From positions 1 through 64,000 of the forward strand of contig NZ_QXIO01000003.1 in the NCBI RefSeq assembly GCF_003545765.1: DNA of 64,000 nt. Reading direction: 5' to 3'. Shown here in pieces: positions 1-64,000 of this stretch; position 1 is the first letter of the stretch, and each line of letters begins with the position of its first letter. The translations under genes and the position numbers were made by a program. Below the pieces are notes generated by a model. It searched no databases. It worked only from the letters and a program-made list of their open reading frames with translations, and was not told the origin of the DNA. The stretch comes from Colwellia sp. RSH04. GTDB lineage: Bacteria; Pseudomonadota; Gammaproteobacteria; Enterobacterales; Alteromonadaceae.

Positions 1-530
1 TTGACGTGCGCTAAGATACCCGCCGCGGTAATGGTAATAACACCATTGTTATCAATGTGATAATAACCATCGGCCGAGGTTTGGCTGCCATTACTGAACG
101 TGTATGTGGTCACATCAGCATTATTCGCTAACGTTCCCACCACGGCATCGGCCACTTGGTTTTCTTCATAACTAAAGCTTTGATCAGCAACACTTGGCGC
201 CGTGTCATCCACATCCGTTTCACTTAAGGTCACGGTAATTGTCGTTTCATTACCCGCGGCATCTGAGGCAATAATGTCATAGTCACCGCTGTTCGCGCCC
301 ACCTCAAAATCATTGACGTGCGCTAAGATACCCGCCGCGGTAATGGTAATAACACCATTGTTATCAATGTGATAATAACCATCGGCCGACGTAGTGCTGC
401 CATTGCTGAAAGTATACGTTGCCACATCAGGATTATTCGCTAGCGTCCCGACAACCGCATCGGCCACTTGGTTTTCTTCATAACTAAAGCTTTGATCGGC
501 TATACTTGGTGGTGTTATATCACCATTATC
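1..530 (-). repeat. 312-bp in-frame repeats in the adhesin gene (array continues outside)
   Basis: The segment starting ttgacgtgcgctaagatacc at base 1 recurs at 313, a 312-bp offset (104 codons), with few changes over the following 180 bases. The array is cut by the window edge, so the copy number is unknown. Confidence 0.85.
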
Positions 531-2984
531 ATTCACATTTAATGTAACCGTTGCTGTATCTGTACCGCCATTCCCATCACTAATGGTATACGTAAAAGTC
601 ACTAAACCAGTGAAATTTGCTTCTGGGATATACGTTACGACACCGTTAACGAGTGTCACGGTACCATTTAATGGTTGAGTGACTGCCGTAACCGTTAACG
701 TATCGCCATCAAGATCACTATCATTAGTAAGAACATCGATAACGGTCGCGCCATCATTTTTATTGATAGAAACGTTATCATCAACAGCAATAGGGTTATC
801 ATTTTGAGGATCGACCGTTAAGGTAACTGTCGCTGTATCAGTACCACCGTTGCCATCACTGATGGTGTAGGTAAAGGTGACAACGCCGTTGAAGTTAGGC
901 TCTGGAATATAGGTAACTACTCCGTTTACAAGTGCCACTGTACCATTTGTCGGCTGTGTTACCGCCGTCACAGTTAAAGAATCGCCCTCAAGGTCGGTGT
1001 CGTTGCTTAACACATCAATAATAATCGCACTGCTATCTTCATCAAGTGATACATTGTCATCTACTGCAACAGGTCCATCGTTTACACCATTTACCGTGAC
1101 GGTAATTTCGTGAGTTTGACCATCAACAGTGCTCACAATAAAGGTTTCAGTAAAGCTTTCGCCAACTCCTAATTCTTGAACAGCAGCAAGTGTATTATCT
1201 ATGTTGTAGAGCCAATTACCCTCAGCATCGATAGTTAAAACGCCTAGCGTATTGCTACTAGTAACCGACGCAGGATCAAACGCAGCAGTATCACTGGTAT
1301 CTACATCAGTAACGGTTAAATGACCTGAGGTCGTTAATTGATTATTTACATTCACCGCGGTGTCTTCAGTCACTGAACCAACATCGGTATCGCCTGCTTC
1401 AAGGCTTACAACGGATACATCATCAACACCATTTACCGTGACGGTAATTTCGTGAGTTTGACCATCAATCGTGCGTACAATGAAAGTTTCAGTAAAGCTT
1501 TCACCCTCATCAAGCGACTGCACTGCCTCTAGAGTATTATCTATGTTGTAGAGCCAATTACCCTCAGCATCGATGGTTAAAACACCTAGCGTATCTTCAC
1601 TGGTAACCGACGCAGGATCAAACGCAGCAGTATCACTGGTATCTACATCAGTAACGGTTAAATGACCTGAGGTCGTTAATTGATTATTTACATTCACCGC
1701 GGTGTCTTCAGTCACTGAACCAACATCGGTATCGCCTGCTTCAAGGCTAACAACAGAGACATCATCAACACCATTTACCGTGACGGTAATTTCGTGAGTT
1801 TGACCATCAATCGTGCGTACAATGAAAGTTTCAGTAAAGCTTTCACCCTCATCAAGCGACTGGACTGCCTCTAGAGTATTATCTATGTTGTAGAGCCAAT
1901 TACCCTCAGCATCGATGGTTAAAACGCCTAGCGTATTGCTACTAGTAACCGACTCGGGATCAAACGCAGCAGTATCACTGGTATCTACATCGGTAACCGT
2001 TAAATGGCCTGAGGTCGTTAATTGATTATCTTCATTGACAGCAACATCTTCTGTTACCGCGCCAACATCAGTATCGTCCCCTACAAGGCTGACGATCGAT
2101 ATATCTTCGCTGCCTTGAATCTCTATATTAACGGTATGTTCTGTACCATCAACTGAAGTAACAACAACTGATTCAAATAAACTTTCACCTACATCTAAAG
2201 ATTGAATAACTGATAATTCATTATTTAATTGAAATTGCCAGTTACCGTCTTCATCAATAGTGAAAACTCCGTATTGAGTTTCTATAGAGTTTACAATAAA
2301 TTGCGCTTCATCTTCATTAGTATCAATTACATCTAAGCTACCATTAACGACAGTTAATGAATCTTCAATTGCTATGACTTGATCTTCACCGGAAATTATC
2401 GCTGGTCTAGGGGCATTTTCATCATCAGCTGGGGGAGTACTTTGAATTGAGCCTTCGCTGTAACTGGTATCAAAACCAGCCGTTACTTCAACTTCTTCGA
2501 TAGTTGCATCTATTTTAGGTGAAGTAGAAGAGCCTTGATTACCCGCTTCACCTGCGGCAGCTGCTTCAAATTCTTCGACAGAGGTTGGATCAACCCCATT
2601 TGCAATAAGCTCTTGTAAGTTATTTATCTCATCTTGGTTTGTAACCGTAGGATCTACGCCATTTAAAATTAACTGTTGTAATTGCTCAACATTTTGCTGT
2701 TCTATAGCTAGGACATCACCTGAAATCACTTGAGTTTTAGCAATAGCATTAGCGTTTTCATCCAAAGAAATGCAGGCTATACATGAAGGTTCAATAGCAA
2801 CAGAATTAGCATGACCATCAAATTGAACAAATACCCTTGCATCATTAGGTGTTAAAATTACATCTCCTGGGCTGACTTTATCCCCAGTTTTTAACGCTCT
2901 TTTTTGACCATCAGCATTAATGATTACTACGTTACCAACAACAGAAATAACGTTACCAACTTCAACCAGCTTAACTTCTTGCAT
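1..2984 (-). CDS. LapA-type giant adhesin, N-terminal part (3' end outside window)
   Basis: Open frame from an ATG at 2984 that runs off the window at base 1, so about 994 residues of a longer protein are visible. Residues 1-110 look like the retention module of LapA/BapA-type adhesins: a beta-rich start followed by two LQxLIxNGVDPT-like segments. An AAAAG stretch at about residues 138-143 then resembles the di-alanine site cut by the LapG protease, and a TAGFDTS segment follows. The rest is tandem cadherin/VCBS/Ig-like repeats rich in Asp, Thr and Val: about four 114-residue VCBS-like units, two 93-residue units ending in YTISDGNGGTD-type motifs, and 104-residue units at the window edge. No classical signal peptide is visible, as expected for type I secretion, whose C-terminal signal would lie outside the window. 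Likely anchored in the outer membrane for attachment and biofilm formation. Family call is firm; ligand unknown. Confidence 0.9.
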   Translation of the reverse strand, partial: MQEVKLVEVGNVISVVGNVVIINADGQKRALKTGDKVSPGDVILTPNDARVFVQFDGHANSVAIEPSCIACISLDENANAIAKTQVISGDVLAIEQQNVEQLQQLILNGVDPTVTNQDEINNLQELIANGVDPTSVEEFEAAAAGEAGNQGSSTSPKIDATIEEVEVTAGFDTSYSEGSIQSTPPADDENAPRPAIISGEDQVIAIEDSLTVVNGSLDVIDTNEDEAQFIVNSIETQYGVFTIDEDGNWQFQLNNELSVIQSLDVGESLFESVVVTSVDGTEHTVNIEIQGSEDISIVSLVGDDTDVGAVTEDVAVNEDNQLTTSGHLTVTDVDTSDTAAFDPESVTSSNTLGVLTIDAEGNWLYNIDNTLEAVQSLDEGESFTETFIVRTIDGQTHEITVTVNGVDDVSVVSLEAGDTDVGSVTEDTAVNVNNQLTTSGHLTVTDVDTSDTAAFDPASVTSEDTLGVLTIDAEGNWLYNIDNTLEAVQSLDEGESFTETFIVRTIDGQTHEITVTVNGVDDVSVVSLEAGDTDVGSVTEDTAVNVNNQLTTSGHLTVTDVDTSDTAAFDPASVTSSNTLGVLTIDAEGNWLYNIDNTLAAVQELGVGESFTETFIVSTVDGQTHEITVTVNGVNDGPVAVDDNVSLDEDSSAIIIDVLSNDTDLEGDSLTVTAVTQPTNGTVALVNGVVTYIPEPNFNGVVTFTYTISDGNGGTDTATVTLTVDPQNDNPIAVDDNVSINKNDGATVIDVLTNDSDLDGDTLTVTAVTQPLNGTVTLVNGVVTYIPEANFTGLVTFTYTISDGNGGTDTATVTLNVNDNGDITPPSIADQSFSYEENQVADAVVGTLANNPDVATYTFSNGSTTSADGYYHIDNNGVITITAAGILAHVNDFEVGANSGDYDIIASDAAGNETTITVTLSETDVDDTAPSVADQSFSYEENQVADAVVGTLANNADVTTYTFSNGSQTSADGYYHIDNNGVITITAAGILAHV
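531..1085 (-). repeat. two 279-bp repeats (93-residue cadherin-like units) in the adhesin gene
   Basis: The ctgtatc motif and its surroundings at 554 recur at 833, an offset of 279 bp (93 codons). The encoded units follow the pattern NDSDLDGDTLTV...YTISDGNGGTD, typical of tandem-95/cadherin-like adhesin repeats. The copies are clearly homologous but more diverged than the 342-bp units. Confidence 0.75.
1085..2110 (-). repeat. three tandem 342-bp in-frame repeats in the adhesin gene
   Basis: Units begin at 1085, 1427 and 1769 and are offset by exactly 342 bp (114 codons). Long stretches are identical between copies, for example the segment starting caccatttaccgtgacgg in each. A diverged fourth copy lies at about 2111-2440. 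Near-identity at the DNA level implies recent duplication or gene conversion. Confidence 0.9.
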
Positions 2985-3282
2985 ACAACTTTTTCCAAGC
3001 TTAATAAAAACAGACGGTTTGTTACAAACACGTAAATATAATTGTAGCAATTTTAAGCTAAAAATTAAACAAATTTCAGTTAAATAGCGCCAAAACTATG
3101 GTAAACAGCCTCTTAAAAGCAAAATAATGTCTTAACCTTATAAAGACTATAAATGTTAACAAACTGTATACCTTATACCTAAATTCATAAAAATGATTGA
3201 TTGTATTGGGTAAATTAGCATTATTGCTCTATAGTGCTAGACCATAGAATACTGATTAACTTAAATTAATAATGAGAAGCCA

Positions 3283-3855
3283 ATGAAAAACTTAAACCTT
3301 ACCCTAGTATTAATACTGATTATTAATCTTTTAAACTTTCGTATTGCTGTTGCTGACGAAGTAACATCAACTATTTCTACTTTTAAAAAATCTGAACAGT
3401 TAGCTCCTTTTTTTAAGAATGCTTATGGCTATGCTGTATTTCCAACAATAGGTAAAGGTGGTGTAGGCTTTGGTGGTGCTTATGGTAAAGGCTCTGTATT
3501 CAAACAAGGTAAAAAAACTGGCACCACAACAATGACTCAATTAACCTTTGGTTTCCAACTTGGAGGGCAAGCATTTAGTGAAATCATTTTCTTCGAGGAT
3601 AAGGCGACTTATTACGCCTTTACCAAAGGCAACTTTGAATTTAGCGCGCAAGCATCTGCCGTTGCTATTACTTTAGGTGCTAACGCTAAAGCAAGTACCA
3701 CAGGCGCTTCAGCCGGCACTTCAACTGACAGTGAAACCCAACAGAAAGGAGTATACCAAAAAGGTATGGCAACATTTACTTATGCTAAAGGTGGTTTAAT
3801 GTATGAAGCAGCGTTAGGTGGACAAAAATTCAGCTTTACTCCGATAGAAAAATAA
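3283..3855 (+). CDS. SYLF/Ysc84-domain lipid-binding protein, secreted
   Basis: 190 residues with an N-terminal signal peptide ending near AVADE (about residue 25). The remainder matches the bacterial SYLF (Ysc84-like) family: AYGYAVFPTIGKGGVGFGGAYGKG, a second Gly-rich strand TFGFQLGGQAFSEIIFF, and AKGGLMYEAALGGQKFSF near the end. In this family the central segment has short alternating Ala/Thr/Ser stretches, seen here at about residues 125-150. Members bind phospholipid and are usually periplasmic or outer-membrane associated; a precise bacterial role is not established. It is a single gene, divergent from the adhesin and convergent with the FGGY kinase. Confidence 0.85.
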   Translation: MKNLNLTLVLILIINLLNFRIAVADEVTSTISTFKKSEQLAPFFKNAYGYAVFPTIGKGGVGFGGAYGKGSVFKQGKKTGTTTMTQLTFGFQLGGQAFSEIIFFEDKATYYAFTKGNFEFSAQASAVAITLGANAKASTTGASAGTSTDSETQQKGVYQKGMATFTYAKGGLMYEAALGGQKFSFTPIEK

Positions 3856-3866
3856 TATTATCGCAT

Positions 3867-3890
3867 GCAGTAGGCATTGACGCCTACTGC
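3867..3890. terminator. hairpin between convergent genes
   Basis: Perfect 9-bp stem gcagtaggc (3867-3875) / gcctactgc (3882-3890) with a 6-base loop. There is no clear T-run. The right arm overlaps the stop codon region of the FGGY kinase gene, so it may act as a weak bidirectional terminator. Confidence 0.45.
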
Positions 3891-5461
3891 GGATAGCCTG
3901 TTATTTCTTTAATGTTTTGATAAATAGGTTTTAATTGTCGATACATTTTTTTATACACTTTTGAATACAACTGATCGTAAAGTTGCACATTGTCTTGTTG
4001 TGGAATAAAACTCGCCTCTGTTCGTGTCATCGCCTGAACAGCATCACTATAGTTTCCATATACTCCCATGCCAACTGCGGTATTAATAGCTGCACCTAAT
4101 CCTGAAGTTTCATAGGTGTGAGGCCTATAAGTAGGTAAATTAAATATATCTGCTGTTAATTGCAAAACAGCATCAGATTGAGAACCTCCTCCTGAGACAA
4201 TAAGTTGGGTAACCTTACACCCTTGCTTTTTCTGCAAACTTTCTTTACCTTCACGCAACGCATACGCTAGACCTTCAAGAATAGCTCGATACACGTGTGC
4301 TCTAGTATGTACATCACCAAACCCTAAAATAGCGCCTTTCGCTTCAAGATTCTTTAAACCAGGCGACCAATAAGGTTGCAACATAAGACCCATAGACCCC
4401 GGTGGTACGGTTGCAACCAGTTCATCAAATAAACTTTCAGGGCTAACTCCTAACGCTTTAGCTTGTTGAGTTTCTAATAAACCAAACTCTTCTTTAAACC
4501 AGTTAATCATCCAGAAACCCCGATATATCATTACTTCACTGTTGTAGTGATTAGGAATTGCTGAAGGGTAAGGAGGAATAAAACGTAAAGGTTCAATATA
4601 GCGGGAGTTATTGGTATTTATGGTCGCGGTAGTGCCATAACTTAAACTTGCTGTATTAGGTGAGATGCACCCTGAACCCAATACTTCGCAGGCTTTATCA
4701 GAAGCACTAGCAATTAGCGTTAACCCAACAGGTAAACCCGTAAACTGTGCAGCTTGCTCGGTAATTTTACCTAGTTGCTCTCCTGGCTTCACCAAATTAG
4801 GTAGCATTGCCGGTGTGACTTTTAATGCTTTCCATTTCCAATCGAATTTACTAGCCCAACACTGCTTTTTATAATTAAATGGTAAATACCCGACGATACT
4901 GGCAACTGAGTCATTAAAATTGTTCGTCAGCTGGTAAGTTAAATACCCTGACAACAACAGAAATTTATCTGTTTTTTGCCAAACATCAGGTTGGTGTTGC
5001 GCGATCCAATTTGCTTGTGCTTTGCGTCTAAAGTACTCAATAACGCTTGATTGCCCTATGCAAGTGAAAGCAATACGCCAATACCAAGGCATTTTCTTTG
5101 GTTTATCTGCTAAACGCTGATCAAGCCAGAGCATGGCCGGTCTAAGTGGCTTACCATTTTTATCTAAATTAATCACGCTTCCGCGCTGTGTAGTTAGGGT
5201 GGCCGCGATGATTTTGGTTTTTAAATTATGTAATAGAACATACTCTTGTTGCCATAGCTCTTGACAGCACTGAGCGAGCATTTGCCAAAAATAGTCAGCA
5301 TTTTGCTCTGCCCAACCGGGTTGATTTGAGAAATAAGGCGTGAGTGTGATTTGACTTTTAGCAACTAAATTACCTGATAAATCAAATAAAAGCGCTCTTA
5401 TACTTTGTGTACCATTATCAATAGCTAAAATGAGCTTTTCAGGGATTTTATCTTGATTCAT
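3884..5461 (-). CDS. FGGY-family carbohydrate kinase
   Basis: 525 residues with both actin-like ATPase halves of the FGGY family. The N-terminal phosphate-1 loop reads ILAIDNGTQSIRALLFD (residues 11-27). An AMLWLDQR segment (about 110-117) supplies the likely catalytic Asp. SYGTTAT marks the start of the C-terminal half and VSGGGSQSDAVLQLTADIF (about 423-441) the second FGGY signature. It phosphorylates a sugar or polyol with ATP. The sequence does not tell glycerol, xylulose, ribulose or another substrate apart, and no transporter or sugar isomerase lies beside it. It stands alone between the SYLF gene (convergent) and argR (same strand, 80 bases upstream). Confidence 0.85.
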   Translation of the reverse strand: MNQDKIPEKLILAIDNGTQSIRALLFDLSGNLVAKSQITLTPYFSNQPGWAEQNADYFWQMLAQCCQELWQQEYVLLHNLKTKIIAATLTTQRGSVINLDKNGKPLRPAMLWLDQRLADKPKKMPWYWRIAFTCIGQSSVIEYFRRKAQANWIAQHQPDVWQKTDKFLLLSGYLTYQLTNNFNDSVASIVGYLPFNYKKQCWASKFDWKWKALKVTPAMLPNLVKPGEQLGKITEQAAQFTGLPVGLTLIASASDKACEVLGSGCISPNTASLSYGTTATINTNNSRYIEPLRFIPPYPSAIPNHYNSEVMIYRGFWMINWFKEEFGLLETQQAKALGVSPESLFDELVATVPPGSMGLMLQPYWSPGLKNLEAKGAILGFGDVHTRAHVYRAILEGLAYALREGKESLQKKQGCKVTQLIVSGGGSQSDAVLQLTADIFNLPTYRPHTYETSGLGAAINTAVGMGVYGNYSDAVQAMTRTEASFIPQQDNVQLYDQLYSKVYKKMYRQLKPIYQNIKEITGYPQ

Positions 5462-5541
5462 TATTAAATAATAACCGAGTTGACATAAAACCTGAGATAA
5501 AAATAAAAGAGGCCTGAATTAACAGAGTTCACTTAAAATGA

Positions 5542-6024
5542 TTACTCACTAACCTTAACGCCTAATAACTGTCGAATAGAAAGCGTTATTTGTTCAATAT
5601 TATGTACATTGTCTGGGGCGATAAATATTGTATCGTCACCTGCTAATGTTCCTAGAATACCTGCTGATTCTCCCATGCTATCTAACATGCGAGAAATTAA
5701 TGGTGCTCCACCTATACCTGTTTTTACTATAATCTGCATATTATTATGCTTTACGCTAGTTACCACAGATTCTATTGATTGCTTCGATTTAGGCACTGCC
5801 AATTCATCAGGCAAAATATAAATCATTTCATTATTAGCGTTACGTGTTTTGACGGCACCGAGCTTTGACAATAAGCGAGATATCTTAGCTTGTGACATAT
5901 TCACAAAACCTTGTTCAGCAAGGGCGTCAGCTAATTGACCTTGAGAGCCATAACATTGTTCTTTGAGTAGTTTTTTAAAAGCTTGAACTAGGTTAGATTC
6001 AATTTGTTTACGGCTACTATTCAT
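5542..6024 (-). CDS. argR: arginine repressor ArgR, paralogue 1
   Basis: 160 residues. The N-terminal winged helix (1-75) has the ArgR signature GSQGQLADALAEQGFVNMSQAKISRLLSKLGAVKTRN. The C-terminal hexamerisation and arginine-binding domain carries [13 protein letters not shown] (about 125-137), including the GDD pair that contacts arginine in E. coli ArgR. It is divergent from the S46 peptidase gene. A second complete ArgR is encoded at 62131-62604 next to mdh, the usual gammaproteobacterial location, so this copy is the extra one. The two share the same architecture but differ at many positions. An imperfect ARG-box-like sequence lies just upstream at 6035-6048, suggesting autoregulation. 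Confidence 0.92.
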   Translation of the reverse strand: MNSSRKQIESNLVQAFKKLLKEQCYGSQGQLADALAEQGFVNMSQAKISRLLSKLGAVKTRNANNEMIYILPDELAVPKSKQSIESVVTSVKHNNMQIIVKTGIGGAPLISRMLDSMGESAGILGTLAGDDTIFIAPDNVHNIEQITLSIRQLLGVKVSE

Positions 6025-6034
6025 CCAGCGACTT

Positions 6035-6048
6035 CACATAATTATTCA
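6035..6048. promoter_or_regulatory. possible ARG-box half-palindrome upstream of argR paralogue 1
   Basis: CACAT-AATT-ATTCA matches the ArgR consensus TGAAT-WWWW-ATTCA at 11 of 14 positions. The right half is perfect and the left half poor. It lies 11 bases upstream of the ATG. A single weak box is only suggestive. Confidence 0.3.
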
Positions 6049-6191
6049 TAAAAACTGTATTCTACACTATTTGTTACCAATTAGGACAGTGTGGTTTGTT
6101 GACTAACTTGACTGTTTTCACTTCCTCGCGCAAAATCCATGCTGCAAAAAAGATTAACAATATAATAACATTCACTGTTGAGATATTTCCT

Positions 6192-8375
6192 ATGAGAAAA
6201 TTAACAAAACTACTTATGCTACCTGTGCTAGCATTTGCTAGTCATACAGCAATAGCTGATGAAGGGATGTGGCAACCACATCAATTACCGACTATTGCAA
6301 AGCAATTAACTAAAGCGGGATTAAAGCTAAACCCTAATGATTTAACTGACTTAACAGGTTTCCCAATGGGTGCCATTGTCAGTTTAGGTGGTTGTACCGC
6401 CTCTTTTGTTTCTGATCAAGGCTTAGTTGCTACTAATCATCACTGTGTTTACGGTTCAATTCAATACAACTCAACAGAAGATAACAATTTGCTAAAGAAT
6501 GGTTTTTTAGCAAAGTCTCTTGATGAAGAAGTGCCTGCAACACCTGGTAGTCGTATCTATGTTACCGAAGAAATTACTGAAGTGACTAAACTAGTTAAAT
6601 CAGGCTTAAGTAACAATATGACAGGTAGCCAACGTTATAAGGCTATTGACGAGAATTCTAAAAAGCTTGTTGCTGAGTGTGAAAATGATGATCGCTACCG
6701 TTGTAGCGTTGTTAATTTCCACGGTGGATTAGAATATTACCTATTCAAACAACTAACTATTCGTGATGTTCGATTAGTTCATGCTCCAGCAAGTAGCATT
6801 GGTAAATACGGCGGCGATATCGATAACTGGATGTGGCCACGTCACACTGGCGATTATGGTTTTTACCGTGCGTACGTGGGTAAAGATGGACAACCAGCTG
6901 ACTTTAGCAAAGACAATGTTCCATACAAGCCAAAGCACCACTTAAAAGTGAATAAGAGCAGTGTTGATAATGGCGATTATATTATGGTGCTAGGTTATCC
7001 TGGCCGTACTAACCGTTACCGTACAGCTTATGAAGTTGAGAACACATTCACTTGGACTTACCCGCAAGCAAAAGCGTACCGTGAAGAAATTATTAATTTA
7101 ATTCACACACACTCTGAAGAAGGCAGCGAAGCACGTCTTAAGTATGAAAGCACTTTAGCTGGCCTTGCTAACTATGCTAAAAACTATGGCTCTATGATCC
7201 ACAGTTTCAATACAGGTACTTTCTTTGCACGTAAACAAGCACTTGAAAGTAACTTATCTCAGTGGGTAAACAGTAACGCTAAACGTAAAGCACAATATGG
7301 CGAAGCGTTATCAGGCTTAGACAAGTTATTAAAAATGGACGATGCACAACAAGCTCGTGATTTAATCACAGGTTATATGCGTTATAGTAAAATGCTTACC
7401 ACAGCTAACCGTTTACATCGCTTAGCCGTAGAAAAGCAAAAGCCAAACTTAGAACGTGAGCGCGGTTATCAAGAACGTGACATAGCACGCTTTGAACAAG
7501 GCATGAAAGCGGTTGATCGTCGTTACGATAAAAAAATTGATACTGAAATTTTAGTAGCAATGCTAACGCATTACGTGGCATTACCTAAATCAGATCGTAT
7601 CACTGCCTTTGACAAGTTCTTTGGTTTAAGCAAAACAACCACTAAAAACTTTAATGAAAAAGCATTACGTAAAACGCTGGCTAAAATGTACAAGAAAACC
7701 ACGCTTAATTCTCAAGAGCAACGGTTAGCTTGGATGAACAAGTCAGTGAGTGATTTTGAAAAAAGTAAAGACCCTTTCATTAAACTAGCCGTTGCAAGTT
7801 TTAAAGAACGCAAAGCGATTGAAGATAAGTCAAAAGAGTTAGCGGGTAACATTAATGCTTACCGTCCTAAATACATGGCTGCATTAATAGCTTACTTTAA
7901 CGATAAAAACTTACCTGTATATGCTGATGCAAATAGTACCTTACGTATCACATACGGTAATGTTAAAGGTTATTCACCTCAAGACGGTTTAGTGGCTACA
8001 CCTTACACAACCCTTGAAGGTATTGTCGCTAAAGATACTGGTGTTGCACCTTTTGATGCCCCTAAGAAACAATTAGACCTTATCAAGAATAAGTTCTACG
8101 GTGGTTACGAAAAAGAAGCAATTGGCTCAGTACCTGTTAACTACTTAGGTACCTTGGACATTACCGGTGGTAACTCTGGCTCTCCAACACTAAATGACAA
8201 AGCTGAATTTGTTGGTTTAGTGTTTGATGGTGTATATGAAAGCATCATTGGTGACTGGGATTACGATACTAAATTAAACCGTTCAATACACGTTGACGTT
8301 CGTTATATGCTTTGGGTTATGGAGCATGTAGACGGTGCAACCAACTTAATTGAAGAAATGGATATTGTTGAATAA
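6192..8375 (+). CDS. S46-family dipeptidyl-peptidase (DPP7-like), secreted
   Basis: The frame is open from 6096, but the ATG at 6192 begins a typical signal peptide (MRKLTKLL...ASHTAIADE), so 727 residues are expected. Mature sequence starts EGMWQPHQLP, the S46 hallmark. The chymotrypsin-like triad is visible: His in ATNHHC (about residue 84), Asp in GGDIDNWMWPRHTGDY, and Ser662 in TGGNSGSP. Position +18 from that Ser is Gly680 (FDG), matching the Gly of DPP7 rather than the Arg of DPP11, so preference for hydrophobic rather than acidic P1 residues is inferred. It removes dipeptides from the N-terminus of oligopeptides in the periplasm. Monocistronic, followed by a strong terminator. Confidence 0.92.
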   Translation: MRKLTKLLMLPVLAFASHTAIADEGMWQPHQLPTIAKQLTKAGLKLNPNDLTDLTGFPMGAIVSLGGCTASFVSDQGLVATNHHCVYGSIQYNSTEDNNLLKNGFLAKSLDEEVPATPGSRIYVTEEITEVTKLVKSGLSNNMTGSQRYKAIDENSKKLVAECENDDRYRCSVVNFHGGLEYYLFKQLTIRDVRLVHAPASSIGKYGGDIDNWMWPRHTGDYGFYRAYVGKDGQPADFSKDNVPYKPKHHLKVNKSSVDNGDYIMVLGYPGRTNRYRTAYEVENTFTWTYPQAKAYREEIINLIHTHSEEGSEARLKYESTLAGLANYAKNYGSMIHSFNTGTFFARKQALESNLSQWVNSNAKRKAQYGEALSGLDKLLKMDDAQQARDLITGYMRYSKMLTTANRLHRLAVEKQKPNLERERGYQERDIARFEQGMKAVDRRYDKKIDTEILVAMLTHYVALPKSDRITAFDKFFGLSKTTTKNFNEKALRKTLAKMYKKTTLNSQEQRLAWMNKSVSDFEKSKDPFIKLAVASFKERKAIEDKSKELAGNINAYRPKYMAALIAYFNDKNLPVYADANSTLRITYGNVKGYSPQDGLVATPYTTLEGIVAKDTGVAPFDAPKKQLDLIKNKFYGGYEKEAIGSVPVNYLGTLDITGGNSGSPTLNDKAEFVGLVFDGVYESIIGDWDYDTKLNRSIHVDVRYMLWVMEHVDGATNLIEEMDIVE

Positions 8376-8420
8376 AGCGCTTAAATATAACAAGGCTATT
8401 CAATAACGAATTAAATGTTA

Positions 8421-8454
8421 AATGCCGTTCACATTATGTGAACGGCATTTTTTT
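8421..8454. terminator. rho-independent terminator after the S46 peptidase gene
   Basis: Perfect palindrome aatgccgttcacat / atgtgaacggcatt (8421-8434 and 8436-8449) followed by a run of T to 8454. It lies between convergent genes. Confidence 0.85.
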
Positions 8455-8469
8455 ATCTATTTAACACGC

Positions 8470-10275
8470 CTAAGGCATAGTCAACGCTTGCCACTGACTC
8501 ATCGCTGCAGGGTCACCATTTTGAGATTTTATATATAAATTAAGTAATTGTAGTTCATTGCTTTGTCTTTCTTCTATTGGTTTAGCTAGCACTTCAATTA
8601 AATTAATACCTGCTGTATTTTCAGTCTCGATAAAAGCCTTTTTAAAATCAGCCACGCTTTGGCATGTTTGACTATTACCTTGATAGGCAGACACTAAATG
8701 ATGAACATTAAACTGCTCATCATTACAGTGATATATTTTACCGTCGCCACTTTTGCCTAAATGAAAAATATTATTGCGCATATAAATAATAGTGACATCG
8801 GTTTGATCTTTTAAGAAGTGAATAAGTTCGTTCGATTGAAAATGAAAACCACCGTCACCTATAATTACCACTGCTCGCTCTTTAGCCTGTTGTGATTTAA
8901 TACGTTGCGCGACAACTCGTGCATAAGGTAATGCAGTCCCCATGGCACCATACCAAGGATTCGTTATCCACGAACGTCCAAGCATTGACTGTTTAACTGT
9001 TAAACTATAACTCGCAAAGTAGGAATTCCCCACCTCAGGTAAATAAACATGAACTTTATTACTTTGCTGTTGCAGTTCATTTAAGGTATTGGCTAAATTA
9101 TTGAAATCAATGTCTTGTAATTCGGCTTCTAACAATGCACTTTGCTCATTAGCTTTTTGCTCCGTTTTAGTAGCAAGGGCTTGAATATCAAAACGAGGAA
9201 TATCACTATCAAGTAAATAGTTAACTATTTCTATCAGATCTTTCTCAAGTAATGAGCCACCTTTGAGTAAGGTTTTATTGCTAAACCTTTCAATAACATG
9301 AGTACCTGTAGCAAAAGCAATATTACTGTCTTGTGCAAAGATGCTGGTAGCAATATCAATTACATAATCAACATCATTTTCTATGTAGTCTTTACCTGAG
9401 GTTTGGGTGAATACACCGTTATATGCACCTAAACTTAATGGCGCATACTCGTCAAACAACCCTTTTGCAAACCAGGTTGTTGCATAAGGAATATTAAATT
9501 TGTTGGCAAAATCAATAAGTAAACTTTTCAGCTCGGTATTGTGTTTTAACCTGTCACCAATATAAAGCATTGGTTTCTTTGACTGCTGTAATTTTTCAAC
9601 AATTGATTGCACCACTAACTTAGTACCGCCCAGTACATTGCCACCACAACAAATATGGTCAACAGAGTCTGGCAACTGTAACGGTTGGGTTTTAGCAAAC
9701 ACTTGATCTCTTGGTACCTCGATAAATACAGGCTGTTTACTTTTATACGCTTCAACAACTATTTGATAAAAACGTTGACCGGCAATATTTGGGTGCCCTT
9801 CAAGGCGCTGACCTTGTAGCCTTTCTACGCGCATACCTAAAGCAGAAAATGCTTCTAGCGCATTATCATATTCGGCTTTCCATGAAGCGTTAGGGTGGAT
9901 AGTATGGTGAATAGCCAATTGATTGACTTCACTTTCAGCTGGTGCGCCTGAAATAAACACAACAGGCAAACTTTCAGTTACGGCTAATGCGGCGGCACTA
10001 GTGCAAGGTAAGCTGCCTACCATATAGGTAGTTAGGCAAAAACCCATGCCATCTAACTCAGCTTGTGCACATGCTGAAAAGCCAGCATGCATTTCATTAC
10101 TCGATGGGCAAATATCTATTTCATCACCTAATGCTGAAATAAGGTTTGCAGCAAAATCACCTCCTACACCATAGATATGTTTACCGCCAAAGAATTGAAT
10201 AACTTCACGCATGACTTCACCTAAGGTGGGTAATTGTTCGCTGTAGGTTTTCCCGAAATTTGTTTCGTAGGACAT
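8470..10275 (-). CDS. thiamine-diphosphate-dependent 2-oxoacid decarboxylase-like protein
   Basis: 601 residues with the three-domain layout of the pyruvate/indolepyruvate decarboxylase and acetolactate synthase superfamily. The N-terminal pyrimidine-binding domain has the conserved Glu in SSNEMHAGF (about residue 61). The C-terminal diphosphate-binding domain has IIGDGGFHFQSNEL...NN (GDG then NN), which coordinates Mg and ThDP. Length is slightly above the 550 of typical pyruvate decarboxylases. Substrate cannot be read from the sequence: a decarboxylase of pyruvate or another 2-oxoacid is most likely. Start supported by AGGTGA upstream. An FNR-like box at 10338-10351 would fit anaerobic, fermentative expression. 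Confidence 0.75.
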   Translation of the reverse strand: MSYETNFGKTYSEQLPTLGEVMREVIQFFGGKHIYGVGGDFAANLISALGDEIDICPSSNEMHAGFSACAQAELDGMGFCLTTYMVGSLPCTSAAALAVTESLPVVFISGAPAESEVNQLAIHHTIHPNASWKAEYDNALEAFSALGMRVERLQGQRLEGHPNIAGQRFYQIVVEAYKSKQPVFIEVPRDQVFAKTQPLQLPDSVDHICCGGNVLGGTKLVVQSIVEKLQQSKKPMLYIGDRLKHNTELKSLLIDFANKFNIPYATTWFAKGLFDEYAPLSLGAYNGVFTQTSGKDYIENDVDYVIDIATSIFAQDSNIAFATGTHVIERFSNKTLLKGGSLLEKDLIEIVNYLLDSDIPRFDIQALATKTEQKANEQSALLEAELQDIDFNNLANTLNELQQQSNKVHVYLPEVGNSYFASYSLTVKQSMLGRSWITNPWYGAMGTALPYARVVAQRIKSQQAKERAVVIIGDGGFHFQSNELIHFLKDQTDVTIIYMRNNIFHLGKSGDGKIYHCNDEQFNVHHLVSAYQGNSQTCQSVADFKKAFIETENTAGINLIEVLAKPIEERQSNELQLLNLYIKSQNGDPAAMSQWQALTMP

Positions 10276-10337
10276 TTTGTCACCTGAGTATTGATAATAA
10301 ATAAATCAATACTCTAAAAGAGAAAAAAGTTTACGCG

Positions 10338-10351
10338 CTGATCGAGATCAT
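10338..10351 (-). promoter_or_regulatory. FNR-like box upstream of the ThDP decarboxylase gene
   Basis: CTGAT-CGAG-ATCAT matches the FNR/EtrA consensus TTGAT-N4-ATCAA at 8 of 10 positions. A TAGAGT -10-like hexamer on the minus strand near 10312-10317 would put the transcription start near 10304, about 41 bases from the box centre, the class II activator position. The promoter assignment is inferred. Confidence 0.45.
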
Positions 10352-10482
10352 AGTTTACCTAAACCACAACAAACCAATGAACACTTAGATGTTCACGGTT
10401 TTTTACACTGACTGTAAAGTTTACTTTTGATCGGTTGGCGTAGTAGAAGTTTAGGAGAGCGTTGAAAAAATTTGGCAATAAA

Positions 10483-10504
10483 AAGGCATGAAAAATCATG
10501 CCTT
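10483..10504 (-). terminator. terminator after the small secreted protein gene
   Basis: Stem aaggcatga (10483-10491) / tcatgcctt (10496-10504), loop aaaa. On the minus strand it is followed by TTTTATT, so it terminates the gene ending at 10535. Confidence 0.8.
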
Positions 10505-10534
10505 ATCTATTTTTCTCGGTAGCGTAACGTAGAA

Positions 10535-10876
10535 CTAATTAGCCATTAGCAACAGTAACTTTTCTTCGACTTTAGTGCAGTATTTTAGTGCGTGGATATT
10601 AGGCTTTAATCCCTCTTGATCAGCTTGTCTTCGTTGCTTATTTGCCGCTATATTAATAATAGTCAGTACGTTTTGTTCACCAGATAACTGGCTGATAATT
10701 TTCTTATATATATCAGCACCTCCGGTATTATAAAAATCGGTACCTGATCGCTTATGCGCTACATAGCAACTAGCAATTTCACTGGATAATTCATCTTCAG
10801 AAACCGCATGAGCATTTGAAAATATATACACACTTAAAGTCGTTATTAATAGCAAACAGCTTATCACTTTAACCAT
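10535..10876 (-). CDS. small secreted protein of unknown function
   Basis: 113 residues. A clear signal peptide (MVKVISCLLLITTLSVYIFSNAHA, cleavage near residue 24) is followed by about 89 mostly helical, soluble residues with two cysteines (ASCYVAH and KYCTKVEE) that could form a disulphide. No known family recognised. It stands alone, with its own terminator, between the ThDP enzyme and glutaryl-CoA dehydrogenase genes, all on the minus strand. Confidence 0.65.
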   Translation of the reverse strand: MVKVISCLLLITTLSVYIFSNAHAVSEDELSSEIASCYVAHKRSGTDFYNTGGADIYKKIISQLSGEQNVLTIINIAANKQRRQADQEGLKPNIHALKYCTKVEEKLLLLMAN

Positions 10877-10993
10877 CTTTATTCCTTTAATTCAAATGCA
10901 AAAATCCCTAATCAGTTAAAAATATTACTCAATTAACATTGTTTAACTACTGCGCACAGTATAGACATGCCTGAATAAAATGAAACTATTCCC

Positions 10994-12187
10994 TTAAAAA
11001 AATGCCTGAATGCCTGTTTGCGCTCTACCTAAAATAAGCGCATGGACATCGTGCGTACCTTCATACGTATTAACGGCTTCTAAATTCATTACATGACGTA
11101 TAATATGAAACTCATCGCTCACACCATTACCACCGTGCATATCACGTGCTTGCCTCGCGATATCAAGCGCTTTACCACAAGAATTGCGTTTTATTAATGA
11201 TATTGCTTCTGGAGCAAGATTGTTTTGATCCATTAGTCGCCCTACCTGCAAACAAGCCATTAAACCTGTTGTAATTTCAGTTTGCATATCAGCCAATTTC
11301 TTTTGAATTAACTGTGTTGCAGCTAAAGGTTTGCCAAACTGCTCCCTGTCTAAGGTGTATTGTCTTGCGCCATGCCAGCAAAACTCTGCTGCGCCTAATG
11401 CGCCCCATGCAATACCATAACGAGCCTTGTTTAAACAACCAAAAGGCCCTGATAACCCTTTCGCTTTTGGTAGCATATTTTCTTTAGGTACAAAGACATT
11501 GTCCATGACAATCTCTCCGGTTATTGAGGCACGCAACGAAAATTTACCTTCAATTTTTGGTGCTGATAAACCTATCATGCCCTTTTCAAGAATAAAGCCT
11601 CGAATAACCCCCTCTAACTTCGCCCATACAATAAAGATATTGGCAACGGGTGAATTAGTGATCCACATTTTACTACCAGTAATTTGAAAGCCGCCCGAAA
11701 CCTCGACTGCTTTTGTCGCCATGCTCGCTGGATCAGAACCTGAATTAGGCTCTGTTAAACCGAAACAGCCTATGTATTCACCAGAAGCAAGTTTGGGTAG
11801 GTATTTTAATTTTTGCGCTTCACTACCATAAGCATGAATGGGGTGCATCACTAAAGACGATTGAACACTCATGGCGCTACGATAACCGCTATCAACTCGC
11901 TCAACTTCTCGCGCGATTAAGCCATAAGTCACATAATTAACACCAGCGCAGCCATATTTTTCTTCAATCGTAGCCCCTAGCAAACCTAATTCACCAAATT
12001 CCTTCATGATATTCACATCGAATTCTTCATTGCGATTGGCAAGTAAAATACGTGGCATCAACTTATCTTGGCAATATTGATGTGCGCTATCACGGACAAT
12101 GCGTTCTTCTTCACTGAGCAAAGAATCGAGCAGTAATGGATCTTGCCAATTAAAACGAGGTTTTGATGATTGTGATTGAGTCGCCAT
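10994..12187 (-). CDS. gcdH: glutaryl-CoA dehydrogenase
   Basis: 397 residues from the ATG at 12187, chosen over the longer frame start at 12247 because AGAGAAG lies directly upstream and the family starts near the [11 protein letters not shown] segment. It is an acyl-CoA dehydrogenase with the FAD-contact motif [35 protein letters not shown], and the catalytic Glu in [17 protein letters not shown] near the C-terminus, characteristic of the glutaryl-CoA branch. It oxidises and decarboxylates glutaryl-CoA to crotonyl-CoA in lysine and tryptophan breakdown, passing electrons to ETF. No other catabolic genes are next to it. Confidence 0.93.
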
Positions 12188-12613
12188 GTTCTTCTCTATT
12201 ATGCGCAATAAAAATTTAGCTGAAATAGTAATTGAAAGCGTGCACAAGTCAATTTAAAGCACAATGAGACATGCGCTAGAACAATAAAACAATGTCATTA
12301 TATTGTCTGACAAAGCAAAACAGTTTAGCGATATTTACATTACTGTTTCACACAAGCTTACTTTGCATGCTATGCAAAAAACATCGACTAATAAATCTCA
12401 ACACGAAATAAGCAAGATGACTCAGTAAGCTATTTTCGCGCTGTCATACATTGCTTTTTGTGCCAATAAAAAGTATTGACTTAGCCGTTAACGTTATCTT
12501 TTAAAAATCAACAGCCATCATCATTTACACTTTTTAAACAAATAAGCATCAATGGGCAAAGTCAGTGTCAGTTACATTATGGTAACATGTCGGCAAATTA
12601 TCATTAATTAATC
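12188..12613. other. intergenic region between divergent gcdH and mipA
   Basis: 426 bases that must hold both promoters. Visible structure is limited to a small palindrome ttgcat-gct-atgcaa at 12363-12377 and the GTTAC/GTAAC inverted repeat near the mipA start, listed separately. No RNA gene or credible small ORF was seen. Confidence 0.5.
12571..12587 (+). promoter_or_regulatory. possible RstA-type operator in the mipA promoter
   Basis: The inverted repeat gttac-attatg-gtaac contains TACAT-TATG-GTAACA. This resembles the E. coli RstA box TACATNTNGTTACA with one extra spacer base and one mismatch. It lies 27-43 bases upstream of the mipA ATG, and an RstA-like regulator is encoded three genes downstream. 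Autoregulation is inferred. Confidence 0.35.
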
Positions 12614-13507
12614 ATGACTATGCCTAGTAAACAATGCTTATCAACCGCTTTATCGCTCTTTTTTGCTGCCTGTTTACTTAGTATTTCTTTACCAAGTTTT
12701 GCCGATAACGAAACTTCGCCAGAGCAAACAGAGAAATCCGGCGCATTCGAATGGCAAATAGTATTGGATTTAGCGTTGGTTTATGACCCTAAAATTATAA
12801 CGGGAATTGAACAAGAAAAACCATGGCACTATATGAAACCAGGGCTGTTAGTCGACTTATCGTATAAAGGTTTTTTTCTGCAAAGCAACCAGCGTCGCAC
12901 TAACTTAGCATTAGGCGGTATTGAGTTTGGTTACCACATTCAAGAGAAAGAAGATTGGCAGCTTGATATTCTAATCAAAAGTTATATGGAAGGCTTTGAT
13001 TCGGAATCTTTAATTGAGTATGGCAGTGGCGATGATGCCCTAAAAGGGCTAAGTAAGCGTGACAGTATCGTTGGCGTTGCTTTAAGGTATTCATATTATA
13101 CCGATGATGCATTATTAACACTCGATATTGCTTCAGCTCAAGCAGGTGATGATGAAAATGGTAATCATGTCCAAGGCTTTATTTTTGATAGTTTTTATAG
13201 CTACTTAATTCAGCATCGTAACTGGGATATTTATGTGGGCGGAGGCTTTACATATTATTCGCAAAATATAATGGATTACTACATTGGTGTTAGCTCTATA
13301 GAGGCCAATGAGAACAGAACAGAATTCACCGCTGACGAAGGTTACAGAACACAATTAGAGCTATATGCGCAACACCCTATTTCTGAAAGTTGGTCTTTTA
13401 ATACTGGAGTAACACATAGCTATTTTTCATCGAATGTAAAAGATAGTCCGCTCGTCGACACAAACCAAGTTACTCAGGTCATGGTTGGGGTGCTCTATGT
13501 GTTCTAA
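12614..13507 (+). CDS. MipA/OmpV-family outer membrane protein
   Basis: 297 residues: signal peptide (cleavage near SFADNE, residue 31) followed by amphipathic strands and a C-terminal VMVGVLYVF ending in Phe, the outer-membrane barrel signature. The YYIGVSSIEANENRTEF and SPLVDTNQVTQ segments match the MipA/OmpV family. Members are outer-membrane proteins linked to murein-synthesising scaffolds or to antimicrobial and osmotic responses; the exact role here is unknown. It is first in a four-gene unit and overlaps the DUF3019 gene by 23 bases, implying translational coupling. Confidence 0.85.
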   Translation: MTMPSKQCLSTALSLFFAACLLSISLPSFADNETSPEQTEKSGAFEWQIVLDLALVYDPKIITGIEQEKPWHYMKPGLLVDLSYKGFFLQSNQRRTNLALGGIEFGYHIQEKEDWQLDILIKSYMEGFDSESLIEYGSGDDALKGLSKRDSIVGVALRYSYYTDDALLTLDIASAQAGDDENGNHVQGFIFDSFYSYLIQHRNWDIYVGGGFTYYSQNIMDYYIGVSSIEANENRTEFTADEGYRTQLELYAQHPISESWSFNTGVTHSYFSSNVKDSPLVDTNQVTQVMVGVLYVF

Positions 13508-13973
13508 TCTAGGCAAAGGAGTTGTCTTGTTTTGGTTTTTATTTGTGAGTGTACCGAGTAATAGTAAAGCCTTAATTGAAAAGCAAAGCAAAAGCATGCC
13601 TTTAGCTGAAGCTTTAGTTAACGTGAGTGAAACTCCCCTCAAACAAATTGAAGAAACACCTATTAGTTTTAAAGCTCAACCTGAACAATGTGTAACATTA
13701 CGACAAGGAAGAAAATGTTTTGCCAGCGTAACACTTGAGTGGCAAGCCGAAACAGAACAAAGCTTGTGTTTACACGAATATGGTCATCAAAAAGAAATTG
13801 CCTGTTGGCAAGGTAATAAAAACGCCAAAGTTGAGTTTGAATTTGAGTCTAATGAGACTGTCGTTTATCAACTGATAAGCAACGAAAACCAAGAAATTAT
13901 GGCGCAAACACAAATCAAGGTAAGTTGGCTACATAAAAAAAGCTCTCGCAAAAAGCGCTGGCGACTATTCTAA
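13485..13973 (+). CDS. DUF3019-family small secreted protein
   Basis: 162 residues (an ATG at 13497 is an equally good start). A hydrophobic N-terminal segment (about 11-25) suggests export. The conserved core runs CVTLRQGRKCFASVTLEWQ, then CLHEYG, IACWQG, FEFESNETVVYQL and a basic tail ending KKRWRLF. The four cysteines in these motifs may form disulphides. This pattern fits DUF3019, a family of unknown function commonly found beside mipA and an OmpR-type regulator in Shewanella and relatives. The overlap with mipA suggests the two products act together in the envelope. Confidence 0.75.
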   Translation: MGCSMCSNLGKGVVLFWFLFVSVPSNSKALIEKQSKSMPLAEALVNVSETPLKQIEETPISFKAQPEQCVTLRQGRKCFASVTLEWQAETEQSLCLHEYGHQKEIACWQGNKNAKVEFEFESNETVVYQLISNENQEIMAQTQIKVSWLHKKSSRKKRWRLF

Positions 13974-14021
13974 GAAAACAGTGCACCGAGCACATTAATT
14001 AGCATGTATTAAGGAAATTCT

Positions 14022-14741
14022 ATGCACCATATTTTACTTGTTGAAGATGATATGAGTTTAGCCAACTGGGTAAGTGAATACTTAACGGAACAAGGCTTTA
14101 CAGTAACCCACAAAGCACGTGGCGATGAGGTACTCGATGTTATTCTTAACACACCGATAGACTTAGTATTACTCGATGTTATGTTACCTGGTTTAAATGG
14201 CATTGAAGTATGTCGTGCCATAAGACAACACAAATCATTGCCTATAATTATGTTAACCGCGCGGGCTGACGAGTTTGATGAAGTCATAGGGCTTGAAGCA
14301 GGTGCTGATGATTATGTTATTAAGCCCGTACGTCCTCGTGCTTTACTCGCGAGAATTAATCGCCAATTAACAAATAAACAGCTCAATACCCCCCCAGATA
14401 ACAAATTAACTTTTGGTGAACTAGTTATCAACCAAGAAGCCAAACGAGTCACTTATCAAGGTGAAGAAATTGAACTATCAACCAGTCTATTTTCTTTTTT
14501 AACCTTTTTGGCTGAACATGCAGGTACCGTTGTAGACAGAGACTCTGTTTTTAAAGCGCTTAAGAAAAGAGAATATGACGGGCAAGATCGTCGTTTCGAT
14601 GTAATGCTTTCAACCCTAAGAAAAGTCTTTAACGATGATCCTCAAAAACCGCAAAAGTTTAAAACGGTATGGGGAAAAGGTTATTTATTTGTCAGTGACG
14701 CTTGGCAAGAAAATTCAACTACTCCCAAGTCTGAAACTTAA
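14022..14741 (+). CDS. rstA: RstA-like OmpR-family response regulator
   Basis: 239 residues. The receiver domain (1-115) has the acidic pair in VEDD, phospho-acceptor Asp in LVLLDVMLPG (about residue 51), Thr in MLTAR and Lys in VIKPV. The winged-helix effector (130-230) has YDGQDRRFDVMLSTLRK and KTVWGKGYLFVSDAWQ, which line up well with E. coli RstA. It is 48 bases after the DUF3019 gene and 17 before the kinase, so it is part of the same operon. It probably controls the operon through the palindrome upstream of mipA. The RstA assignment is by motif recall rather than a tree. Confidence 0.85.
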   Translation: MHHILLVEDDMSLANWVSEYLTEQGFTVTHKARGDEVLDVILNTPIDLVLLDVMLPGLNGIEVCRAIRQHKSLPIIMLTARADEFDEVIGLEAGADDYVIKPVRPRALLARINRQLTNKQLNTPPDNKLTFGELVINQEAKRVTYQGEEIELSTSLFSFLTFLAEHAGTVVDRDSVFKALKKREYDGQDRRFDVMLSTLRKVFNDDPQKPQKFKTVWGKGYLFVSDAWQENSTTPKSET

Positions 14742-14758
14742 CAGAGTCAATAAGCTTT

Positions 14759-16069
14759 ATGCGCACGCTTTACCTTAGTATTATTTTTACTGTATTAGGC
14801 TCTCTCTTTATTATTGGCCTAGGGCTAGATAAATTAGCTGAGAAAGTTGAACAAGCTCAAGTTTCTCATCAAAAAAACTACACCACTGACGTATACCAAC
14901 AACTTATCAATGGCTTAAGTAAAGAATTAAACCAATTTCCCGTGCACCGTTTACCTGAAAAGTTGCATAACTTTCATCAGCTCTATCAGTTTAATGTATC
15001 ACTAATCTCACGAGAAAATATAGCCTTACCCGTTAGCTTGCATCAAAAGCTGGAACAAGAAAGTAGCTTATACCTTGCAACAGATGATGCACAGTATTTA
15101 CTGAAAACATTAGCCTCTCATCCGCAATTATTATTGCAATTAGATATACCTGACGAACCTGAAATAGACAGTTCATTCAACTTTGTGCTCACTGTAATTT
15201 TGTACCTCAGCATATGCTGTATATTGATTATTTGGTTGTTCCCTCTTACTAGGCGCCTTTATTTATTAAACCAAACCGCGGCTAAGATTGGTGCGGGTCA
15301 ACTTGATGCCAGAATAAAGCCCAGTACTATTTCCTATATCAAAATGTTTGAGAATAGCTTCAATGATATGGCTAACAAAATAGAGAAGTTAGTCGCAGAC
15401 AATAAACTCCTAGCAAGAGGGTTATCACATGATATTCGCACACCTATTGCCTGTTTACGCTTTGGTTTAGAAGCCGCTATTGATACGCCAACTATTGAAA
15501 AAAAGAATGAATATCTCAATAGAATGGAACACGAACTAACCCGCATGGAAGACATGACCAGCGCATTTTTAGATTTTGCTTCAATGGAAAGGCAGGCATT
15601 ACATCTTAAACAAAGTAAAGTCTCTGTTTTTGAATTACTCTCATCAGTTAAAAATGATTGCCAACCGCTCGCTATCAAAGAAAATATCACTATTAATTTA
15701 CATGTTAATCATCAGGAGAATACTAAGCAAATTCTTGATTATCACTGGTGTTATAGGGCTCTGACAAACTTATTAACCAATGCAATAAGTTATGCAAATA
15801 GTACCGTTGAAATAACGTTAAAGAAGCAAGCCAAGCAACTCATTATAACCATTGAAGATGATGGAAAAGGCATTGATGAGGATAAGTTAGATATTATTTT
15901 CACACCCTTTGTAAAATTAGATACTGATATCCCTCGAGAACAAGGCCATTTTGGTTTGGGTTTGGCAATTTGTGCCAAGGTTATGCATTGGCATAAGGGC
16001 AGCATTTATGCGAGTCGAAGCGACAAACTAACTGGTGCTTGTTTTACCCTTAAATTTCCAAGCAATTAA
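14759..16069 (+). CDS. rstB: RstB-like sensor histidine kinase
   Basis: 436 residues. One membrane helix at 1-22, a periplasmic sensor of about 115 residues, a second helix at about 141-162, then HAMP (ARIKPSTISYIKMFENSFNDMANKI). The dimerisation helix carries the phospho-His in GLSHDIRTP (about 223). The ATPase domain has N-box NLLTNAISYA, G1 DDGKGID and G2 GHFGLGLAIC. FTPFVKLDTD and the overall size match RstB. It phosphorylates the adjacent regulator. The inducing signal is not evident; RstB systems in other bacteria respond to acid or low Mg. Confidence 0.85.
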   Translation: MRTLYLSIIFTVLGSLFIIGLGLDKLAEKVEQAQVSHQKNYTTDVYQQLINGLSKELNQFPVHRLPEKLHNFHQLYQFNVSLISRENIALPVSLHQKLEQESSLYLATDDAQYLLKTLASHPQLLLQLDIPDEPEIDSSFNFVLTVILYLSICCILIIWLFPLTRRLYLLNQTAAKIGAGQLDARIKPSTISYIKMFENSFNDMANKIEKLVADNKLLARGLSHDIRTPIACLRFGLEAAIDTPTIEKKNEYLNRMEHELTRMEDMTSAFLDFASMERQALHLKQSKVSVFELLSSVKNDCQPLAIKENITINLHVNHQENTKQILDYHWCYRALTNLLTNAISYANSTVEITLKKQAKQLIITIEDDGKGIDEDKLDIIFTPFVKLDTDIPREQGHFGLGLAICAKVMHWHKGSIYASRSDKLTGACFTLKFPSN

Positions 16070-16123
16070 CGGTGTATAATTGGCGGTATACTATAAGAAT
16101 ACGTTGAGTAAAGTTACGCTTAA

Positions 16124-17002
16124 ATGAAAACATTAGTGATATTAGCCGCTGGTTTAGGTTCTCGATTTGGTGGCGACAAGCAGCTAACAGAATTTGGCCC
16201 ACAAAGTAAAACCCTGATGGAATACAACATAATTCATGCTGTAGAGGCTGGGTTTGAACGATGCTTATTTGTTATTCGTCCAGCGTTACAATCTTTCTTT
16301 GATAAGCAAATAGTTCCCCGACTACCCAAATCACTCACTGTCGATTTCGTTCATCAAACAACCCATGATCTACCTTTAAATTGCTCAATAGCAGAGACTC
16401 GACAGAAACCATTAGGCACTGCCCATGCGCTATGGTGTTGTCGCAAAAAATTAACGGGTAATTTCGCCGTAATAAATGCTGACGATTACTATGGCGCTGA
16501 TTGCTTTAATCAACTCATTTTACATTATCAACATACAACTAATAACTATTTAATGGTTGCTTATCAACTTGAACAAACACTCTCTCAATTTGGCGGTGTT
16601 AACCGAGGTATATGCAAACTGTCCGATCACAACACGTTACTTTCGATTGAAGAAGGTAAAAATATTATTGAACACAATCATAAAATAACTGCAATATTTT
16701 CAGATCACACCAGAGAATTAACAGATAATAATTTAGTTTCGATGAATTGCTGGTTGTTCACTTCAGATATTTTCTCAGCCATTGAACAAGTACTTTGTTC
16801 GTTATTATCAAACGACGCCGTGGATAAACTCAATCAGTCGGCTGAATGTTACTTACCCGACGTTGTTATGTCACAAATCAATACAGTGCAAAAACAAGTT
16901 AAGGTGGTAACAACCTCAGCAAAATGGTTTGGCTTAACATTTAGGGAAGACACTGACCTTGTAGAAGAAAAAATAACTGCTCTTTTTTCTAAAAAAATGT
17001 AG
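16124..17002 (+). CDS. sugar-phosphate nucleotidyltransferase
   Basis: 292 residues, single-domain nucleotidyltransferase. The N-terminal signature LVILAAGLGSRFGGDKQLTEFGP has the GXGXR and Lys that bind the nucleotide. PLGTAHALWCC and FAVINADDYYG provide the base-binding and metal (D-D) positions. Members transfer NMP to a sugar 1-phosphate. The downstream neighbour, 104 bases away on the same strand, resembles N-acetylhexosamine 1-kinase, so the likely substrate is GlcNAc- or GalNAc-1-phosphate, giving UDP-HexNAc. That pairing is an inference from context; a mannose-1-phosphate or glucose-1-phosphate specificity cannot be excluded. Confidence 0.75.
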   Translation: MKTLVILAAGLGSRFGGDKQLTEFGPQSKTLMEYNIIHAVEAGFERCLFVIRPALQSFFDKQIVPRLPKSLTVDFVHQTTHDLPLNCSIAETRQKPLGTAHALWCCRKKLTGNFAVINADDYYGADCFNQLILHYQHTTNNYLMVAYQLEQTLSQFGGVNRGICKLSDHNTLLSIEEGKNIIEHNHKITAIFSDHTRELTDNNLVSMNCWLFTSDIFSAIEQVLCSLLSNDAVDKLNQSAECYLPDVVMSQINTVQKQVKVVTTSAKWFGLTFREDTDLVEEKITALFSKKM

Positions 17003-17106
17003 AATAGCGGCCTAATTTGCAGGTTGTTATTAAACAACAAACAATCATTTCTCACGATTTTCCCGCAAAATCAGTTTGAGCAGTATCATTAAGCATAAAT
17101 AGTTAT

Positions 17107-18189
17107 ATGGATGATAAAAATAAACCTTACAGCAGGGATATCCAGCTGTTATTAAGCCAATTTGAGCAAGACTTCAGCACAGCCTCAATTGCTCCCTTAG
17201 GAAACGGCCATATTAATGATACATTCAAACTAACGACAACAACGAATCACTTTGTTATTCAGCGTGTTAATCATACGGTATTTCCTGATCCTGTCGCGGT
17301 ATGTAATAACACACAACATATTAATCAACACCTGAATAAGCAAAAACTTATCGGCAATTACCCATACTGCGTGCCACAGCAATTACAAACAAAACGTGGT
17401 GAAAGTGCGGTAAAAATTGGTGATAACTATTGGCGTATTATGGAGTTTATTGAAAATTCCTACACCTTAGAATCGGTAACTTCTGCTAAACAAGCGGCAT
17501 TAGTTGCTCAGGCTTTTGCTCAGTTTAGCCATGCATTAAGTGAATTTCCCGCAAGAAATTTATCGGTAATCATTAAAGATTTCCATAACATATCTTCACG
17601 CATGGAACAGTTAAAACAAGCCACTTCAAAAGATGAGCATAATCGCTTAATGCACTGCCAAGTAGTGGTCGACTTTTGCTTTTCACAGCAATCATTCATT
17701 GACCATGTAATGACCTTATGTCAAAAACTACCTATTCATGTCACGCATAATGACACTAAAATAAACAACCTACTTTTTTCTTCTTCAAGTCATCAGCCCT
17801 GCGCCGTTATTGATTTAGACACTTGTATGCCTGGTCTACTCATGCATGACTTTGGTGATATGGTACGTACCTGTTGTAGTAATTTAGCTGAAGATGATAC
17901 TGATATTCATAATATGGTTTTGAATTTAAGTATTTTTGAAGCGTTAATTGTAAACTATCAAGAAACGTTTGCAGATAATATTACTGCATTAGAAAAACAA
18001 AGCCTCATTGTGGGTGCTAGACTGTTACCTTTTATTATTGGTACGCGTTTTTTAACTGATTATTTAAATGGTGATACATACTTTCAAACAGCTCATACAA
18101 ATCACAACCTGGATAGAGCTAAAAATCAATTTCAATTATATAAATTAATCACTGAAGCAGAAGACAATTTACAACAGTTTATACAATAG
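17107..18189 (+). CDS. N-acetylhexosamine 1-kinase-like (APH fold) protein
   Basis: 360 residues of the aminoglycoside-phosphotransferase/choline-kinase fold. The nucleotide loop region reads APLGNGHINDTFKL, followed by FVIQRVN (Lys/Arg position). The Brenner-type motif HVTHNDTKINNLLF and the metal motif VIDLDTCMPGLLMHDFGD match the NahK family very closely (HNDTK...VIDLDT.MPG...DFGD). NahK phosphorylates GlcNAc or GalNAc at O1 with ATP. With the preceding nucleotidyltransferase it would form a two-step salvage route from free HexNAc to UDP-HexNAc, bypassing GlmM/GlmU. It converges with pfkA. Confidence 0.8.
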   Translation: MDDKNKPYSRDIQLLLSQFEQDFSTASIAPLGNGHINDTFKLTTTTNHFVIQRVNHTVFPDPVAVCNNTQHINQHLNKQKLIGNYPYCVPQQLQTKRGESAVKIGDNYWRIMEFIENSYTLESVTSAKQAALVAQAFAQFSHALSEFPARNLSVIIKDFHNISSRMEQLKQATSKDEHNRLMHCQVVVDFCFSQQSFIDHVMTLCQKLPIHVTHNDTKINNLLFSSSSHQPCAVIDLDTCMPGLLMHDFGDMVRTCCSNLAEDDTDIHNMVLNLSIFEALIVNYQETFADNITALEKQSLIVGARLLPFIIGTRFLTDYLNGDTYFQTAHTNHNLDRAKNQFQLYKLITEAEDNLQQFIQ

Positions 18190-18242
18190 GTTTTATCAAA
18201 AGAACTTGTAAGTATTGATATTTACTAACCGCTTGAAGATAG

Positions 18243-19283
18243 TTAACAGTGTGTTTGCGCGCTTAGCGCTAAAATATTTTGCTGAGCATCCACTAACTGA
18301 CTACTCACATGTTTACCTTCTGAAATAGCACTGGTTAACAATACATGGCTCATAGCACCTTGCTGCTCAGCTATCATTATACCTGTTTCACCAGCAATCA
18401 CTGCCTGTACTGCACAAACACCCATTTTAGTGGCTAATATCCTATCTTTTGCAACAGGTGAGCCTCCGCGTTGAATATGCCCTAACACACAGGCTGTACA
18501 TTCGATGCCAGCAAACGTTTGTAGTTGTTCAACAAGCTTTGTCGCACCACCTGACCACAAGTTTTCTGCCATCACTATGATATAACTACCATGTCGATTT
18601 TGTTGCGCTTGCTGTATTTCTTCGGCCAGTTGCTTTAACTTACTTGCTTCATTTTCCTGAGAAAAATTTTCAAATGAGAGAACCTGCTCTGCTGCGCACG
18701 CAATACCGACATTAAAGGTAATGTGCCCGCTATGCCTACCCATTAATTCTACAATAAAAACACGTTCAAAGGCGTCAGCGGTATCTCTGATCTTATCAAT
18801 AGCTTCAATACCCGTGTTGACTGCTGTAGAAAAACCAATGGTAAAATCTGTATTTGCTAAATCATTGTCGATAGTGCCCGGCACACCAATAACTTGTCCT
18901 TGCCATAATTGTTGAAGAGCTAGCAAGCCTGTAAAAGAGCCATCTCCACCAATAACGATAAGTGCATCAATTGCCTGTTCTGTTAAGGTGTTTGCAGCTT
19001 GTTCTAAGCCTGACCTTTCTAGCATCATTGGGCAACGTGCACTTTTTAAAATCGTCCCACCTTGGTGAATAATACTGTTTACATCATTCAAGGTAAGTGT
19101 CTTGCTTTGGGATATATACTCTTCTAGTACTAAACCATTGTACCCATGAACGAAACCTATCACATCGATATGATAATGGTGCGCAGCCAAAACTACAGAA
19201 CGAATGGCCGCATTCATGCCGGGTGCATCACCGCCACTGGTTAACAACCCTATTCGTTTTACTTGCTTTGTTGCTGATGTCAT
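18243..19283 (-). CDS. pfkA: ATP-dependent 6-phosphofructokinase
   Basis: 346 residues, slightly longer than the 320 of E. coli PfkA. Motifs: LLTSGGDAPGMNAAIR (ATP site), IGGDGSFTG with Gly at the position that is Asp in PPi-dependent enzymes, PGTIDNDL with the catalytic Asp, MGRHSGH, and a final effector-site domain. It phosphorylates fructose 6-phosphate in glycolysis. It starts 47 bases after feoB on the same strand with no hairpin between, so read-through from the feoAB promoter is possible, which would tie this step to anaerobic and iron-limited expression. Confidence 0.93.
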   Translation of the reverse strand: MTSATKQVKRIGLLTSGGDAPGMNAAIRSVVLAAHHYHIDVIGFVHGYNGLVLEEYISQSKTLTLNDVNSIIHQGGTILKSARCPMMLERSGLEQAANTLTEQAIDALIVIGGDGSFTGLLALQQLWQGQVIGVPGTIDNDLANTDFTIGFSTAVNTGIEAIDKIRDTADAFERVFIVELMGRHSGHITFNVGIACAAEQVLSFENFSQENEASKLKQLAEEIQQAQQNRHGSYIIVMAENLWSGGATKLVEQLQTFAGIECTACVLGHIQRGGSPVAKDRILATKMGVCAVQAVIAGETGIMIAEQQGAMSHVLLTSAISEGKHVSSQLVDAQQNILALSAQTHC

Positions 19284-19330
19284 CTAAAACCCCGTCCTAA
19301 TTTATAGTCGTGCTTAGGTAATTAATTATG

Positions 19331-21475
19331 TTAAGAGTAATTAACTGCAACAGGAATAGTAAGAATTTTTTTACCTTGTTTTTTAAGCCACATATAAATA
19401 CCGACAAAGACGAGTATAGCGATAGTAATAGTCGCCATTGATGTCGTTGGAGACGTAGAAAAGCTGCCTAGTTGATAACAAATAGTGGCAACGAGATAGG
19501 CAAGAGTAAAACTCCAAATACCTGCGAATGCAGCCCAGCGACTTCCAACTTCATTTTTAATAGCCCCCATTGCTGCGACGCATGGTGTATAGAGAAGAAT
19601 AAAAAGTAAGTAACAAAAAGCGCCAAGTTTACCTGCAAACGCCGCCTGCATAACATGGTAAGTACTTAGTTCAACATCTTGTTCAAGTGCTGCAATAGAT
19701 AAGTCACTGACTTCACCAACCGATATCCCCAATGGATCTTCTGGTTCAATACCTAATAAGTTCAGCTTAATGCTTTCAATAGCCTCATGCCAACTATCAC
19801 TAAAAGTTAGCTCATCTTCATCATCAGAATTTACCGGTGAATATAAGCTATTAAAAGTGGCAACAAGTACTTCTTTCGCAAATATACCGGTAATAATGCC
19901 AACACCTGCTTGCCAGTTCTCTTCTTTCACCCCCATAGGAGCCAGCGCTGGCATCACAACTTTAGCACTAGCACTTAAAATAGATTGCTCGCTATCTTGA
20001 TGGCCAAATTCACCGTCTGTCCCTATTGAGTTTAAGAAATTCAAAAGACAAACCACAATAACAATCGTTTTACCTGCGCCAGTAACAAATCCTGAAGTTC
20101 TCTGCCAAACTCGTTTACTAATATCAGACAGTTTAGGTAATTCATACTGAGGTAATTCCATTATATTCAACGAACTATTACCACTTAGAACCGTCGCTTT
20201 AAGCAGAAAACCAGTAAATAATGCTGCAGCTATACCAATTAAATACAGTAAAAAAACTAAATTTTGCCCGTTATCAGGAAAAAAAGCGGCAGCAAATAAA
20301 GCATATACCGGAAGCCTTGCACCACAAGACATAAAGGGCGACATCATAACCGTAGTAATACGTTCTCGTTCGCTGTCTAATACTCTAGCTGACATCACTG
20401 CAGGTACGGTGCAACCAAAGCCAACAATTAACGGAACAAAAGCTTTACCCGGCAAACCGATTTTTTGCATAACAGTATCAACAACAAAAGCCGCTCGCGC
20501 TAAATAGCCAGAACTTTCCAATAAGGATAAACCAATGAATAAACAGGCGATGACTGGTACAAAGGTCGCAACCGTTTGCAGCCCAGCACCGAGTCCTTCA
20601 AAAATTGTAGCTAGCCATGCAGGTAAGTTTAGTGGGCTTAATAACTCACTAGGATAAGAAACAAAAATAAAGCCACTTAAAATATCAAAAAAATCAATAA
20701 ATGCGCCACCAACATTAATGGCAAACATAAAGAGTAAATACATCATCATCAAAAAAACAGGTACACCAGTGATGGGATGCAAAATAAAGTTATCTAGTTT
20801 ATCGGTGATTGTTGACGTTTTTGCAGAGCCTAGGTGGGCTCTTGATAAAACATCGGCAACGTAATCATGACGTGCTTGAATATGACTAACCGATGATCTA
20901 GATGTTGAATTAGCAGCGTCATTATTTAATTGTTCAGAGGTTTTATTTACTTTAGCTAATTGTAATAACTGCTTAGATAATATGGACTTGTCGACTTTAT
21001 TTTTAGCACTCATTGCCACAACAGGGCAACCTAATTCATTTGCAAGTAATTCAATATCTACTGGAATATCATCTTCAATATCCACTTTATTCAACACTAC
21101 AAGTGTAGGTATACCTAACTCTAATAATTGACTAGTTAGATATAACTGACGGCTAAGTTGGTTAACATCGATAACATTAATCAATACATCTATTTCAGCG
21201 TTCTCGATAAACTGTTGAGAAATTGTTAAATCTTGGCCTTGCTCGCCATGTTTATTCAATGAGCTTATGCCAGGTAGGTCAGATAAAAAGGCGTTTTCAT
21301 CATTTAATATAATAGGAGATTTTTTTGCCGCAACGGTCACACCAGACCAGTTACCTACCTTTTGATGATTCTTTTTTTGCGATTGTTTATCACTTGATTG
21401 TAACAATGCATTAAACAGCGTACTTTTACCTGAATTGGCAAAGCCAACTAAGGCAAAGTGTTTATTAGTGCTCAT
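19331..21475 (-). CDS. feoB: ferrous iron transporter FeoB
   Basis: 714 residues. The N-terminal G domain (1-170) has G1 GFANSGKST, G3 DLPGISS and G4 NKVD; a helical GDI-like region follows, and then the membrane domain from about residue 235 with two Gate regions. Conserved transport segments include GFGCTVPAVMSAR and MSPFMSCGARLPVYALF, whose Cys lines the proposed pore. It imports Fe2+ across the inner membrane. Encoded 44 bases after feoA. No FeoC gene follows; pfkA does instead. Confidence 0.95.
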   Translation of the reverse strand: MSTNKHFALVGFANSGKSTLFNALLQSSDKQSQKKNHQKVGNWSGVTVAAKKSPIILNDENAFLSDLPGISSLNKHGEQGQDLTISQQFIENAEIDVLINVIDVNQLSRQLYLTSQLLELGIPTLVVLNKVDIEDDIPVDIELLANELGCPVVAMSAKNKVDKSILSKQLLQLAKVNKTSEQLNNDAANSTSRSSVSHIQARHDYVADVLSRAHLGSAKTSTITDKLDNFILHPITGVPVFLMMMYLLFMFAINVGGAFIDFFDILSGFIFVSYPSELLSPLNLPAWLATIFEGLGAGLQTVATFVPVIACLFIGLSLLESSGYLARAAFVVDTVMQKIGLPGKAFVPLIVGFGCTVPAVMSARVLDSERERITTVMMSPFMSCGARLPVYALFAAAFFPDNGQNLVFLLYLIGIAAALFTGFLLKATVLSGNSSLNIMELPQYELPKLSDISKRVWQRTSGFVTGAGKTIVIVVCLLNFLNSIGTDGEFGHQDSEQSILSASAKVVMPALAPMGVKEENWQAGVGIITGIFAKEVLVATFNSLYSPVNSDDEDELTFSDSWHEAIESIKLNLLGIEPEDPLGISVGEVSDLSIAALEQDVELSTYHVMQAAFAGKLGAFCYLLFILLYTPCVAAMGAIKNEVGSRWAAFAGIWSFTLAYLVATICYQLGSFSTSPTTSMATITIAILVFVGIYMWLKKQGKKILTIPVAVNYS

Positions 21476-21519
21476 TTATAGCTCACTTGAGAGAAGAAAA
21501 CAGAACGAAACCTATATGA

Positions 21520-21741
21520 TTAAGCATCAACCATAATTTGTTTGGCCACTGCACGTGCAAGGCTAATTTTGGTATTGTGTAAACGAAAGGCAATAGGACC
21601 ATTAAAGGGCGCTTTATGAGCTAAAGAAATTTCGGTTCTAACAGCAAAGCCTTGTTCAAGTAGCTGAGCAGCTAATTGCTTATTTTCTGGTAAAGCCAGT
21701 ATTTTTGCTCGTTTATTTTTAGGTAAATCAATTAATGTCAT
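21520..21741 (-). CDS. feoA: ferrous iron transport protein FeoA
   Basis: 73 residues, a single SH3-like beta-barrel typical of FeoA: TLIDLPKNKRAKILAL at the start, LLEQGFAVRTEISLAHKAPFNGPIAFRL in the middle and ISLARAVAKQIMV at the end. It is a cytoplasmic partner needed for FeoB activity. First gene of feoAB, with an FNR box, an extended -10 element and a Fur box directly upstream. Confidence 0.92.
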   Translation of the reverse strand: MTLIDLPKNKRAKILALPENKQLAAQLLEQGFAVRTEISLAHKAPFNGPIAFRLHNTKISLARAVAKQIMVDA

Positions 21742-21766
21742 GCATTACCTCAGCACAAAAAGAATA

Positions 21767-21785
21767 GTTAATGATAATTACTTTC
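21767..21785. promoter_or_regulatory. Fur box over the feoA transcription start
   Basis: gttaatgataattactttc matches the 19-base Fur consensus GATAATGATAATCATTATC at 15 positions. It lies just downstream of the predicted -10 and covers the expected start site, so iron-loaded Fur would block transcription. Confidence 0.8.
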
Positions 21786-21791
21786 GTTTAG

Positions 21792-21800
21792 ATTATACCA
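21792..21800 (-). promoter_or_regulatory. extended -10 promoter element of feoA
   Basis: Minus strand reads TGGTATAAT: an extended TGn followed by a consensus -10 hexamer at 21792-21797. Transcription would begin near 21785. No good -35 is present, in keeping with activator dependence. Confidence 0.7.
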
Positions 21801-21840
21801 TCTTGTTGTTAAAGCCCATAGCTAAACTAAGCTAAGTTAT

Positions 21841-21854
21841 TTGATTTTGATCAA
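21841..21854. promoter_or_regulatory. perfect FNR box upstream of feoA
   Basis: TTGAT-TTTG-ATCAA is a full match to the FNR consensus TTGAT-N4-ATCAA. Its centre is about 62 bases upstream of the predicted start, the class I activator position. Anaerobic activation of feoAB is known in enterobacteria. Confidence 0.82.
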
Positions 21855-21892
21855 CCGATAGTCTCACTGTTGGTAAAGTTACATAAATAACT

Positions 21893-23257
21893 TCAAAAAT
21901 AGCTATCCTTTACTTTACCGTAATGAAAATAACTCCATTGCCCTACTCTTCTCAAAGGTGCAAGCGGAAACTTAGGTAAAGGGGTTTGATAAAGAGGTAA
22001 TTGAGGTACAGGTTTTTCTGCTACTTTTTCAGCTAAGCGCTTACCTGCTTGGGTTGAAAAAGACACCCCACTACCGCAGTAGCCCATCGCATAAAATACT
22101 TGCTGATTTTCATCTTGATATATATGTGGAATATCATCTAATGACATGCATATCCAACCAGACCATGCATAATCAAACTTTAACCTACTAAGTGAAGGAA
22201 AGCTTGTTTTTAACACTGAAAGTAATCGGTTAGCGTAATAGGGATCATCGGCTTTTTCTCCTGTAATAGCTCCTCTACCACCAAATAGAATACGATTATC
22301 AGGTAATTTTCGGTAATAATACTTTAACGCTCGCGTATCCATAACAACATTGGAAGTAATAAAATTGCATTGTGCTATTTGCTCATCACTTAATGGCTCA
22401 GTAACAATAATTTGAGATAATACCGGCAAGCTTCTTTTTTCAATTAGTGGATGAAAGCCTTTTGGCGTATAACCGTTTGTCGCTATCACAACTTTTTTTG
22501 CTTTTACATTCCCTTTTGGGGTGTGTAATATTTGCTTATTATTACTTGTAGACCATGACTGTACAGGCGACGAAGTATGAATCGTAACACCGGCCTTAAG
22601 CGCTATATCTTGATAACCCAAAGCTAGCTTCAAAGGATTTAACCCAAAACCATCATGGTATCGGATGGCTCCGTATGCATTTTTGTCATCCATATAACGT
22701 TGGCGAACATCCTGCTCACTAAGTACTTCAACTTGGTAGTTAAACATTTGCTGTTGAAGTTTTGCTTGTTTAATTAATGTATTCATCATTTTAGGCTTGT
22801 GAGCAACCTTAATAAAACCCGTTTCTTGTTGCTGACAATCAATACCTTGAGCAATCAGAGTATTAACAGTTTCGACTCCTTGACACATTTCTTGATAAAT
22901 ACCGTACATGACTTCTTTGCCCCACTCTTTAAGCATACTAGAGTAGGGTTTTCTTCCTGAAGATTTTAAAATAAAACCAGCATTTCGTCCGCTACATCCC
23001 CAAGCTGTTTGATTTGCTTCTAAAACATGCGCTTTTATTCCATGGTGCTGTGCAAGGTGAATAGCGCATGATAGCCCTGTATAACCAGCTCCAACAATTG
23101 CTACATCAACATCGATATCTGCATTAAGTATCGATGTTTTTTCATTCTGATCAGACCTTTTATTGGTTTTAGAGAAGTGAGAATCTGCCCAGTAACTTTT
23201 AGGATAAGGCTCTCCACAACCTGGTGAATGGTGAAGTAATGGGTCATACATAAACAA
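21893..23257 (-). CDS. DadA/PuuB-type FAD-dependent oxidoreductase
   Basis: 454 residues (the ATG at 23251 is an alternative start). A Rossmann dinucleotide motif VAIVGAGYTGLSCAIHLA lies at about residues 52-69, followed by the FAD motif AWGCSGRNAGF. A C-terminal YAMGYCGSGVSFSTQAGKRLAE segment completes the FAD site. This is the pattern of the D-amino-acid dehydrogenase, glycine oxidase and gamma-glutamylputrescine oxidase group, which oxidises a primary or secondary amine to an imine. The N-terminal HHSPGCGEPYPKSYWADS segment resembles putrescine-pathway oxidases, but no putrescine genes are adjacent, so the substrate is left open. Confidence 0.75.
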   Translation of the reverse strand: MFMYDPLLHHSPGCGEPYPKSYWADSHFSKTNKRSDQNEKTSILNADIDVDVAIVGAGYTGLSCAIHLAQHHGIKAHVLEANQTAWGCSGRNAGFILKSSGRKPYSSMLKEWGKEVMYGIYQEMCQGVETVNTLIAQGIDCQQQETGFIKVAHKPKMMNTLIKQAKLQQQMFNYQVEVLSEQDVRQRYMDDKNAYGAIRYHDGFGLNPLKLALGYQDIALKAGVTIHTSSPVQSWSTSNNKQILHTPKGNVKAKKVVIATNGYTPKGFHPLIEKRSLPVLSQIIVTEPLSDEQIAQCNFITSNVVMDTRALKYYYRKLPDNRILFGGRGAITGEKADDPYYANRLLSVLKTSFPSLSRLKFDYAWSGWICMSLDDIPHIYQDENQQVFYAMGYCGSGVSFSTQAGKRLAEKVAEKPVPQLPLYQTPLPKFPLAPLRRVGQWSYFHYGKVKDSYF

Positions 23258-23428
23258 ACCTTTAAGTTATTGGTACTTTGATTAATTATCTAAAAAAAAT
23301 TTATAAAAATCTAAATAAAACTACTACAATTAATACAGTTATGTTACTTATGAAAATAAAAAAAGATGCAAAAATGATAAAAAAATATAAATTAATTGAC
23401 TAATACTATCGTGATGAGAACACTATTT

Positions 23429-25348
23429 ATGACAAATAAAATTCACGAATATTCTACAACTCTTTTTAAGCTTACTCTATTAATAGCTTGCGGTTGCCTT
23501 TTAAATATATCTGCAATTTCAGCGGGTATAGCCAGCGAATCACACTCTTCTTGGATGGAGACCTCTTTTGAGCAATTACAAGAGCTAAATAAAAAAGATC
23601 CCGCGCTTGCCTTGGATTTTGCAGAAAAGCTCTATGCTAAATCATCTGATAAAATGAACAATGCCGACAAAGCATCACTATTTGCTAAAATGGCACTATA
23701 TTGTTCGTTTTTAGGTAAGTTTGATCAAAGCCAAGAATTTATTAACACCGCAAACACACTTTCTCCCGAGCAAAAAAGCCCAACCGCTATATCTCTTTTA
23801 CTGACTCAAGCAAGCATTTACGATTCACTAGGAAAAGCGAAAGAAGCATTAACTCTCTATAAAACAGCAGAAAAACACGCTAAAGAGAGCGAAGATTTTA
23901 GATCCCTCGCTGACAGCTATAGCTATTTAGCTGGCTATTATTCAATGAATCATAACGATATTGAAGCGATAAAATATTTTAACAAAAGCTATCATTTATT
24001 CGATCAACTCGGTGATGAACTAGAATTAGCTTATTTAAAAATACAGATGTCTACCTCGTACTCGTTACTTTATGATGACGAACAAGCAATACGCTACGCT
24101 AATGAAGCACTTGAATACTTTCTGAAACATGAATTGTTTTTTGATGCCTTATTTGCACAAAACGCACTCGCTTATAATTATTTACGTAAAAAGTCTTTTG
24201 AATTAGCCAAAGAATCATTTTATAAAGTCATTCAATTATCAAAAAAAGCCAACAATGAAAATTATACTGCTAGGGCATACTTAGGGTTAGCTAAAGTATT
24301 TTTAAACGATGAACAAAATGACAAGGCTCGATATTACTTTAATAAATACCAACAATATCAAATTCCAGTTAATACGCCTCATGCCACAGTAAATGACTTT
24401 TTATTGCTGGCAGAATTAGAATTAAATGATTTGCAATTAGATCTAGCGGAAAACGCAATTACCAGTGCAGAAAGAGTATTACTAACGTTAGAAAAAGAAA
24501 ATACATTATCAATTTACAGAAGATTTTATGATTTAAAGGCTAAATTAGCAACGCTTAAAGATGATTACAAAACTGCATACGCGCTACAATCAAAAGCAAG
24601 AAAACTACAAACTAATTACAGTAACACTGAACGAGAAAAAGTACGTTCTAAATTAAAAGTTATTTTTGATACTGACCAAGCATTATTAAAAAACAAATTA
24701 TTAGAACAAGAAAAACAACTTAATAGTATCGCGCTTGAAAATGCTCAAAATGAACAATGGTTACAAAACCTTATTATTGCAATTATTTCAGCCCTATCTT
24801 TATTGCTAACTTATTTTGTTTATCGACAATTAAAAACAAGTAAAGGGCTACAAATGCTCGCTAATACTGACTCGTTAACGGGCTTATCGAATCGGCGTTT
24901 TGCTTTTAGCCAAGCAGAAAAGTATTTAACTCAGGCAAAAAAAATAAAGAATAACTTTGCAGTGATTATGTTTGATGTTGATTTTTTTAAACATGTTAAT
25001 GATGAATATGGTCATACGGCAGGTGATACCGTTTTAAAAAGCTTATCTGTCTTAGCTTGTGGGTATATAAGAGCAAACGATATTATTGGCCGAATTGGTG
25101 GCGAAGAGTTTCTTATTATTCTTCCTGGCGCATCTTCAGAACAAGCAAAGGTTATTGCTGAGAGAATACGTTGTGCTACTGAAGACTTGATAGTCACCAA
25201 TGATAATCAAGAAATTAAAATTACCGCGAGTTTTGGTGTTGCTCACTTAACCCAAAAAGAAGAGTCGTTCAGTGAAATATTTAACAATGCAGATACTGCT
25301 CTTTATCAAGCAAAAGAGCAAGGCCGTAATAAGGTTGTAGCAATTTAG
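23429..25348 (+). CDS. membrane-bound TPR diguanylate cyclase
   Basis: About 639 residues from the ATG at 23429, preferred because GAGAA lies 8 bases upstream; ATG 23414 and TTG 23396 are alternatives. An N-terminal hydrophobic segment acts as signal peptide. Tandem TPR-like helical pairs (ALAYNYLRKKSFELAKESFYKVIQL and similar) fill about residues 40-400, followed by a coiled region, a membrane helix (NLIIAIISALSLLLTYFVY) and a C-terminal GGDEF domain. The active-site motif is GGEEF and the substrate motif DVDFFKHVNDEYGH is intact, so it should make cyclic di-GMP. The periplasmic TPR region probably senses a protein or peptide. It is unlinked to the adhesin, although c-di-GMP controls LapA-type adhesins. 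Confidence 0.88.
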   Translation: MTNKIHEYSTTLFKLTLLIACGCLLNISAISAGIASESHSSWMETSFEQLQELNKKDPALALDFAEKLYAKSSDKMNNADKASLFAKMALYCSFLGKFDQSQEFINTANTLSPEQKSPTAISLLLTQASIYDSLGKAKEALTLYKTAEKHAKESEDFRSLADSYSYLAGYYSMNHNDIEAIKYFNKSYHLFDQLGDELELAYLKIQMSTSYSLLYDDEQAIRYANEALEYFLKHELFFDALFAQNALAYNYLRKKSFELAKESFYKVIQLSKKANNENYTARAYLGLAKVFLNDEQNDKARYYFNKYQQYQIPVNTPHATVNDFLLLAELELNDLQLDLAENAITSAERVLLTLEKENTLSIYRRFYDLKAKLATLKDDYKTAYALQSKARKLQTNYSNTEREKVRSKLKVIFDTDQALLKNKLLEQEKQLNSIALENAQNEQWLQNLIIAIISALSLLLTYFVYRQLKTSKGLQMLANTDSLTGLSNRRFAFSQAEKYLTQAKKIKNNFAVIMFDVDFFKHVNDEYGHTAGDTVLKSLSVLACGYIRANDIIGRIGGEEFLIILPGASSEQAKVIAERIRCATEDLIVTNDNQEIKITASFGVAHLTQKEESFSEIFNNADTALYQAKEQGRNKVVAI

Positions 25349-25349
25349 A

Positions 25350-25370
25350 GAGGTAGTGCATAACTACCTC
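25350..25370. terminator. hairpin after the diguanylate cyclase gene
   Basis: Perfect 8-bp stem gaggtagt (25350-25357) / actacctc (25363-25370), loop gcata, directly after the stop codon. No T-run follows, so termination would be weak. Confidence 0.45.
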
Positions 25371-25580
25371 CTTAAATTAGTTGATTAACCTCAGCTAGGG
25401 ATAATAAATAGCTCCCTAACAGCTATTTTTTCTTACTTCTGTGTTAAATTCATAAACAAAAGAATAACTATTCTTAATGAATTTTCCTTGAATGAAAAAA
25501 ACTATCAAGCTAGTGAGTTGCTAAAACCACTAGTCTAACAAATTTCAAACAATTTACTTATCTCTTAACCCAAACTGAGG

Positions 25581-26438
25581 TTAATTATGCTTGAATAACG
25601 CTTTGAAACTTACCTCATCAGTGACTTTTTCTTTAGCACCGTTAATTATTCGATGTGTACCATGACAACGAGCACAGGCCAATACAGCTAAAGTACCTAA
25701 ATGTCTTCCTTGCTCTTTTAAAGTACCCGATGTTATTGCGGTTTCTAAACTTACCATCGTTGCCTTCATAGTTTCATCAGGATACGTCCTTCTATCCTTT
25801 TTATGGCAGTCAACACAGACTTTACCCAATTCATTCATCTCAACTTTTAACGACTCCAAAGAAGATAATGCTAACTCGGTAAAACCATCTTGAGAAGAAA
25901 TTTTCACTTGGTTTACTTGCTGAGTTAACTTATTCATATGCTCTGTAAAGTCCTCTCCACTTGGTAGTGTTTTATTGGAAAAATCTGGTGCGCGATATGT
26001 TAATGCCGTGATTGCTTGATAATCGTTATGGCATGAATCACAGCCTTTCTGCAGAGTATCCAATTCTTGCGAAACCTTTTTATAATCTTTCGCTATAATG
26101 GCATTTTCTAATTGCTGCATGCTAGATTCATTGAGCAATTTCTTCCATGGAGGCACCATTTCAGCAATACTTAAGTAATGTTTTTTAAAACCTTCATTCC
26201 ACTGCTTTAAATGAATATCATCTTCTTTTGCAGCATAAAATGACATGGCTTGCATTTCTCTTCTTAAGGCAAACATCGTATGTAACCAGACATGGCGTTT
26301 ACTTTCAGGCTTATACCATTGCGCTAACTCTTCGGGAGGTGTTTTGATAAGAGTAACTTTGTCTTCATGTTGATAAACAACAGCCACGACCACAGACAAA
26401 ATAATAATTTGTAAAATAAAAAAGTAAGACCAACGCAT
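25581..26438 (-). CDS. periplasmic three-heme c-type cytochrome
   Basis: 285 residues. An uncleaved or cleaved N-terminal helix (MRWSYFFILQIIILSVVVAVVY) sends the rest to the periplasm. Three CxxCH heme-attachment motifs are visible: CDSCH (about 133), CVDCH (about 208) and CARCH (about 256). The spacing and the helical segments between them are like cytochrome c' / NapB-like or cytochrome c-552-type electron carriers, but no specific family is recognised. Role: electron transfer, partner unknown. It stands alone; a 27-base palindrome lies 74 bases upstream of its start. Confidence 0.75.
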   Translation of the reverse strand: MRWSYFFILQIIILSVVVAVVYQHEDKVTLIKTPPEELAQWYKPESKRHVWLHTMFALRREMQAMSFYAAKEDDIHLKQWNEGFKKHYLSIAEMVPPWKKLLNESSMQQLENAIIAKDYKKVSQELDTLQKGCDSCHNDYQAITALTYRAPDFSNKTLPSGEDFTEHMNKLTQQVNQVKISSQDGFTELALSSLESLKVEMNELGKVCVDCHKKDRRTYPDETMKATMVSLETAITSGTLKEQGRHLGTLAVLACARCHGTHRIINGAKEKVTDEVSFKALFKHN

Positions 26439-26511
26439 AATAAGCTCTTAAAATAAAAGACATAATTTGAATAAAGCATAGCAGTGTAACGTATGCAGGG
26501 CTTTAATGAAA

Positions 26512-26538
26512 TGTTGATATAGCCTTTTTATATCAACA
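26512..26538. promoter_or_regulatory. 27-base inverted repeat upstream of the cytochrome gene
   Basis: Perfect 10-base arms tgttgatata (26512-26521) and tatatcaaca (26529-26538) with a 7-base spacer gcctttt. Placed between the MOSC gene end and the cytochrome start, 74 bases upstream of the latter. It could be an operator or a hairpin; no T-run follows on the minus strand. Confidence 0.5.
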
Positions 26539-26655
26539 CAGTGAGCAAAATAACTTGTGCGTTAATAAATAAGGCTACTGTGTATTTTTCAGTAAGAAAA
26601 CACTCCCTTCTACACGCCCTAAAATGATGCAGTCTATTTTTTAAAGTAATAACTT

Positions 26656-27345
26656 TTAAAAAACACCTGTTAAACGGGCTTGCCAACTTTCAACTTTTCC
26701 CAATTCTAATCGTTGTTGTATATAGTTTTTCCAATGTTGAGACAATGATTCAAGTTCAATTATTTGCTGTAATGCTTCCTTGTCCATAGGGTTATTAAAA
26801 AAAGTATCTGCAACATTATAAACAGATAAACTTTGATTTACCCTACTCACTAAGTCTAGCTTAGCATTAGTATTAATAAAGCCGGGTTTAATTACACGAT
26901 ACAGCCAACCACAACGACTTGTTTGTTGAACCTGCAAAGCAAAGTCCTTAACTTCCATAAAGAGACTTAATTTATAACAAGGAGACCTTGGTTGGCTTAC
27001 CTCAATGATGGCATCTCCAAGTTGATACTGATCGCCAATAAATACATCTCGCTCAGTCATACCTATAGTACTAATATTTTCCCCCATCGCTGATGCATGA
27101 AATAATGATTTACTTTGCGGATAAAGGGATTGCCAATAATGATAGTGCTCACAAGGGTATTGATGCAAAGCCCGCTCAATTCCTCCATGATGTTTTGTGT
27201 CAGCACAAACATCACCTTCCACCCCCTGTTCTGACAGATAAATTTTAGAACTAATTAGCGATTTTACAATCGCAGTCTTAATTCCTTTATACTCCTTTGC
27301 ATTGCCACGATATAGTGTGACATCACAACTGTGCTGGGTAGGCAT
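26656..27345 (-). CDS. MOSC-domain protein (YiiM-like)
   Basis: 229 residues from the ATG at 27345, chosen because AAGGA lies 9 bases upstream; the frame is open to 27384. The MOSC core is seen in GVEGDVCADTKHHGGIERALHQYP, GENISTIGMTERDVFIGDQYQLG and IEVSQPRSPCYKL, where the Cys is the conserved putative molybdenum-cofactor or metal ligand. A C-terminal helical tail follows as in YiiM. YiiM-type proteins help detoxify N-hydroxylated bases with molybdenum cofactor. The gene is alone; no molybdenum cofactor genes lie nearby. Confidence 0.85.
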   Translation of the reverse strand: MPTQHSCDVTLYRGNAKEYKGIKTAIVKSLISSKIYLSEQGVEGDVCADTKHHGGIERALHQYPCEHYHYWQSLYPQSKSLFHASAMGENISTIGMTERDVFIGDQYQLGDAIIEVSQPRSPCYKLSLFMEVKDFALQVQQTSRCGWLYRVIKPGFINTNAKLDLVSRVNQSLSVYNVADTFFNNPMDKEALQQIIELESLSQHWKNYIQQRLELGKVESWQARLTGVF

Positions 27346-27441
27346 TAGCGATTTTTCCTTATAATTATGAGTGTTATTGTTCACAGTACACGATAATTAT
27401 CCTTTTGTACTAGGAGTACAAAAGGATAAAAGTATTATGAC

Positions 27442-27473
27442 AAAAAAAACCACTGTATTAACAGTGGTTTTTT
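27442..27473 (-). terminator. terminator of the RND efflux operon
   Basis: Stem aaaaccactgt / acagtggtttt with loop atta, flanked by A- and T-runs on both sides, so it can work in both directions. It follows the RND gene stop. Confidence 0.85.
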
Positions 27474-27496
27474 ATAAACGGACAACTCAAAACATA

Positions 27497-30400
27497 TTAA
27501 CTAGAAGGTAGTTCTTCTTGTTTGGTTCCATTACTATGTTCAAGTGCTTTTTTCTTGTGTTTTTTTCTTGAAAACAATTGGCGAATATCTTCAATAATAA
27601 GGTATAGACAAGGAATTAACCCTAATGTCACCACTGTTGCAAATAGTACACCAAAAGCCAATGACACAGCCATTGGGATTACAATTTGTGCTTGCATACT
27701 CGTTTCAAAGAAAATGATCGGCGCAAGTCCAATAAATGTTGTTAATGAAGTTAACAGTATTGCTCTAAAGCGTTTAGTTCCTGCATGCATAACAGCATCT
27801 TTGATACTTTCACCTCGTCGCCTTGCGTTATTAACATAATCAACCATCACTAAGGAGTCATTAACCACAACACCTGCTGCCGCTAGAATCCCCATAACAG
27901 ATAGTGCATTTAAGTTCATACCTAGAATTAAATGACCAAATACAGAACCTATTATTCCAAAAGGAATCACTATCATAATCATAAAAGCTTGCGAGTAAGA
28001 TTTTAATGGTATGGCAAGTAATGAGAAAATAACCATCAATGATATAGCAAAATCACGTAATTGATTATTAATGCTATCCATCTCTTCTTGAATACTACCT
28101 GTTACTTCACTTTTAACTAATGGGAATTGACGTAGCAATTTAGGAATAAAGTTGTCACGAATATCATTAGCCACTTTAAATGGTTCCACTTGCTCAGCAT
28201 CTACACTAGCCCATACGTTAATAGTACGGTTACCATTTTCACGTCGAATACGGGTTACACCGTCAGTCAGTTTTATCTCAGCTAATTCTGATAGTGGTAG
28301 CTCAGCGCCATTTGGTGCTTGAATCATTACATCTTCAACATGTCCCACAGAACTACGTTCTTCTTGCGGATAACGAACCATCACTTTAATTTCTTCTGTA
28401 TCACGAAGAATACGCTGAGCCTCTAAGCCATAAAAGCTATAGCTCACTTGTGATGCGATATCTGCTAAGGTTAATCCCATAGAGTAAGCTAATGGCTTTA
28501 ATTCAAACTGAACTTCTTTAGCACTCGTTTGACGTGAGTCATTTACATCCCCCACCCCTTTTAACGAGTTAAGTTTGACCTTTAACTCTTTTGCTGCGGC
28601 AAGTAGTTGCTCGTCATTTTGAGACTCTAATCTAAAGGCTATATCACCATCATCACGACCACCGCCAAAAAGGTTGTCACTTATGGTTAGCGATTTAACA
28701 CCGGGATAGTTTGGAATAGCATTTCGCCATTTATCGGCTAATTCAAAAGTATCCATTGCACGTAATTCAGGATCAACAAGTTTAACCATAACGCGACCGC
28801 TGGTTCGGCTTTGTAAATCAACTTGCATGTCTGAAATCATGCCATTGCCATGCTCTGCTTCAATTTCTTGATCAATTCTATACAGCACATTTTGAATATT
28901 TAGTACCGCTGAAAGGGTTGCCTTCTCAGATGCATCAATATTCATCTCTACTGAAACGCGAGGAAAGTCATGGGGAATTTTTGGTTGACCAATAAAACGA
29001 ACCAAACCACCTTGGAACAAACCAGCACTTAATAACATAACACTAATAAAAAACATCAATACGCCATAACGATATTTAATGCATACTGCTAGCGTTGGGC
29101 GATATACGTTATCAATAAAACTTTTTAATGACTTATCAATAATAGCTCGAAGTCTATCTAAAGGGTTTTTCGGGTTGAATTTTTTCATTTTCATCTGCGC
29201 TAAATGCGCGGGTAAAATCAGTTTAGATTCAATAAGTGAAAATATTAAACAGAAAACGACAACAAAACCGATAGATTTGCTAAACGCAGAGCCAGGTTCA
29301 TTATCTAACACGAAAGGTAAAAAGACGGCTATTGTGGTTAAAACACCAAAGGTTGCTGGCATGGCAACACGTTTTACGCCACGTATTACATTATCAACAC
29401 TATGACCTCGCTCTTCAATTTCATCATGAGCACTTTCGCCCATTACTATTGCATCATCGACCACAATACCTAGTACTAAGATAAAGGCGAATAAACTGGT
29501 AATGTTAATCGTGACATTAACGAACTCCATCGGCATAACCAGTAATGTACCTAAGAAGCACACAGGTAAACCCATCATGACCCAAAAGGCTAATCGAACA
29601 CGTAAAAATAAAGCTAACATTAAGAAAACCAGTACCGCACCACTTTTCATATTGTCCATCATCATTTCTAGACGACCTTCAAGGTAGTATGTCATATCTA
29701 CCCATGTCTCTAGCTTTACGCCTTGAGGAAGAAACTCTGATTTTTTCTCAACAAAATCATTTAATACCGCAGCAACATCGGTAATACTCTGATTCTCTGA
29801 TGCACCGATGAAGAAGGTCACTGAATTTTTACCATTAAATTTCGAGTACTGTAGCCCTTCTTCGAAACCATCATTAATCGTCGCTAAGTCACTAAGCATA
29901 ACCTTAGTACCATCTTCCAAGGTCACTACAGGTATTTGTTCAAATTCATGGCCATAATACGCTTGTTCTTCAACACGTAAATTGATGTAACCATTTTCAG
30001 CGCGAATTTGACCAGCAGACATGTTACGGGAATAGCCTCGAACTGCATTAGCAACATCTCTAAAACTAAGATCATATTCTCTTAATTTATCTTTACTGAC
30101 TTCAATAGAAATTTCGTAACCTAATCCGCTAAAAAATTCAGAGACATTAACTAAAGGAAGCTGTTGTATTTCATCATGTATTTTACGCCCTAGTTCTTTA
30201 AGTTCTTTATTAGTTAAATCACCAAACAAACTGATATACATGACTTCTTGACGGAACTTTTCACGCTCGACTTTGATGCGTTCCATACCGTCAGGAAAGC
30301 TTGGGATAGAATCAATTGCTGATTTCACTTCTTCTAATACAATTTGAGGATCATAGTCAGTATCCACTTCAAACCAACCATTTGAATAACCACGGTTTGA

Positions 30401-30733
30401 ATAAGTAATCACACGTTTAAGACCTTGAACTGACTCAAGCGCCTCTTCAATCTTAATGGTGATACCTTCTTCAACTTCTTGTGGCGCGGTTCCTGGGTAT
30501 GGTGCAGCGTAAGAAATCCAATTGATTTTAACTTGTGGGAACATTTGCTTGTTTATGGTATTGATCGTTAGAAAGCCACCAACCAAGATAAAAATCATTA
30601 ATAAGTTTGCCGCAACACTATTACGGGCAAACCATGCAATTAAACCTTTATGGGTATCAATACCATCAATGTTTTGACTATTCACGTTATCTTTTTCTAA
30701 CGCATCGTTACTAGGCTTATCAGAAGAGGCCAT
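27497..30733 (-). CDS. RND-family efflux transporter, inner-membrane pump
   Basis: 1078 residues, full length for the AcrB/HAE family. A first membrane helix (about 35-55) is followed by a large periplasmic porter loop, a block of membrane helices, a second periplasmic loop and a final helix block. The proton-relay acidic pair is present in the fourth helix (VLVLGIVVDDAIVMGES). The adaptor gene lies 2 bases upstream, so the two form an operon. The pump would export a hydrophobic or amphipathic compound; no outer-membrane TolC-like gene or regulator is adjacent, so the substrate is unknown. Its sequence (APYPGTAPQEVEEGITIKIEEAL) is typical of the poorly characterised marine branch. Confidence 0.93.
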   Translation of the reverse strand: MASSDKPSNDALEKDNVNSQNIDGIDTHKGLIAWFARNSVAANLLMIFILVGGFLTINTINKQMFPQVKINWISYAAPYPGTAPQEVEEGITIKIEEALESVQGLKRVITYSNRGYSNGWFEVDTDYDPQIVLEEVKSAIDSIPSFPDGMERIKVEREKFRQEVMYISLFGDLTNKELKELGRKIHDEIQQLPLVNVSEFFSGLGYEISIEVSKDKLREYDLSFRDVANAVRGYSRNMSAGQIRAENGYINLRVEEQAYYGHEFEQIPVVTLEDGTKVMLSDLATINDGFEEGLQYSKFNGKNSVTFFIGASENQSITDVAAVLNDFVEKKSEFLPQGVKLETWVDMTYYLEGRLEMMMDNMKSGAVLVFLMLALFLRVRLAFWVMMGLPVCFLGTLLVMPMEFVNVTINITSLFAFILVLGIVVDDAIVMGESAHDEIEERGHSVDNVIRGVKRVAMPATFGVLTTIAVFLPFVLDNEPGSAFSKSIGFVVVFCLIFSLIESKLILPAHLAQMKMKKFNPKNPLDRLRAIIDKSLKSFIDNVYRPTLAVCIKYRYGVLMFFISVMLLSAGLFQGGLVRFIGQPKIPHDFPRVSVEMNIDASEKATLSAVLNIQNVLYRIDQEIEAEHGNGMISDMQVDLQSRTSGRVMVKLVDPELRAMDTFELADKWRNAIPNYPGVKSLTISDNLFGGGRDDGDIAFRLESQNDEQLLAAAKELKVKLNSLKGVGDVNDSRQTSAKEVQFELKPLAYSMGLTLADIASQVSYSFYGLEAQRILRDTEEIKVMVRYPQEERSSVGHVEDVMIQAPNGAELPLSELAEIKLTDGVTRIRRENGNRTINVWASVDAEQVEPFKVANDIRDNFIPKLLRQFPLVKSEVTGSIQEEMDSINNQLRDFAISLMVIFSLLAIPLKSYSQAFMIMIVIPFGIIGSVFGHLILGMNLNALSVMGILAAAGVVVNDSLVMVDYVNNARRRGESIKDAVMHAGTKRFRAILLTSLTTFIGLAPIIFFETSMQAQIVIPMAVSLAFGVLFATVVTLGLIPCLYLIIEDIRQLFSRKKHKKKALEHSNGTKQEELPSS

Positions 30734-30735
30734 AT

Positions 30736-31947
30736 TTATTCTCCTGACTCATTATTTGCAACTTGAGTTACCGGTTCTTTAGCTTCTAACTCTTCAGCCT
30801 CTGGTGTTTCTTCTGCACCCGCCAAGGCCAGTTTCATACCATTAATTGGGTAGTCAAGTGCAGAAATAATTAACTGATCACCGTCAACTAGACCTTTACC
30901 TACAATAACATTGCTTCCTTGTTGACGAACTATGTCAATAGAAGCAAAATGTAATTTTGATTCACTGTCTAATAAAGCTACTTTACCATCAACAACTAAA
31001 TATCTAGGAATTGACGCGGCTGAAGCAATATTCAACCCAACAATATTAGCGTTTACATAACTTCCAAAACGAAGTGGAGATTCACCATTAGCTGGCTGTG
31101 ACAATAGGTAAGGATCATTAATTTCTGCCACCAAATAAGTCATGCGACTTTTATTATCAACTACACCTTCACTACGTGCTATCTCAGCTTGCCACTGTGT
31201 GTTTTGTCCAGCAAACTTGCCATTTAAATGGACTTTCGCTTGTTTACCTTGCTCAACTAAATATTGAAGCTGATTATCGGCAACTGGCAACCTAACTTCT
31301 GCAACAGCCGTGCCTAATACGTGTCCTAACTTGCTACCGACACTGACAAAAGATCCTAAACCAATATCTCTGCTATCAATCATCGCATCGTAAGGTGCTC
31401 TTATTTCTGTGCGTTCTAAATTACGCTCGGCTCTTAATTCTGCCGCTTGTGCCGCTTTTACACGAGCAAGCTCTTGTGCAAGTTGAGGCTTACGTAAACT
31501 TAACTCTGTTGGTGAAGTATCCGTAATTTGTTTCCACTCACGTTCAGCAACTTTACCCTGTGCGACTTCTTTTTCTAATGCAGCTCTTGCTGACGCCATA
31601 TTAGCTTGGGCATCGATAAGCGCAGCTTGATAATCACTTGGATCAATACGAGCAAGTAATTGGTTCTTCTTAACAAAGCCACCGCGTACAAACGTATCAC
31701 TTAACTCAACAATTTGGCCGTTAACTTGGGCAACTAATTGAGTTTCATACTTAGGCTTAACGATACCATGAGAGCTAACTTCTAATGTTAACGGTGCAAC
31801 ACTAATGTTTTCCACGGCAACAATAGGTGTATTATCTACTTCAGCTTTTTCTTCTGGTGGTTTTTTCATACTAGAAAAACCAATCATGGCAAGAACGCCG
31901 GCAGCTAAAATGACAATTGGAATAATTATTTGTTTTTTACGAGCCAC
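30736..31947 (-). CDS. RND efflux periplasmic adaptor (membrane fusion protein)
   Basis: 403 residues. An N-terminal membrane anchor (IIIPIVILAAGVLAMIGF) precedes the adaptor body. The lipoyl-like halves are GIVKPKYETQLVAQVNGQIVELSDTFVRGGFVKKNQLLARIDPSDY and TEIRAPYDAMIDSRDIGLGSFVSVG, flanking a helical hairpin (about 105-165). A C-terminal beta-barrel and membrane-proximal domain follow. It bridges the RND pump and an outer-membrane channel. It stops 2 bases before the pump gene and is thus co-translated with it. Confidence 0.92.
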   Translation of the reverse strand: MARKKQIIIPIVILAAGVLAMIGFSSMKKPPEEKAEVDNTPIVAVENISVAPLTLEVSSHGIVKPKYETQLVAQVNGQIVELSDTFVRGGFVKKNQLLARIDPSDYQAALIDAQANMASARAALEKEVAQGKVAEREWKQITDTSPTELSLRKPQLAQELARVKAAQAAELRAERNLERTEIRAPYDAMIDSRDIGLGSFVSVGSKLGHVLGTAVAEVRLPVADNQLQYLVEQGKQAKVHLNGKFAGQNTQWQAEIARSEGVVDNKSRMTYLVAEINDPYLLSQPANGESPLRFGSYVNANIVGLNIASAASIPRYLVVDGKVALLDSESKLHFASIDIVRQQGSNVIVGKGLVDGDQLIISALDYPINGMKLALAGAEETPEAEELEAKEPVTQVANNESGE

Positions 31948-32327
31948 TTTTTAAATCCCTAATACTAATAAATTAACAGATACGGTATTGTAATGCTTCA
32001 TAGCATAACCAGTTTTTGGTTACATGCATTAACAAAGTTGTAACGCTCTATTACAAAATTCGCACCACTTTCGACTTCTTTCTAAGAAACCATAGACAAT
32101 CTCAAATTTAAACATTACATATCAATACATTACAAATTATTTTTTATTTCATTGTTTACAATAACCTTAAGTAGAACCAACGAAGTTTTTTTTGCATTGG
32201 CATGTTTAACCAAAAAATCATGCTTTTACTCAATTATTTATGAAATATATACTTACTAAAGGTCTAAGACTTCATGAATAATAAGTCGTAGAATATTAAA
32301 TGTTATTTTTCATATAAGGTTTAGTCT
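31948..32327. other. AT-rich intergenic region between divergent RND operon and terB-like gene
   Basis: 380 bases that should carry both promoters. No recognisable palindrome, RNA gene or small ORF with a good ribosome site was seen. Confidence 0.5.
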
Positions 32328-32786
32328 ATGTTTTCTCAATTGAAAGATTTTTTTTCAAGCTTGCATCAAACAGAACAAAGCAGCACGACAATATCTACTG
32401 AATTGGCTTGCGCTGTCTTATTTTGTGAAGTCATGAGAGCAGACGACAATTATACGAATGAAGAACAAGAAAAGCTCACTTGCCTATTACAAAATCAATT
32501 CTCACTCTCTAATGACCAAGTTACAGATATTCTTGAACAAGCCATTCAACTCAGTGAAAATGCAAACGATTTTTATCAATTTACCAGTCAGCTTAACCAA
32601 CATTTATCATTAGACGACAGGATTAACATTGTCGTTTTGCTGTGGCAAATCGCTTATGCTGATGGAGAGTTAGCGAGCATAGAAGAACATATTATTAGAC
32701 GTATTGCCGATTTATTACATTTAAGACATAGTGAATATATCGCGACCAAAATCCAAGCAGAGAAAAAATTTGTATCTACAAACTAG
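32328..32786 (+). CDS. TerB-like protein
   Basis: 152 residues, all helical. Two TerB-type segments are visible: AVLFCEVMRADDNYTNEEQEKLTCLL and LLWQIAYADGELASIEEHIIRRIADLLHL, each with a conserved acidic metal-binding (D/E) helix turn as in TerB/DjlA N-domains. The family is named for tellurite resistance, but isolated chromosomal members like this one have no assigned function. It lacks other ter genes nearby, so tellurite resistance is not implied. Confidence 0.8.
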   Translation: MFSQLKDFFSSLHQTEQSSTTISTELACAVLFCEVMRADDNYTNEEQEKLTCLLQNQFSLSNDQVTDILEQAIQLSENANDFYQFTSQLNQHLSLDDRINIVVLLWQIAYADGELASIEEHIIRRIADLLHLRHSEYIATKIQAEKKFVSTN

Positions 32787-32931
32787 GTGTTGAACTTTGT
32801 TTAATAATATCAACAAAGCTCAACACGCCCTAATATGATTAAACAATTAAACCACATTGCTCATTTGTCTTTCGACCTATTATAGATATTACGTTACAAT
32901 AGACACTTAGATTTTTTTATTGGTAGTATTA

Positions 32932-33786
32932 ATGACTCAAGACACCATCACAAACCAAGCTGAAATTGGTAAATTCAACACCTTAAAGGTTATCGCAAAA
33001 ACAGATAACGGTGCCTATTTAGATGCTGGTGATTTAGGTGAAATTTTATTACCCAACCGTTTTCTCCCAGATGACTGTGAAGTTGATAGCTTAGTTTCTG
33101 TATTCATCTACTTAGATTCAGCAGATAGACTTATCGCAACAACCGAAAAACCTCTTGCTCAAGTAGGCGAATTTGTTTCCCTTAAAGTCGCACAAGTTAA
33201 TAAGATGGGAGCTTTTCTAGACTGGGGGCTTCCCAAAGATCTATTAGTTCCTTACAACCAACAACATACCAAAATGGAAGTAGGTAAATATTATTTAGTT
33301 CGTGTATTTCTTGATCAACGTACTGAGCGTATTGCCGCATCAAGTAAGCTTGATAAATTTATTGATGTTTGGCCTGCAGAATACACTGACGGTGAAGAGG
33401 TCTCTTTAACTATTGCTAATAAAACAGATCTTGGTTTTAAAGCGATTATTAATGATTTGCACTGGGGCTTACTTTACGATAATGAAATTTTTCAACCACT
33501 TCGCGTTGGTCGAAAAATCACTGGTTATATAAAAAAAGTTCGAGATGATGGTCGCCTAGATTTAATATTAACACGTGGTGGTAAAGGTAAAGTTATCGAT
33601 TTTGCCGATAAGTTTATTCGCTTTTTACAAGACAACGATGGTTTTACAACGCTTAACGACAAAAGTAATCCTGAATTAATCAAAAGAACCCTAGGGGTAA
33701 GTAAAAAAACATTTAAGGCTACGGTTGGCAATTTACTAAAAAAAGGAAAAGTTTCAATAGAGAAGAATGGTATAAAACTACTGTAA
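32932..33786 (+). CDS. CvfB/YitL-like S1-domain RNA-binding protein
   Basis: 284 residues from the ATG at 32932; the frame also contains an upstream TTG at 32920. Three S1-like modules are visible (starting near FNTLKVIAKTDNGAYLDAG, FVSLKVAQVNKMGAFLDWG and GRKITGYIKKVRDDGRLDLIL), then a C-terminal winged helix (LGVSKKTFKATVGNLLKKGKVSI). The layout matches CvfB of Gram-positive bacteria and its proteobacterial YitL homologues, which bind RNA and affect post-transcriptional control. The stop codon is one base before the next gene's ATG. Confidence 0.88.
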   Translation: MTQDTITNQAEIGKFNTLKVIAKTDNGAYLDAGDLGEILLPNRFLPDDCEVDSLVSVFIYLDSADRLIATTEKPLAQVGEFVSLKVAQVNKMGAFLDWGLPKDLLVPYNQQHTKMEVGKYYLVRVFLDQRTERIAASSKLDKFIDVWPAEYTDGEEVSLTIANKTDLGFKAIINDLHWGLLYDNEIFQPLRVGRKITGYIKKVRDDGRLDLILTRGGKGKVIDFADKFIRFLQDNDGFTTLNDKSNPELIKRTLGVSKKTFKATVGNLLKKGKVSIEKNGIKLL

Positions 33787-33787
33787 T

Positions 33788-34909
33788 ATGAGAACAAAGT
33801 TAACTGTCTTTCTGATAATAATCAGCCTATTTTCATGCCGAGTTAACGCAATTAATGTCACTTATATTGCTGATACCAATGAAATCACCCCTTTTTGGCA
33901 AAATGTTCATGATATTGCTCAGGCTGCTGCTCAAGACTTAAATATTAACTTAACCTTCGTTCGAGGTGAGGGGCATCGTCTATATCAAGATGAAGTCATA
34001 AAGAAAATAGTTGAGGCAAAAACTAAGCCTGACTTACTTATTTTTATGGCGCATAAACGCAGTGCCTTGAGAAATTTTACCCTACTTGAGCAAGCAAAAA
34101 TTCCTTTTGTGACTCTTTCTCATTTTACCTACAAAGATAATCTTAACCTCAAACCTCAAATTGGCTACCCACAAGAAAAGTTTAAATTTTGGTTGGGTGA
34201 GCATTATGATGACCACACTCAAGGGGCTTATTTACTGATGAATAATTTGCTCACACGCGCAAAAAAAGTAAAGCCTGACAACCCTCTCATTAAAGTGTTA
34301 GCAATAAATGGAGATTTTGCTGCGCAATCACTGCAAAAAACAGCAGGATTTACCAAAAGTGTTAACGAGGATAATCAAGCCATTCTTGTACAAAATATTG
34401 TCGCTTATTGGGATTATGACAAAGCCGAAGATTATTTTATAAACCTATATCGGCGACATAAAGGCATTGATGTTGTATTGGCAGCATCAGATCATATGGC
34501 TGTTGCAGCGATTGAAGGAGCTAAAGACATTGGCCTGATACCTAATAAAGACATTTTTATTGGTGGTTTTGATTGGGATAGAAAAGCGATAAGAGGAATT
34601 AAGCAAGAACAATTAACAGCTTCGGCTGGCGGTCATATCTATAGTGTAGCTTGGCTAATGGCCAAGGTTTATGATCATTTTCAAACTAAAACTGTGTTTC
34701 ATCCAGGTATTCAATCTCCAAGTAGTGAATTTAGTTTGATTGATATTCACAATGTAAATGCCATGGAAAAATTGACCTATCAAAACGACTTTTTCCATAT
34801 TAACTTTTATTGCTTCACTCAAACGTACACAAAAGAAAGTGTTTATAACTTTTCAATTAACGCATTAAATAGGCAAATAAATCGCGCATCTAATCATACT
34901 TGCCATTAA
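33788..34909 (+). CDS. orphan periplasmic sugar-binding-like protein
   Basis: 373 residues with a signal peptide (MRTKLTVFLIIISLFSCRVNA). The body has the type I periplasmic-binding fold of the LacI/RbsB family: an N-lobe starting VTYIADTNEITPFWQNVHDIAQAAA and the hinge segment VLAASDHMAVAAIEGAKDIGL, then IFIGGFDWDRKAI. No permease or ATPase genes accompany it, so it may feed a receptor or sensor rather than an ABC importer. Its ATG lies one base after the CvfB stop, implying coupled expression with an RNA-binding protein, which is odd for a periplasmic binding protein. Ligand unknown. Confidence 0.8.
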   Translation: MRTKLTVFLIIISLFSCRVNAINVTYIADTNEITPFWQNVHDIAQAAAQDLNINLTFVRGEGHRLYQDEVIKKIVEAKTKPDLLIFMAHKRSALRNFTLLEQAKIPFVTLSHFTYKDNLNLKPQIGYPQEKFKFWLGEHYDDHTQGAYLLMNNLLTRAKKVKPDNPLIKVLAINGDFAAQSLQKTAGFTKSVNEDNQAILVQNIVAYWDYDKAEDYFINLYRRHKGIDVVLAASDHMAVAAIEGAKDIGLIPNKDIFIGGFDWDRKAIRGIKQEQLTASAGGHIYSVAWLMAKVYDHFQTKTVFHPGIQSPSSEFSLIDIHNVNAMEKLTYQNDFFHINFYCFTQTYTKESVYNFSINALNRQINRASNHTCH

Positions 34910-35169
34910 GGCTTTTGGGATTCTAAGCATATTTTAGCTTCTCTTGACTAAGGCGTATTAACCTTTGCTGATATTTTCAGCAATGCGCTATTTTATTGAT
35001 AGCAAAGCAGTATGAGCGCAATTTGGTTGTTCCAAATAAGTGAATACTCATACCGCTAGTGTTAAAAAAGCTATTGCCCTTAGGGCTGAGGCTAAAATCA
35101 CTTTACTCTGTGTTAAAAGCTACTAATTTAGTGGGGGTTAGTGAGTTGTTTTAACCATATGTTAACAAT

Positions 35170-35207
35170 TTCATCTCAGGTTAACTTATCTCTTAACCTG
35201 AGATGAA
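35170..35207. repeat. perfect 15-base inverted repeat (hairpin)
   Basis: Left arm ttcatctcaggttaa (35170-35184), 8-base loop, right arm ttaacctgagatgaa (35193-35207). Perfectly symmetric. No T-run on either strand, so it is not a typical terminator. Confidence 0.85.
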
Positions 35208-35242
35208 GCTATAAAGTAAAAGATATTGTTTTGCTTTATAGC
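35208..35242. repeat. second hairpin, directly adjacent
   Basis: Arms gctataaag (35208-35216) and ctttatagc (35234-35242) with a 17-base loop. It directly abuts the preceding 15-base inverted repeat. Confidence 0.7.
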
Positions 35243-35274
35243 GTTTATAACTATTTCAAGCGCTGATTACCCTG

Positions 35275-37815
35275 CTAGAAACTACCTCGAATACCCACAC
35301 TAAAGCTTCTTGCGGGTAAAGGAGCTACATTTTTTAAAAATGACGAATGTACTCGAGCATTTTCATTGAGTAAATTTTGCCCCTTAATATACAGCACTAA
35401 ATCATCACCAATTCCATCAATATAATAATTTAAGTGAGCATCGAACATCGTATAAGCCTCTGTTGTTGTTTCAAGCTTAGCAATATCATCTTGCTCAAAA
35501 TAGTGACTAAGACTTAATTCACCATCAAATTGCTCACCTTGATAGTTAAGTAAGCCAGCGAAACGCAAAGGAGGGATTCTTGGTAAATTATCATTTTCAC
35601 CATCTTGTACATCAGTTAGCTTGGCACGAATGTAATCACCTAACACAGTCACTTTAAATTCATCTGAAATTTGATAGGCAACTTCGGCTTCAAAACCATA
35701 TAGTTGCGCATCAGATTGCACATACTGCATAACAGGCAAGCCAGATGATTCCTCTGTATGTTCTTCATCAACATGCTCTTCTTCGCCATGACCGTGTTCA
35801 TCATGAAAAACAAATCCAGTATCTTGTTGATAGTAATAATCATCAATTTGGTTATAAAAAGCACTTAACACAAAGCCAAAATCACCTGAGAATTTTCGCC
35901 AAGTTAAATCTAAATTAAATGATGTTTCAACATTTGGCTCATGATCAGATAACTCAACATGCAGTTCTTCACCTTCCTGCTCAACCTCAAACATGGCGCC
36001 AACTTCATAAGTATTCGCACCGATATGTGGACCAAAGGCAAAAAGTTCGCCGGCACTAGGCGCTCGTTGAGAGATAGCAGCAGAAGCGCCAATATTATAT
36101 CCAGATTGATAATCCCAGACCAAACCTACCGATGCGCTTAATGGCGTGAATGATTGATCTGACAACGTTAGGTGTTCTTCTTCGTGCTCATGATGATCGT
36201 CTTCATGCCCATGTTCAAACTCATATCCATCAATATCAATCATGACATGCTCAATACGTGCCCCTAACTGTATCAAAACTTGCCCTACATGCTTCTCTTC
36301 AAGCCATGCAGCAGCAATATTTTGAGTAAGAGATGGTGGTGTGAAAGCTTCTGCTCCTTGCGCAGAAAAATCACTTTGCTTGTAATGTAATGTCCAAGCC
36401 CCTTGCCAGTCATTCATCGCTTTATGATAGATATCAGCTCTTGCTTCGAACGTTTCATTATCAAAACGTGTGCCTACCTCACCATCATCAATTTCTTCAT
36501 GGCTATAGTCGGTATAAGCTAGCTTAGTTGCTAACTTTGAAATAAAAGTATTTTCAAATTTCAATTCACTCAACATTTGAAGTCTATCTTGGTTCATCTT
36601 GGCATATACGCCATGCTCTTCTTCATGCTCTTCTTCATGCTCTTCATGAGCCTCATGTTCATCGTGTTCTTCTTCATGCTCACCATGTGTATGTCCTGGT
36701 ATGCCATATTCTCGCGTCATATTGCCATAAGAAAAACCAACAAAACCTTGATCAAACAAATAGCTACTGCCCAATGTAAAACCATTTGATTTTGATGCGC
36801 TATTAGCTAACCTTTCACTGTGCTCTTCTTCATGCTCATCATCATGAGCTTCGTGATCATCGTGATCATCAAGCTCTGCTTCACCAGCAAGCTTATAATC
36901 TTTAGATTCTCGCCAAAAAGCATCACCATGAAATGCCCAATTATCAAACCCTGCTTGTAAGTTAACTGCAGCTTGTTGCTCGTTAGAAACATCATTATAT
37001 TGCAACATCCAATCGGCTATGGTTTCATTACTTGTAGGTACACGATTATCAACAACATTTACCACCCCGCCTATCGCACCACTGCCATAAAACAATGTTG
37101 CTGGGCCTCGTAATACTTCAACTTGTTGTGCTGTACTCGTTTCAGCAGCAACAGCGTGATCCGCTCCTAAACGTGATGCATCACCAGCATCAAGTCCATT
37201 TTGTGTAATGAGTACTCTGGGTCCATCTAAACCTCGAATGATAGGAGAGCTGGCAACAGGGCCGTAATAGCTAGAATGAACACCCACTTCATTTTTCAGT
37301 GTTTCGCCTAAAGTAGAAGCTTGCTTTAACTTTAGCTCATCACCACTGATCACATTAACAGGGAGTGCTGACTCTATAGCTGATGCATGTAACACACTAC
37401 CTTTCACATCGATAACTTCAATTACAGAGGGTAATAATGATACGCTAAGGTTACTTATATTCTGGTTTTCAACTTTTACTATTAAGGAGTTATGACTGAA
37501 GTTTTTAGCACTGGTGTGTAATTCGAAAGTACCCGCAGAAATATCGTTAAAAATAAAATATCCCTTGGCATCAGTTAGCTGACTTTTATCTAACCCTTTT
37601 AAACTTACTTTAGCATTAGCAATTGCATTGCCTTGTTTATCGACTATTTGTCCTGAAAGTTCAGCTGACAATACCTGACTACACCAGACTAAAGGGAAAG
37701 CCGTTATAGCGGAAACTACAGCTGCTCGGGTTGTTTTGCGTGATTTAAGTTTATTTTTTTTTATAGCAGAAGCTTTACTCAAACTATGTGTTTGAGTAAC
37801 TAATTTATTAAACAT
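35275..37815 (-). CDS. ZnuD-like TonB-dependent receptor with His-rich loops
   Basis: 846 residues. After a long N-terminal export region comes a carboxypeptidase-like domain (GQIVDKQGNAIANAKVSLKG, about 55-140), then the plug (residues ~150-260, ending GAIGGVVNVVDNRV) and a 22-strand barrel ending in Phe. At least four extracellular loops are packed with His, Glu and Asp (HEAHDDEHEEEHSE, HTHGEHEEEHDEHEAHEE, HGHEDDHHEHEEEH, EHGHGEEEHVDEEH). ZnuD-type zinc receptors share such His/acidic loops. It lies 79 bases after a small membrane protein gene preceded by a perfect Zur-type palindrome. Zinc uptake is strongly suggested; copper or nickel remains possible. Confidence 0.88.
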   Translation of the reverse strand: MFNKLVTQTHSLSKASAIKKNKLKSRKTTRAAVVSAITAFPLVWCSQVLSAELSGQIVDKQGNAIANAKVSLKGLDKSQLTDAKGYFIFNDISAGTFELHTSAKNFSHNSLIVKVENQNISNLSVSLLPSVIEVIDVKGSVLHASAIESALPVNVISGDELKLKQASTLGETLKNEVGVHSSYYGPVASSPIIRGLDGPRVLITQNGLDAGDASRLGADHAVAAETSTAQQVEVLRGPATLFYGSGAIGGVVNVVDNRVPTSNETIADWMLQYNDVSNEQQAAVNLQAGFDNWAFHGDAFWRESKDYKLAGEAELDDHDDHEAHDDEHEEEHSERLANSASKSNGFTLGSSYLFDQGFVGFSYGNMTREYGIPGHTHGEHEEEHDEHEAHEEHEEEHEEEHGVYAKMNQDRLQMLSELKFENTFISKLATKLAYTDYSHEEIDDGEVGTRFDNETFEARADIYHKAMNDWQGAWTLHYKQSDFSAQGAEAFTPPSLTQNIAAAWLEEKHVGQVLIQLGARIEHVMIDIDGYEFEHGHEDDHHEHEEEHLTLSDQSFTPLSASVGLVWDYQSGYNIGASAAISQRAPSAGELFAFGPHIGANTYEVGAMFEVEQEGEELHVELSDHEPNVETSFNLDLTWRKFSGDFGFVLSAFYNQIDDYYYQQDTGFVFHDEHGHGEEEHVDEEHTEESSGLPVMQYVQSDAQLYGFEAEVAYQISDEFKVTVLGDYIRAKLTDVQDGENDNLPRIPPLRFAGLLNYQGEQFDGELSLSHYFEQDDIAKLETTTEAYTMFDAHLNYYIDGIGDDLVLYIKGQNLLNENARVHSSFLKNVAPLPARSFSVGIRGSF

Positions 37816-37894
37816 CTTATATTCCAGTAATTTTACATAACAAGCGGTAACTCAGAAATACTAAGTACCTAATACGTTCTTCGTGATGATAAAA

Positions 37895-38182
37895 TTAGAA
37901 ACGTGGTGGGGCTCTTAACTTCGCTAAACCAAAGTAAGGAGTATGCGCGAGCATTAATTCTGTATGTATTACTACATTTTGAAAGTGTTTAACTACGAAA
38001 ATACTAACTGAGTTATTAGCTTCTACCGTATCTAAGCCTTGATAACAAAGGTAACAGTCTTGCTGTTCAAACTGGGAAGCTTGCGAAGTAATATGGTCAC
38101 TATGAGAAATAAAAGCACATAAAAAAACCATTAACACAAGTGTACTAATGTAACGGTTTAGGCGTCGTCTTTTTGACAACAT
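37895..38182 (-). CDS. small predicted membrane/periplasmic protein, Zur-controlled
   Basis: About 95 residues from the ATG at 38182; the frame also contains ATGs at 38212 and 38209, which would leave almost no leader. An N-terminal helix (RRRLNRYISTLVLMVFLCAFISHSDH) anchors or exports it. A Cys-x2-Cys pair (DCYLCYQGLD) and several His could bind metal. It ends LRAPPRF, as do DUF2946-like proteins. Function unknown. It sits between the Zur-type box and the His-rich TonB receptor, so a helper role in zinc uptake is inferred. Confidence 0.65.
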   Translation of the reverse strand: MLSKRRRLNRYISTLVLMVFLCAFISHSDHITSQASQFEQQDCYLCYQGLDTVEANNSVSIFVVKHFQNVVIHTELMLAHTPYFGLAKLRAPPRF

Positions 38183-38218
38183 TGTAGAGTTTTTATCAAT
38201 AGAGCACATCATAATGTT

Positions 38219-38233
38219 TGTTATATTATAACA
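38219..38233. promoter_or_regulatory. Zur box
   Basis: TGTTATATTATAACA is a perfect palindrome equal to the gammaproteobacterial Zur core TGTTATANTATAACA. The minus strand contains TATAAT inside the site (a built-in -10), so Zur bound here would block transcription of the small protein and the TonB receptor. Confidence 0.85.
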
Positions 38234-38353
38234 TCTGATTTACCGCATCAATAATAATTCAACAATATTCATTGACTAACACCAGTCGCCAAGACTAACC
38301 TTAAAGAGTACCAACCCATCATCTTCTGTTTTTTCATTAATTATTGGTAACTT

Positions 38354-39601
38354 ATGTCAAAATCATTATCCTCATTATTACTAAAAAAAACGAAAAGAAT
38401 CTCACATTTACCTCGCAGATTAGGCCAAGCTAGTTTTGCTATTTTTATCCTTACATCATCTGCTACAAGTATGGCTGAAAACTTCAATGCAAGAAGAGCA
38501 GGTCAAGGTTTCACAGGGATAACTCTTGACTATACCAATGCCTTAAGCAACCCAGCCCTACTGACGGAATATACAAGTAAAGATGACTTCTATTTTTCAC
38601 TCAACCTTGGCATTTTAGCTTCAGACGAATTTAATGTGATTGATAAAGGTGGCAATGTTGCTCAAGACTTAGCAACTCTTTCTGATGGCATAAATGCTGG
38701 CATTCCTTCAGATATTCTCAACACACAAGTCGATAGTATTATTCACGAATTACAGGCTATAAACTCTCAAGTAGTTAGTGGACAAAATGGTTTAAGTTTT
38801 CAGGTAATTGTACCCAATAAATATTTAAGCTTCGGTTTATTCACTAATCAATATGGTCGGTATAATGGTGTAATCAATTATAATCAAACCGATGAGCAAC
38901 TATTGCGCAATGCAATAGATTCAGGCGATTTAAAACTTGATGAGTTAAAATCTACAGCGACAGGCATAGGTTACTCGATTGCAGAGGCAGGCGTTATGCT
39001 CGGTGGCGAAGTGCATAAAACTAAGCTATATGATGTCTCAGCAGGCATTAAATTAAAATATCAACGCATTGATTTACTTTTCAATACTAAAAACATTAGT
39101 GATTTTAATGATAATGACTTTGACTTAGGAAATGAAGACAACATTACTGATGACTCTAATGGCAATATAGATTTAGGTCTTTATTTTGCTTGGGGTGATG
39201 AAAGACAATGGCATGCGGCTGTCGTATCAAATAACTTGATTTCTCATGAAGTAAAACACCCTAAAGTCGGGCTTGCTTTTTTGCTTGAAACTACCAGTAT
39301 CGCAGGGTTAAGCTATCAAAATGATTGGTTAACTTTAGCCACCGAATTTGATTTAACTGATAGAGAGAGCTTAATTGAAGTAAAAGCATCAAAATACGCT
39401 AGTATTGGTGCTGAATTTACGGTTAATAACAGTTTACAATTAAGGCTAGGCTACCGTGCAGATTTAAATGATGTTGATGCTGATATTATGACAGCAGGTC
39501 TTGGCATATCTCCATGGGATGTTGTTTCAATCGATATTGCAGGCTATATGGGTGATCATCAAACATATGGTGCTGCTATTGAGTTTGGTTTGAAAATATA
39601 G
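38354..39601 (+). CDS. TraF_2-type outer membrane beta-barrel protein
   Basis: 415 residues with an unusually long basic N-terminus (about 25 residues) before a signal sequence ending near SATSMAE. The body is FNARRAGQGFTGITLDYTNALSNPALLTEY, a pattern of FadL/TraF-like barrel proteins (annotated conjugal transfer TraF family PF13729 in Colwellia and relatives), with strands to the C-terminus (TYGAAIEFGLKI). Despite the family name there are no conjugation genes here, so a general outer-membrane porin-like role is more likely. It stands divergent from the Zur box, so Zur control in this direction is possible but unproven. Confidence 0.7.
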   Translation: MSKSLSSLLLKKTKRISHLPRRLGQASFAIFILTSSATSMAENFNARRAGQGFTGITLDYTNALSNPALLTEYTSKDDFYFSLNLGILASDEFNVIDKGGNVAQDLATLSDGINAGIPSDILNTQVDSIIHELQAINSQVVSGQNGLSFQVIVPNKYLSFGLFTNQYGRYNGVINYNQTDEQLLRNAIDSGDLKLDELKSTATGIGYSIAEAGVMLGGEVHKTKLYDVSAGIKLKYQRIDLLFNTKNISDFNDNDFDLGNEDNITDDSNGNIDLGLYFAWGDERQWHAAVVSNNLISHEVKHPKVGLAFLLETTSIAGLSYQNDWLTLATEFDLTDRESLIEVKASKYASIGAEFTVNNSLQLRLGYRADLNDVDADIMTAGLGISPWDVVSIDIAGYMGDHQTYGAAIEFGLKI

Positions 39602-39634
39602 CTTAAAAACCCCTGACAGGGATTAATCATTGAT

Positions 39635-39668
39635 AAACAAAAAGCACACAAAAGTGTGCTTTTTGTTT
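39635..39668. terminator. bidirectional terminator between convergent genes
   Basis: Stem aaacaaaaagcacac (39635-39649) / gtgtgctttttgttt (39654-39668) with loop aaaa. A- and T-rich arms serve both strands. Confidence 0.9.
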
Positions 39669-39695
39669 AATCGTCTACTCGCATAGAAGTTGGCA

Positions 39696-40841
39696 CTAAT
39701 CAAGTACAAAGAAATCGCTAAATACTTTATATAATTCAGTGCCCTGATTCACACTTGCTGAAGCAAAATGCAAAATAGGTAGCACTGTATGATCTAAGGT
39801 CACATAGTGTAACGGGTCACCATCACCGTAATTATCCATTCTTAGTATTCTGGCCAGTGGTTCACCCGTAGCTAGAGGCTCGCCGAAGTTTGCTAGAAAA
39901 TCAACCATACCACCCATTGGTGAATATAGCGCTTTATAATTTTTTAAATAGCAAGCATACCGAGTCATCTCTTGTGGCTTATATTCAGCCGCATTAATAA
40001 CGCCCTTATGTTGCAAATAACTTAAAATTCCCATGGCATCTTGATGAGCTACATCCAAGTCAATTTGTTCTTGAGAGCCTAACTCAACAGTAAAGCTTTC
40101 TTTATTGAAAACCCCTTGCCCCATAGTAAAAGTACGGCCTTTTGCTACAAACGCTTGTTGTAAATGCCACCAAGGACAAAAAGTCGCTTCATCCATTGCG
40201 CCATCAAATTCATTTGGGATAAGAATAGTGTGCGGAATATCAAAGTAACTTGCGCTAGTTTGTGCATATTCAGGGCAATATAAATGCTTACTGGAAATGG
40301 GGCCTGTATGTAAATCTAACACTAAATCGGCTTGATGGGCTAAACGTTGCAACTGATAAGCAATACGCTGACCTGTGGTTAAGCCAAAAATATTATGATC
40401 AAGCTTTTGCTCAATCTCATTAATCATTAATTGCTTAAACTGATGTTCAATATCAATATCGGTTGCATTAATGTACTGTTCGGTGAAAGGTAATATTATG
40501 GATTCATCAAAATGATACATACGGTTCCAGTTTACACCGGTTATGGGATCAAAACGCCCTAAGGTATATTCACCATTTTTGTGATTACAAGCCACAGGAT
40601 TAGCATAAGGAACTAAAGTAATATTCCCTTGAATATCACAGTCTTTCAATAACTCTAACAACTGAAAAATAACAGCATTGCCCTGCACTTCAGCACCGTG
40701 CATATTCGCTTGAATATAAACGTTTGGCCCTTGAGGGTTCGGTGTTTTATAAGAATAAACTGGAACCGTTAATTTTGCCCCACTGGCCATCTCACCAACC
40801 GACATAACGGTTTTATTAAATATATTTTGATTTTTTGACAT
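39696..40841 (-). CDS. AspA/AstE-family zinc amidohydrolase, candidate N-succinyl-DAP desuccinylase
   Basis: 381 residues of the aspartoacylase/succinylglutamate desuccinylase family (M14-like fold). Zinc ligands are visible in QANMHGAEVQGNAV (His and Glu) and in VLDLHTGP (His), and the catalytic Glu in FTVELGSQEQ. Substrate Arg contacts would be in YANPVACNHKNGEY and NWNRMYHF. It is last in a lysine-riboswitch operon with dapA-, dapD- and lysA-like genes, 19 bases after the lysA-like gene. Known members remove acyl groups from acyl-amino acids, so it is proposed to remove succinate from N-succinyl-LL-diaminopimelate, the step normally done by DapE. That specific role is inferred from context. 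Confidence 0.8.
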   Translation of the reverse strand: MSKNQNIFNKTVMSVGEMASGAKLTVPVYSYKTPNPQGPNVYIQANMHGAEVQGNAVIFQLLELLKDCDIQGNITLVPYANPVACNHKNGEYTLGRFDPITGVNWNRMYHFDESIILPFTEQYINATDIDIEHQFKQLMINEIEQKLDHNIFGLTTGQRIAYQLQRLAHQADLVLDLHTGPISSKHLYCPEYAQTSASYFDIPHTILIPNEFDGAMDEATFCPWWHLQQAFVAKGRTFTMGQGVFNKESFTVELGSQEQIDLDVAHQDAMGILSYLQHKGVINAAEYKPQEMTRYACYLKNYKALYSPMGGMVDFLANFGEPLATGEPLARILRMDNYGDGDPLHYVTLDHTVLPILHFASASVNQGTELYKVFSDFFVLD

Positions 40842-40860
40842 ATTAATATCGTTTCTAAGA

Positions 40861-42099
40861 TTAAGCTAAATAACTCGCCGCAGCTTTTGCTGTACGAACA
40901 GGGATCATTTCACCTTGTTCAAAGACATACTCAGCAGCAAGTTCATGGCACAAGAAAAATGGCATACTTTCTGTGAACCCATAGGCACCACAATAGCCAA
41001 AAACAAGTTTATCTCCGACATCGACATCTTTAGGTAATGCTAGCTGTCCTAACTTATCCATGCTCGTGCATAAAGGTCCATGGATATCGAACATTTTTGA
41101 TTGTTGCTTTGAATCGCGAAGTAATTGCACAGGAAACGGCTGTTCTGTTATGGCTGGACGCAATAAATGGTTTATACCTGCTGCCAACACTAATTGTTCT
41201 TGCTGATAATTTTCTTTTCTATCAACAACTGGCACAATGTAGTAACCACATTCTGCAACAGCATATCGTCCTAATTCTAACCAAAGCTCATCAACACCTG
41301 CTTGCGCTTTAATCACAGCAAGGTCATCAATGGTTTGCTGCCAGTTTAACTGTTGACCTTCTGCTAGGTAGTCAATACCTAAACCTCCACCTAAGTCCAG
41401 CACTTTCAATGGCATACCTATGCTTTTGGCGAGTTCGACTAATGGTGTCACCATTTGCGCCCATAAAGAAAACATTTTTTCATTGCTAAGCATATTGCCC
41501 CATTGAAAAATGTGTAAGCCACAAATATCTAAAGCAGGGTATTGCTCAAGAGAGATACTTTGCCATTGCACTACTGACAAACCAAAAGGCGTCAAACTAT
41601 TTCCGCCAAGTGGGTTCTTCTCTCCCTCTTGCCACTGTAACTGAACCCTTAATAACACTGTCGGCTTTATTGCTGAACCGGTATTTAGATTATGTTCAGC
41701 TGTAGCCTCATTTAGCCATGTTAGTTGGTTTAAACTTTCGACAACAAAAGTTTCAACTCCTTGCTTGATGAAAGCAGCGAGTTGTTTTTTGGTTTTTGCA
41801 GGTCCGGTATTAAGGATACGGTTTGCTGAGACACCTTGCGCTAAAACTTGATTGAGTTCACCTGAGCTTGCTACGTCAAAGTTAAAGCCTGCACCATCTA
41901 ATGTTTGTAATATTTTAGATAATGGATTTGCCTTAACTGCAAACCACAGTTTAATTACATCTTGCTGCTGTAGCTTTTCTAAATGTGATTTCAATGCATC
42001 TAACTGATAGACAAAAAGTGCTTGTTCATCATCAGGTGAGCTATGTTGCTCTAGCGCCGAAGCAATATTGCTATCATACCAATCTGGGGTTATTGTCAT
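40861..42099 (-). CDS. lysA: diaminopimelate decarboxylase-like protein (LysA family)
   Basis: 412 residues, fold III PLP enzyme. PLP lysine in KLWFAVKANPLSKIL (about residue 53), the Gly-rich phosphate site LDLGGGLGIDYL, ELGRYAVAECGYYI, and the dimer-interface active-site C-x3-D motif HGPLCTSMD. CGAYGFTES near the C-terminus supplies the Tyr. It decarboxylates meso-diaminopimelate to lysine if it is true LysA. Carboxynorspermidine decarboxylase is a related alternative, but the lysine riboswitch upstream favours LysA. Co-directional with dapD- and hydrolase-like genes. Confidence 0.8.
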   Translation of the reverse strand: MTITPDWYDSNIASALEQHSSPDDEQALFVYQLDALKSHLEKLQQQDVIKLWFAVKANPLSKILQTLDGAGFNFDVASSGELNQVLAQGVSANRILNTGPAKTKKQLAAFIKQGVETFVVESLNQLTWLNEATAEHNLNTGSAIKPTVLLRVQLQWQEGEKNPLGGNSLTPFGLSVVQWQSISLEQYPALDICGLHIFQWGNMLSNEKMFSLWAQMVTPLVELAKSIGMPLKVLDLGGGLGIDYLAEGQQLNWQQTIDDLAVIKAQAGVDELWLELGRYAVAECGYYIVPVVDRKENYQQEQLVLAAGINHLLRPAITEQPFPVQLLRDSKQQSKMFDIHGPLCTSMDKLGQLALPKDVDVGDKLVFGYCGAYGFTESMPFFLCHELAAEYVFEQGEMIPVRTAKAAASYLA

Positions 42100-42153
42100 T
42101 TTAATCTCAACTTATTTTCAATTAAGGCATTCATCTTTAAAGCAGGTAAGTAA

Positions 42154-42903
42154 TTATCGTAAAATCGATTCTAACTCTAACGCTGCATCACTTTTTTCAT
42201 CACGATATTTAACAATTAACGCACAAGCCATGTTTAAACCTTGCTCTTGTGCCCATTCACTTTGCACAGGACGTGTACCTGGAACAACAATAGCGCCTGC
42301 TGGAATTTCAGCGCCTTTTTCACGCATTACCTTATTAACACAATCATAAACAGGTACAGACTTAGATAGCGAAACACCTGGTGCCAATACAGCACCTTTT
42401 TTCACTACAATACCTTCAACCACAACAACACCGGCACTTAAAAAAGCATTGTCTTCAATAATAACAGGGCTAGCGCCAACAGGCTCCAATACACCACCAA
42501 TTTGTACCGCGGCTGATACATGTACATTTTTACCAACCTGCGCACAAGAGCCAATCAGTGCATGACTATCAACCATAGTGCCACTATCAACAAAAGCCCC
42601 TACATTGATATAAGCAGGAGGCATAATAATAACACCAGCAGCAACATGCGCTCCTGCTCTAACCGATGAGCCACCAGGAACTAAACGCACATTATCACTC
42701 GGTGAAAATTGACGTGCAGGTAAATTATTTTTATCGACAAAACCTTGATAGTTTTCACCAAAAGCAATATTTTCACCTGCTTTAAAGGCAGCTAAAATAC
42801 CTTCTTTGACAGCAACATTTGCATGCCAATTACCATTTTCATCTTGATTTGCCGCACGTAATGTACCTGCTTCTAACTGTGCTAAAACATCTTGCCAGTT
42901 CAT
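42154..42903 (-). CDS. dapD: DapD-like tetrahydrodipicolinate N-succinyltransferase, short form
   Basis: 249 residues against about 274 in E. coli DapD. The left-handed parallel beta-helix is clear: VRAGAHVAAGVIIMPPAYINVGAFVDSGTMVDSHALIGSCAQVGKNVHVSAAVQIGGVLEP, aligning closely with DapD (YVNIGAYVDEGTMVDTW, GSCAQIGKNVH). The N-terminal helical domain is shortened (starts MNWQDVLAQLEAGTLRAA, matching the later part of E. coli's). It transfers succinyl from succinyl-CoA onto tetrahydrodipicolinate in the lysine/DAP pathway. Not DapH: the C-terminal end (MACALIVKYRDEKSDAALELESILR) is DapD-like. Confidence 0.85.
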   Translation of the reverse strand: MNWQDVLAQLEAGTLRAANQDENGNWHANVAVKEGILAAFKAGENIAFGENYQGFVDKNNLPARQFSPSDNVRLVPGGSSVRAGAHVAAGVIIMPPAYINVGAFVDSGTMVDSHALIGSCAQVGKNVHVSAAVQIGGVLEPVGASPVIIEDNAFLSAGVVVVEGIVVKKGAVLAPGVSLSKSVPVYDCVNKVMREKGAEIPAGAIVVPGTRPVQSEWAQEQGLNMACALIVKYRDEKSDAALELESILR

Positions 42904-42948
42904 ATATTTCTCCGAATTTCTAATAATAAATAAAAGGGTTTTAACGTT

Positions 42949-43911
42949 TTAAGCAAAACGTTTTGTTGTAGGTAAATTCTCTGTTAACCACTGTGTAATT
43001 TGTAAATCAAAATGCAGCAGTTCGTGTTTGTCTGTTAACTCTTCATGAGTTAACGGCGCACGCAAATTTGGGGTGTTAATGCATTGTTGATGATGCATAA
43101 GTACTTTTGCAGGAATAGGGTTTGCGACACTAAATAGCGCGTTAACCGCATTTTTCCATAAAGGAAATAATGCTTGATTTTGCATAGAAGTGCCTTGTAA
43201 ACACTGCTCTACATAAGCATTTGTTGCTTGAGGCCAGACGTTAGCACACACTGAGACCAAGCCTTTAACACCTGCAGAGGCTAAATAAGGCATCATGGCA
43301 TCTTCACCACTAAATAGTTCAATGTTCGGGCAATATTCGCGATACTGTAAAAATTGGTTAATATCGCCACTGGCTTCTTTCATCGCCCAACAATTAGGGT
43401 GATTTTGTAAAGCTTTGACAGTATCAACAGGAATTGCAATACCGCTTCTAGAAGGCACGTTATATAACATGCAAGGAAAGTCTGCTGTATCGAGTAACTC
43501 AGAAAACCATTGGGTTTGTCCAACCACGCCAGGCTTTGCGTACATAGGCGTACCTAATAAAAACGCATCAATAGTTAGGCTATTACAACGCTTTACCCAG
43601 TCAACTTGCTCAGGAAGGTTATAGCCTGCTACAGCAACCATTAAAGGTGTATTAAGTTTGAGACTACAGACATAGTCAACAATGGCATATTGCTCATCTG
43701 TTGTTAGCGCTAAGCCTTCGCCAGTACTGCCAAGTAACAAAATGCCATTTCCTGCATCGGCTTGTGCAATAGCAATCTTCTCTAAACTAGTAAAATCAAC
43801 ACTATTATCTTGATTGAAAGGTGTAACTAGCGCTGTCCATAATGGACATGTAGTGGTTCGCGTAGTACGAACTGAGGTAGAATTATGTGTATTCATTACT
43901 CTCGAACTCAT
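42949..43911 (-). CDS. dapA: dihydrodipicolinate synthase-like protein
   Basis: 320 residues; the ATG at 43896 is a possible start with GAGAG close upstream. TIM-barrel with GSTGEGLALT (second Thr of the active-site pair present), YNVPSRSG (Tyr133 and Arg138 equivalents) and the Schiff-base Lys in WAMKEASGDI. It condenses pyruvate with aspartate semialdehyde to give hydroxytetrahydrodipicolinate, the first committed step to lysine. It is the first gene of the four-gene operon behind the lysine riboswitch, so feedback is at RNA level. An N-terminal extension of about 20 residues before LWTALVTPF is unusual. Confidence 0.88.
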   Translation of the reverse strand: MSSRVMNTHNSTSVRTTRTTTCPLWTALVTPFNQDNSVDFTSLEKIAIAQADAGNGILLLGSTGEGLALTTDEQYAIVDYVCSLKLNTPLMVAVAGYNLPEQVDWVKRCNSLTIDAFLLGTPMYAKPGVVGQTQWFSELLDTADFPCMLYNVPSRSGIAIPVDTVKALQNHPNCWAMKEASGDINQFLQYREYCPNIELFSGEDAMMPYLASAGVKGLVSVCANVWPQATNAYVEQCLQGTSMQNQALFPLWKNAVNALFSVANPIPAKVLMHHQQCINTPNLRAPLTHEELTDKHELLHFDLQITQWLTENLPTTKRFA

Positions 43912-44459
43912 TAGTTGCCAACAATTGGCAGTGTTAGTTCGGAGAGATCAGGCGTTTACAATGAAGAGCTAACACTCATTAAGAGTGTGTTTGGCTGATA
44001 ATGCAAAGGCCAGAAGCTCTCCACTCATATACCTAATTTATTAGGTAACAGGTGACAGTTGTTGGGATTCAGCCCGATATTAACAATTGCAAAATATACT
44101 GTTAATAAACAACCGACAAAACCATCATCAAATATGGTTTTATCTCGGCGTTAATCCCCCTCGTTATAACTACTAGAGTTTGATCTCTATGTTTTATTAC
44201 CTAAAACAGTTATAACTACCTGGTTAACGCTCCTCTTCTGACCCCTTTGATAGTGCGTTGCTAACTATTTAAACGTAGACAACAAACCATCGAATAGGGA
44301 CAAGCGCTATTTAATCATTTTTTTAATTTCAGTTCAATCCGTAATACAGGCTTAATTCGCAATACTTGTGGGCTCTTGGGCTTTTCAGGTAGAATGCTTT
44401 CTTCTAACTTATGTAAGTATTTTCTTGTTTAGTACCTCACTCACCGTTATTAGGTTTTT
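43912..44459. other. intergenic region between dapA and rsmC
   Basis: 548 bases. The riboswitch fills 44009-44242, and 43912-44008 is its 3' expression platform with a 6-bp hairpin acactc/gagtgt near 43973-43989. The remaining 44243-44459 holds the divergent promoters, with no other structure that I can recognise. Confidence 0.6.
44009..44242 (-). ncRNA. lysine riboswitch (L box)
   Basis: On the minus strand, P1 is GUCAGAAG (44242-44235) paired with CUUCUGGC (44016-44009). The conserved core is readable: AGAGGAGCG directly after P1; GAGGGGGAUUAACGCCGA, matching the E. coli lysC leader's GAGGGGGUGCAUCGCCGAG; the hairpin GGGCUGAAUCCC (44075-44064), matching GGGGCUGAAUCCCC; then GUCACC and, near the 3' side, GUGGAGAGCUUCUGG against E. 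coli GGUGGAGCACUUCUGG. The aptamer is about 98 bases upstream of dapA. A 3' segment GAGAGCU can pair with AGCUCUU downstream (near 43966), and GGAGAG with CUCUCC (near 43941), so a competing fold is possible; the expression platform has no clear T-run and may act on translation. High lysine should switch the operon off. Confidence 0.92.
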
Positions 44460-45518
44460 ATGTCACATAGTCAATCTGGTTTATCCAATATCAGCCAAGT
44501 ACTACTTCGCACCCCACATTTACTTAGCGGACAATGCCCATTATTGGTCAATATGTCTGAAGATGGCTTTATAAACGAATACCTTGCGCTTAATCCAAAA
44601 AGTAAAATAAGCTGTTATAACACTAATTTCATTGACTATAGTGCGATATCCTCTCGTTATAAAGAGAATGTACACTGTGTTTTTGACAGTCAATATCAAT
44701 CAAAAACCTTACACGATTTAGTCATTATTACATTTCCTAAAAGTAAGGCCGAACTCCCCTTCACCTTAGCAATGATTGCCAATAGCTTAGCACCCAATGC
44801 AACCATATTAATGGTTGGAGAGAAGAAAGGTGGAATTCAATCAAGTAAGAAAGTTGTTATTGATTATATCGATAATTACCAAAAAATTGACTCTGCTCGC
44901 CATTGCATGTTATTTGCTGGAAGTATAGCTGAACAAGCGCGCTCAACCCCCTTTGACTTAGCGTCTTGGTATAAGCAATATCAACTTAATATTAATAACA
45001 TTAGTTTAACAATTGCTTCTCTTCCTGGCGTTTTTAGCCAAAAACAGCTAGACATAGGAACAGAATTATTACTGCAAAACTTACCACAAAAGATGTCAGG
45101 AAAAGTATTAGATTTTGGCTGTGGTGCAGGGGTTATCAGCTGTTTTATTGGCAAGACACATCCTGATTGCCAACTTTCTTTACTCGATGTTAACGCATTA
45201 GCTTTAACCTCTGCGATGAAAACACTCGAGATCAATGAGTTAACAGGTCAGGTATTTGCTTCTAATAGTTTATCTAGCGTAACTGAAAAGTATCAACATA
45301 TTGTTTCTAACCCTCCTTTTCACCAAGGCATAAAAACACATTATCATGCTACTGAGCAGTTTTTGTCAGGTATAAAAGCCAACATGTTACCCAAGGCTAA
45401 TATCACCATTGTCGCGAACAGTTTTTTACGATATCAACCAATTATGGAGCAATATATCGGCTCAACCGAGCAATTGCTTTGTAAAAAAGGATTCTTAATA
45501 TATAAAACACAGTGTTGA
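44460..45518 (+). CDS. rsmC: 16S rRNA m2G1207 methyltransferase
   Basis: 352 residues, two related methyltransferase-like halves as in RsmC. The degenerate N-terminal half (1-170) lacks an SAM site. The C-terminal half has the SAM motif VLDFGCGAGVISCFIG (about 217) and the catalytic NPPF motif IVSNPPFHQG (about 280). It methylates G1207 in helix 34 of 16S rRNA in the 30S subunit. Divergent from the lysine operon and likely monocistronic. Confidence 0.92.
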   Translation: MSHSQSGLSNISQVLLRTPHLLSGQCPLLVNMSEDGFINEYLALNPKSKISCYNTNFIDYSAISSRYKENVHCVFDSQYQSKTLHDLVIITFPKSKAELPFTLAMIANSLAPNATILMVGEKKGGIQSSKKVVIDYIDNYQKIDSARHCMLFAGSIAEQARSTPFDLASWYKQYQLNINNISLTIASLPGVFSQKQLDIGTELLLQNLPQKMSGKVLDFGCGAGVISCFIGKTHPDCQLSLLDVNALALTSAMKTLEINELTGQVFASNSLSSVTEKYQHIVSNPPFHQGIKTHYHATEQFLSGIKANMLPKANITIVANSFLRYQPIMEQYIGSTEQLLCKKGFLIYKTQC

Positions 45519-45639
45519 TAAGTTATTAACATTCGAAATAATAGTCGTGTTGAGTATGATAAAGGTTGAATTCTTAAGCTTTTTAAACAATTATCATATA
45601 TAGATTCCTACTTATTTGAATAAGCTGGTAAGCCCAAAT

Positions 45640-47286
45640 ATGTCAACGATTACAAAAATAAAATCTCTGCGTAGTTATTACCTTAATTATATTATTGGTC
45701 TTATTGGTGTGGTTTTATTGACTTCATTTATTGTCATTATTGAAAAAAGTCACGAGTTTGAGAGTCAACTATTAGAACAGGAAGCGCAATCTTGGGCTAA
45801 ATATATCGCTAAGCAAAGTGCACCGTATTTACAAGGTAATATTGAAAAACATCATGGTGAATTAAAAGATAAACTCAAGCAAATTCTGTTTACCCAAAAA
45901 ATCAATAGAGTTCATATTTACCGTGTTACCGAAGATCAGAATGCGGAGTTTTTCACTAGCTATAACCGAAACCACAACTTTCCTGCCATTACAAACAAAA
46001 TTGATGAAATAGGAAAATTAACATCTGTTCGTTATCAAGGTAACTACTTAGAGTTGATGCGAAAAATAACAGTTAATAATAAAGTGGTTGGTCATGTCTA
46101 CTTACAAGCAAGTTTAGCTGATACAAATAACCTGCTAAAAAAACTAACTTATCTTGCCTTTATGCTTATGACGATTGCGATTATATTAGCAGTATTTATC
46201 GCACTAAAAATATATAACAATTCTCAAAAGCCGGTTATCTCCTTAATTGAGGGGTTACAGCAAATATCTCAAAGCAAAAACTATAGCCTAAGACTCGAAC
46301 AACAATCCTTCACTGAACTTGATATATTAGCGCAAAATATTAATATTTTACTCAACAGAACAGAAAAGCATATTGCCAACATTGAAGATGCACAAAAACA
46401 TGCGATTGACATAAACGATGAGTTAAAAGAAAAGGTAAATTCAAGAACTGATGCCCTGAAGGAGTCAAACCAAGAGTTATTATCTACGTTAGAAAAGCTT
46501 CATCAATTCCAAGGTCAGCTTGTTGAAACAGAAAAAATGGCTTCTTTAGGTGATATGGTGGCAGGTATCGCTCATGAGGTTAATACCCCCATTGGCCTTG
46601 GCGTAACTGCATCGAGTCTACTTGCCGACAAACTTAAAGAGATAAAAACCGCCTTCGAAGAAAAAACATTAAAATCCAGTCAGTTGAAGAAGTTTCTTAA
46701 TGATGGTGAAGAAAATGTTTCTATCATTTTTAGAAATTTAGAACGGGCCGCCAAGTTAATATCAAGCTTTAAGAAGGTTGCCGTTGACCAATCTAGTGCC
46801 GAATCAAGAACGTTTAATGTTAAAGAGTTATTAGATGAAATATTAATAACACTCGCAGCGAAACTTAAATCATCTTCAGTCAGTTACCAATTAGAATGCC
46901 CAAGTAATTTAGTAGTTACTAGTAAGCCAGGACCTATCAATCAAATTTTAATTAACCTTATTTTAAATTCTATTTATCATGCATTTGAAGGTGTTGAGGA
47001 CAGAGCTATTGAAATTAAAGTCATGAGCTTGAGCGATCAACTTCATATGGTATATAGCGATAATGGTGTCGGTATTAATGAGGCGATTAAAGCGAGAATT
47101 TTTGAACCCTTCACAACAACCAAACGCGGCTCAGGTGGCAGTGGCTTAGGTATGCATTTAGTCTATAACCTTGTAACACAAGCGTTAGATGGTCACATTA
47201 ACGTAGAGAGTGAGTTAAATGAAGGGGTAAGTTTTGATATAACTTTCCCTGTAAAAATTGAAGCCTATCAACAAAATGACAACTAA
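45640..47286 (+). CDS. membrane sensor histidine kinase upstream of arcA
   Basis: 548 residues from the ATG at 45640 (a TTG at 45616 is upstream). A membrane helix (YIIGLIGVVLLTSFIVII), a periplasmic sensor of about 135 residues, a second helix (LAFMLMTIAIILAVFIAL), a linker with HAMP-like coiled coil, and a long coiled coil to the H-box GDMVAGIAHEVNTP. The ATPase domain has LILNSIYHAFEG, DNGVGI and GSGGSGLGMHLVYN. It has no receiver or HPt domain. It precedes arcA by 117 bases in the same direction; whether it feeds ArcA is unknown. It is not ArcB and not an ArcS-like hybrid. Confidence 0.85.
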   Translation: MSTITKIKSLRSYYLNYIIGLIGVVLLTSFIVIIEKSHEFESQLLEQEAQSWAKYIAKQSAPYLQGNIEKHHGELKDKLKQILFTQKINRVHIYRVTEDQNAEFFTSYNRNHNFPAITNKIDEIGKLTSVRYQGNYLELMRKITVNNKVVGHVYLQASLADTNNLLKKLTYLAFMLMTIAIILAVFIALKIYNNSQKPVISLIEGLQQISQSKNYSLRLEQQSFTELDILAQNINILLNRTEKHIANIEDAQKHAIDINDELKEKVNSRTDALKESNQELLSTLEKLHQFQGQLVETEKMASLGDMVAGIAHEVNTPIGLGVTASSLLADKLKEIKTAFEEKTLKSSQLKKFLNDGEENVSIIFRNLERAAKLISSFKKVAVDQSSAESRTFNVKELLDEILITLAAKLKSSSVSYQLECPSNLVVTSKPGPINQILINLILNSIYHAFEGVEDRAIEIKVMSLSDQLHMVYSDNGVGINEAIKARIFEPFTTTKRGSGGSGLGMHLVYNLVTQALDGHINVESELNEGVSFDITFPVKIEAYQQNDN

Positions 47287-47329
47287 ACCTATGTCTCGAT
47301 TGTTTTTTTGAACTGACTTAGCTAACATA

Positions 47330-47344
47330 GTTAAATAAATGTTA
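47330..47344 (+). promoter_or_regulatory. ArcA-box-like sequence upstream of arcA
   Basis: GTTAAATAAATGTTA matches the E. coli ArcA consensus GTTAATTAAATGTTA at 14 of 15 positions. Two GTTAA direct repeats begin at 47330 and 47341. It lies about 60 bases upstream of the arcA ATG, suggesting autoregulation. Confidence 0.55.
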
Positions 47345-47403
47345 ATAATGTCCAGCACTTCAATCTATAAGGTTCTGACATATAAAACTGGTGTATAAAA
47401 AAG

Positions 47404-48108
47404 ATGGAAACTTACCAAATTCTCATCGTTGAAGATGAAGATGTAACTCGGTTCAACTTACGTAATTTATTTGAAGCTGAGGGCTATCAGGTATTCGAGG
47501 CGATAGATGGTGAATCCATGGCTCAACAGCTTGAGCAGAATGCTATTAATTTAGTCATTATGGATATTAATTTACCAGGAAAAAACGGGTTATTACTTGC
47601 TCGTGAACTCACTAAAAATAGAGATTTAGGGCTGATTTTCTTAACTGGAAGAGATAGTGATATAGATAAAGTTTTAGGGTTAGAAATAGGTGCAGATGAT
47701 TATCTCACCAAACCATTTAACCCTAGAGAGTTAACAATAAGAGCTAGAAATATCTTAAACCGTATTGGCCAACCGAGATCAGAAGAAGAAACCAGCAGTG
47801 TTATTACTTTCAATCAATGGACATTAGATGGTAACTCTCGACAAATGACTAGCCCAACAGGTGAAATCATTGCTATACCTCGAGGTGAATTTCGTGCGTT
47901 AAACTTGCTCATTAAAAATGCAGGTAAAATTATATCTCGTCAAGAATTGATTAAAGAAATGACCGGAAGAGATCTTCGTGAAAACGATAGAACTGTTGAT
48001 GTAACGATAAGACGTTTACGCAAGCACTTTGAATCTATAGATAATGCCAGTGAACTAATTAATACTATTCATGGTGAAGGTTACCGATTTGTAGGCACAA
48101 TAGATTAA
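47404..48108 (+). CDS. arcA: aerobic respiration response regulator ArcA
   Basis: 234 residues. The receiver has IVEDEDVTR, the phospho-Asp in [58 protein letters not shown], and the winged helix has [25 protein letters not shown] and TIHGEGYRF. These segments are almost the same as in E. coli ArcA, so the assignment is firm. It represses respiratory and TCA genes and activates microaerobic genes when phosphorylated. No arcB-like hybrid lies here; a free HPt gene is convergent just downstream. Confidence 0.96.
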
Positions 48109-48139
48109 CAGCTAACTAAACATACAAGCATAAATAATG

Positions 48140-48170
48140 AAGGGTGGCCTATTAGCCACTCTTTTTTTAT
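48140..48170 (+). terminator. arcA terminator
   Basis: Stem aagggtggc (48140-48148) / gccactctt (48155-48163), loop ctatta, then a run of T to 48169. Confidence 0.85.
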
Positions 48171-48183
48171 ATTCTTTACAGGG

Positions 48184-48573
48184 TCAATCCAAATTAAGCC
48201 AATCTTGAAATGCATTGATAGCAAGTTGGTTTTCATTTTCTAACACTAACAAACACTCTGCTTTTTCAGCTTGACTTGCAGTGGACTTTTCTAAAGCAAC
48301 TAATTGCTTATGTAACTGTAATAAACCAACACTTGCTGATGCACCTTTCATTTTATGACAATGCTCTTGCCAAAGCTGACTATCATCTGCTACTTGTGCT
48401 TTTTTTATATCTGCCAAGTATACTTTTGCTTGTTGTTGATAAAGCGCGAACATTTGTTCAACAATATTTTTTCCTAGGCTATCTACATATCCCTGTAAAA
48501 GTGCAATATCAAGTAGTGGTAGTGTTTGTTCTGAATTCACAGCAACCCCATTTATAATATGAAAGAGCACCAC
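48184..48573 (-). CDS. hptA: free-standing HPt phosphotransfer protein, HptA-like
   Basis: Up to 129 residues; no ATG is present, GTG at 48573 and GTG at 48540 (after a GGGG ribosome-site-like run) are the candidate starts. A single HPt domain: phospho-His in WQEHCHKMKGASASVG (HxxKGxxxxxG pattern), followed by helical packing segments LLQLHKQLVALEK. In Shewanella, ArcB's HPt function is split off as HptA, which moves phosphate from the hybrid kinase ArcS to ArcA. The gene is convergent with arcA, 76 bases away, so the same ArcA phosphorelay role is strongly inferred. Confidence 0.85.
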   Translation of the reverse strand: MVLFHIINGVAVNSEQTLPLLDIALLQGYVDSLGKNIVEQMFALYQQQAKVYLADIKKAQVADDSQLWQEHCHKMKGASASVGLLQLHKQLVALEKSTASQAEKAECLLVLENENQLAINAFQDWLNLD

Positions 48574-48874
48574 TTTACCTAAATTAGTTCACTTCAACAA
48601 GCCAGTAATAAGTCACTGAAAAGCCGATTTTTATTCTCGTAAAACCTTCTTTACAAATTTAGTTAATGTACTGAAAAATATGGCCATATTGTATTTTTAT
48701 AACAATTAATACTAACCTAATCACAACAATAGTTAGAACAATAATGATCCGTATTAAAAAATAAGCTAGAATATGCGCCCTTAGATTTACTTGTGGTAGG
48801 GGCTTAAGTTAATCCTTGTTTAGCTTTAACGCCTACCTACTTATTTTATATATTTTTATTAATGCGGAGCCGTA
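48574..48874. other. intergenic region and folE2 leader
   Basis: 301 bases between divergent hptA and folE2 genes. A TAGAAT -10 candidate is at 48767-48772, and a long imperfect hairpin in the presumed leader is listed separately. Confidence 0.5.
48795..48837 (+). promoter_or_regulatory. long imperfect hairpin in the folE2 leader
   Basis: Arms ggtaggggcttaagttaa (48795-48812) and ttagctttaacgcctacc (48820-48837) pair at about 14 of 18 positions. The 3' end is about 37 bases before the folE2 ATG. Possible attenuator or structured leader; no known riboswitch class recognised. Confidence 0.4.
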
Positions 48875-49801
48875 ATGCCGACATCCATGCCTGATATTGC
48901 AAACCATACTACAGCCCAAACCGAAGGTACGCTCGATTGGGTTGGCATGAGTAATATAGAAATGCCTATAATGGTTGCCTCTAATGGTGAAGCAGAGCGT
49001 ATGGTTTCAGCGCATGTTGATGCTTTTGTAAACCTAAAAGAAGCGCAAGCTAAAGGCATTCATATGTCTCGCTTATATTTATTACTTGATGAGCTTTCAA
49101 CTAATGGCACGTTAACTTACCAAAGTTTAGTTACCTTGTTAGATGGCTTTATTTCAAGTCACGATGATTTATCTGATCAAGCTAAAGTGCAATTCAATTT
49201 TGAATACCATTTACGTAGAAAGTCATTAGTTAGTGGTAAAGAAGGTTGGAAAGCTTACCCTGTTACCATAACAGGTCTTCTAAATAAAGGTCAGCTAACG
49301 GTTGAACTAGCAATTGATGTGCGTTATTCATCAACTTGTCCTTGTTCAGCTGCACTAGCAAGACAATTAATTCAACAAGCATTTCAAGACAAATTTTCTA
49401 CTCAAAATGAACTTGCTTTAGCAGATGTTCACGAATGGTTAGGCACCACTGAAGGAATAGTCGCAACTCCGCATTCTCAACGTTCTGTTGCTGAGGTTAA
49501 AGTAAAACTTAATAGCGAAGTGAATGATTTTCCTATTACTTACCTAGTTGATGTTATAGAAGAGTCATTGCAAACTCCCGTGCAAGCGGCAGTAAAACGT
49601 GAAGATGAACAAGAGTTTGCACGTCTTAATGGTCAAAACTTAATGTTTTGTGAAGATGCGGCAAGACGTTTACAGTACAGTATGAATCAAACAACGCAGT
49701 TTGATGATTTTTGGCTCAAAATAAACCACCTTGAATCTTTACATGCTCATGATGCGGTGAGTATTACAACCAAAGGTGTAACTGACGGTTATCAGCCTTA
49801 A
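48875..49801 (+). CDS. folE2: GTP cyclohydrolase FolE2 (type IB)
   Basis: 308 residues with the FolE2 (COG1469) pattern: [14 protein letters not shown] at the start, [14 protein letters not shown] with the conserved active-site Cys, and [12 protein letters not shown]. It converts GTP to dihydroneopterin triphosphate for folate (and queuosine) synthesis and, unlike FolE, can use metals other than zinc, so it is typically made under zinc limitation. No Zur box was found upstream; a structured leader is present instead. Followed by a strong terminator. Confidence 0.94.
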
Positions 49802-49850
49802 TATTAACTAGCCTATCTTCAATAACGCAAAACAAGAATAGTTAAACATT

Positions 49851-49880
49851 AAACCAATAGTAACTCCTATTGGTTTTTTT
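49851..49880 (+). terminator. folE2 terminator
   Basis: Stem aaaccaatag (49851-49860) / ctattggttt (49867-49876), loop taactc, then a T-run to 49880. Confidence 0.88.
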
Positions 49881-50414
49881 ATGTTTGCCAATCAAGTTGC
49901 AAGCAGCAATGCCCGTTCATCAAAGGGCAATACATGCATCTCATACCTATAGTTGATAAAACATTCGACCGCTTAAAGGCTTAAGGTTTCATTTCTAGTT
50001 TTCTTTCTGTACTTCTATTTTATATCAAACATTAAAAAATAACATAGATATCCTGTTTTACACTATTATAAACTGAATAAATATTGAATATTCCTAAAAA
50101 CTATATAACCAACCAAAATGTAATAAAATTACAATAAAATAGTGTTTTATTTGTAATTTAAATAACAAAAAACACATTAAGCACGGAAAAACAATAAGTT
50201 AACAATATAGGTACTCAATAATAATTATTAAAAGCTTACAAATAATGAAAATAAATTACGAGCAAAAGCTCTATTTAAATTGACCTTTCACCTATTAGTC
50301 GGTAATGTTGAAAGTTCCACTTACTTTAAATAAGAGTATTTATGCATTTTTTTCATGCCTTTATTCTCTTCCATTCGTCCTGTGAGTAAGTTGAATATAT
50401 TTTAGGAGAAAAAA
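49881..50414. other. long AT-rich region upstream of gltB
   Basis: 534 bases containing an AT-rich core of A/T tracts (about 50030-50290) directly upstream of gltBD. No known operator can be picked out with confidence. A good ribosome site (AGGAGA) precedes the gltB ATG. Such AT-rich tracts can bind Lrp or H-NS-like proteins. Confidence 0.45.
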
Positions 50415-53400
50415 ATGCAGCTTTATGATCATAGCGTCCAAAAGGACAATTGTGGCTTTGGCTTAATTGCCCATCAACAAGGTGAAACCAGTCACAAATT
50501 AATTAAGACAGCTATTTCTGCTCTTGATCGTATGCAACATCGCGGCGGTATTGCTGCCGATGGTAAAACAGGTGATGGTTGTGGATTATTATTACAAAAA
50601 CCAGATAGTTTTTTCCGCGCCGTCGCTGAAGATAATAATTGGAAGCTAGGTAAGAAATATGCGGTTGGGATGATTTTCTTAAATCCAGATCCAATCGAAG
50701 CTGCATTATCTAAAAAGGTTCTAGAAGAAGAACTCGCCAATGAGAGCTTAACTCTAGTCGGTTGGAGAACAGTACCTGTTGATACCTCAGTATTAGGTGA
50801 AATAGCCTTAGGCAATTTACCAAAAATAGAACAAGTATTTGTTGATGCACCTCCAGGATGGAGAAATAGAGACTTAGAACGTCGCTTATATATGGCACGT
50901 CGTCGTGCAGAAAAACGTATCACTGATGACAGATTCTACGTTGCCAGTCTGTCATGTTTAGTAACTATCTACAAAGGCTTAATGATGCCGGTAGATTTAC
51001 CAAACTTTTATTTAGACCTTGCTGATATTCGTATGCAAACAGCAATATGTGTATTTCATCAACGTTTCTCAACCAATACTTCTCCTCAATGGCATTTAGC
51101 ACAGCCATTTCGTTACTTAGCTCATAATGGTGAAATAAATACCATTAATGGTAACCGTCAGTGGAGTCGTGCACGTACTTACCGATTTAAGTCTCCGCTA
51201 TTACCTGATTTACAAGATGCCGCACCTTTTGTTGGTCAAAGTGGCTCAGATTCTTCATCATTAGATAACATGCTAGAACTATTTTTAGCTGGTGGTATGG
51301 ATTTATACCGTGCAATGCGTTTGCTTATGCCTCCTGCTTGGCAAAACAATCCCTTAATGGATGACGAATTACGTGCTTTTTATGAATTTAACTCGATGCA
51401 CATGGAACCATGGGACGGCCCAGCAGGGGTAGTTATGACCAATGGCCGTCATGTGGCCTGTAACTTAGATAGAAACGGTCTGCGACCTGCCCGCTACGTT
51501 ATTACCCGAAACGGTTTTATCACCTTAGCTTCTGAAGTTGGTATTTGGGACTATGGTGAAGATGAAGTCGTAGAAAAAGGACGCGTTGGACCCGGCGAAA
51601 TGCTCGCTTTAGATACCTACACAGGTAAGTTGTTTAACTCGTCTGATATTGATAACGATCTTAAAGAGCGCCATACATATCGTGACTGGTTAAACAAAAA
51701 TATTCGACGCCTTGTGCCATTTGACGAACTTGAAGCCAACCTCATTGGCACGCGTGTTTTTTCAGATGAAGAAATGGCGCAATTCCATAAAATGTTTAAT
51801 TACAGTTATGAAGAAATTCATCAGGTGATTAAAACACTGGCAGAAAATGGTCAAGAAGCTACAGGTTCTATGGGTGACGACACGCCAATGGCTGTGCTTT
51901 CATCACAACCACGCACCATTTACGATTATTTCCGTCAACAGTTTGCTCAAGTTACTAACCCACCAATTGATCCATTACGTGAACGTTATGTCATGTCATT
52001 AGGTACCTGTATTGGTCGTGAGCATAATGTTTTTAATGAAACCTCAGGGCATGCCGATCGTATGCTCTTTTCAACGCCTGTACTTATGTACACAGGCTTG
52101 AAGCAATTAAGAGAGCTTGATCCTGAGCATTATCGTTCTGACACGCTAACATTAACCTATGATGCTGAAGAAGGTCTAGAAGCAGCCATAAAACGACTTT
52201 GTAATGAAGCAGAGAATTTAGTAAGAGATAAGCACACTGTAATATTAGTTTTATCAGACAGACAAATCCATCCGGGTTTACTCGTTATACCTGCAGCAAT
52301 GGCTGTTGGTGCTGTACAAAAACGGTTAGTCGACCAACAACTTCGTTGTGACTCTAACATTATTGTTGAAACCGCCTCAGTACGTGATTCACATCAATAC
52401 GCTGTACTACTTGGATTAGGTGCAACGGCAATTTATCCGTACTTAGCGTTTGAGACCATTGAACAGCTAGTAGAGCAAGGTCAAATTGATTTAAGTGCTC
52501 GCGATGCTATTGTCAATTACCGAGAAGGCATTAATAAAGGCTTGTTGAAAATCCTATCTAAAATGGGCATCTCAACAATTGCCAGTTATCGCTGTGCTGG
52601 CTTATTTGAAGTTATCGGTCTTAATGACGACATCATGCAATTGTGTTTTAGCGATTTACCAAGTCGAATTAAAGGTGCTGACTTTAAAGATATTGAACAA
52701 GACCTGATTAACTTAGCACGCAAAGCCTTTTTACCACATCAAAAAATGAGCCATGGTGGTTTATTAAAATACGTTCATGGTGGTGAATATCACGCCTTTA
52801 ATCCTGATGTGGTTAACTATTTGCAACGTGCAGTACAAAATGGCGACTACAGTGACTATAGAAAATTTGCCGAAGAAGTGAATGAGCGCCCTATCGCTAT
52901 GCTTCGTGATTTACTGCAATTTAAAGAAGACACTGAACAAATCAGTTTAGATAAAGTAGAAAGCGAAAGTGAAATGTTTAAACGCTTTGACTCTGCTGCA
53001 ATGTCTATTGGTGCATTAAGTCCAGAAGCACATGAAGCTTTAGCTATCGCAATGAACCGTTTAGGCGGTTATTCTAATTCAGGTGAAGGTGGTGAAGACG
53101 AACGCCGTTTTGGCACCGTTAAGAATTCTCGTATAAAACAAATTGCCTCAGGCCGATTTGGCGTAACACCGCATTATTTAGTAAATGCTGACGTGCTACA
53201 AATTAAAGTAGCACAAGGCGCTAAGCCTGGTGAAGGTGGTCAATTGCCGGGTGATAAAGTATCTCCGCTTATCGCTAAATTGCGTTATTCAGTCCCTGGC
53301 GTCACCTTAATATCTCCACCGCCACACCATGACATTTATTCTATTGAAGATTTAGCTCAGCTAATTTTCGATTTGAAACAAGTTAACCCGAAAGCTGTCA

Positions 53401-54875
53401 TTTCAGTAAAACTGGTTTCAGGCCCAGGTGTTGGTACTATCGCTTCTGGGGTTGCTAAAGCCTACGCCGATTTCATTACGATATCTGGTTACGATGGCGG
53501 TACAGCTGCTAGCCCGCTAACCTCAGTTAAATACGCGGGTTGCCCTTGGGAGTTAGGTTTAGCGGAAGCGCACCAATCACTAGTAGAAAATGGTTTGCGT
53601 CATAAAGTACGCCTGCAAGTTGATGGCGGTTTAAAAACCGGCGTAGACATTGTAAAAGCCGCTATTCTAGGTGCTGAAAGCTTTGGCTTTGGTACAGCGC
53701 CTATGGTTGCTTTAGGGTGTAAATTCTTAAGAATATGTCATTTAAACAACTGTGCAACAGGTGTTGCTACACAAGATGAAGTATTACGTGAACAGTTCTT
53801 TAAAGGCTTACCTGATCAAGTCATGAATTACTTTAAGTTTATTGCTCGCGACGTGCGTGAAATATTAGCCAAACTTGGTGTTGAAAGCCTAACTGATATT
53901 ATTGGTCGTACTGACTTGTTAGTGCAGGTAGAAGGCATCAGCGCTAAGCAACAAAAGCTTGATTTATCACCTATTATTGCCCCTGTTATCGCTGGTGAGC
54001 ATACGGCATTACATCAAACAGAAAAAAATACTGCCTTTGATGAAGGCAAGTTAAACCAACAAATGTTAGCTGCTTGCCAAGATGGGGTTGCCCATAGTAG
54101 TGGTGGTGAACACCGCTTTACCATACAGAATACTGATCGTTCAGTAGGTGCTACCTTATCAGGTGAAATTGCACGTCATCATGGTGACCAAGGTATGGCA
54201 GCTCATCCAATTACCATTCACTTATCGGGTACTGCTGGCCAAAGTTTTGGTGTGTGGAATGCAGGTGGTTTACACCTGAACCTAACGGGCGATGCCAATG
54301 ATTATGTGGGTAAAGGCATGACCGGTGGTAAGTTAACCATTAAACCACCTCGCGGTGTTGAATATTTAAGTCATAAAACCATGATCATGGGTAACACCTG
54401 TTTATATGGAGCAACTGGCGGTAAATTATACGGTTGTGGCCGAGCGGGTGAACGTTTTGCTGTTCGTAACTCTGGTTGTCATGCCGTTATTGAAGGCACT
54501 GGTGATCACGCCTGTGAATACATGACAGGTGGCGTTGTGGCCATATTAGGTAAAGTTGGCGTTAACTTTGGTGCTGGTATGACTGGTGGTTTTGCTTATG
54601 TGTTAGATGAAACTAATGATCTTGATGTGCGTTTAAATAAAGAGTCTATTGAAATGCTAGCCATCGATGAACTAGCTATTCACCAAGAACACTTACGCGG
54701 CATTATTAATCAACACTTTGAAGAGACAGGTAGCTTAAGAGCCCACGAAATTTTACATGATTTCGATACCTTTGCACCTATGTTCAAACTTGTTAAACCT
54801 AAAGCTACTGATGTGAAAACCTTACTTGGTCATCGCAGTCGCTCTAGTGCAGAACTGCGTGTTCAAGCGCAATAA
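50415..54875 (+). CDS. gltB: glutamate synthase (NADPH) large subunit
   Basis: 1486 residues, full length. Short propeptide (residues 1-12) then CGFGLIAHQ, where Cys13 is the nucleophile of the class II glutamine amidotransferase domain. The FMN-binding synthase domain includes [14 protein letters not shown] and [10 protein letters not shown], and the [3Fe-4S] cysteines are in [21 protein letters not shown]-terminal GXG-repeat domain ([13 protein letters not shown]..., [22 protein letters not shown]) follows. It transfers the glutamine amide to 2-oxoglutarate. The adjacent gltD supplies electrons. Confidence 0.97.
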
Positions 54876-54890
54876 TTAATAAGTTGATAA

Positions 54891-56324
<1,434 letters not shown>

Positions 56325-56356
56325 CTAACCAGTAAATAACTAGCTAGTAATTAAGT

Positions 56357-56391
56357 AAAAAGCCGATAACAGATAATGCTATCGGCTTTTT
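56357..56391. terminator. terminator after gltD
   Basis: Stem aaaagccgata (56357-56367) / tatcggctttt (56380-56390), loop of about 12 bases, with flanking A- and T-runs. Between convergent genes gltD and folA. Confidence 0.85.
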
Positions 56392-56411
56392 ATATGCTAA
56401 ATATTGTCTAT

Positions 56412-56900
56412 TTAAATACGTTCATAAACACAAAAGTCTAGTTGATAAGCATTTTTTTCATCACTTGGTCTAACTTCACTACTAACCTTTTTCCAGCTGC
56501 CATCGTTATAATCAGGAAAGCGAGTATCCCCATCAATTTCAGCATCAATATGAGTAATGTAAAGTCGTGTTGCAGCAGGTAAACAATGCTTATAGATTGC
56601 GCCACCGCCAATGACCATTATTTCAGCGACGTCTTCAACAAGTGCCAGTGCTTGCTCAACAGACATTACCGTATCAATGCCGTCTCTTTGATAGTTTTCG
56701 TCACGAGAGATCACAATATTTCTTCGCCCAGGTAAAGGTCTACCAATAGATTCATAGGTTTTTCTCCCCATGATTATCGGCTTACCTAAGGTCACTTTTT
56801 TAAAGTAGGCTAAATCAGCTGGTAGGTGCCAAGGCATGTCATTGTCTTTACCAATCACGTTATCAGCAGCTGTTGCCACTATCATAGATAAAATTGTCAT
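56412..56900 (-). CDS. folA: dihydrofolate reductase
   Basis: 162 residues: MIVATAADNVIGKDNDMPWHLPADLAYFKKVTLGKPIIMGRKTYESIGRPLPGRRNIVISR with the catalytic Asp in PADLAYFK. It reduces dihydrofolate to tetrahydrofolate with NADPH. It lies 85 bases after the obgE start on the same strand, but a terminator separates them. Folate precursor synthesis (folE2) is elsewhere in the window. Confidence 0.95.
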   Translation of the reverse strand: MTILSMIVATAADNVIGKDNDMPWHLPADLAYFKKVTLGKPIIMGRKTYESIGRPLPGRRNIVISRDENYQRDGIDTVMSVEQALALVEDVAEIMVIGGGAIYKHCLPAATRLYITHIDAEIDGDTRFPDYNDGSWKKVSSEVRPSDEKNAYQLDFCVYERI

Positions 56901-56936
56901 CTTGATCCTAAAAATATGTTTTGATCGTTCACTATT

Positions 56937-56967
56937 AAAAAAGGCTGTGATTCATCATCACAGCCTT
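56937..56967 (-). terminator. obgE terminator
   Basis: Perfect 11-bp stem aaggctgtgat (56941-56951) / atcacagcctt (56957-56967), loop tcatc; on the minus strand a T-run (complement of 56937-56942) follows. Confidence 0.85.
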
Positions 56968-56985
56968 CGTCATATATTCTTGTTT

Positions 56986-58158
<1,173 letters not shown>

Positions 58159-58326
58159 TTAACTTGTTAGTACATTAACCTGTACTAGTATAAACGATTT
58201 AGATCTTATACCAAACCTATTAAGTTATTTCTCATTAGCGCTTAATGAGTAAACTTACTGGGTTGTTATTTTACCAGCGATCTAAATTAATTAATCACAT
58301 ATCAGTCTATAAAACCTTATATGCAA

Positions 58327-58355
58327 AAAAAAACCTCGCTGAGAAGCGAGGTTTT
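58327..58355 (-). terminator. terminator after rpmA
   Basis: Stem aacctcgct (58332-58340) / agcgaggtt (58345-58353), loop gaga, with A- and T-runs flanking. It ends rplU-rpmA transcription before obgE. Confidence 0.88.
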
Positions 58356-58374
58356 TATCAAATCGTTTTCTTAA

Positions 58375-58632
58375 TTAGTCAGCAATGATGCTAACATATT
58401 TACGATTCTTTGGACCTTTAACTTCAAATTGAACTTTACCGTCAGATAAAGCAAATAAAGTGTGATCTTTACCAATACCCATGTTGTTACCAGCGTGGAA
58501 TTTAGTACCACGTTGACGAACAATAATGTTACCAGCTAAAACAGTTTCGCCACCAAAACGCTTAACACCTAGGCGTTTAGCTTCAGAATCGCGACCATTT
58601 CGTGTACTACCTGCAGCTTTCTTATGTGCCAT
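58375..58632 (-). CDS. rpmA: ribosomal protein bL27
   Basis: 85 residues: [29 protein letters not shown], the bL27 N-terminal signature (Ala-His-Lys-Lys-Ala-Gly-Ser-Thr-Arg-Asn), then [29 protein letters not shown]. It sits by the peptidyl-transferase centre of the 50S subunit. It follows rplU by 16 bases. Confidence 0.97.
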
Positions 58633-58648
58633 GTCAAAATGCTCCTAA

Positions 58649-58960
58649 TTAGCCGTTAATACCAGTAATCTTCACTTCAGTGAACCATTGACGATGGCCC
58701 GCTTGTTTACGTGAATGCTTACGACGTTTGAATTTAACAATAGTAACTTTGTCTGCACGACCTTGGTTTACTACTTCTGCTACTACTTTACCACCAGCAA
58801 CGTAAGGTGCACCTACGTTGATGTTGTCGCCATTGGCGATCATTAAAACATTATCAAACTCTATTGTTGCGCCTACTTCAAGCTCAAGCTTTTCTAGACG
58901 AACTGTTTGTCCTTCGGTTACACGATGCTGTTTACCACCGCTTTGGAATACCGCGTACAT
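58649..58960 (-). CDS. rplU: ribosomal protein bL21
   Basis: 103 residues from the ATG at 58960, chosen because GGAG lies just upstream and [14 protein letters not shown] is the universal bL21 start; the frame also has an ATG at 58981. Ends [29 protein letters not shown]-type sequence. It binds 23S rRNA in the 50S subunit. Operon with rpmA, divergent from ispB. Confidence 0.97.
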
Positions 58961-59203
58961 AGCTACTCCGTACTGCGCCAATAATATGATGACGCTAAAT
59001 TTTAAAATATAGGGCGCGAATTCTACGCGAAGATACGATGTAGGGCAAGTATAAATATGATGATTTCTTTCTTTTTTCTAAATTTTATTATTTTCTTCAA
59101 TAGAATTAAAACTAAGCCCTTTGAAAACTTCTTTCGTCGTCAATTTCGTGTAAACTTTGTCGCATATTATACAGTTTACTAAACGGTCTTTATTTTTTTC
59201 ATT

Positions 59204-60175
59204 ATGGATGTAAAAGCAATACAAGCATTAACACAAGACGATATGACAGTTGTTAATGATTTAATCTACCAACAACTACACTCTGATGTTGCTTTAATTA
59301 ACCAACTTGGTATTTACATTGTTAACAGTGGTGGTAAGCGTATGCGCCCCATGTTAACCGTGTTAGCAGCTCGTGCGCTAGGTTATTCTGGTAAAGATCA
59401 TTGCGCGATCGCTGCGATCATAGAGTTTATTCACACAGCCACTTTATTGCATGATGACGTTGTTGATGAATCGAATATGCGTAGAGGACGAGAAACAGCC
59501 AATGCAATGTTTGGTAATGGCGCCAGTGTTTTAGTCGGTGACTTCCTTTATACCCGCTCTTTTCAAATGATGACTAAATTGGCGAATATGCGCATTATGG
59601 ATATTTTATCTGATGCCACTAATATTGTCGCTGAAGGTGAAGTATTACAATTAATGAATTGTAATGATCCTGACACGACTGAAGAAAGCTATCTACAAGT
59701 CATTTATTGTAAAACCGCAAAGTTATTTGAAGCCGCGACACGTTTAGCCGCCGTGATTTCAGGTCAAGATGCAGTTGTTGAGCAAGCAATGACCGATTAC
59801 GGTAAATATTTAGGCACAGCCTTTCAGTTAGTAGACGATATTATGGATTACACTGCTGATGCGAAAGAAATGGGCAAAAATGTCGGTGATGACCTTGCTG
59901 AAGGAAAACCTACGCTACCATTACTTTATGCAATGAAACATGGTACTGACACGCAAAGACAGCTTATTCGTGATGCTATTGAACACGGTAATGGTATGGA
60001 TCACTTAGATGAAATACTTCAAGCGATGGAAGATACAGGCTCATTAGTCTATACACAAAAACAAGCTGAAATTGAGGCTGATAAAGCCATTAACGCGCTA
60101 AGTGTTTTACCTGAATCTTCGTATAAGACAGCGCTGATAAGCTTAGCTCACATTGCCGCAAATCGTACTGCTTAA
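59204..60175 (+). CDS. ispB: octaprenyl diphosphate synthase
   Basis: 323 residues. First Asp-rich motif LLHDDVVDESNMRRG and second QLVDDIMDYTAD are present, with GGKRMRPMLTVL and GDFLYTRSFQMM. It extends farnesyl diphosphate to the long side chain of ubiquinone and menaquinone. Divergent from rplU-rpmA, as in E. coli. Confidence 0.95.
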   Translation: MDVKAIQALTQDDMTVVNDLIYQQLHSDVALINQLGIYIVNSGGKRMRPMLTVLAARALGYSGKDHCAIAAIIEFIHTATLLHDDVVDESNMRRGRETANAMFGNGASVLVGDFLYTRSFQMMTKLANMRIMDILSDATNIVAEGEVLQLMNCNDPDTTEESYLQVIYCKTAKLFEAATRLAAVISGQDAVVEQAMTDYGKYLGTAFQLVDDIMDYTADAKEMGKNVGDDLAEGKPTLPLLYAMKHGTDTQRQLIRDAIEHGNGMDHLDEILQAMEDTGSLVYTQKQAEIEADKAINALSVLPESSYKTALISLAHIAANRTA

Positions 60176-60259
60176 TTATCTTTGATCAGAGCATTGTGCT
60201 TAAAATAGCTCAATGCTCTTGTATCAATATCTTGAAAAATCCCTTATCACCTATTTTTA

Positions 60260-60273
60260 TTGATCCATATCAA
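60260..60273. promoter_or_regulatory. perfect FNR box upstream of bacteriohemerythrin
   Basis: TTGAT-CCAT-ATCAA is a full consensus FNR site at 60260-60273. If the activator position is -41.5, transcription would begin near 60308, about 90 bases before the hemerythrin ATG. The -10 there is poor, as in FNR-dependent promoters. Confidence 0.75.
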
Positions 60274-60398
60274 GCTAGTTCCGCTTAACATTGTTCATTC
60301 TATCAACAGCAACTAAGTTATAAGTATCCACAAATAATAAGCTACCACAACTAACACTTAGGCTGTTTATCATGGAAAGCTAATAAAAAGGAAATGTT

Positions 60399-60806
60399 AT
60401 GCCGCTGATCACTTGGTCAAAAGAATTAAGCGTAGGTATTGAGAGTATTGATACACAACATAAAGAATTAATAAGAATTATTAACACATTAAATGATGCT
60501 ATGGACTTGGACGATCCTCGTGATATTTTTAAAAAATCTTTTGCCGATTTAACCCAATACACCAAAACGCATTTTGCCTATGAAGAAGAACTATTCGAGC
60601 AATATGGCTATCAGGAGGGTATTGAGCATAAACGTCAGCATGATGAATTAATTGTGCAGCTGTTGGAGCTAAAAGATCGATTTGATCATTACCAAATGGA
60701 TATGACTGAACAAGTCATGCAGTTTTTGAAAGATTGGTTAACTTTTCATATTCAAAAAAGCGATAAAGAATATAGCCAGTTTTTAGTAAAGCTCGGTGTA
60801 AAATAG
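60399..60806 (+). CDS. bacteriohemerythrin
   Basis: 135 residues. All seven diiron ligands can be placed: His21 (DTQHKEL), His58 and Glu62 (THFAYEEE), His77 and His81 (EHKRQHDEL), His117 and Asp122 (FHIQKSD). A single domain carries and stores O2 or delivers it to oxygenases and cytochrome oxidase. The perfect FNR box upstream fits its use at low oxygen. AAAAGGA precedes the ATG. Monocistronic with a good terminator. Confidence 0.94.
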   Translation: MPLITWSKELSVGIESIDTQHKELIRIINTLNDAMDLDDPRDIFKKSFADLTQYTKTHFAYEEELFEQYGYQEGIEHKRQHDELIVQLLELKDRFDHYQMDMTEQVMQFLKDWLTFHIQKSDKEYSQFLVKLGVK

Positions 60807-60860
60807 CAACATCCTGCTGAGAATAAAAACAAAGGTCAACACGCCCTAAAGTTCTGGCAT

Positions 60861-60902
60861 AAAAAAACGCGCTTTACTTTTTCAAGTAACAGCGCGTTTT
60901 TA
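60861..60902. terminator. bidirectional terminator between hemerythrin and mdh
   Basis: Stem aaaaacgcgct / agcgcgttttt with internal pairing tta-ctt / aag-taa and a T-run to 60902 (A-run for the other strand). Confidence 0.88.
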
Positions 60903-60916
60903 TTAGTATGGCTACA

Positions 60917-61852
60917 TTAGCTAGCCATAAAATCAACACCTTCTTGGATGTCTTTTTTCAATGTGTCAAGCATGTCATCTTTTGCTTTCTGTTCAAACGC
61001 ACTTAGTTCACCGTAAGATAAAATTTCTTCTACGCCATTTTTACCTAAACGTACTGGGTGTGCAAAGTAAGGTGCATCGCCATCTTGAACTTCAACATAA
61101 GCGTAATCAACTACGTCTTCACCTTGTAAGCCTTTAACTAAAGACATACAGAAACGAGCTGCTGCTGCGCCCATTGACAATGTAGCACTGCCACCACCCG
61201 CTTTTGCATTTACTACTTCAGTACCTGCATTTTGAATACGCGGCGTTAATGCTGCCACTTCTTCTTCAGTAAACGTTGCACCTTCAACTTGTGAAAGTAA
61301 TGGTAAAATTGTTGTGCCTGAGTGACCACCAATTACAGGTACTTTTACGTCAGCAACATTTAAACCTTTTAATTCAGCAACGAATGCTTCACTGCGAATA
61401 ACATCTAACGTAGTGATACCAAATACACGGTTTTTATCATATGTGCCAGCTTTCTTAAATACTTCAGCAACAATTGGTACCGTACCATTTACTGGGTTAG
61501 TAATAATGCCTACTAAAGCTTTTGGACAGTTAGCAACAATACCTTCCGCTAATGTTTTGATGATACCAGCATTTACGTTGAATAAATCAGCACGATCCAT
61601 ACCTGGCTTACGTGGCATACCTGCTGGAATTAATACGATATCAGCATTTGATAAAGCAGCATCTAAATCATCACGGCCAAAACCAGCTACGTTAACTGCC
61701 GTAGGGATATGTGATAAATCTACAGCAACACCCGGAACAACGGGTGCTACATCGTATAGTGATAAATCAGAACCCGCAGGTAATTGAGTTTTTAATAGTA
61801 AAGATAATGCTTGACCAATACCGCCAGCGGCACCTAAAACAGCTACTTTCAT
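60917..61852 (-). CDS. mdh: malate dehydrogenase (NAD)
   Basis: 311 residues from the ATG at 61852 (GGAG upstream; the frame is open to 61897). Start [21 protein letters not shown] is the NAD Rossmann motif; the Arg-containing loop [13 protein letters not shown] and catalytic His in IGGHSGTT are present. It oxidises malate to oxaloacetate in the TCA cycle. Divergent from argR, as in most gammaproteobacteria. Confidence 0.96.
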
Positions 61853-62130
61853 GTGATTTCTCCGAAGTGTTATGAATTTTATTAAAGTATAATTCACTCA
61901 TTATGTAAAAGTTGAGTAATTACGTAAAATTTATTGCGCAAACGATATAGTATAAGCAAGTAAAAAACAATTATTATTAACTTACGGTGCGATAACGTAT
62001 AATAAAACGAAAAATAACAATAAAGAACTCAACTTTAGTATTAGTGCAGTTATTCTAACTTCTAAAGTATAGCAACTTTCACTGGTATGAAACTTGATTA
62101 CAAGCAATTAGAAAGGTTTTTTAGACAATT

Positions 62131-62604
62131 ATGAGCGGCCAGCAAAAACAAGAAGTGCTAGTACAAGCATTTAAAGATTTATTAAAGCAAGAACAATTTG
62201 GTTCACAGGGTGAAATTGTTGATGCATTAAAAGCCAATGGCTTTGATAATATTAGCCAATCGAAAATTTCTCGAATGTTGAGCAAATATGGGGCGGTAAG
62301 AACACGGAACGCCCGCCAAGAAATGGTGTATTGTTTGCCAGCAGAGCTAGGTGTGCCAACGGCACAAAGCCCGTTGAAACAACTGGTACTAGAGATTGAG
62401 CATAATGATGTAATGATCATTATTCAAACCAGCCCTGGTGCAGCGCAATTAATTGCTCGCTTACTCGATAGTTTGAGTAAGAGCGATGGTGTTTTAGGTA
62501 CTATTGCAGGAGATGACACTATTTTTATTGCCCCAACCGATGTGACGAAAATAAAAGAAACCATCAATAAGCTTGAAGTACTTTTCTCTAAAAGCTTAAG
62601 CTAA
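62131..62604 (+). CDS. argR: arginine repressor ArgR, paralogue 2 (canonical location)
   Basis: 157 residues. N-terminal winged helix [44 protein letters not shown]-terminal domain with [15 protein letters not shown]. It lies divergent to mdh, as in E. coli, so this is taken as the true ArgR, while the copy at 5542-6024 is the extra one. It represses arginine genes with arginine as co-repressor. The mdh-argR gap has only isolated ARG half-sites. Confidence 0.94.
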
Positions 62605-62705
62605 TCATAAAATATATTCGCAATGCTTTGGCGCACGGTTACTAAACAAAACGTCTGCTAAATTAATCTACTGCTTAAAAAAAGGCATTGCGACTTAGAA
62701 TCCTG

Positions 62706-64000
62706 CTATTTCATAAGCAGTTGTACAATACTTTGACACAAACTTTCTCTAGTCACTGGTTTAGACATGTGCAGATTCATGCCTGCATCTAAACTGTTCT
62801 TAATATCTTCATCTCTTGCATGCGCTGTCATCGCGATAATAGGCAGCGATTGAAAACACGCTTGCTCTCTTATTTTTTTCGCTGCGGTTAAACCATCCAT
62901 AATAGGCATTTGAATGTCCATAAGGACGATATCAAATGATTGCTGCGTTAATGATTCTAAAGCTCGTTGACCATTATCAGCTATCGTTACATGGGCATGC
63001 ATATTTAATAATAACTCTTTTGCCACCAGTTGATTCACTAGGTTATCTTCAACCAATAAGATACGCACTCCTGAAAGCTCTTCTCCTGATGTAACAACGG
63101 CACTTTCTTGAACCGTAGGTATTACATTGTTAGCAATATCTTCGGTATTTATTGTCTTTATAGGCTGTTCTGAATTTTCATTAAGTGCCGAGTATATTTG
63201 CGCTAATGTAAAACGATACAAAGGAAAATCGAGTAAAGTATATGGCACATTTAATTGTGAAATTTCACGTGATGTCTCAGGCGAAAGTTCAACCATAGCA
63301 GCATGGCATAAACCGAGAAGCGATATTTTATCGTAACAACTCTTGAGTAAAGTACTCTCTTGCGCAAATATTGTTTCATCAACAAGTATTACTACTGGTC
63401 CTTGAAAGTTTTGCCTTATGAAAGCGTCTAACGATTCAAAGTAAAAATAATGAGCGCCACTTCGTAAAATAGTATCAACAAAACTTTGGTTTAACTGCTG
63501 TTGAATATTGCAAATAGTAATGATTTCTTTTGGTGTATTTATCGTCGATTCAGCTAATTTCAATGGTAAAACGAAACTTAACTCACTTCCCCGCCCTAAT
63601 TCACTTTTTAAGCTTATTTCACCGCCTAATAATTTAATAATTTGCTGACAAATAGATAACCCTAAACCAGAGCCGCCATACTTACGTGTCATTGATTCGT
63701 CTGCTTGGCTAAATGCTTTAAATAGTAGTCCTTGTTTTTCTTTCGCAATACCAATCCCCGTATCTTGCATACGAAAACGCACTAAAACATTGTTTTCACC
63801 GCTACCAATGTTATCGACTTTAAGCGCTATGCTGCCGTGTTCAGTGAACTTAATCGCATTATTAAATAAATTAGCGATAACTTGTACTAAGCGCATTTCA
63901 TCACTGATGACGTCATTAGGCACATCAGGCGAAACGTCAACAAGCAAGTCGACATTATTATGATTTACATTAACAATGTTAAGTTTTAACGCTTTATCAA
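62706..64000 (-). CDS. hybrid sensor histidine kinase, 3' part (5' end outside window)
   Basis: The frame is open to the window edge, so at least 431 residues are visible and the N-terminal part is missing. The ATPase domain shows VIANLFNNAIKF (N-box), DTGIG, and GGSGLGLSICQQIIKLLGGEI. A middle segment (about residues 150-280) lacks receiver motifs but is folded like one (FYFESLDAFIRQNFQGPVVILVDETIF). The last domain is a true receiver: VEDNLVNQ, phospho-Asp in VLMDIQMPIMDG, Thr/Ala in MTAHA and Lys in MSKPV. The domain order is that of BarA/ArcB-like hybrid kinases. It could be the donor for the free HPt protein, but this is only a guess. Confidence 0.85.
   Translation of the reverse strand, partial: DKALKLNIVNVNHNNVDLLVDVSPDVPNDVISDEMRLVQVIANLFNNAIKFTEHGSIALKVDNIGSGENNVLVRFRMQDTGIGIAKEKQGLLFKAFSQADESMTRKYGGSGLGLSICQQIIKLLGGEISLKSELGRGSELSFVLPLKLAESTINTPKEIITICNIQQQLNQSFVDTILRSGAHYFYFESLDAFIRQNFQGPVVILVDETIFAQESTLLKSCYDKISLLGLCHAAMVELSPETSREISQLNVPYTLLDFPLYRFTLAQIYSALNENSEQPIKTINTEDIANNVIPTVQESAVVTSGEELSGVRILLVEDNLVNQLVAKELLLNMHAHVTIADNGQRALESLTQQSFDIVLMDIQMPIMDGLTAAKKIREQACFQSLPIIAMTAHARDEDIKNSLDAGMNLHMSKPVTRESLCQSIVQLLMK

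Follow-up and report, generated by a model that had tools for sequence, protein, structure and literature searches.

A LapA/BpfA-type adhesin N-terminus in Colwellia sp. RSH04 and the putative Lap system for its retention and release

The stretch of DNA analysed here (bases 1-64000 of contig C23 of Colwellia sp. RSH04, genome G000; hereafter the window) very probably encodes the N-terminus of a LapA/BpfA-type adhesin that is accompanied in the genome by a full Lap system, that is, a retained tether, release by the protease LapG, and control by LapD and c-di-GMP. The genes, their order, the retention module, the LapG-type site and the catalytic stretches were observed directly; the direction of export, the cleavage and the control by LapD are assigned from what is typical of the family. 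According to the proposed mechanism, the adhesin would leave the cell C-terminus first via its own type I exporter (LapB-LapC-LapE), and its N-terminal module would fold in the periplasm into a body too bulky to pass, so that the adhesin would remain threaded through the outer-membrane channel and serve as a tether on the cell surface. At high c-di-GMP, the inner-membrane receptor LapD, which has a degenerate GGDEF-EAL, would hold LapG. Once c-di-GMP drops, LapG would be freed, dock on the targeting helix and cut A143|A144 of an AAAG site, whereupon the cut adhesin would slip off and the cell would detach. The adhesin adds one more member to the known Lap kind. Seen from the window alone it is an orphan fragment, yet behind it stands the full gene set for release under c-di-GMP control, and the host genus is that of Litorilituus lipolyticus (Colwelliaceae).

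The adhesin N-terminus in the window

The 5' part of the giant RTX adhesin gene, encoding 994 amino acids, occupies positions 1-2984 of the minus strand and is cut by the contig start. The reading frame opens at ATG 2984 and runs off the contig; since both close orthologues start with MQEVKLVEVG, this codon is favoured over the TTG at 3050 given in the ORF list. Behind the N-terminal module, domain matches reveal VCBS, Big_9 and cadherin-like extender repeats (816-2390, minus strand), and from residue 830 on there follow the first copies of an array of 104-residue repeats (3-497, minus strand), inside which the contig ends. The divergent neighbour of the adhesin gene encodes a Ysc84-domain protein (3283-3855, plus strand), orthologues of which are found at the same position in G292 (74% identity), a genome of this genus assembled as one contig, and in Litorilituus lipolyticus (80%).

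The retention-module pattern that the initial annotation had recognised at the adhesin N-terminus was borne out by a profile search: the first ~145 residues matched NCBIfam NF033682 (retention_LapA) with 75.7 bits at a cut-off of 50 (E 4.2e-21), well above chance level, and no second match to this profile was found in the whole genome at E <= 0.001. The match is composed of two segments that have profile positions 85-104 in common, because the helix-DP linker of the module is duplicated. The beta-rich retention domain itself covers approximately residues 1-95 (2700-2984, minus strand), as seen from NF033682, from PDB entry 5ix9 and from the strands of an AF2 model. When the PDB was searched with the profile of alignment A1, 5ix9, which is listed as 'Antifreeze protein' and which we take to be the N-terminal region of the M. 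primoryensis adhesin, was the only strong match (E 1.7e-10). A search with the single sequence also returned Scone-R and Scone-E (3.4e-8 and 2.4e-4, respectively), an ankyrin-repeat protein and a PQQ entry; these were rejected as likely beta-repeat or linker similarity, and the Scone entries drop out of the list obtained with the A1 profile. The AF2 model of the module was built from alignment A3 (two sequences, those of the window and of Litorilituus) and places strands within residues 2-55 (pLDDT about 66-84 by block); with a mean pLDDT of 56 and a pTM of 0.39 it is poor, and cannot therefore back claims about disulfide geometry or a fold search.

An AAAAGE site, assigned by the initial annotation to residues 138-143, is indeed present, its actual position being residues 141-146 (2547-2564). 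The AAAG within it (residues 142-145; 2550-2561, minus strand) conforms to the [T/A/P]AAG consensus and is the predicted LapG site. It stands after LQELIANGVDPT, a helix-DP element, and the same layout of a targeting helix, a DP turn and then [T/A/P]AAG is given for LapG substrates in the available text of PMC13090378. V. cholerae LapG cuts CraA at AAAG, and CraA with ARRG in its place resists cutting (PMC6890996, passages available); by analogy, the scissile bond here would be A143|A144. The targeting helix with its GVDPT is found by motif in two copies, at residues 99-113 (2646-2690, minus strand) and at residues 120-134 (2583-2627, minus strand), to which the AF2 model adds, with low confidence, helices at residues 99-107 and 117-128. 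Where other modules have a single helix, it is copy 2 that lines up with it.

An adhesin C-terminus, exporter, LapG and LapD on a second contig

The prediction of the initial annotation that LapG, LapD and a type I exporter would be found elsewhere in the genome came true: LapG and LapD are each present once, and a type I exporter is there as well. LapG, LapD and the T1SS C-terminus of an adhesin were each matched once genome-wide, and the three matches lie no more than 11 kb from the end of contig C2. From this end toward lower coordinates the order is adhesin C-terminus, ABC, HlyD, TolC-type, OmpA-like and LapG, with LapD on the opposite strand. The RTX and C-terminal signal that were expected beyond the window did turn up here, on an 838-residue adhesin part (C2:135465-137981, minus strand) with VWA, RTX repeats (PF00353) and a T1SS_VCA0849 signal (TIGR03661), although its membership in the window's gene is a matter of probability, which is weighed below. 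The exporter (C2:130460-135404, minus strand) consists of an ABC protein (734 aa), an HlyD-type protein (463 aa) and a TolC-type protein (441 aa), which match Pfam ABC, HlyD and OEP, and between it and LapG lies the gene of an OmpA-like protein of 203 aa (C2:129849-130460, or L002:8850-9461; Pfam OmpA).

LapG (226 aa; C2:129139-129819, minus strand) matched Peptidase_C93 (PF06035) over the cut-off. Against PDB chains 4u65 (1.5e-53) and 4fgo (2.5e-50), whose listed molecule names are generic and which we assume to be LapG, the GDCED, HMVL and LILD stretches are aligned, and the stretches of the Cys-His-Asp triad are kept. LapD (664 aa; C2:127133-129127, plus strand) has the expected LapD_MoxY_N, HAMP, GGDEF and EAL domains, HAMP being just below the cut-off (24.6 vs 25), and matches PDB entries 3pjw, 3pjv and 4u64, presumably LapD structures under generic molecule names. 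Active enzymes of these two domain families carry the canonical GGDEF and EAL motifs. Where these are expected, LapD reads NGGSF, NELLAKF and ERFG; judging from its family, a receptor degenerate in this way should bind c-di-GMP and not make or break it. The same gene order, adhesin-lapB-lapC-lapE-OmpA-lapG-lapD, is found gap-free in G292, with identities of 90% for lapB, 87% for lapC, 87% for lapE, 66% for OmpA, 78% for LapG and 72% for LapD. The respective identities to G338, which was taken as Litorilituus lipolyticus RZ04 (Colwelliaceae per NCBI), are 93, 94, 95, 83, 87 and 79%.

The assignment of the two contigs to one adhesin has to be weighed against the alternative that the ends of C23 and C2 come from separate repeat proteins, the adhesin being exported elsewhere, which we regard as extremely improbable. 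It is true that C23 and C2 are not joined in the assembly, and since no exact overlap of at least 12 nt was found between their ends, the join is one that we infer. However, the 104-residue repeat has five matches in the genome, confined to the start of C23 and the end of C2, and between the two contigs its copies are 91-96% alike. Moreover, the genome holds a single match to the N-terminal module and a single T1SS_VCA0849 C-terminus, near the C2 end (137981), with no second one found, and in G292 both ends belong to one uninterrupted gene of 3889 codons that has the same module, 17 repeat copies and a VWA plus RTX end. The assembly of L. lipolyticus likewise breaks within the adhesin, its cluster being spread over two contigs. 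The 838 residues on C2 are most likely the C-terminus of the window's adhesin.

Hardly more probable, and in our opinion very unlikely, is that the retention module serves as a permanent anchor, with LapG and LapD acting on another protein and AAAG being a mere linker. Such a view could draw on the genomes of the family, in which LapG was matched in 106 of 246 and the module in 61 of 246, so that by these models LapG and module do not always occur together. The present genome speaks against it: module, LapG and LapD were each matched once, LapG and LapD being clustered with an adhesin C-terminus. In addition, each of the three species of the genus that carry the module has an intact helix-DP-AAAG element. 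The reading preferred is that of a tether released by LapG under the control of LapD.

A diguanylate cyclase at 23.4 kb, which the initial annotation had brought into connection with the adhesin, is a different matter. The gene (23396-25348) codes for a TPR part and for a GGDEF domain whose GGEEF motif is intact, yet its product is one of 46 GGDEF matches in the genome, LapD's included, and lies ~20 kb from the adhesin; a special tie between the two is thus unsupported.

Targeting helices and a cysteine pair among retention modules

A match to the module was found in at least 109 of the 197 genomes of the order, in 61 of the 246 of the family and, at a stricter limit, in 24 of the 274 of the class. 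As only three of the 39 genomes of the genus have the window-type module, the system is patchy; three others (G194, G262 and G318) have a different, weaker-scoring module. Another Lap-type cluster, in which LapD-, LapG-, OmpA-like and exporter-type frames were recognised by visual inspection, was noted in G194 (L101, L102) and in G374 (L103), also of this genus, a short different N-terminal module being present on another contig of G194 and none being found in G374. For comparison, 165 modules were assembled from the matches listed, each different sequence as far as the cut site being counted once. They come from loci of the order, family and class searches and from 80 additional stretches; some genomes give several (three in G141, two in G178), the set leaves out at least five over-cut-off matches of the order and family and most of those below the cut-off, and two of the 28 class-level loci (L182 and L188) were not recovered by the survey profile.

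By a simple motif count, 95 of the 165 modules have one helix-DP unit, 66 none and four two, and two-helix modules can have been missed, since the motif finds no unit in those 66. The four comprise the modules of three species of the window's genus and one module of genus g30. All three species of the genus with the module have the helix-GxDPT unit doubled, 21 residues apart, and such a tandem targeting helix may add LapG docking or reach. The g30 module (L151, genome G083) has a long linker with its two helix-DP units 36 residues apart, a doubling which is perhaps independent of that in the window.

The module contains, in addition, a cysteine pair, C68-I-A-C71 (2772-2783, minus strand), the sole cysteines in the 994 + 838 residues sequenced, and in alignment A1 the CxxC column is aligned. 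A CxxC at residues 66-72 was found in 15 of the 165 modules, three of them in the window's genus, ten in g30 and one each in g11 and g64, and 147 modules have zero cysteines before the cut site. Two more have a single cysteine at residue 15, off the CxxC column, and the remaining one (L041) has two, which come from a start placed too far upstream. No CxxC was found in the 26 class-level modules or in the 20 last-added ones, so that it is a minority trait. A g30 module near those with CxxC (L012/L207, genome G128) has T-x-x-T at this column, both positions differing together; judging from such sequences, the cysteine pair seems to be gained or lost jointly.

Cysteine content was also compared in 20 further adhesins chosen by hand, ten with and ten without CxxC. 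Eight of the former are complete, six having no other cysteine and two having one or two more; in the two incomplete ones, other cysteines are absent from the portion read. Seven of the ten complete adhesins without CxxC are cysteine-free and three have one to three cysteines, and the idea that retained adhesins lacking CxxC are wholly cysteine-free was dropped for this reason. The cysteines of the 3889-residue adhesin of G292 are confined to the CxxC pair, and in adhesins of about 3800-6000 residues that carry the pair, it often accounts for all cysteines. These counts indicate that cysteine is generally rare in such adhesins and that the CxxC subset keeps it in the piece retained in the periplasm.

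The simplest reading of these observations is that CxxC may form a periplasmic disulfide that stiffens the plug. That the pair is instead a metal site or functionless is a serious possibility, albeit one to which we give less than even weight. CxxC can bind metal, and the AF2 model of the module is uninformative around it; on the other hand, there are only two cysteines, no partner ligands were identified in the module, and the pair changes together, with T-x-x-T at the column in L012 and the lone cysteine of two modules standing at residue 15 instead. An extension of the disulfide reading, which we consider rather unlikely in its entirety, would define a subtype of Lap adhesins in which the CxxC of the module, once oxidised in the periplasm, holds the plug fast in the exporter channel through its disulfide. 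Retention would then depend not only on LapG but also on oxidation in the periplasm, and the doubled docking helix added in the window's lineage would tune cutting. Were the cysteine pair to act as such a clamp, a part of the Lap family would gain a second, oxidation-dependent control of attachment. A literature search of partial coverage came upon no account of paired cysteines in the retention module of a type I adhesin, nor of a doubled targeting helix, so that a prior report may exist: terms for either are absent from the first 300,000 characters of PMC8277102, cysteine and disulfide are both absent from PMC12077191, and the disulfide passage in the available text of PMC12805831 deals with other proteins.

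Comparison with known Lap systems

The system resembles LapA-LapEBC-LapG-LapD of P. fluorescens in its retention module, the helix-DP-[T/A/P]AAG arrangement, the BTLCP protease and the degenerate GGDEF-EAL receptor. It differs in having an OmpA-like gene, a duplicated targeting helix and a CxxC, none of which, to our knowledge, is part of the P. fluorescens LapA system.

In gene order, the system has a counterpart in S. oneidensis MR-1, where BpfA-AggABC-SO4321-BpfG-BpfD (SO4317-SO4323) follow the same order, the OmpA-like gene between the exporter and LapG included (PMC4523816, available text). In the same source SO4318-SO4323 are called an operon, whereas in the present cluster lapG and lapD lie on opposite strands and are convergent. 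The CxxC and the two targeting helices are features of the module described here, the BpfA module standing outside this comparison. The OmpA-like gene of the bpf cluster (SO4321) also affects biofilm, according to the part of PMC4523816 available. There, the bpfG and bpfD mutants are both described as biofilm-defective, and the model proposed is partly unlike the Pseudomonas one; for this reason, the sign of LapG control in the present system is not certain.

Other adhesins are handled by LapG in a similar way. CraA (AAAG) and FrhA (PAAG) of V. cholerae are likewise cut by LapG (PMC6890996, passages available), and CdrA of P. aeruginosa is likewise released by it (PMC4694147, available text). 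Cysteines of CdrA are thought to form an anchoring hook, as stated in the available portions of PMC11898600 and PMC7616799. CdrA, however, is secreted by the type Vb route and has its hook at the C-terminus, whereas the adhesin described here is of type I with an N-terminal module, which makes CdrA at most a functional parallel.
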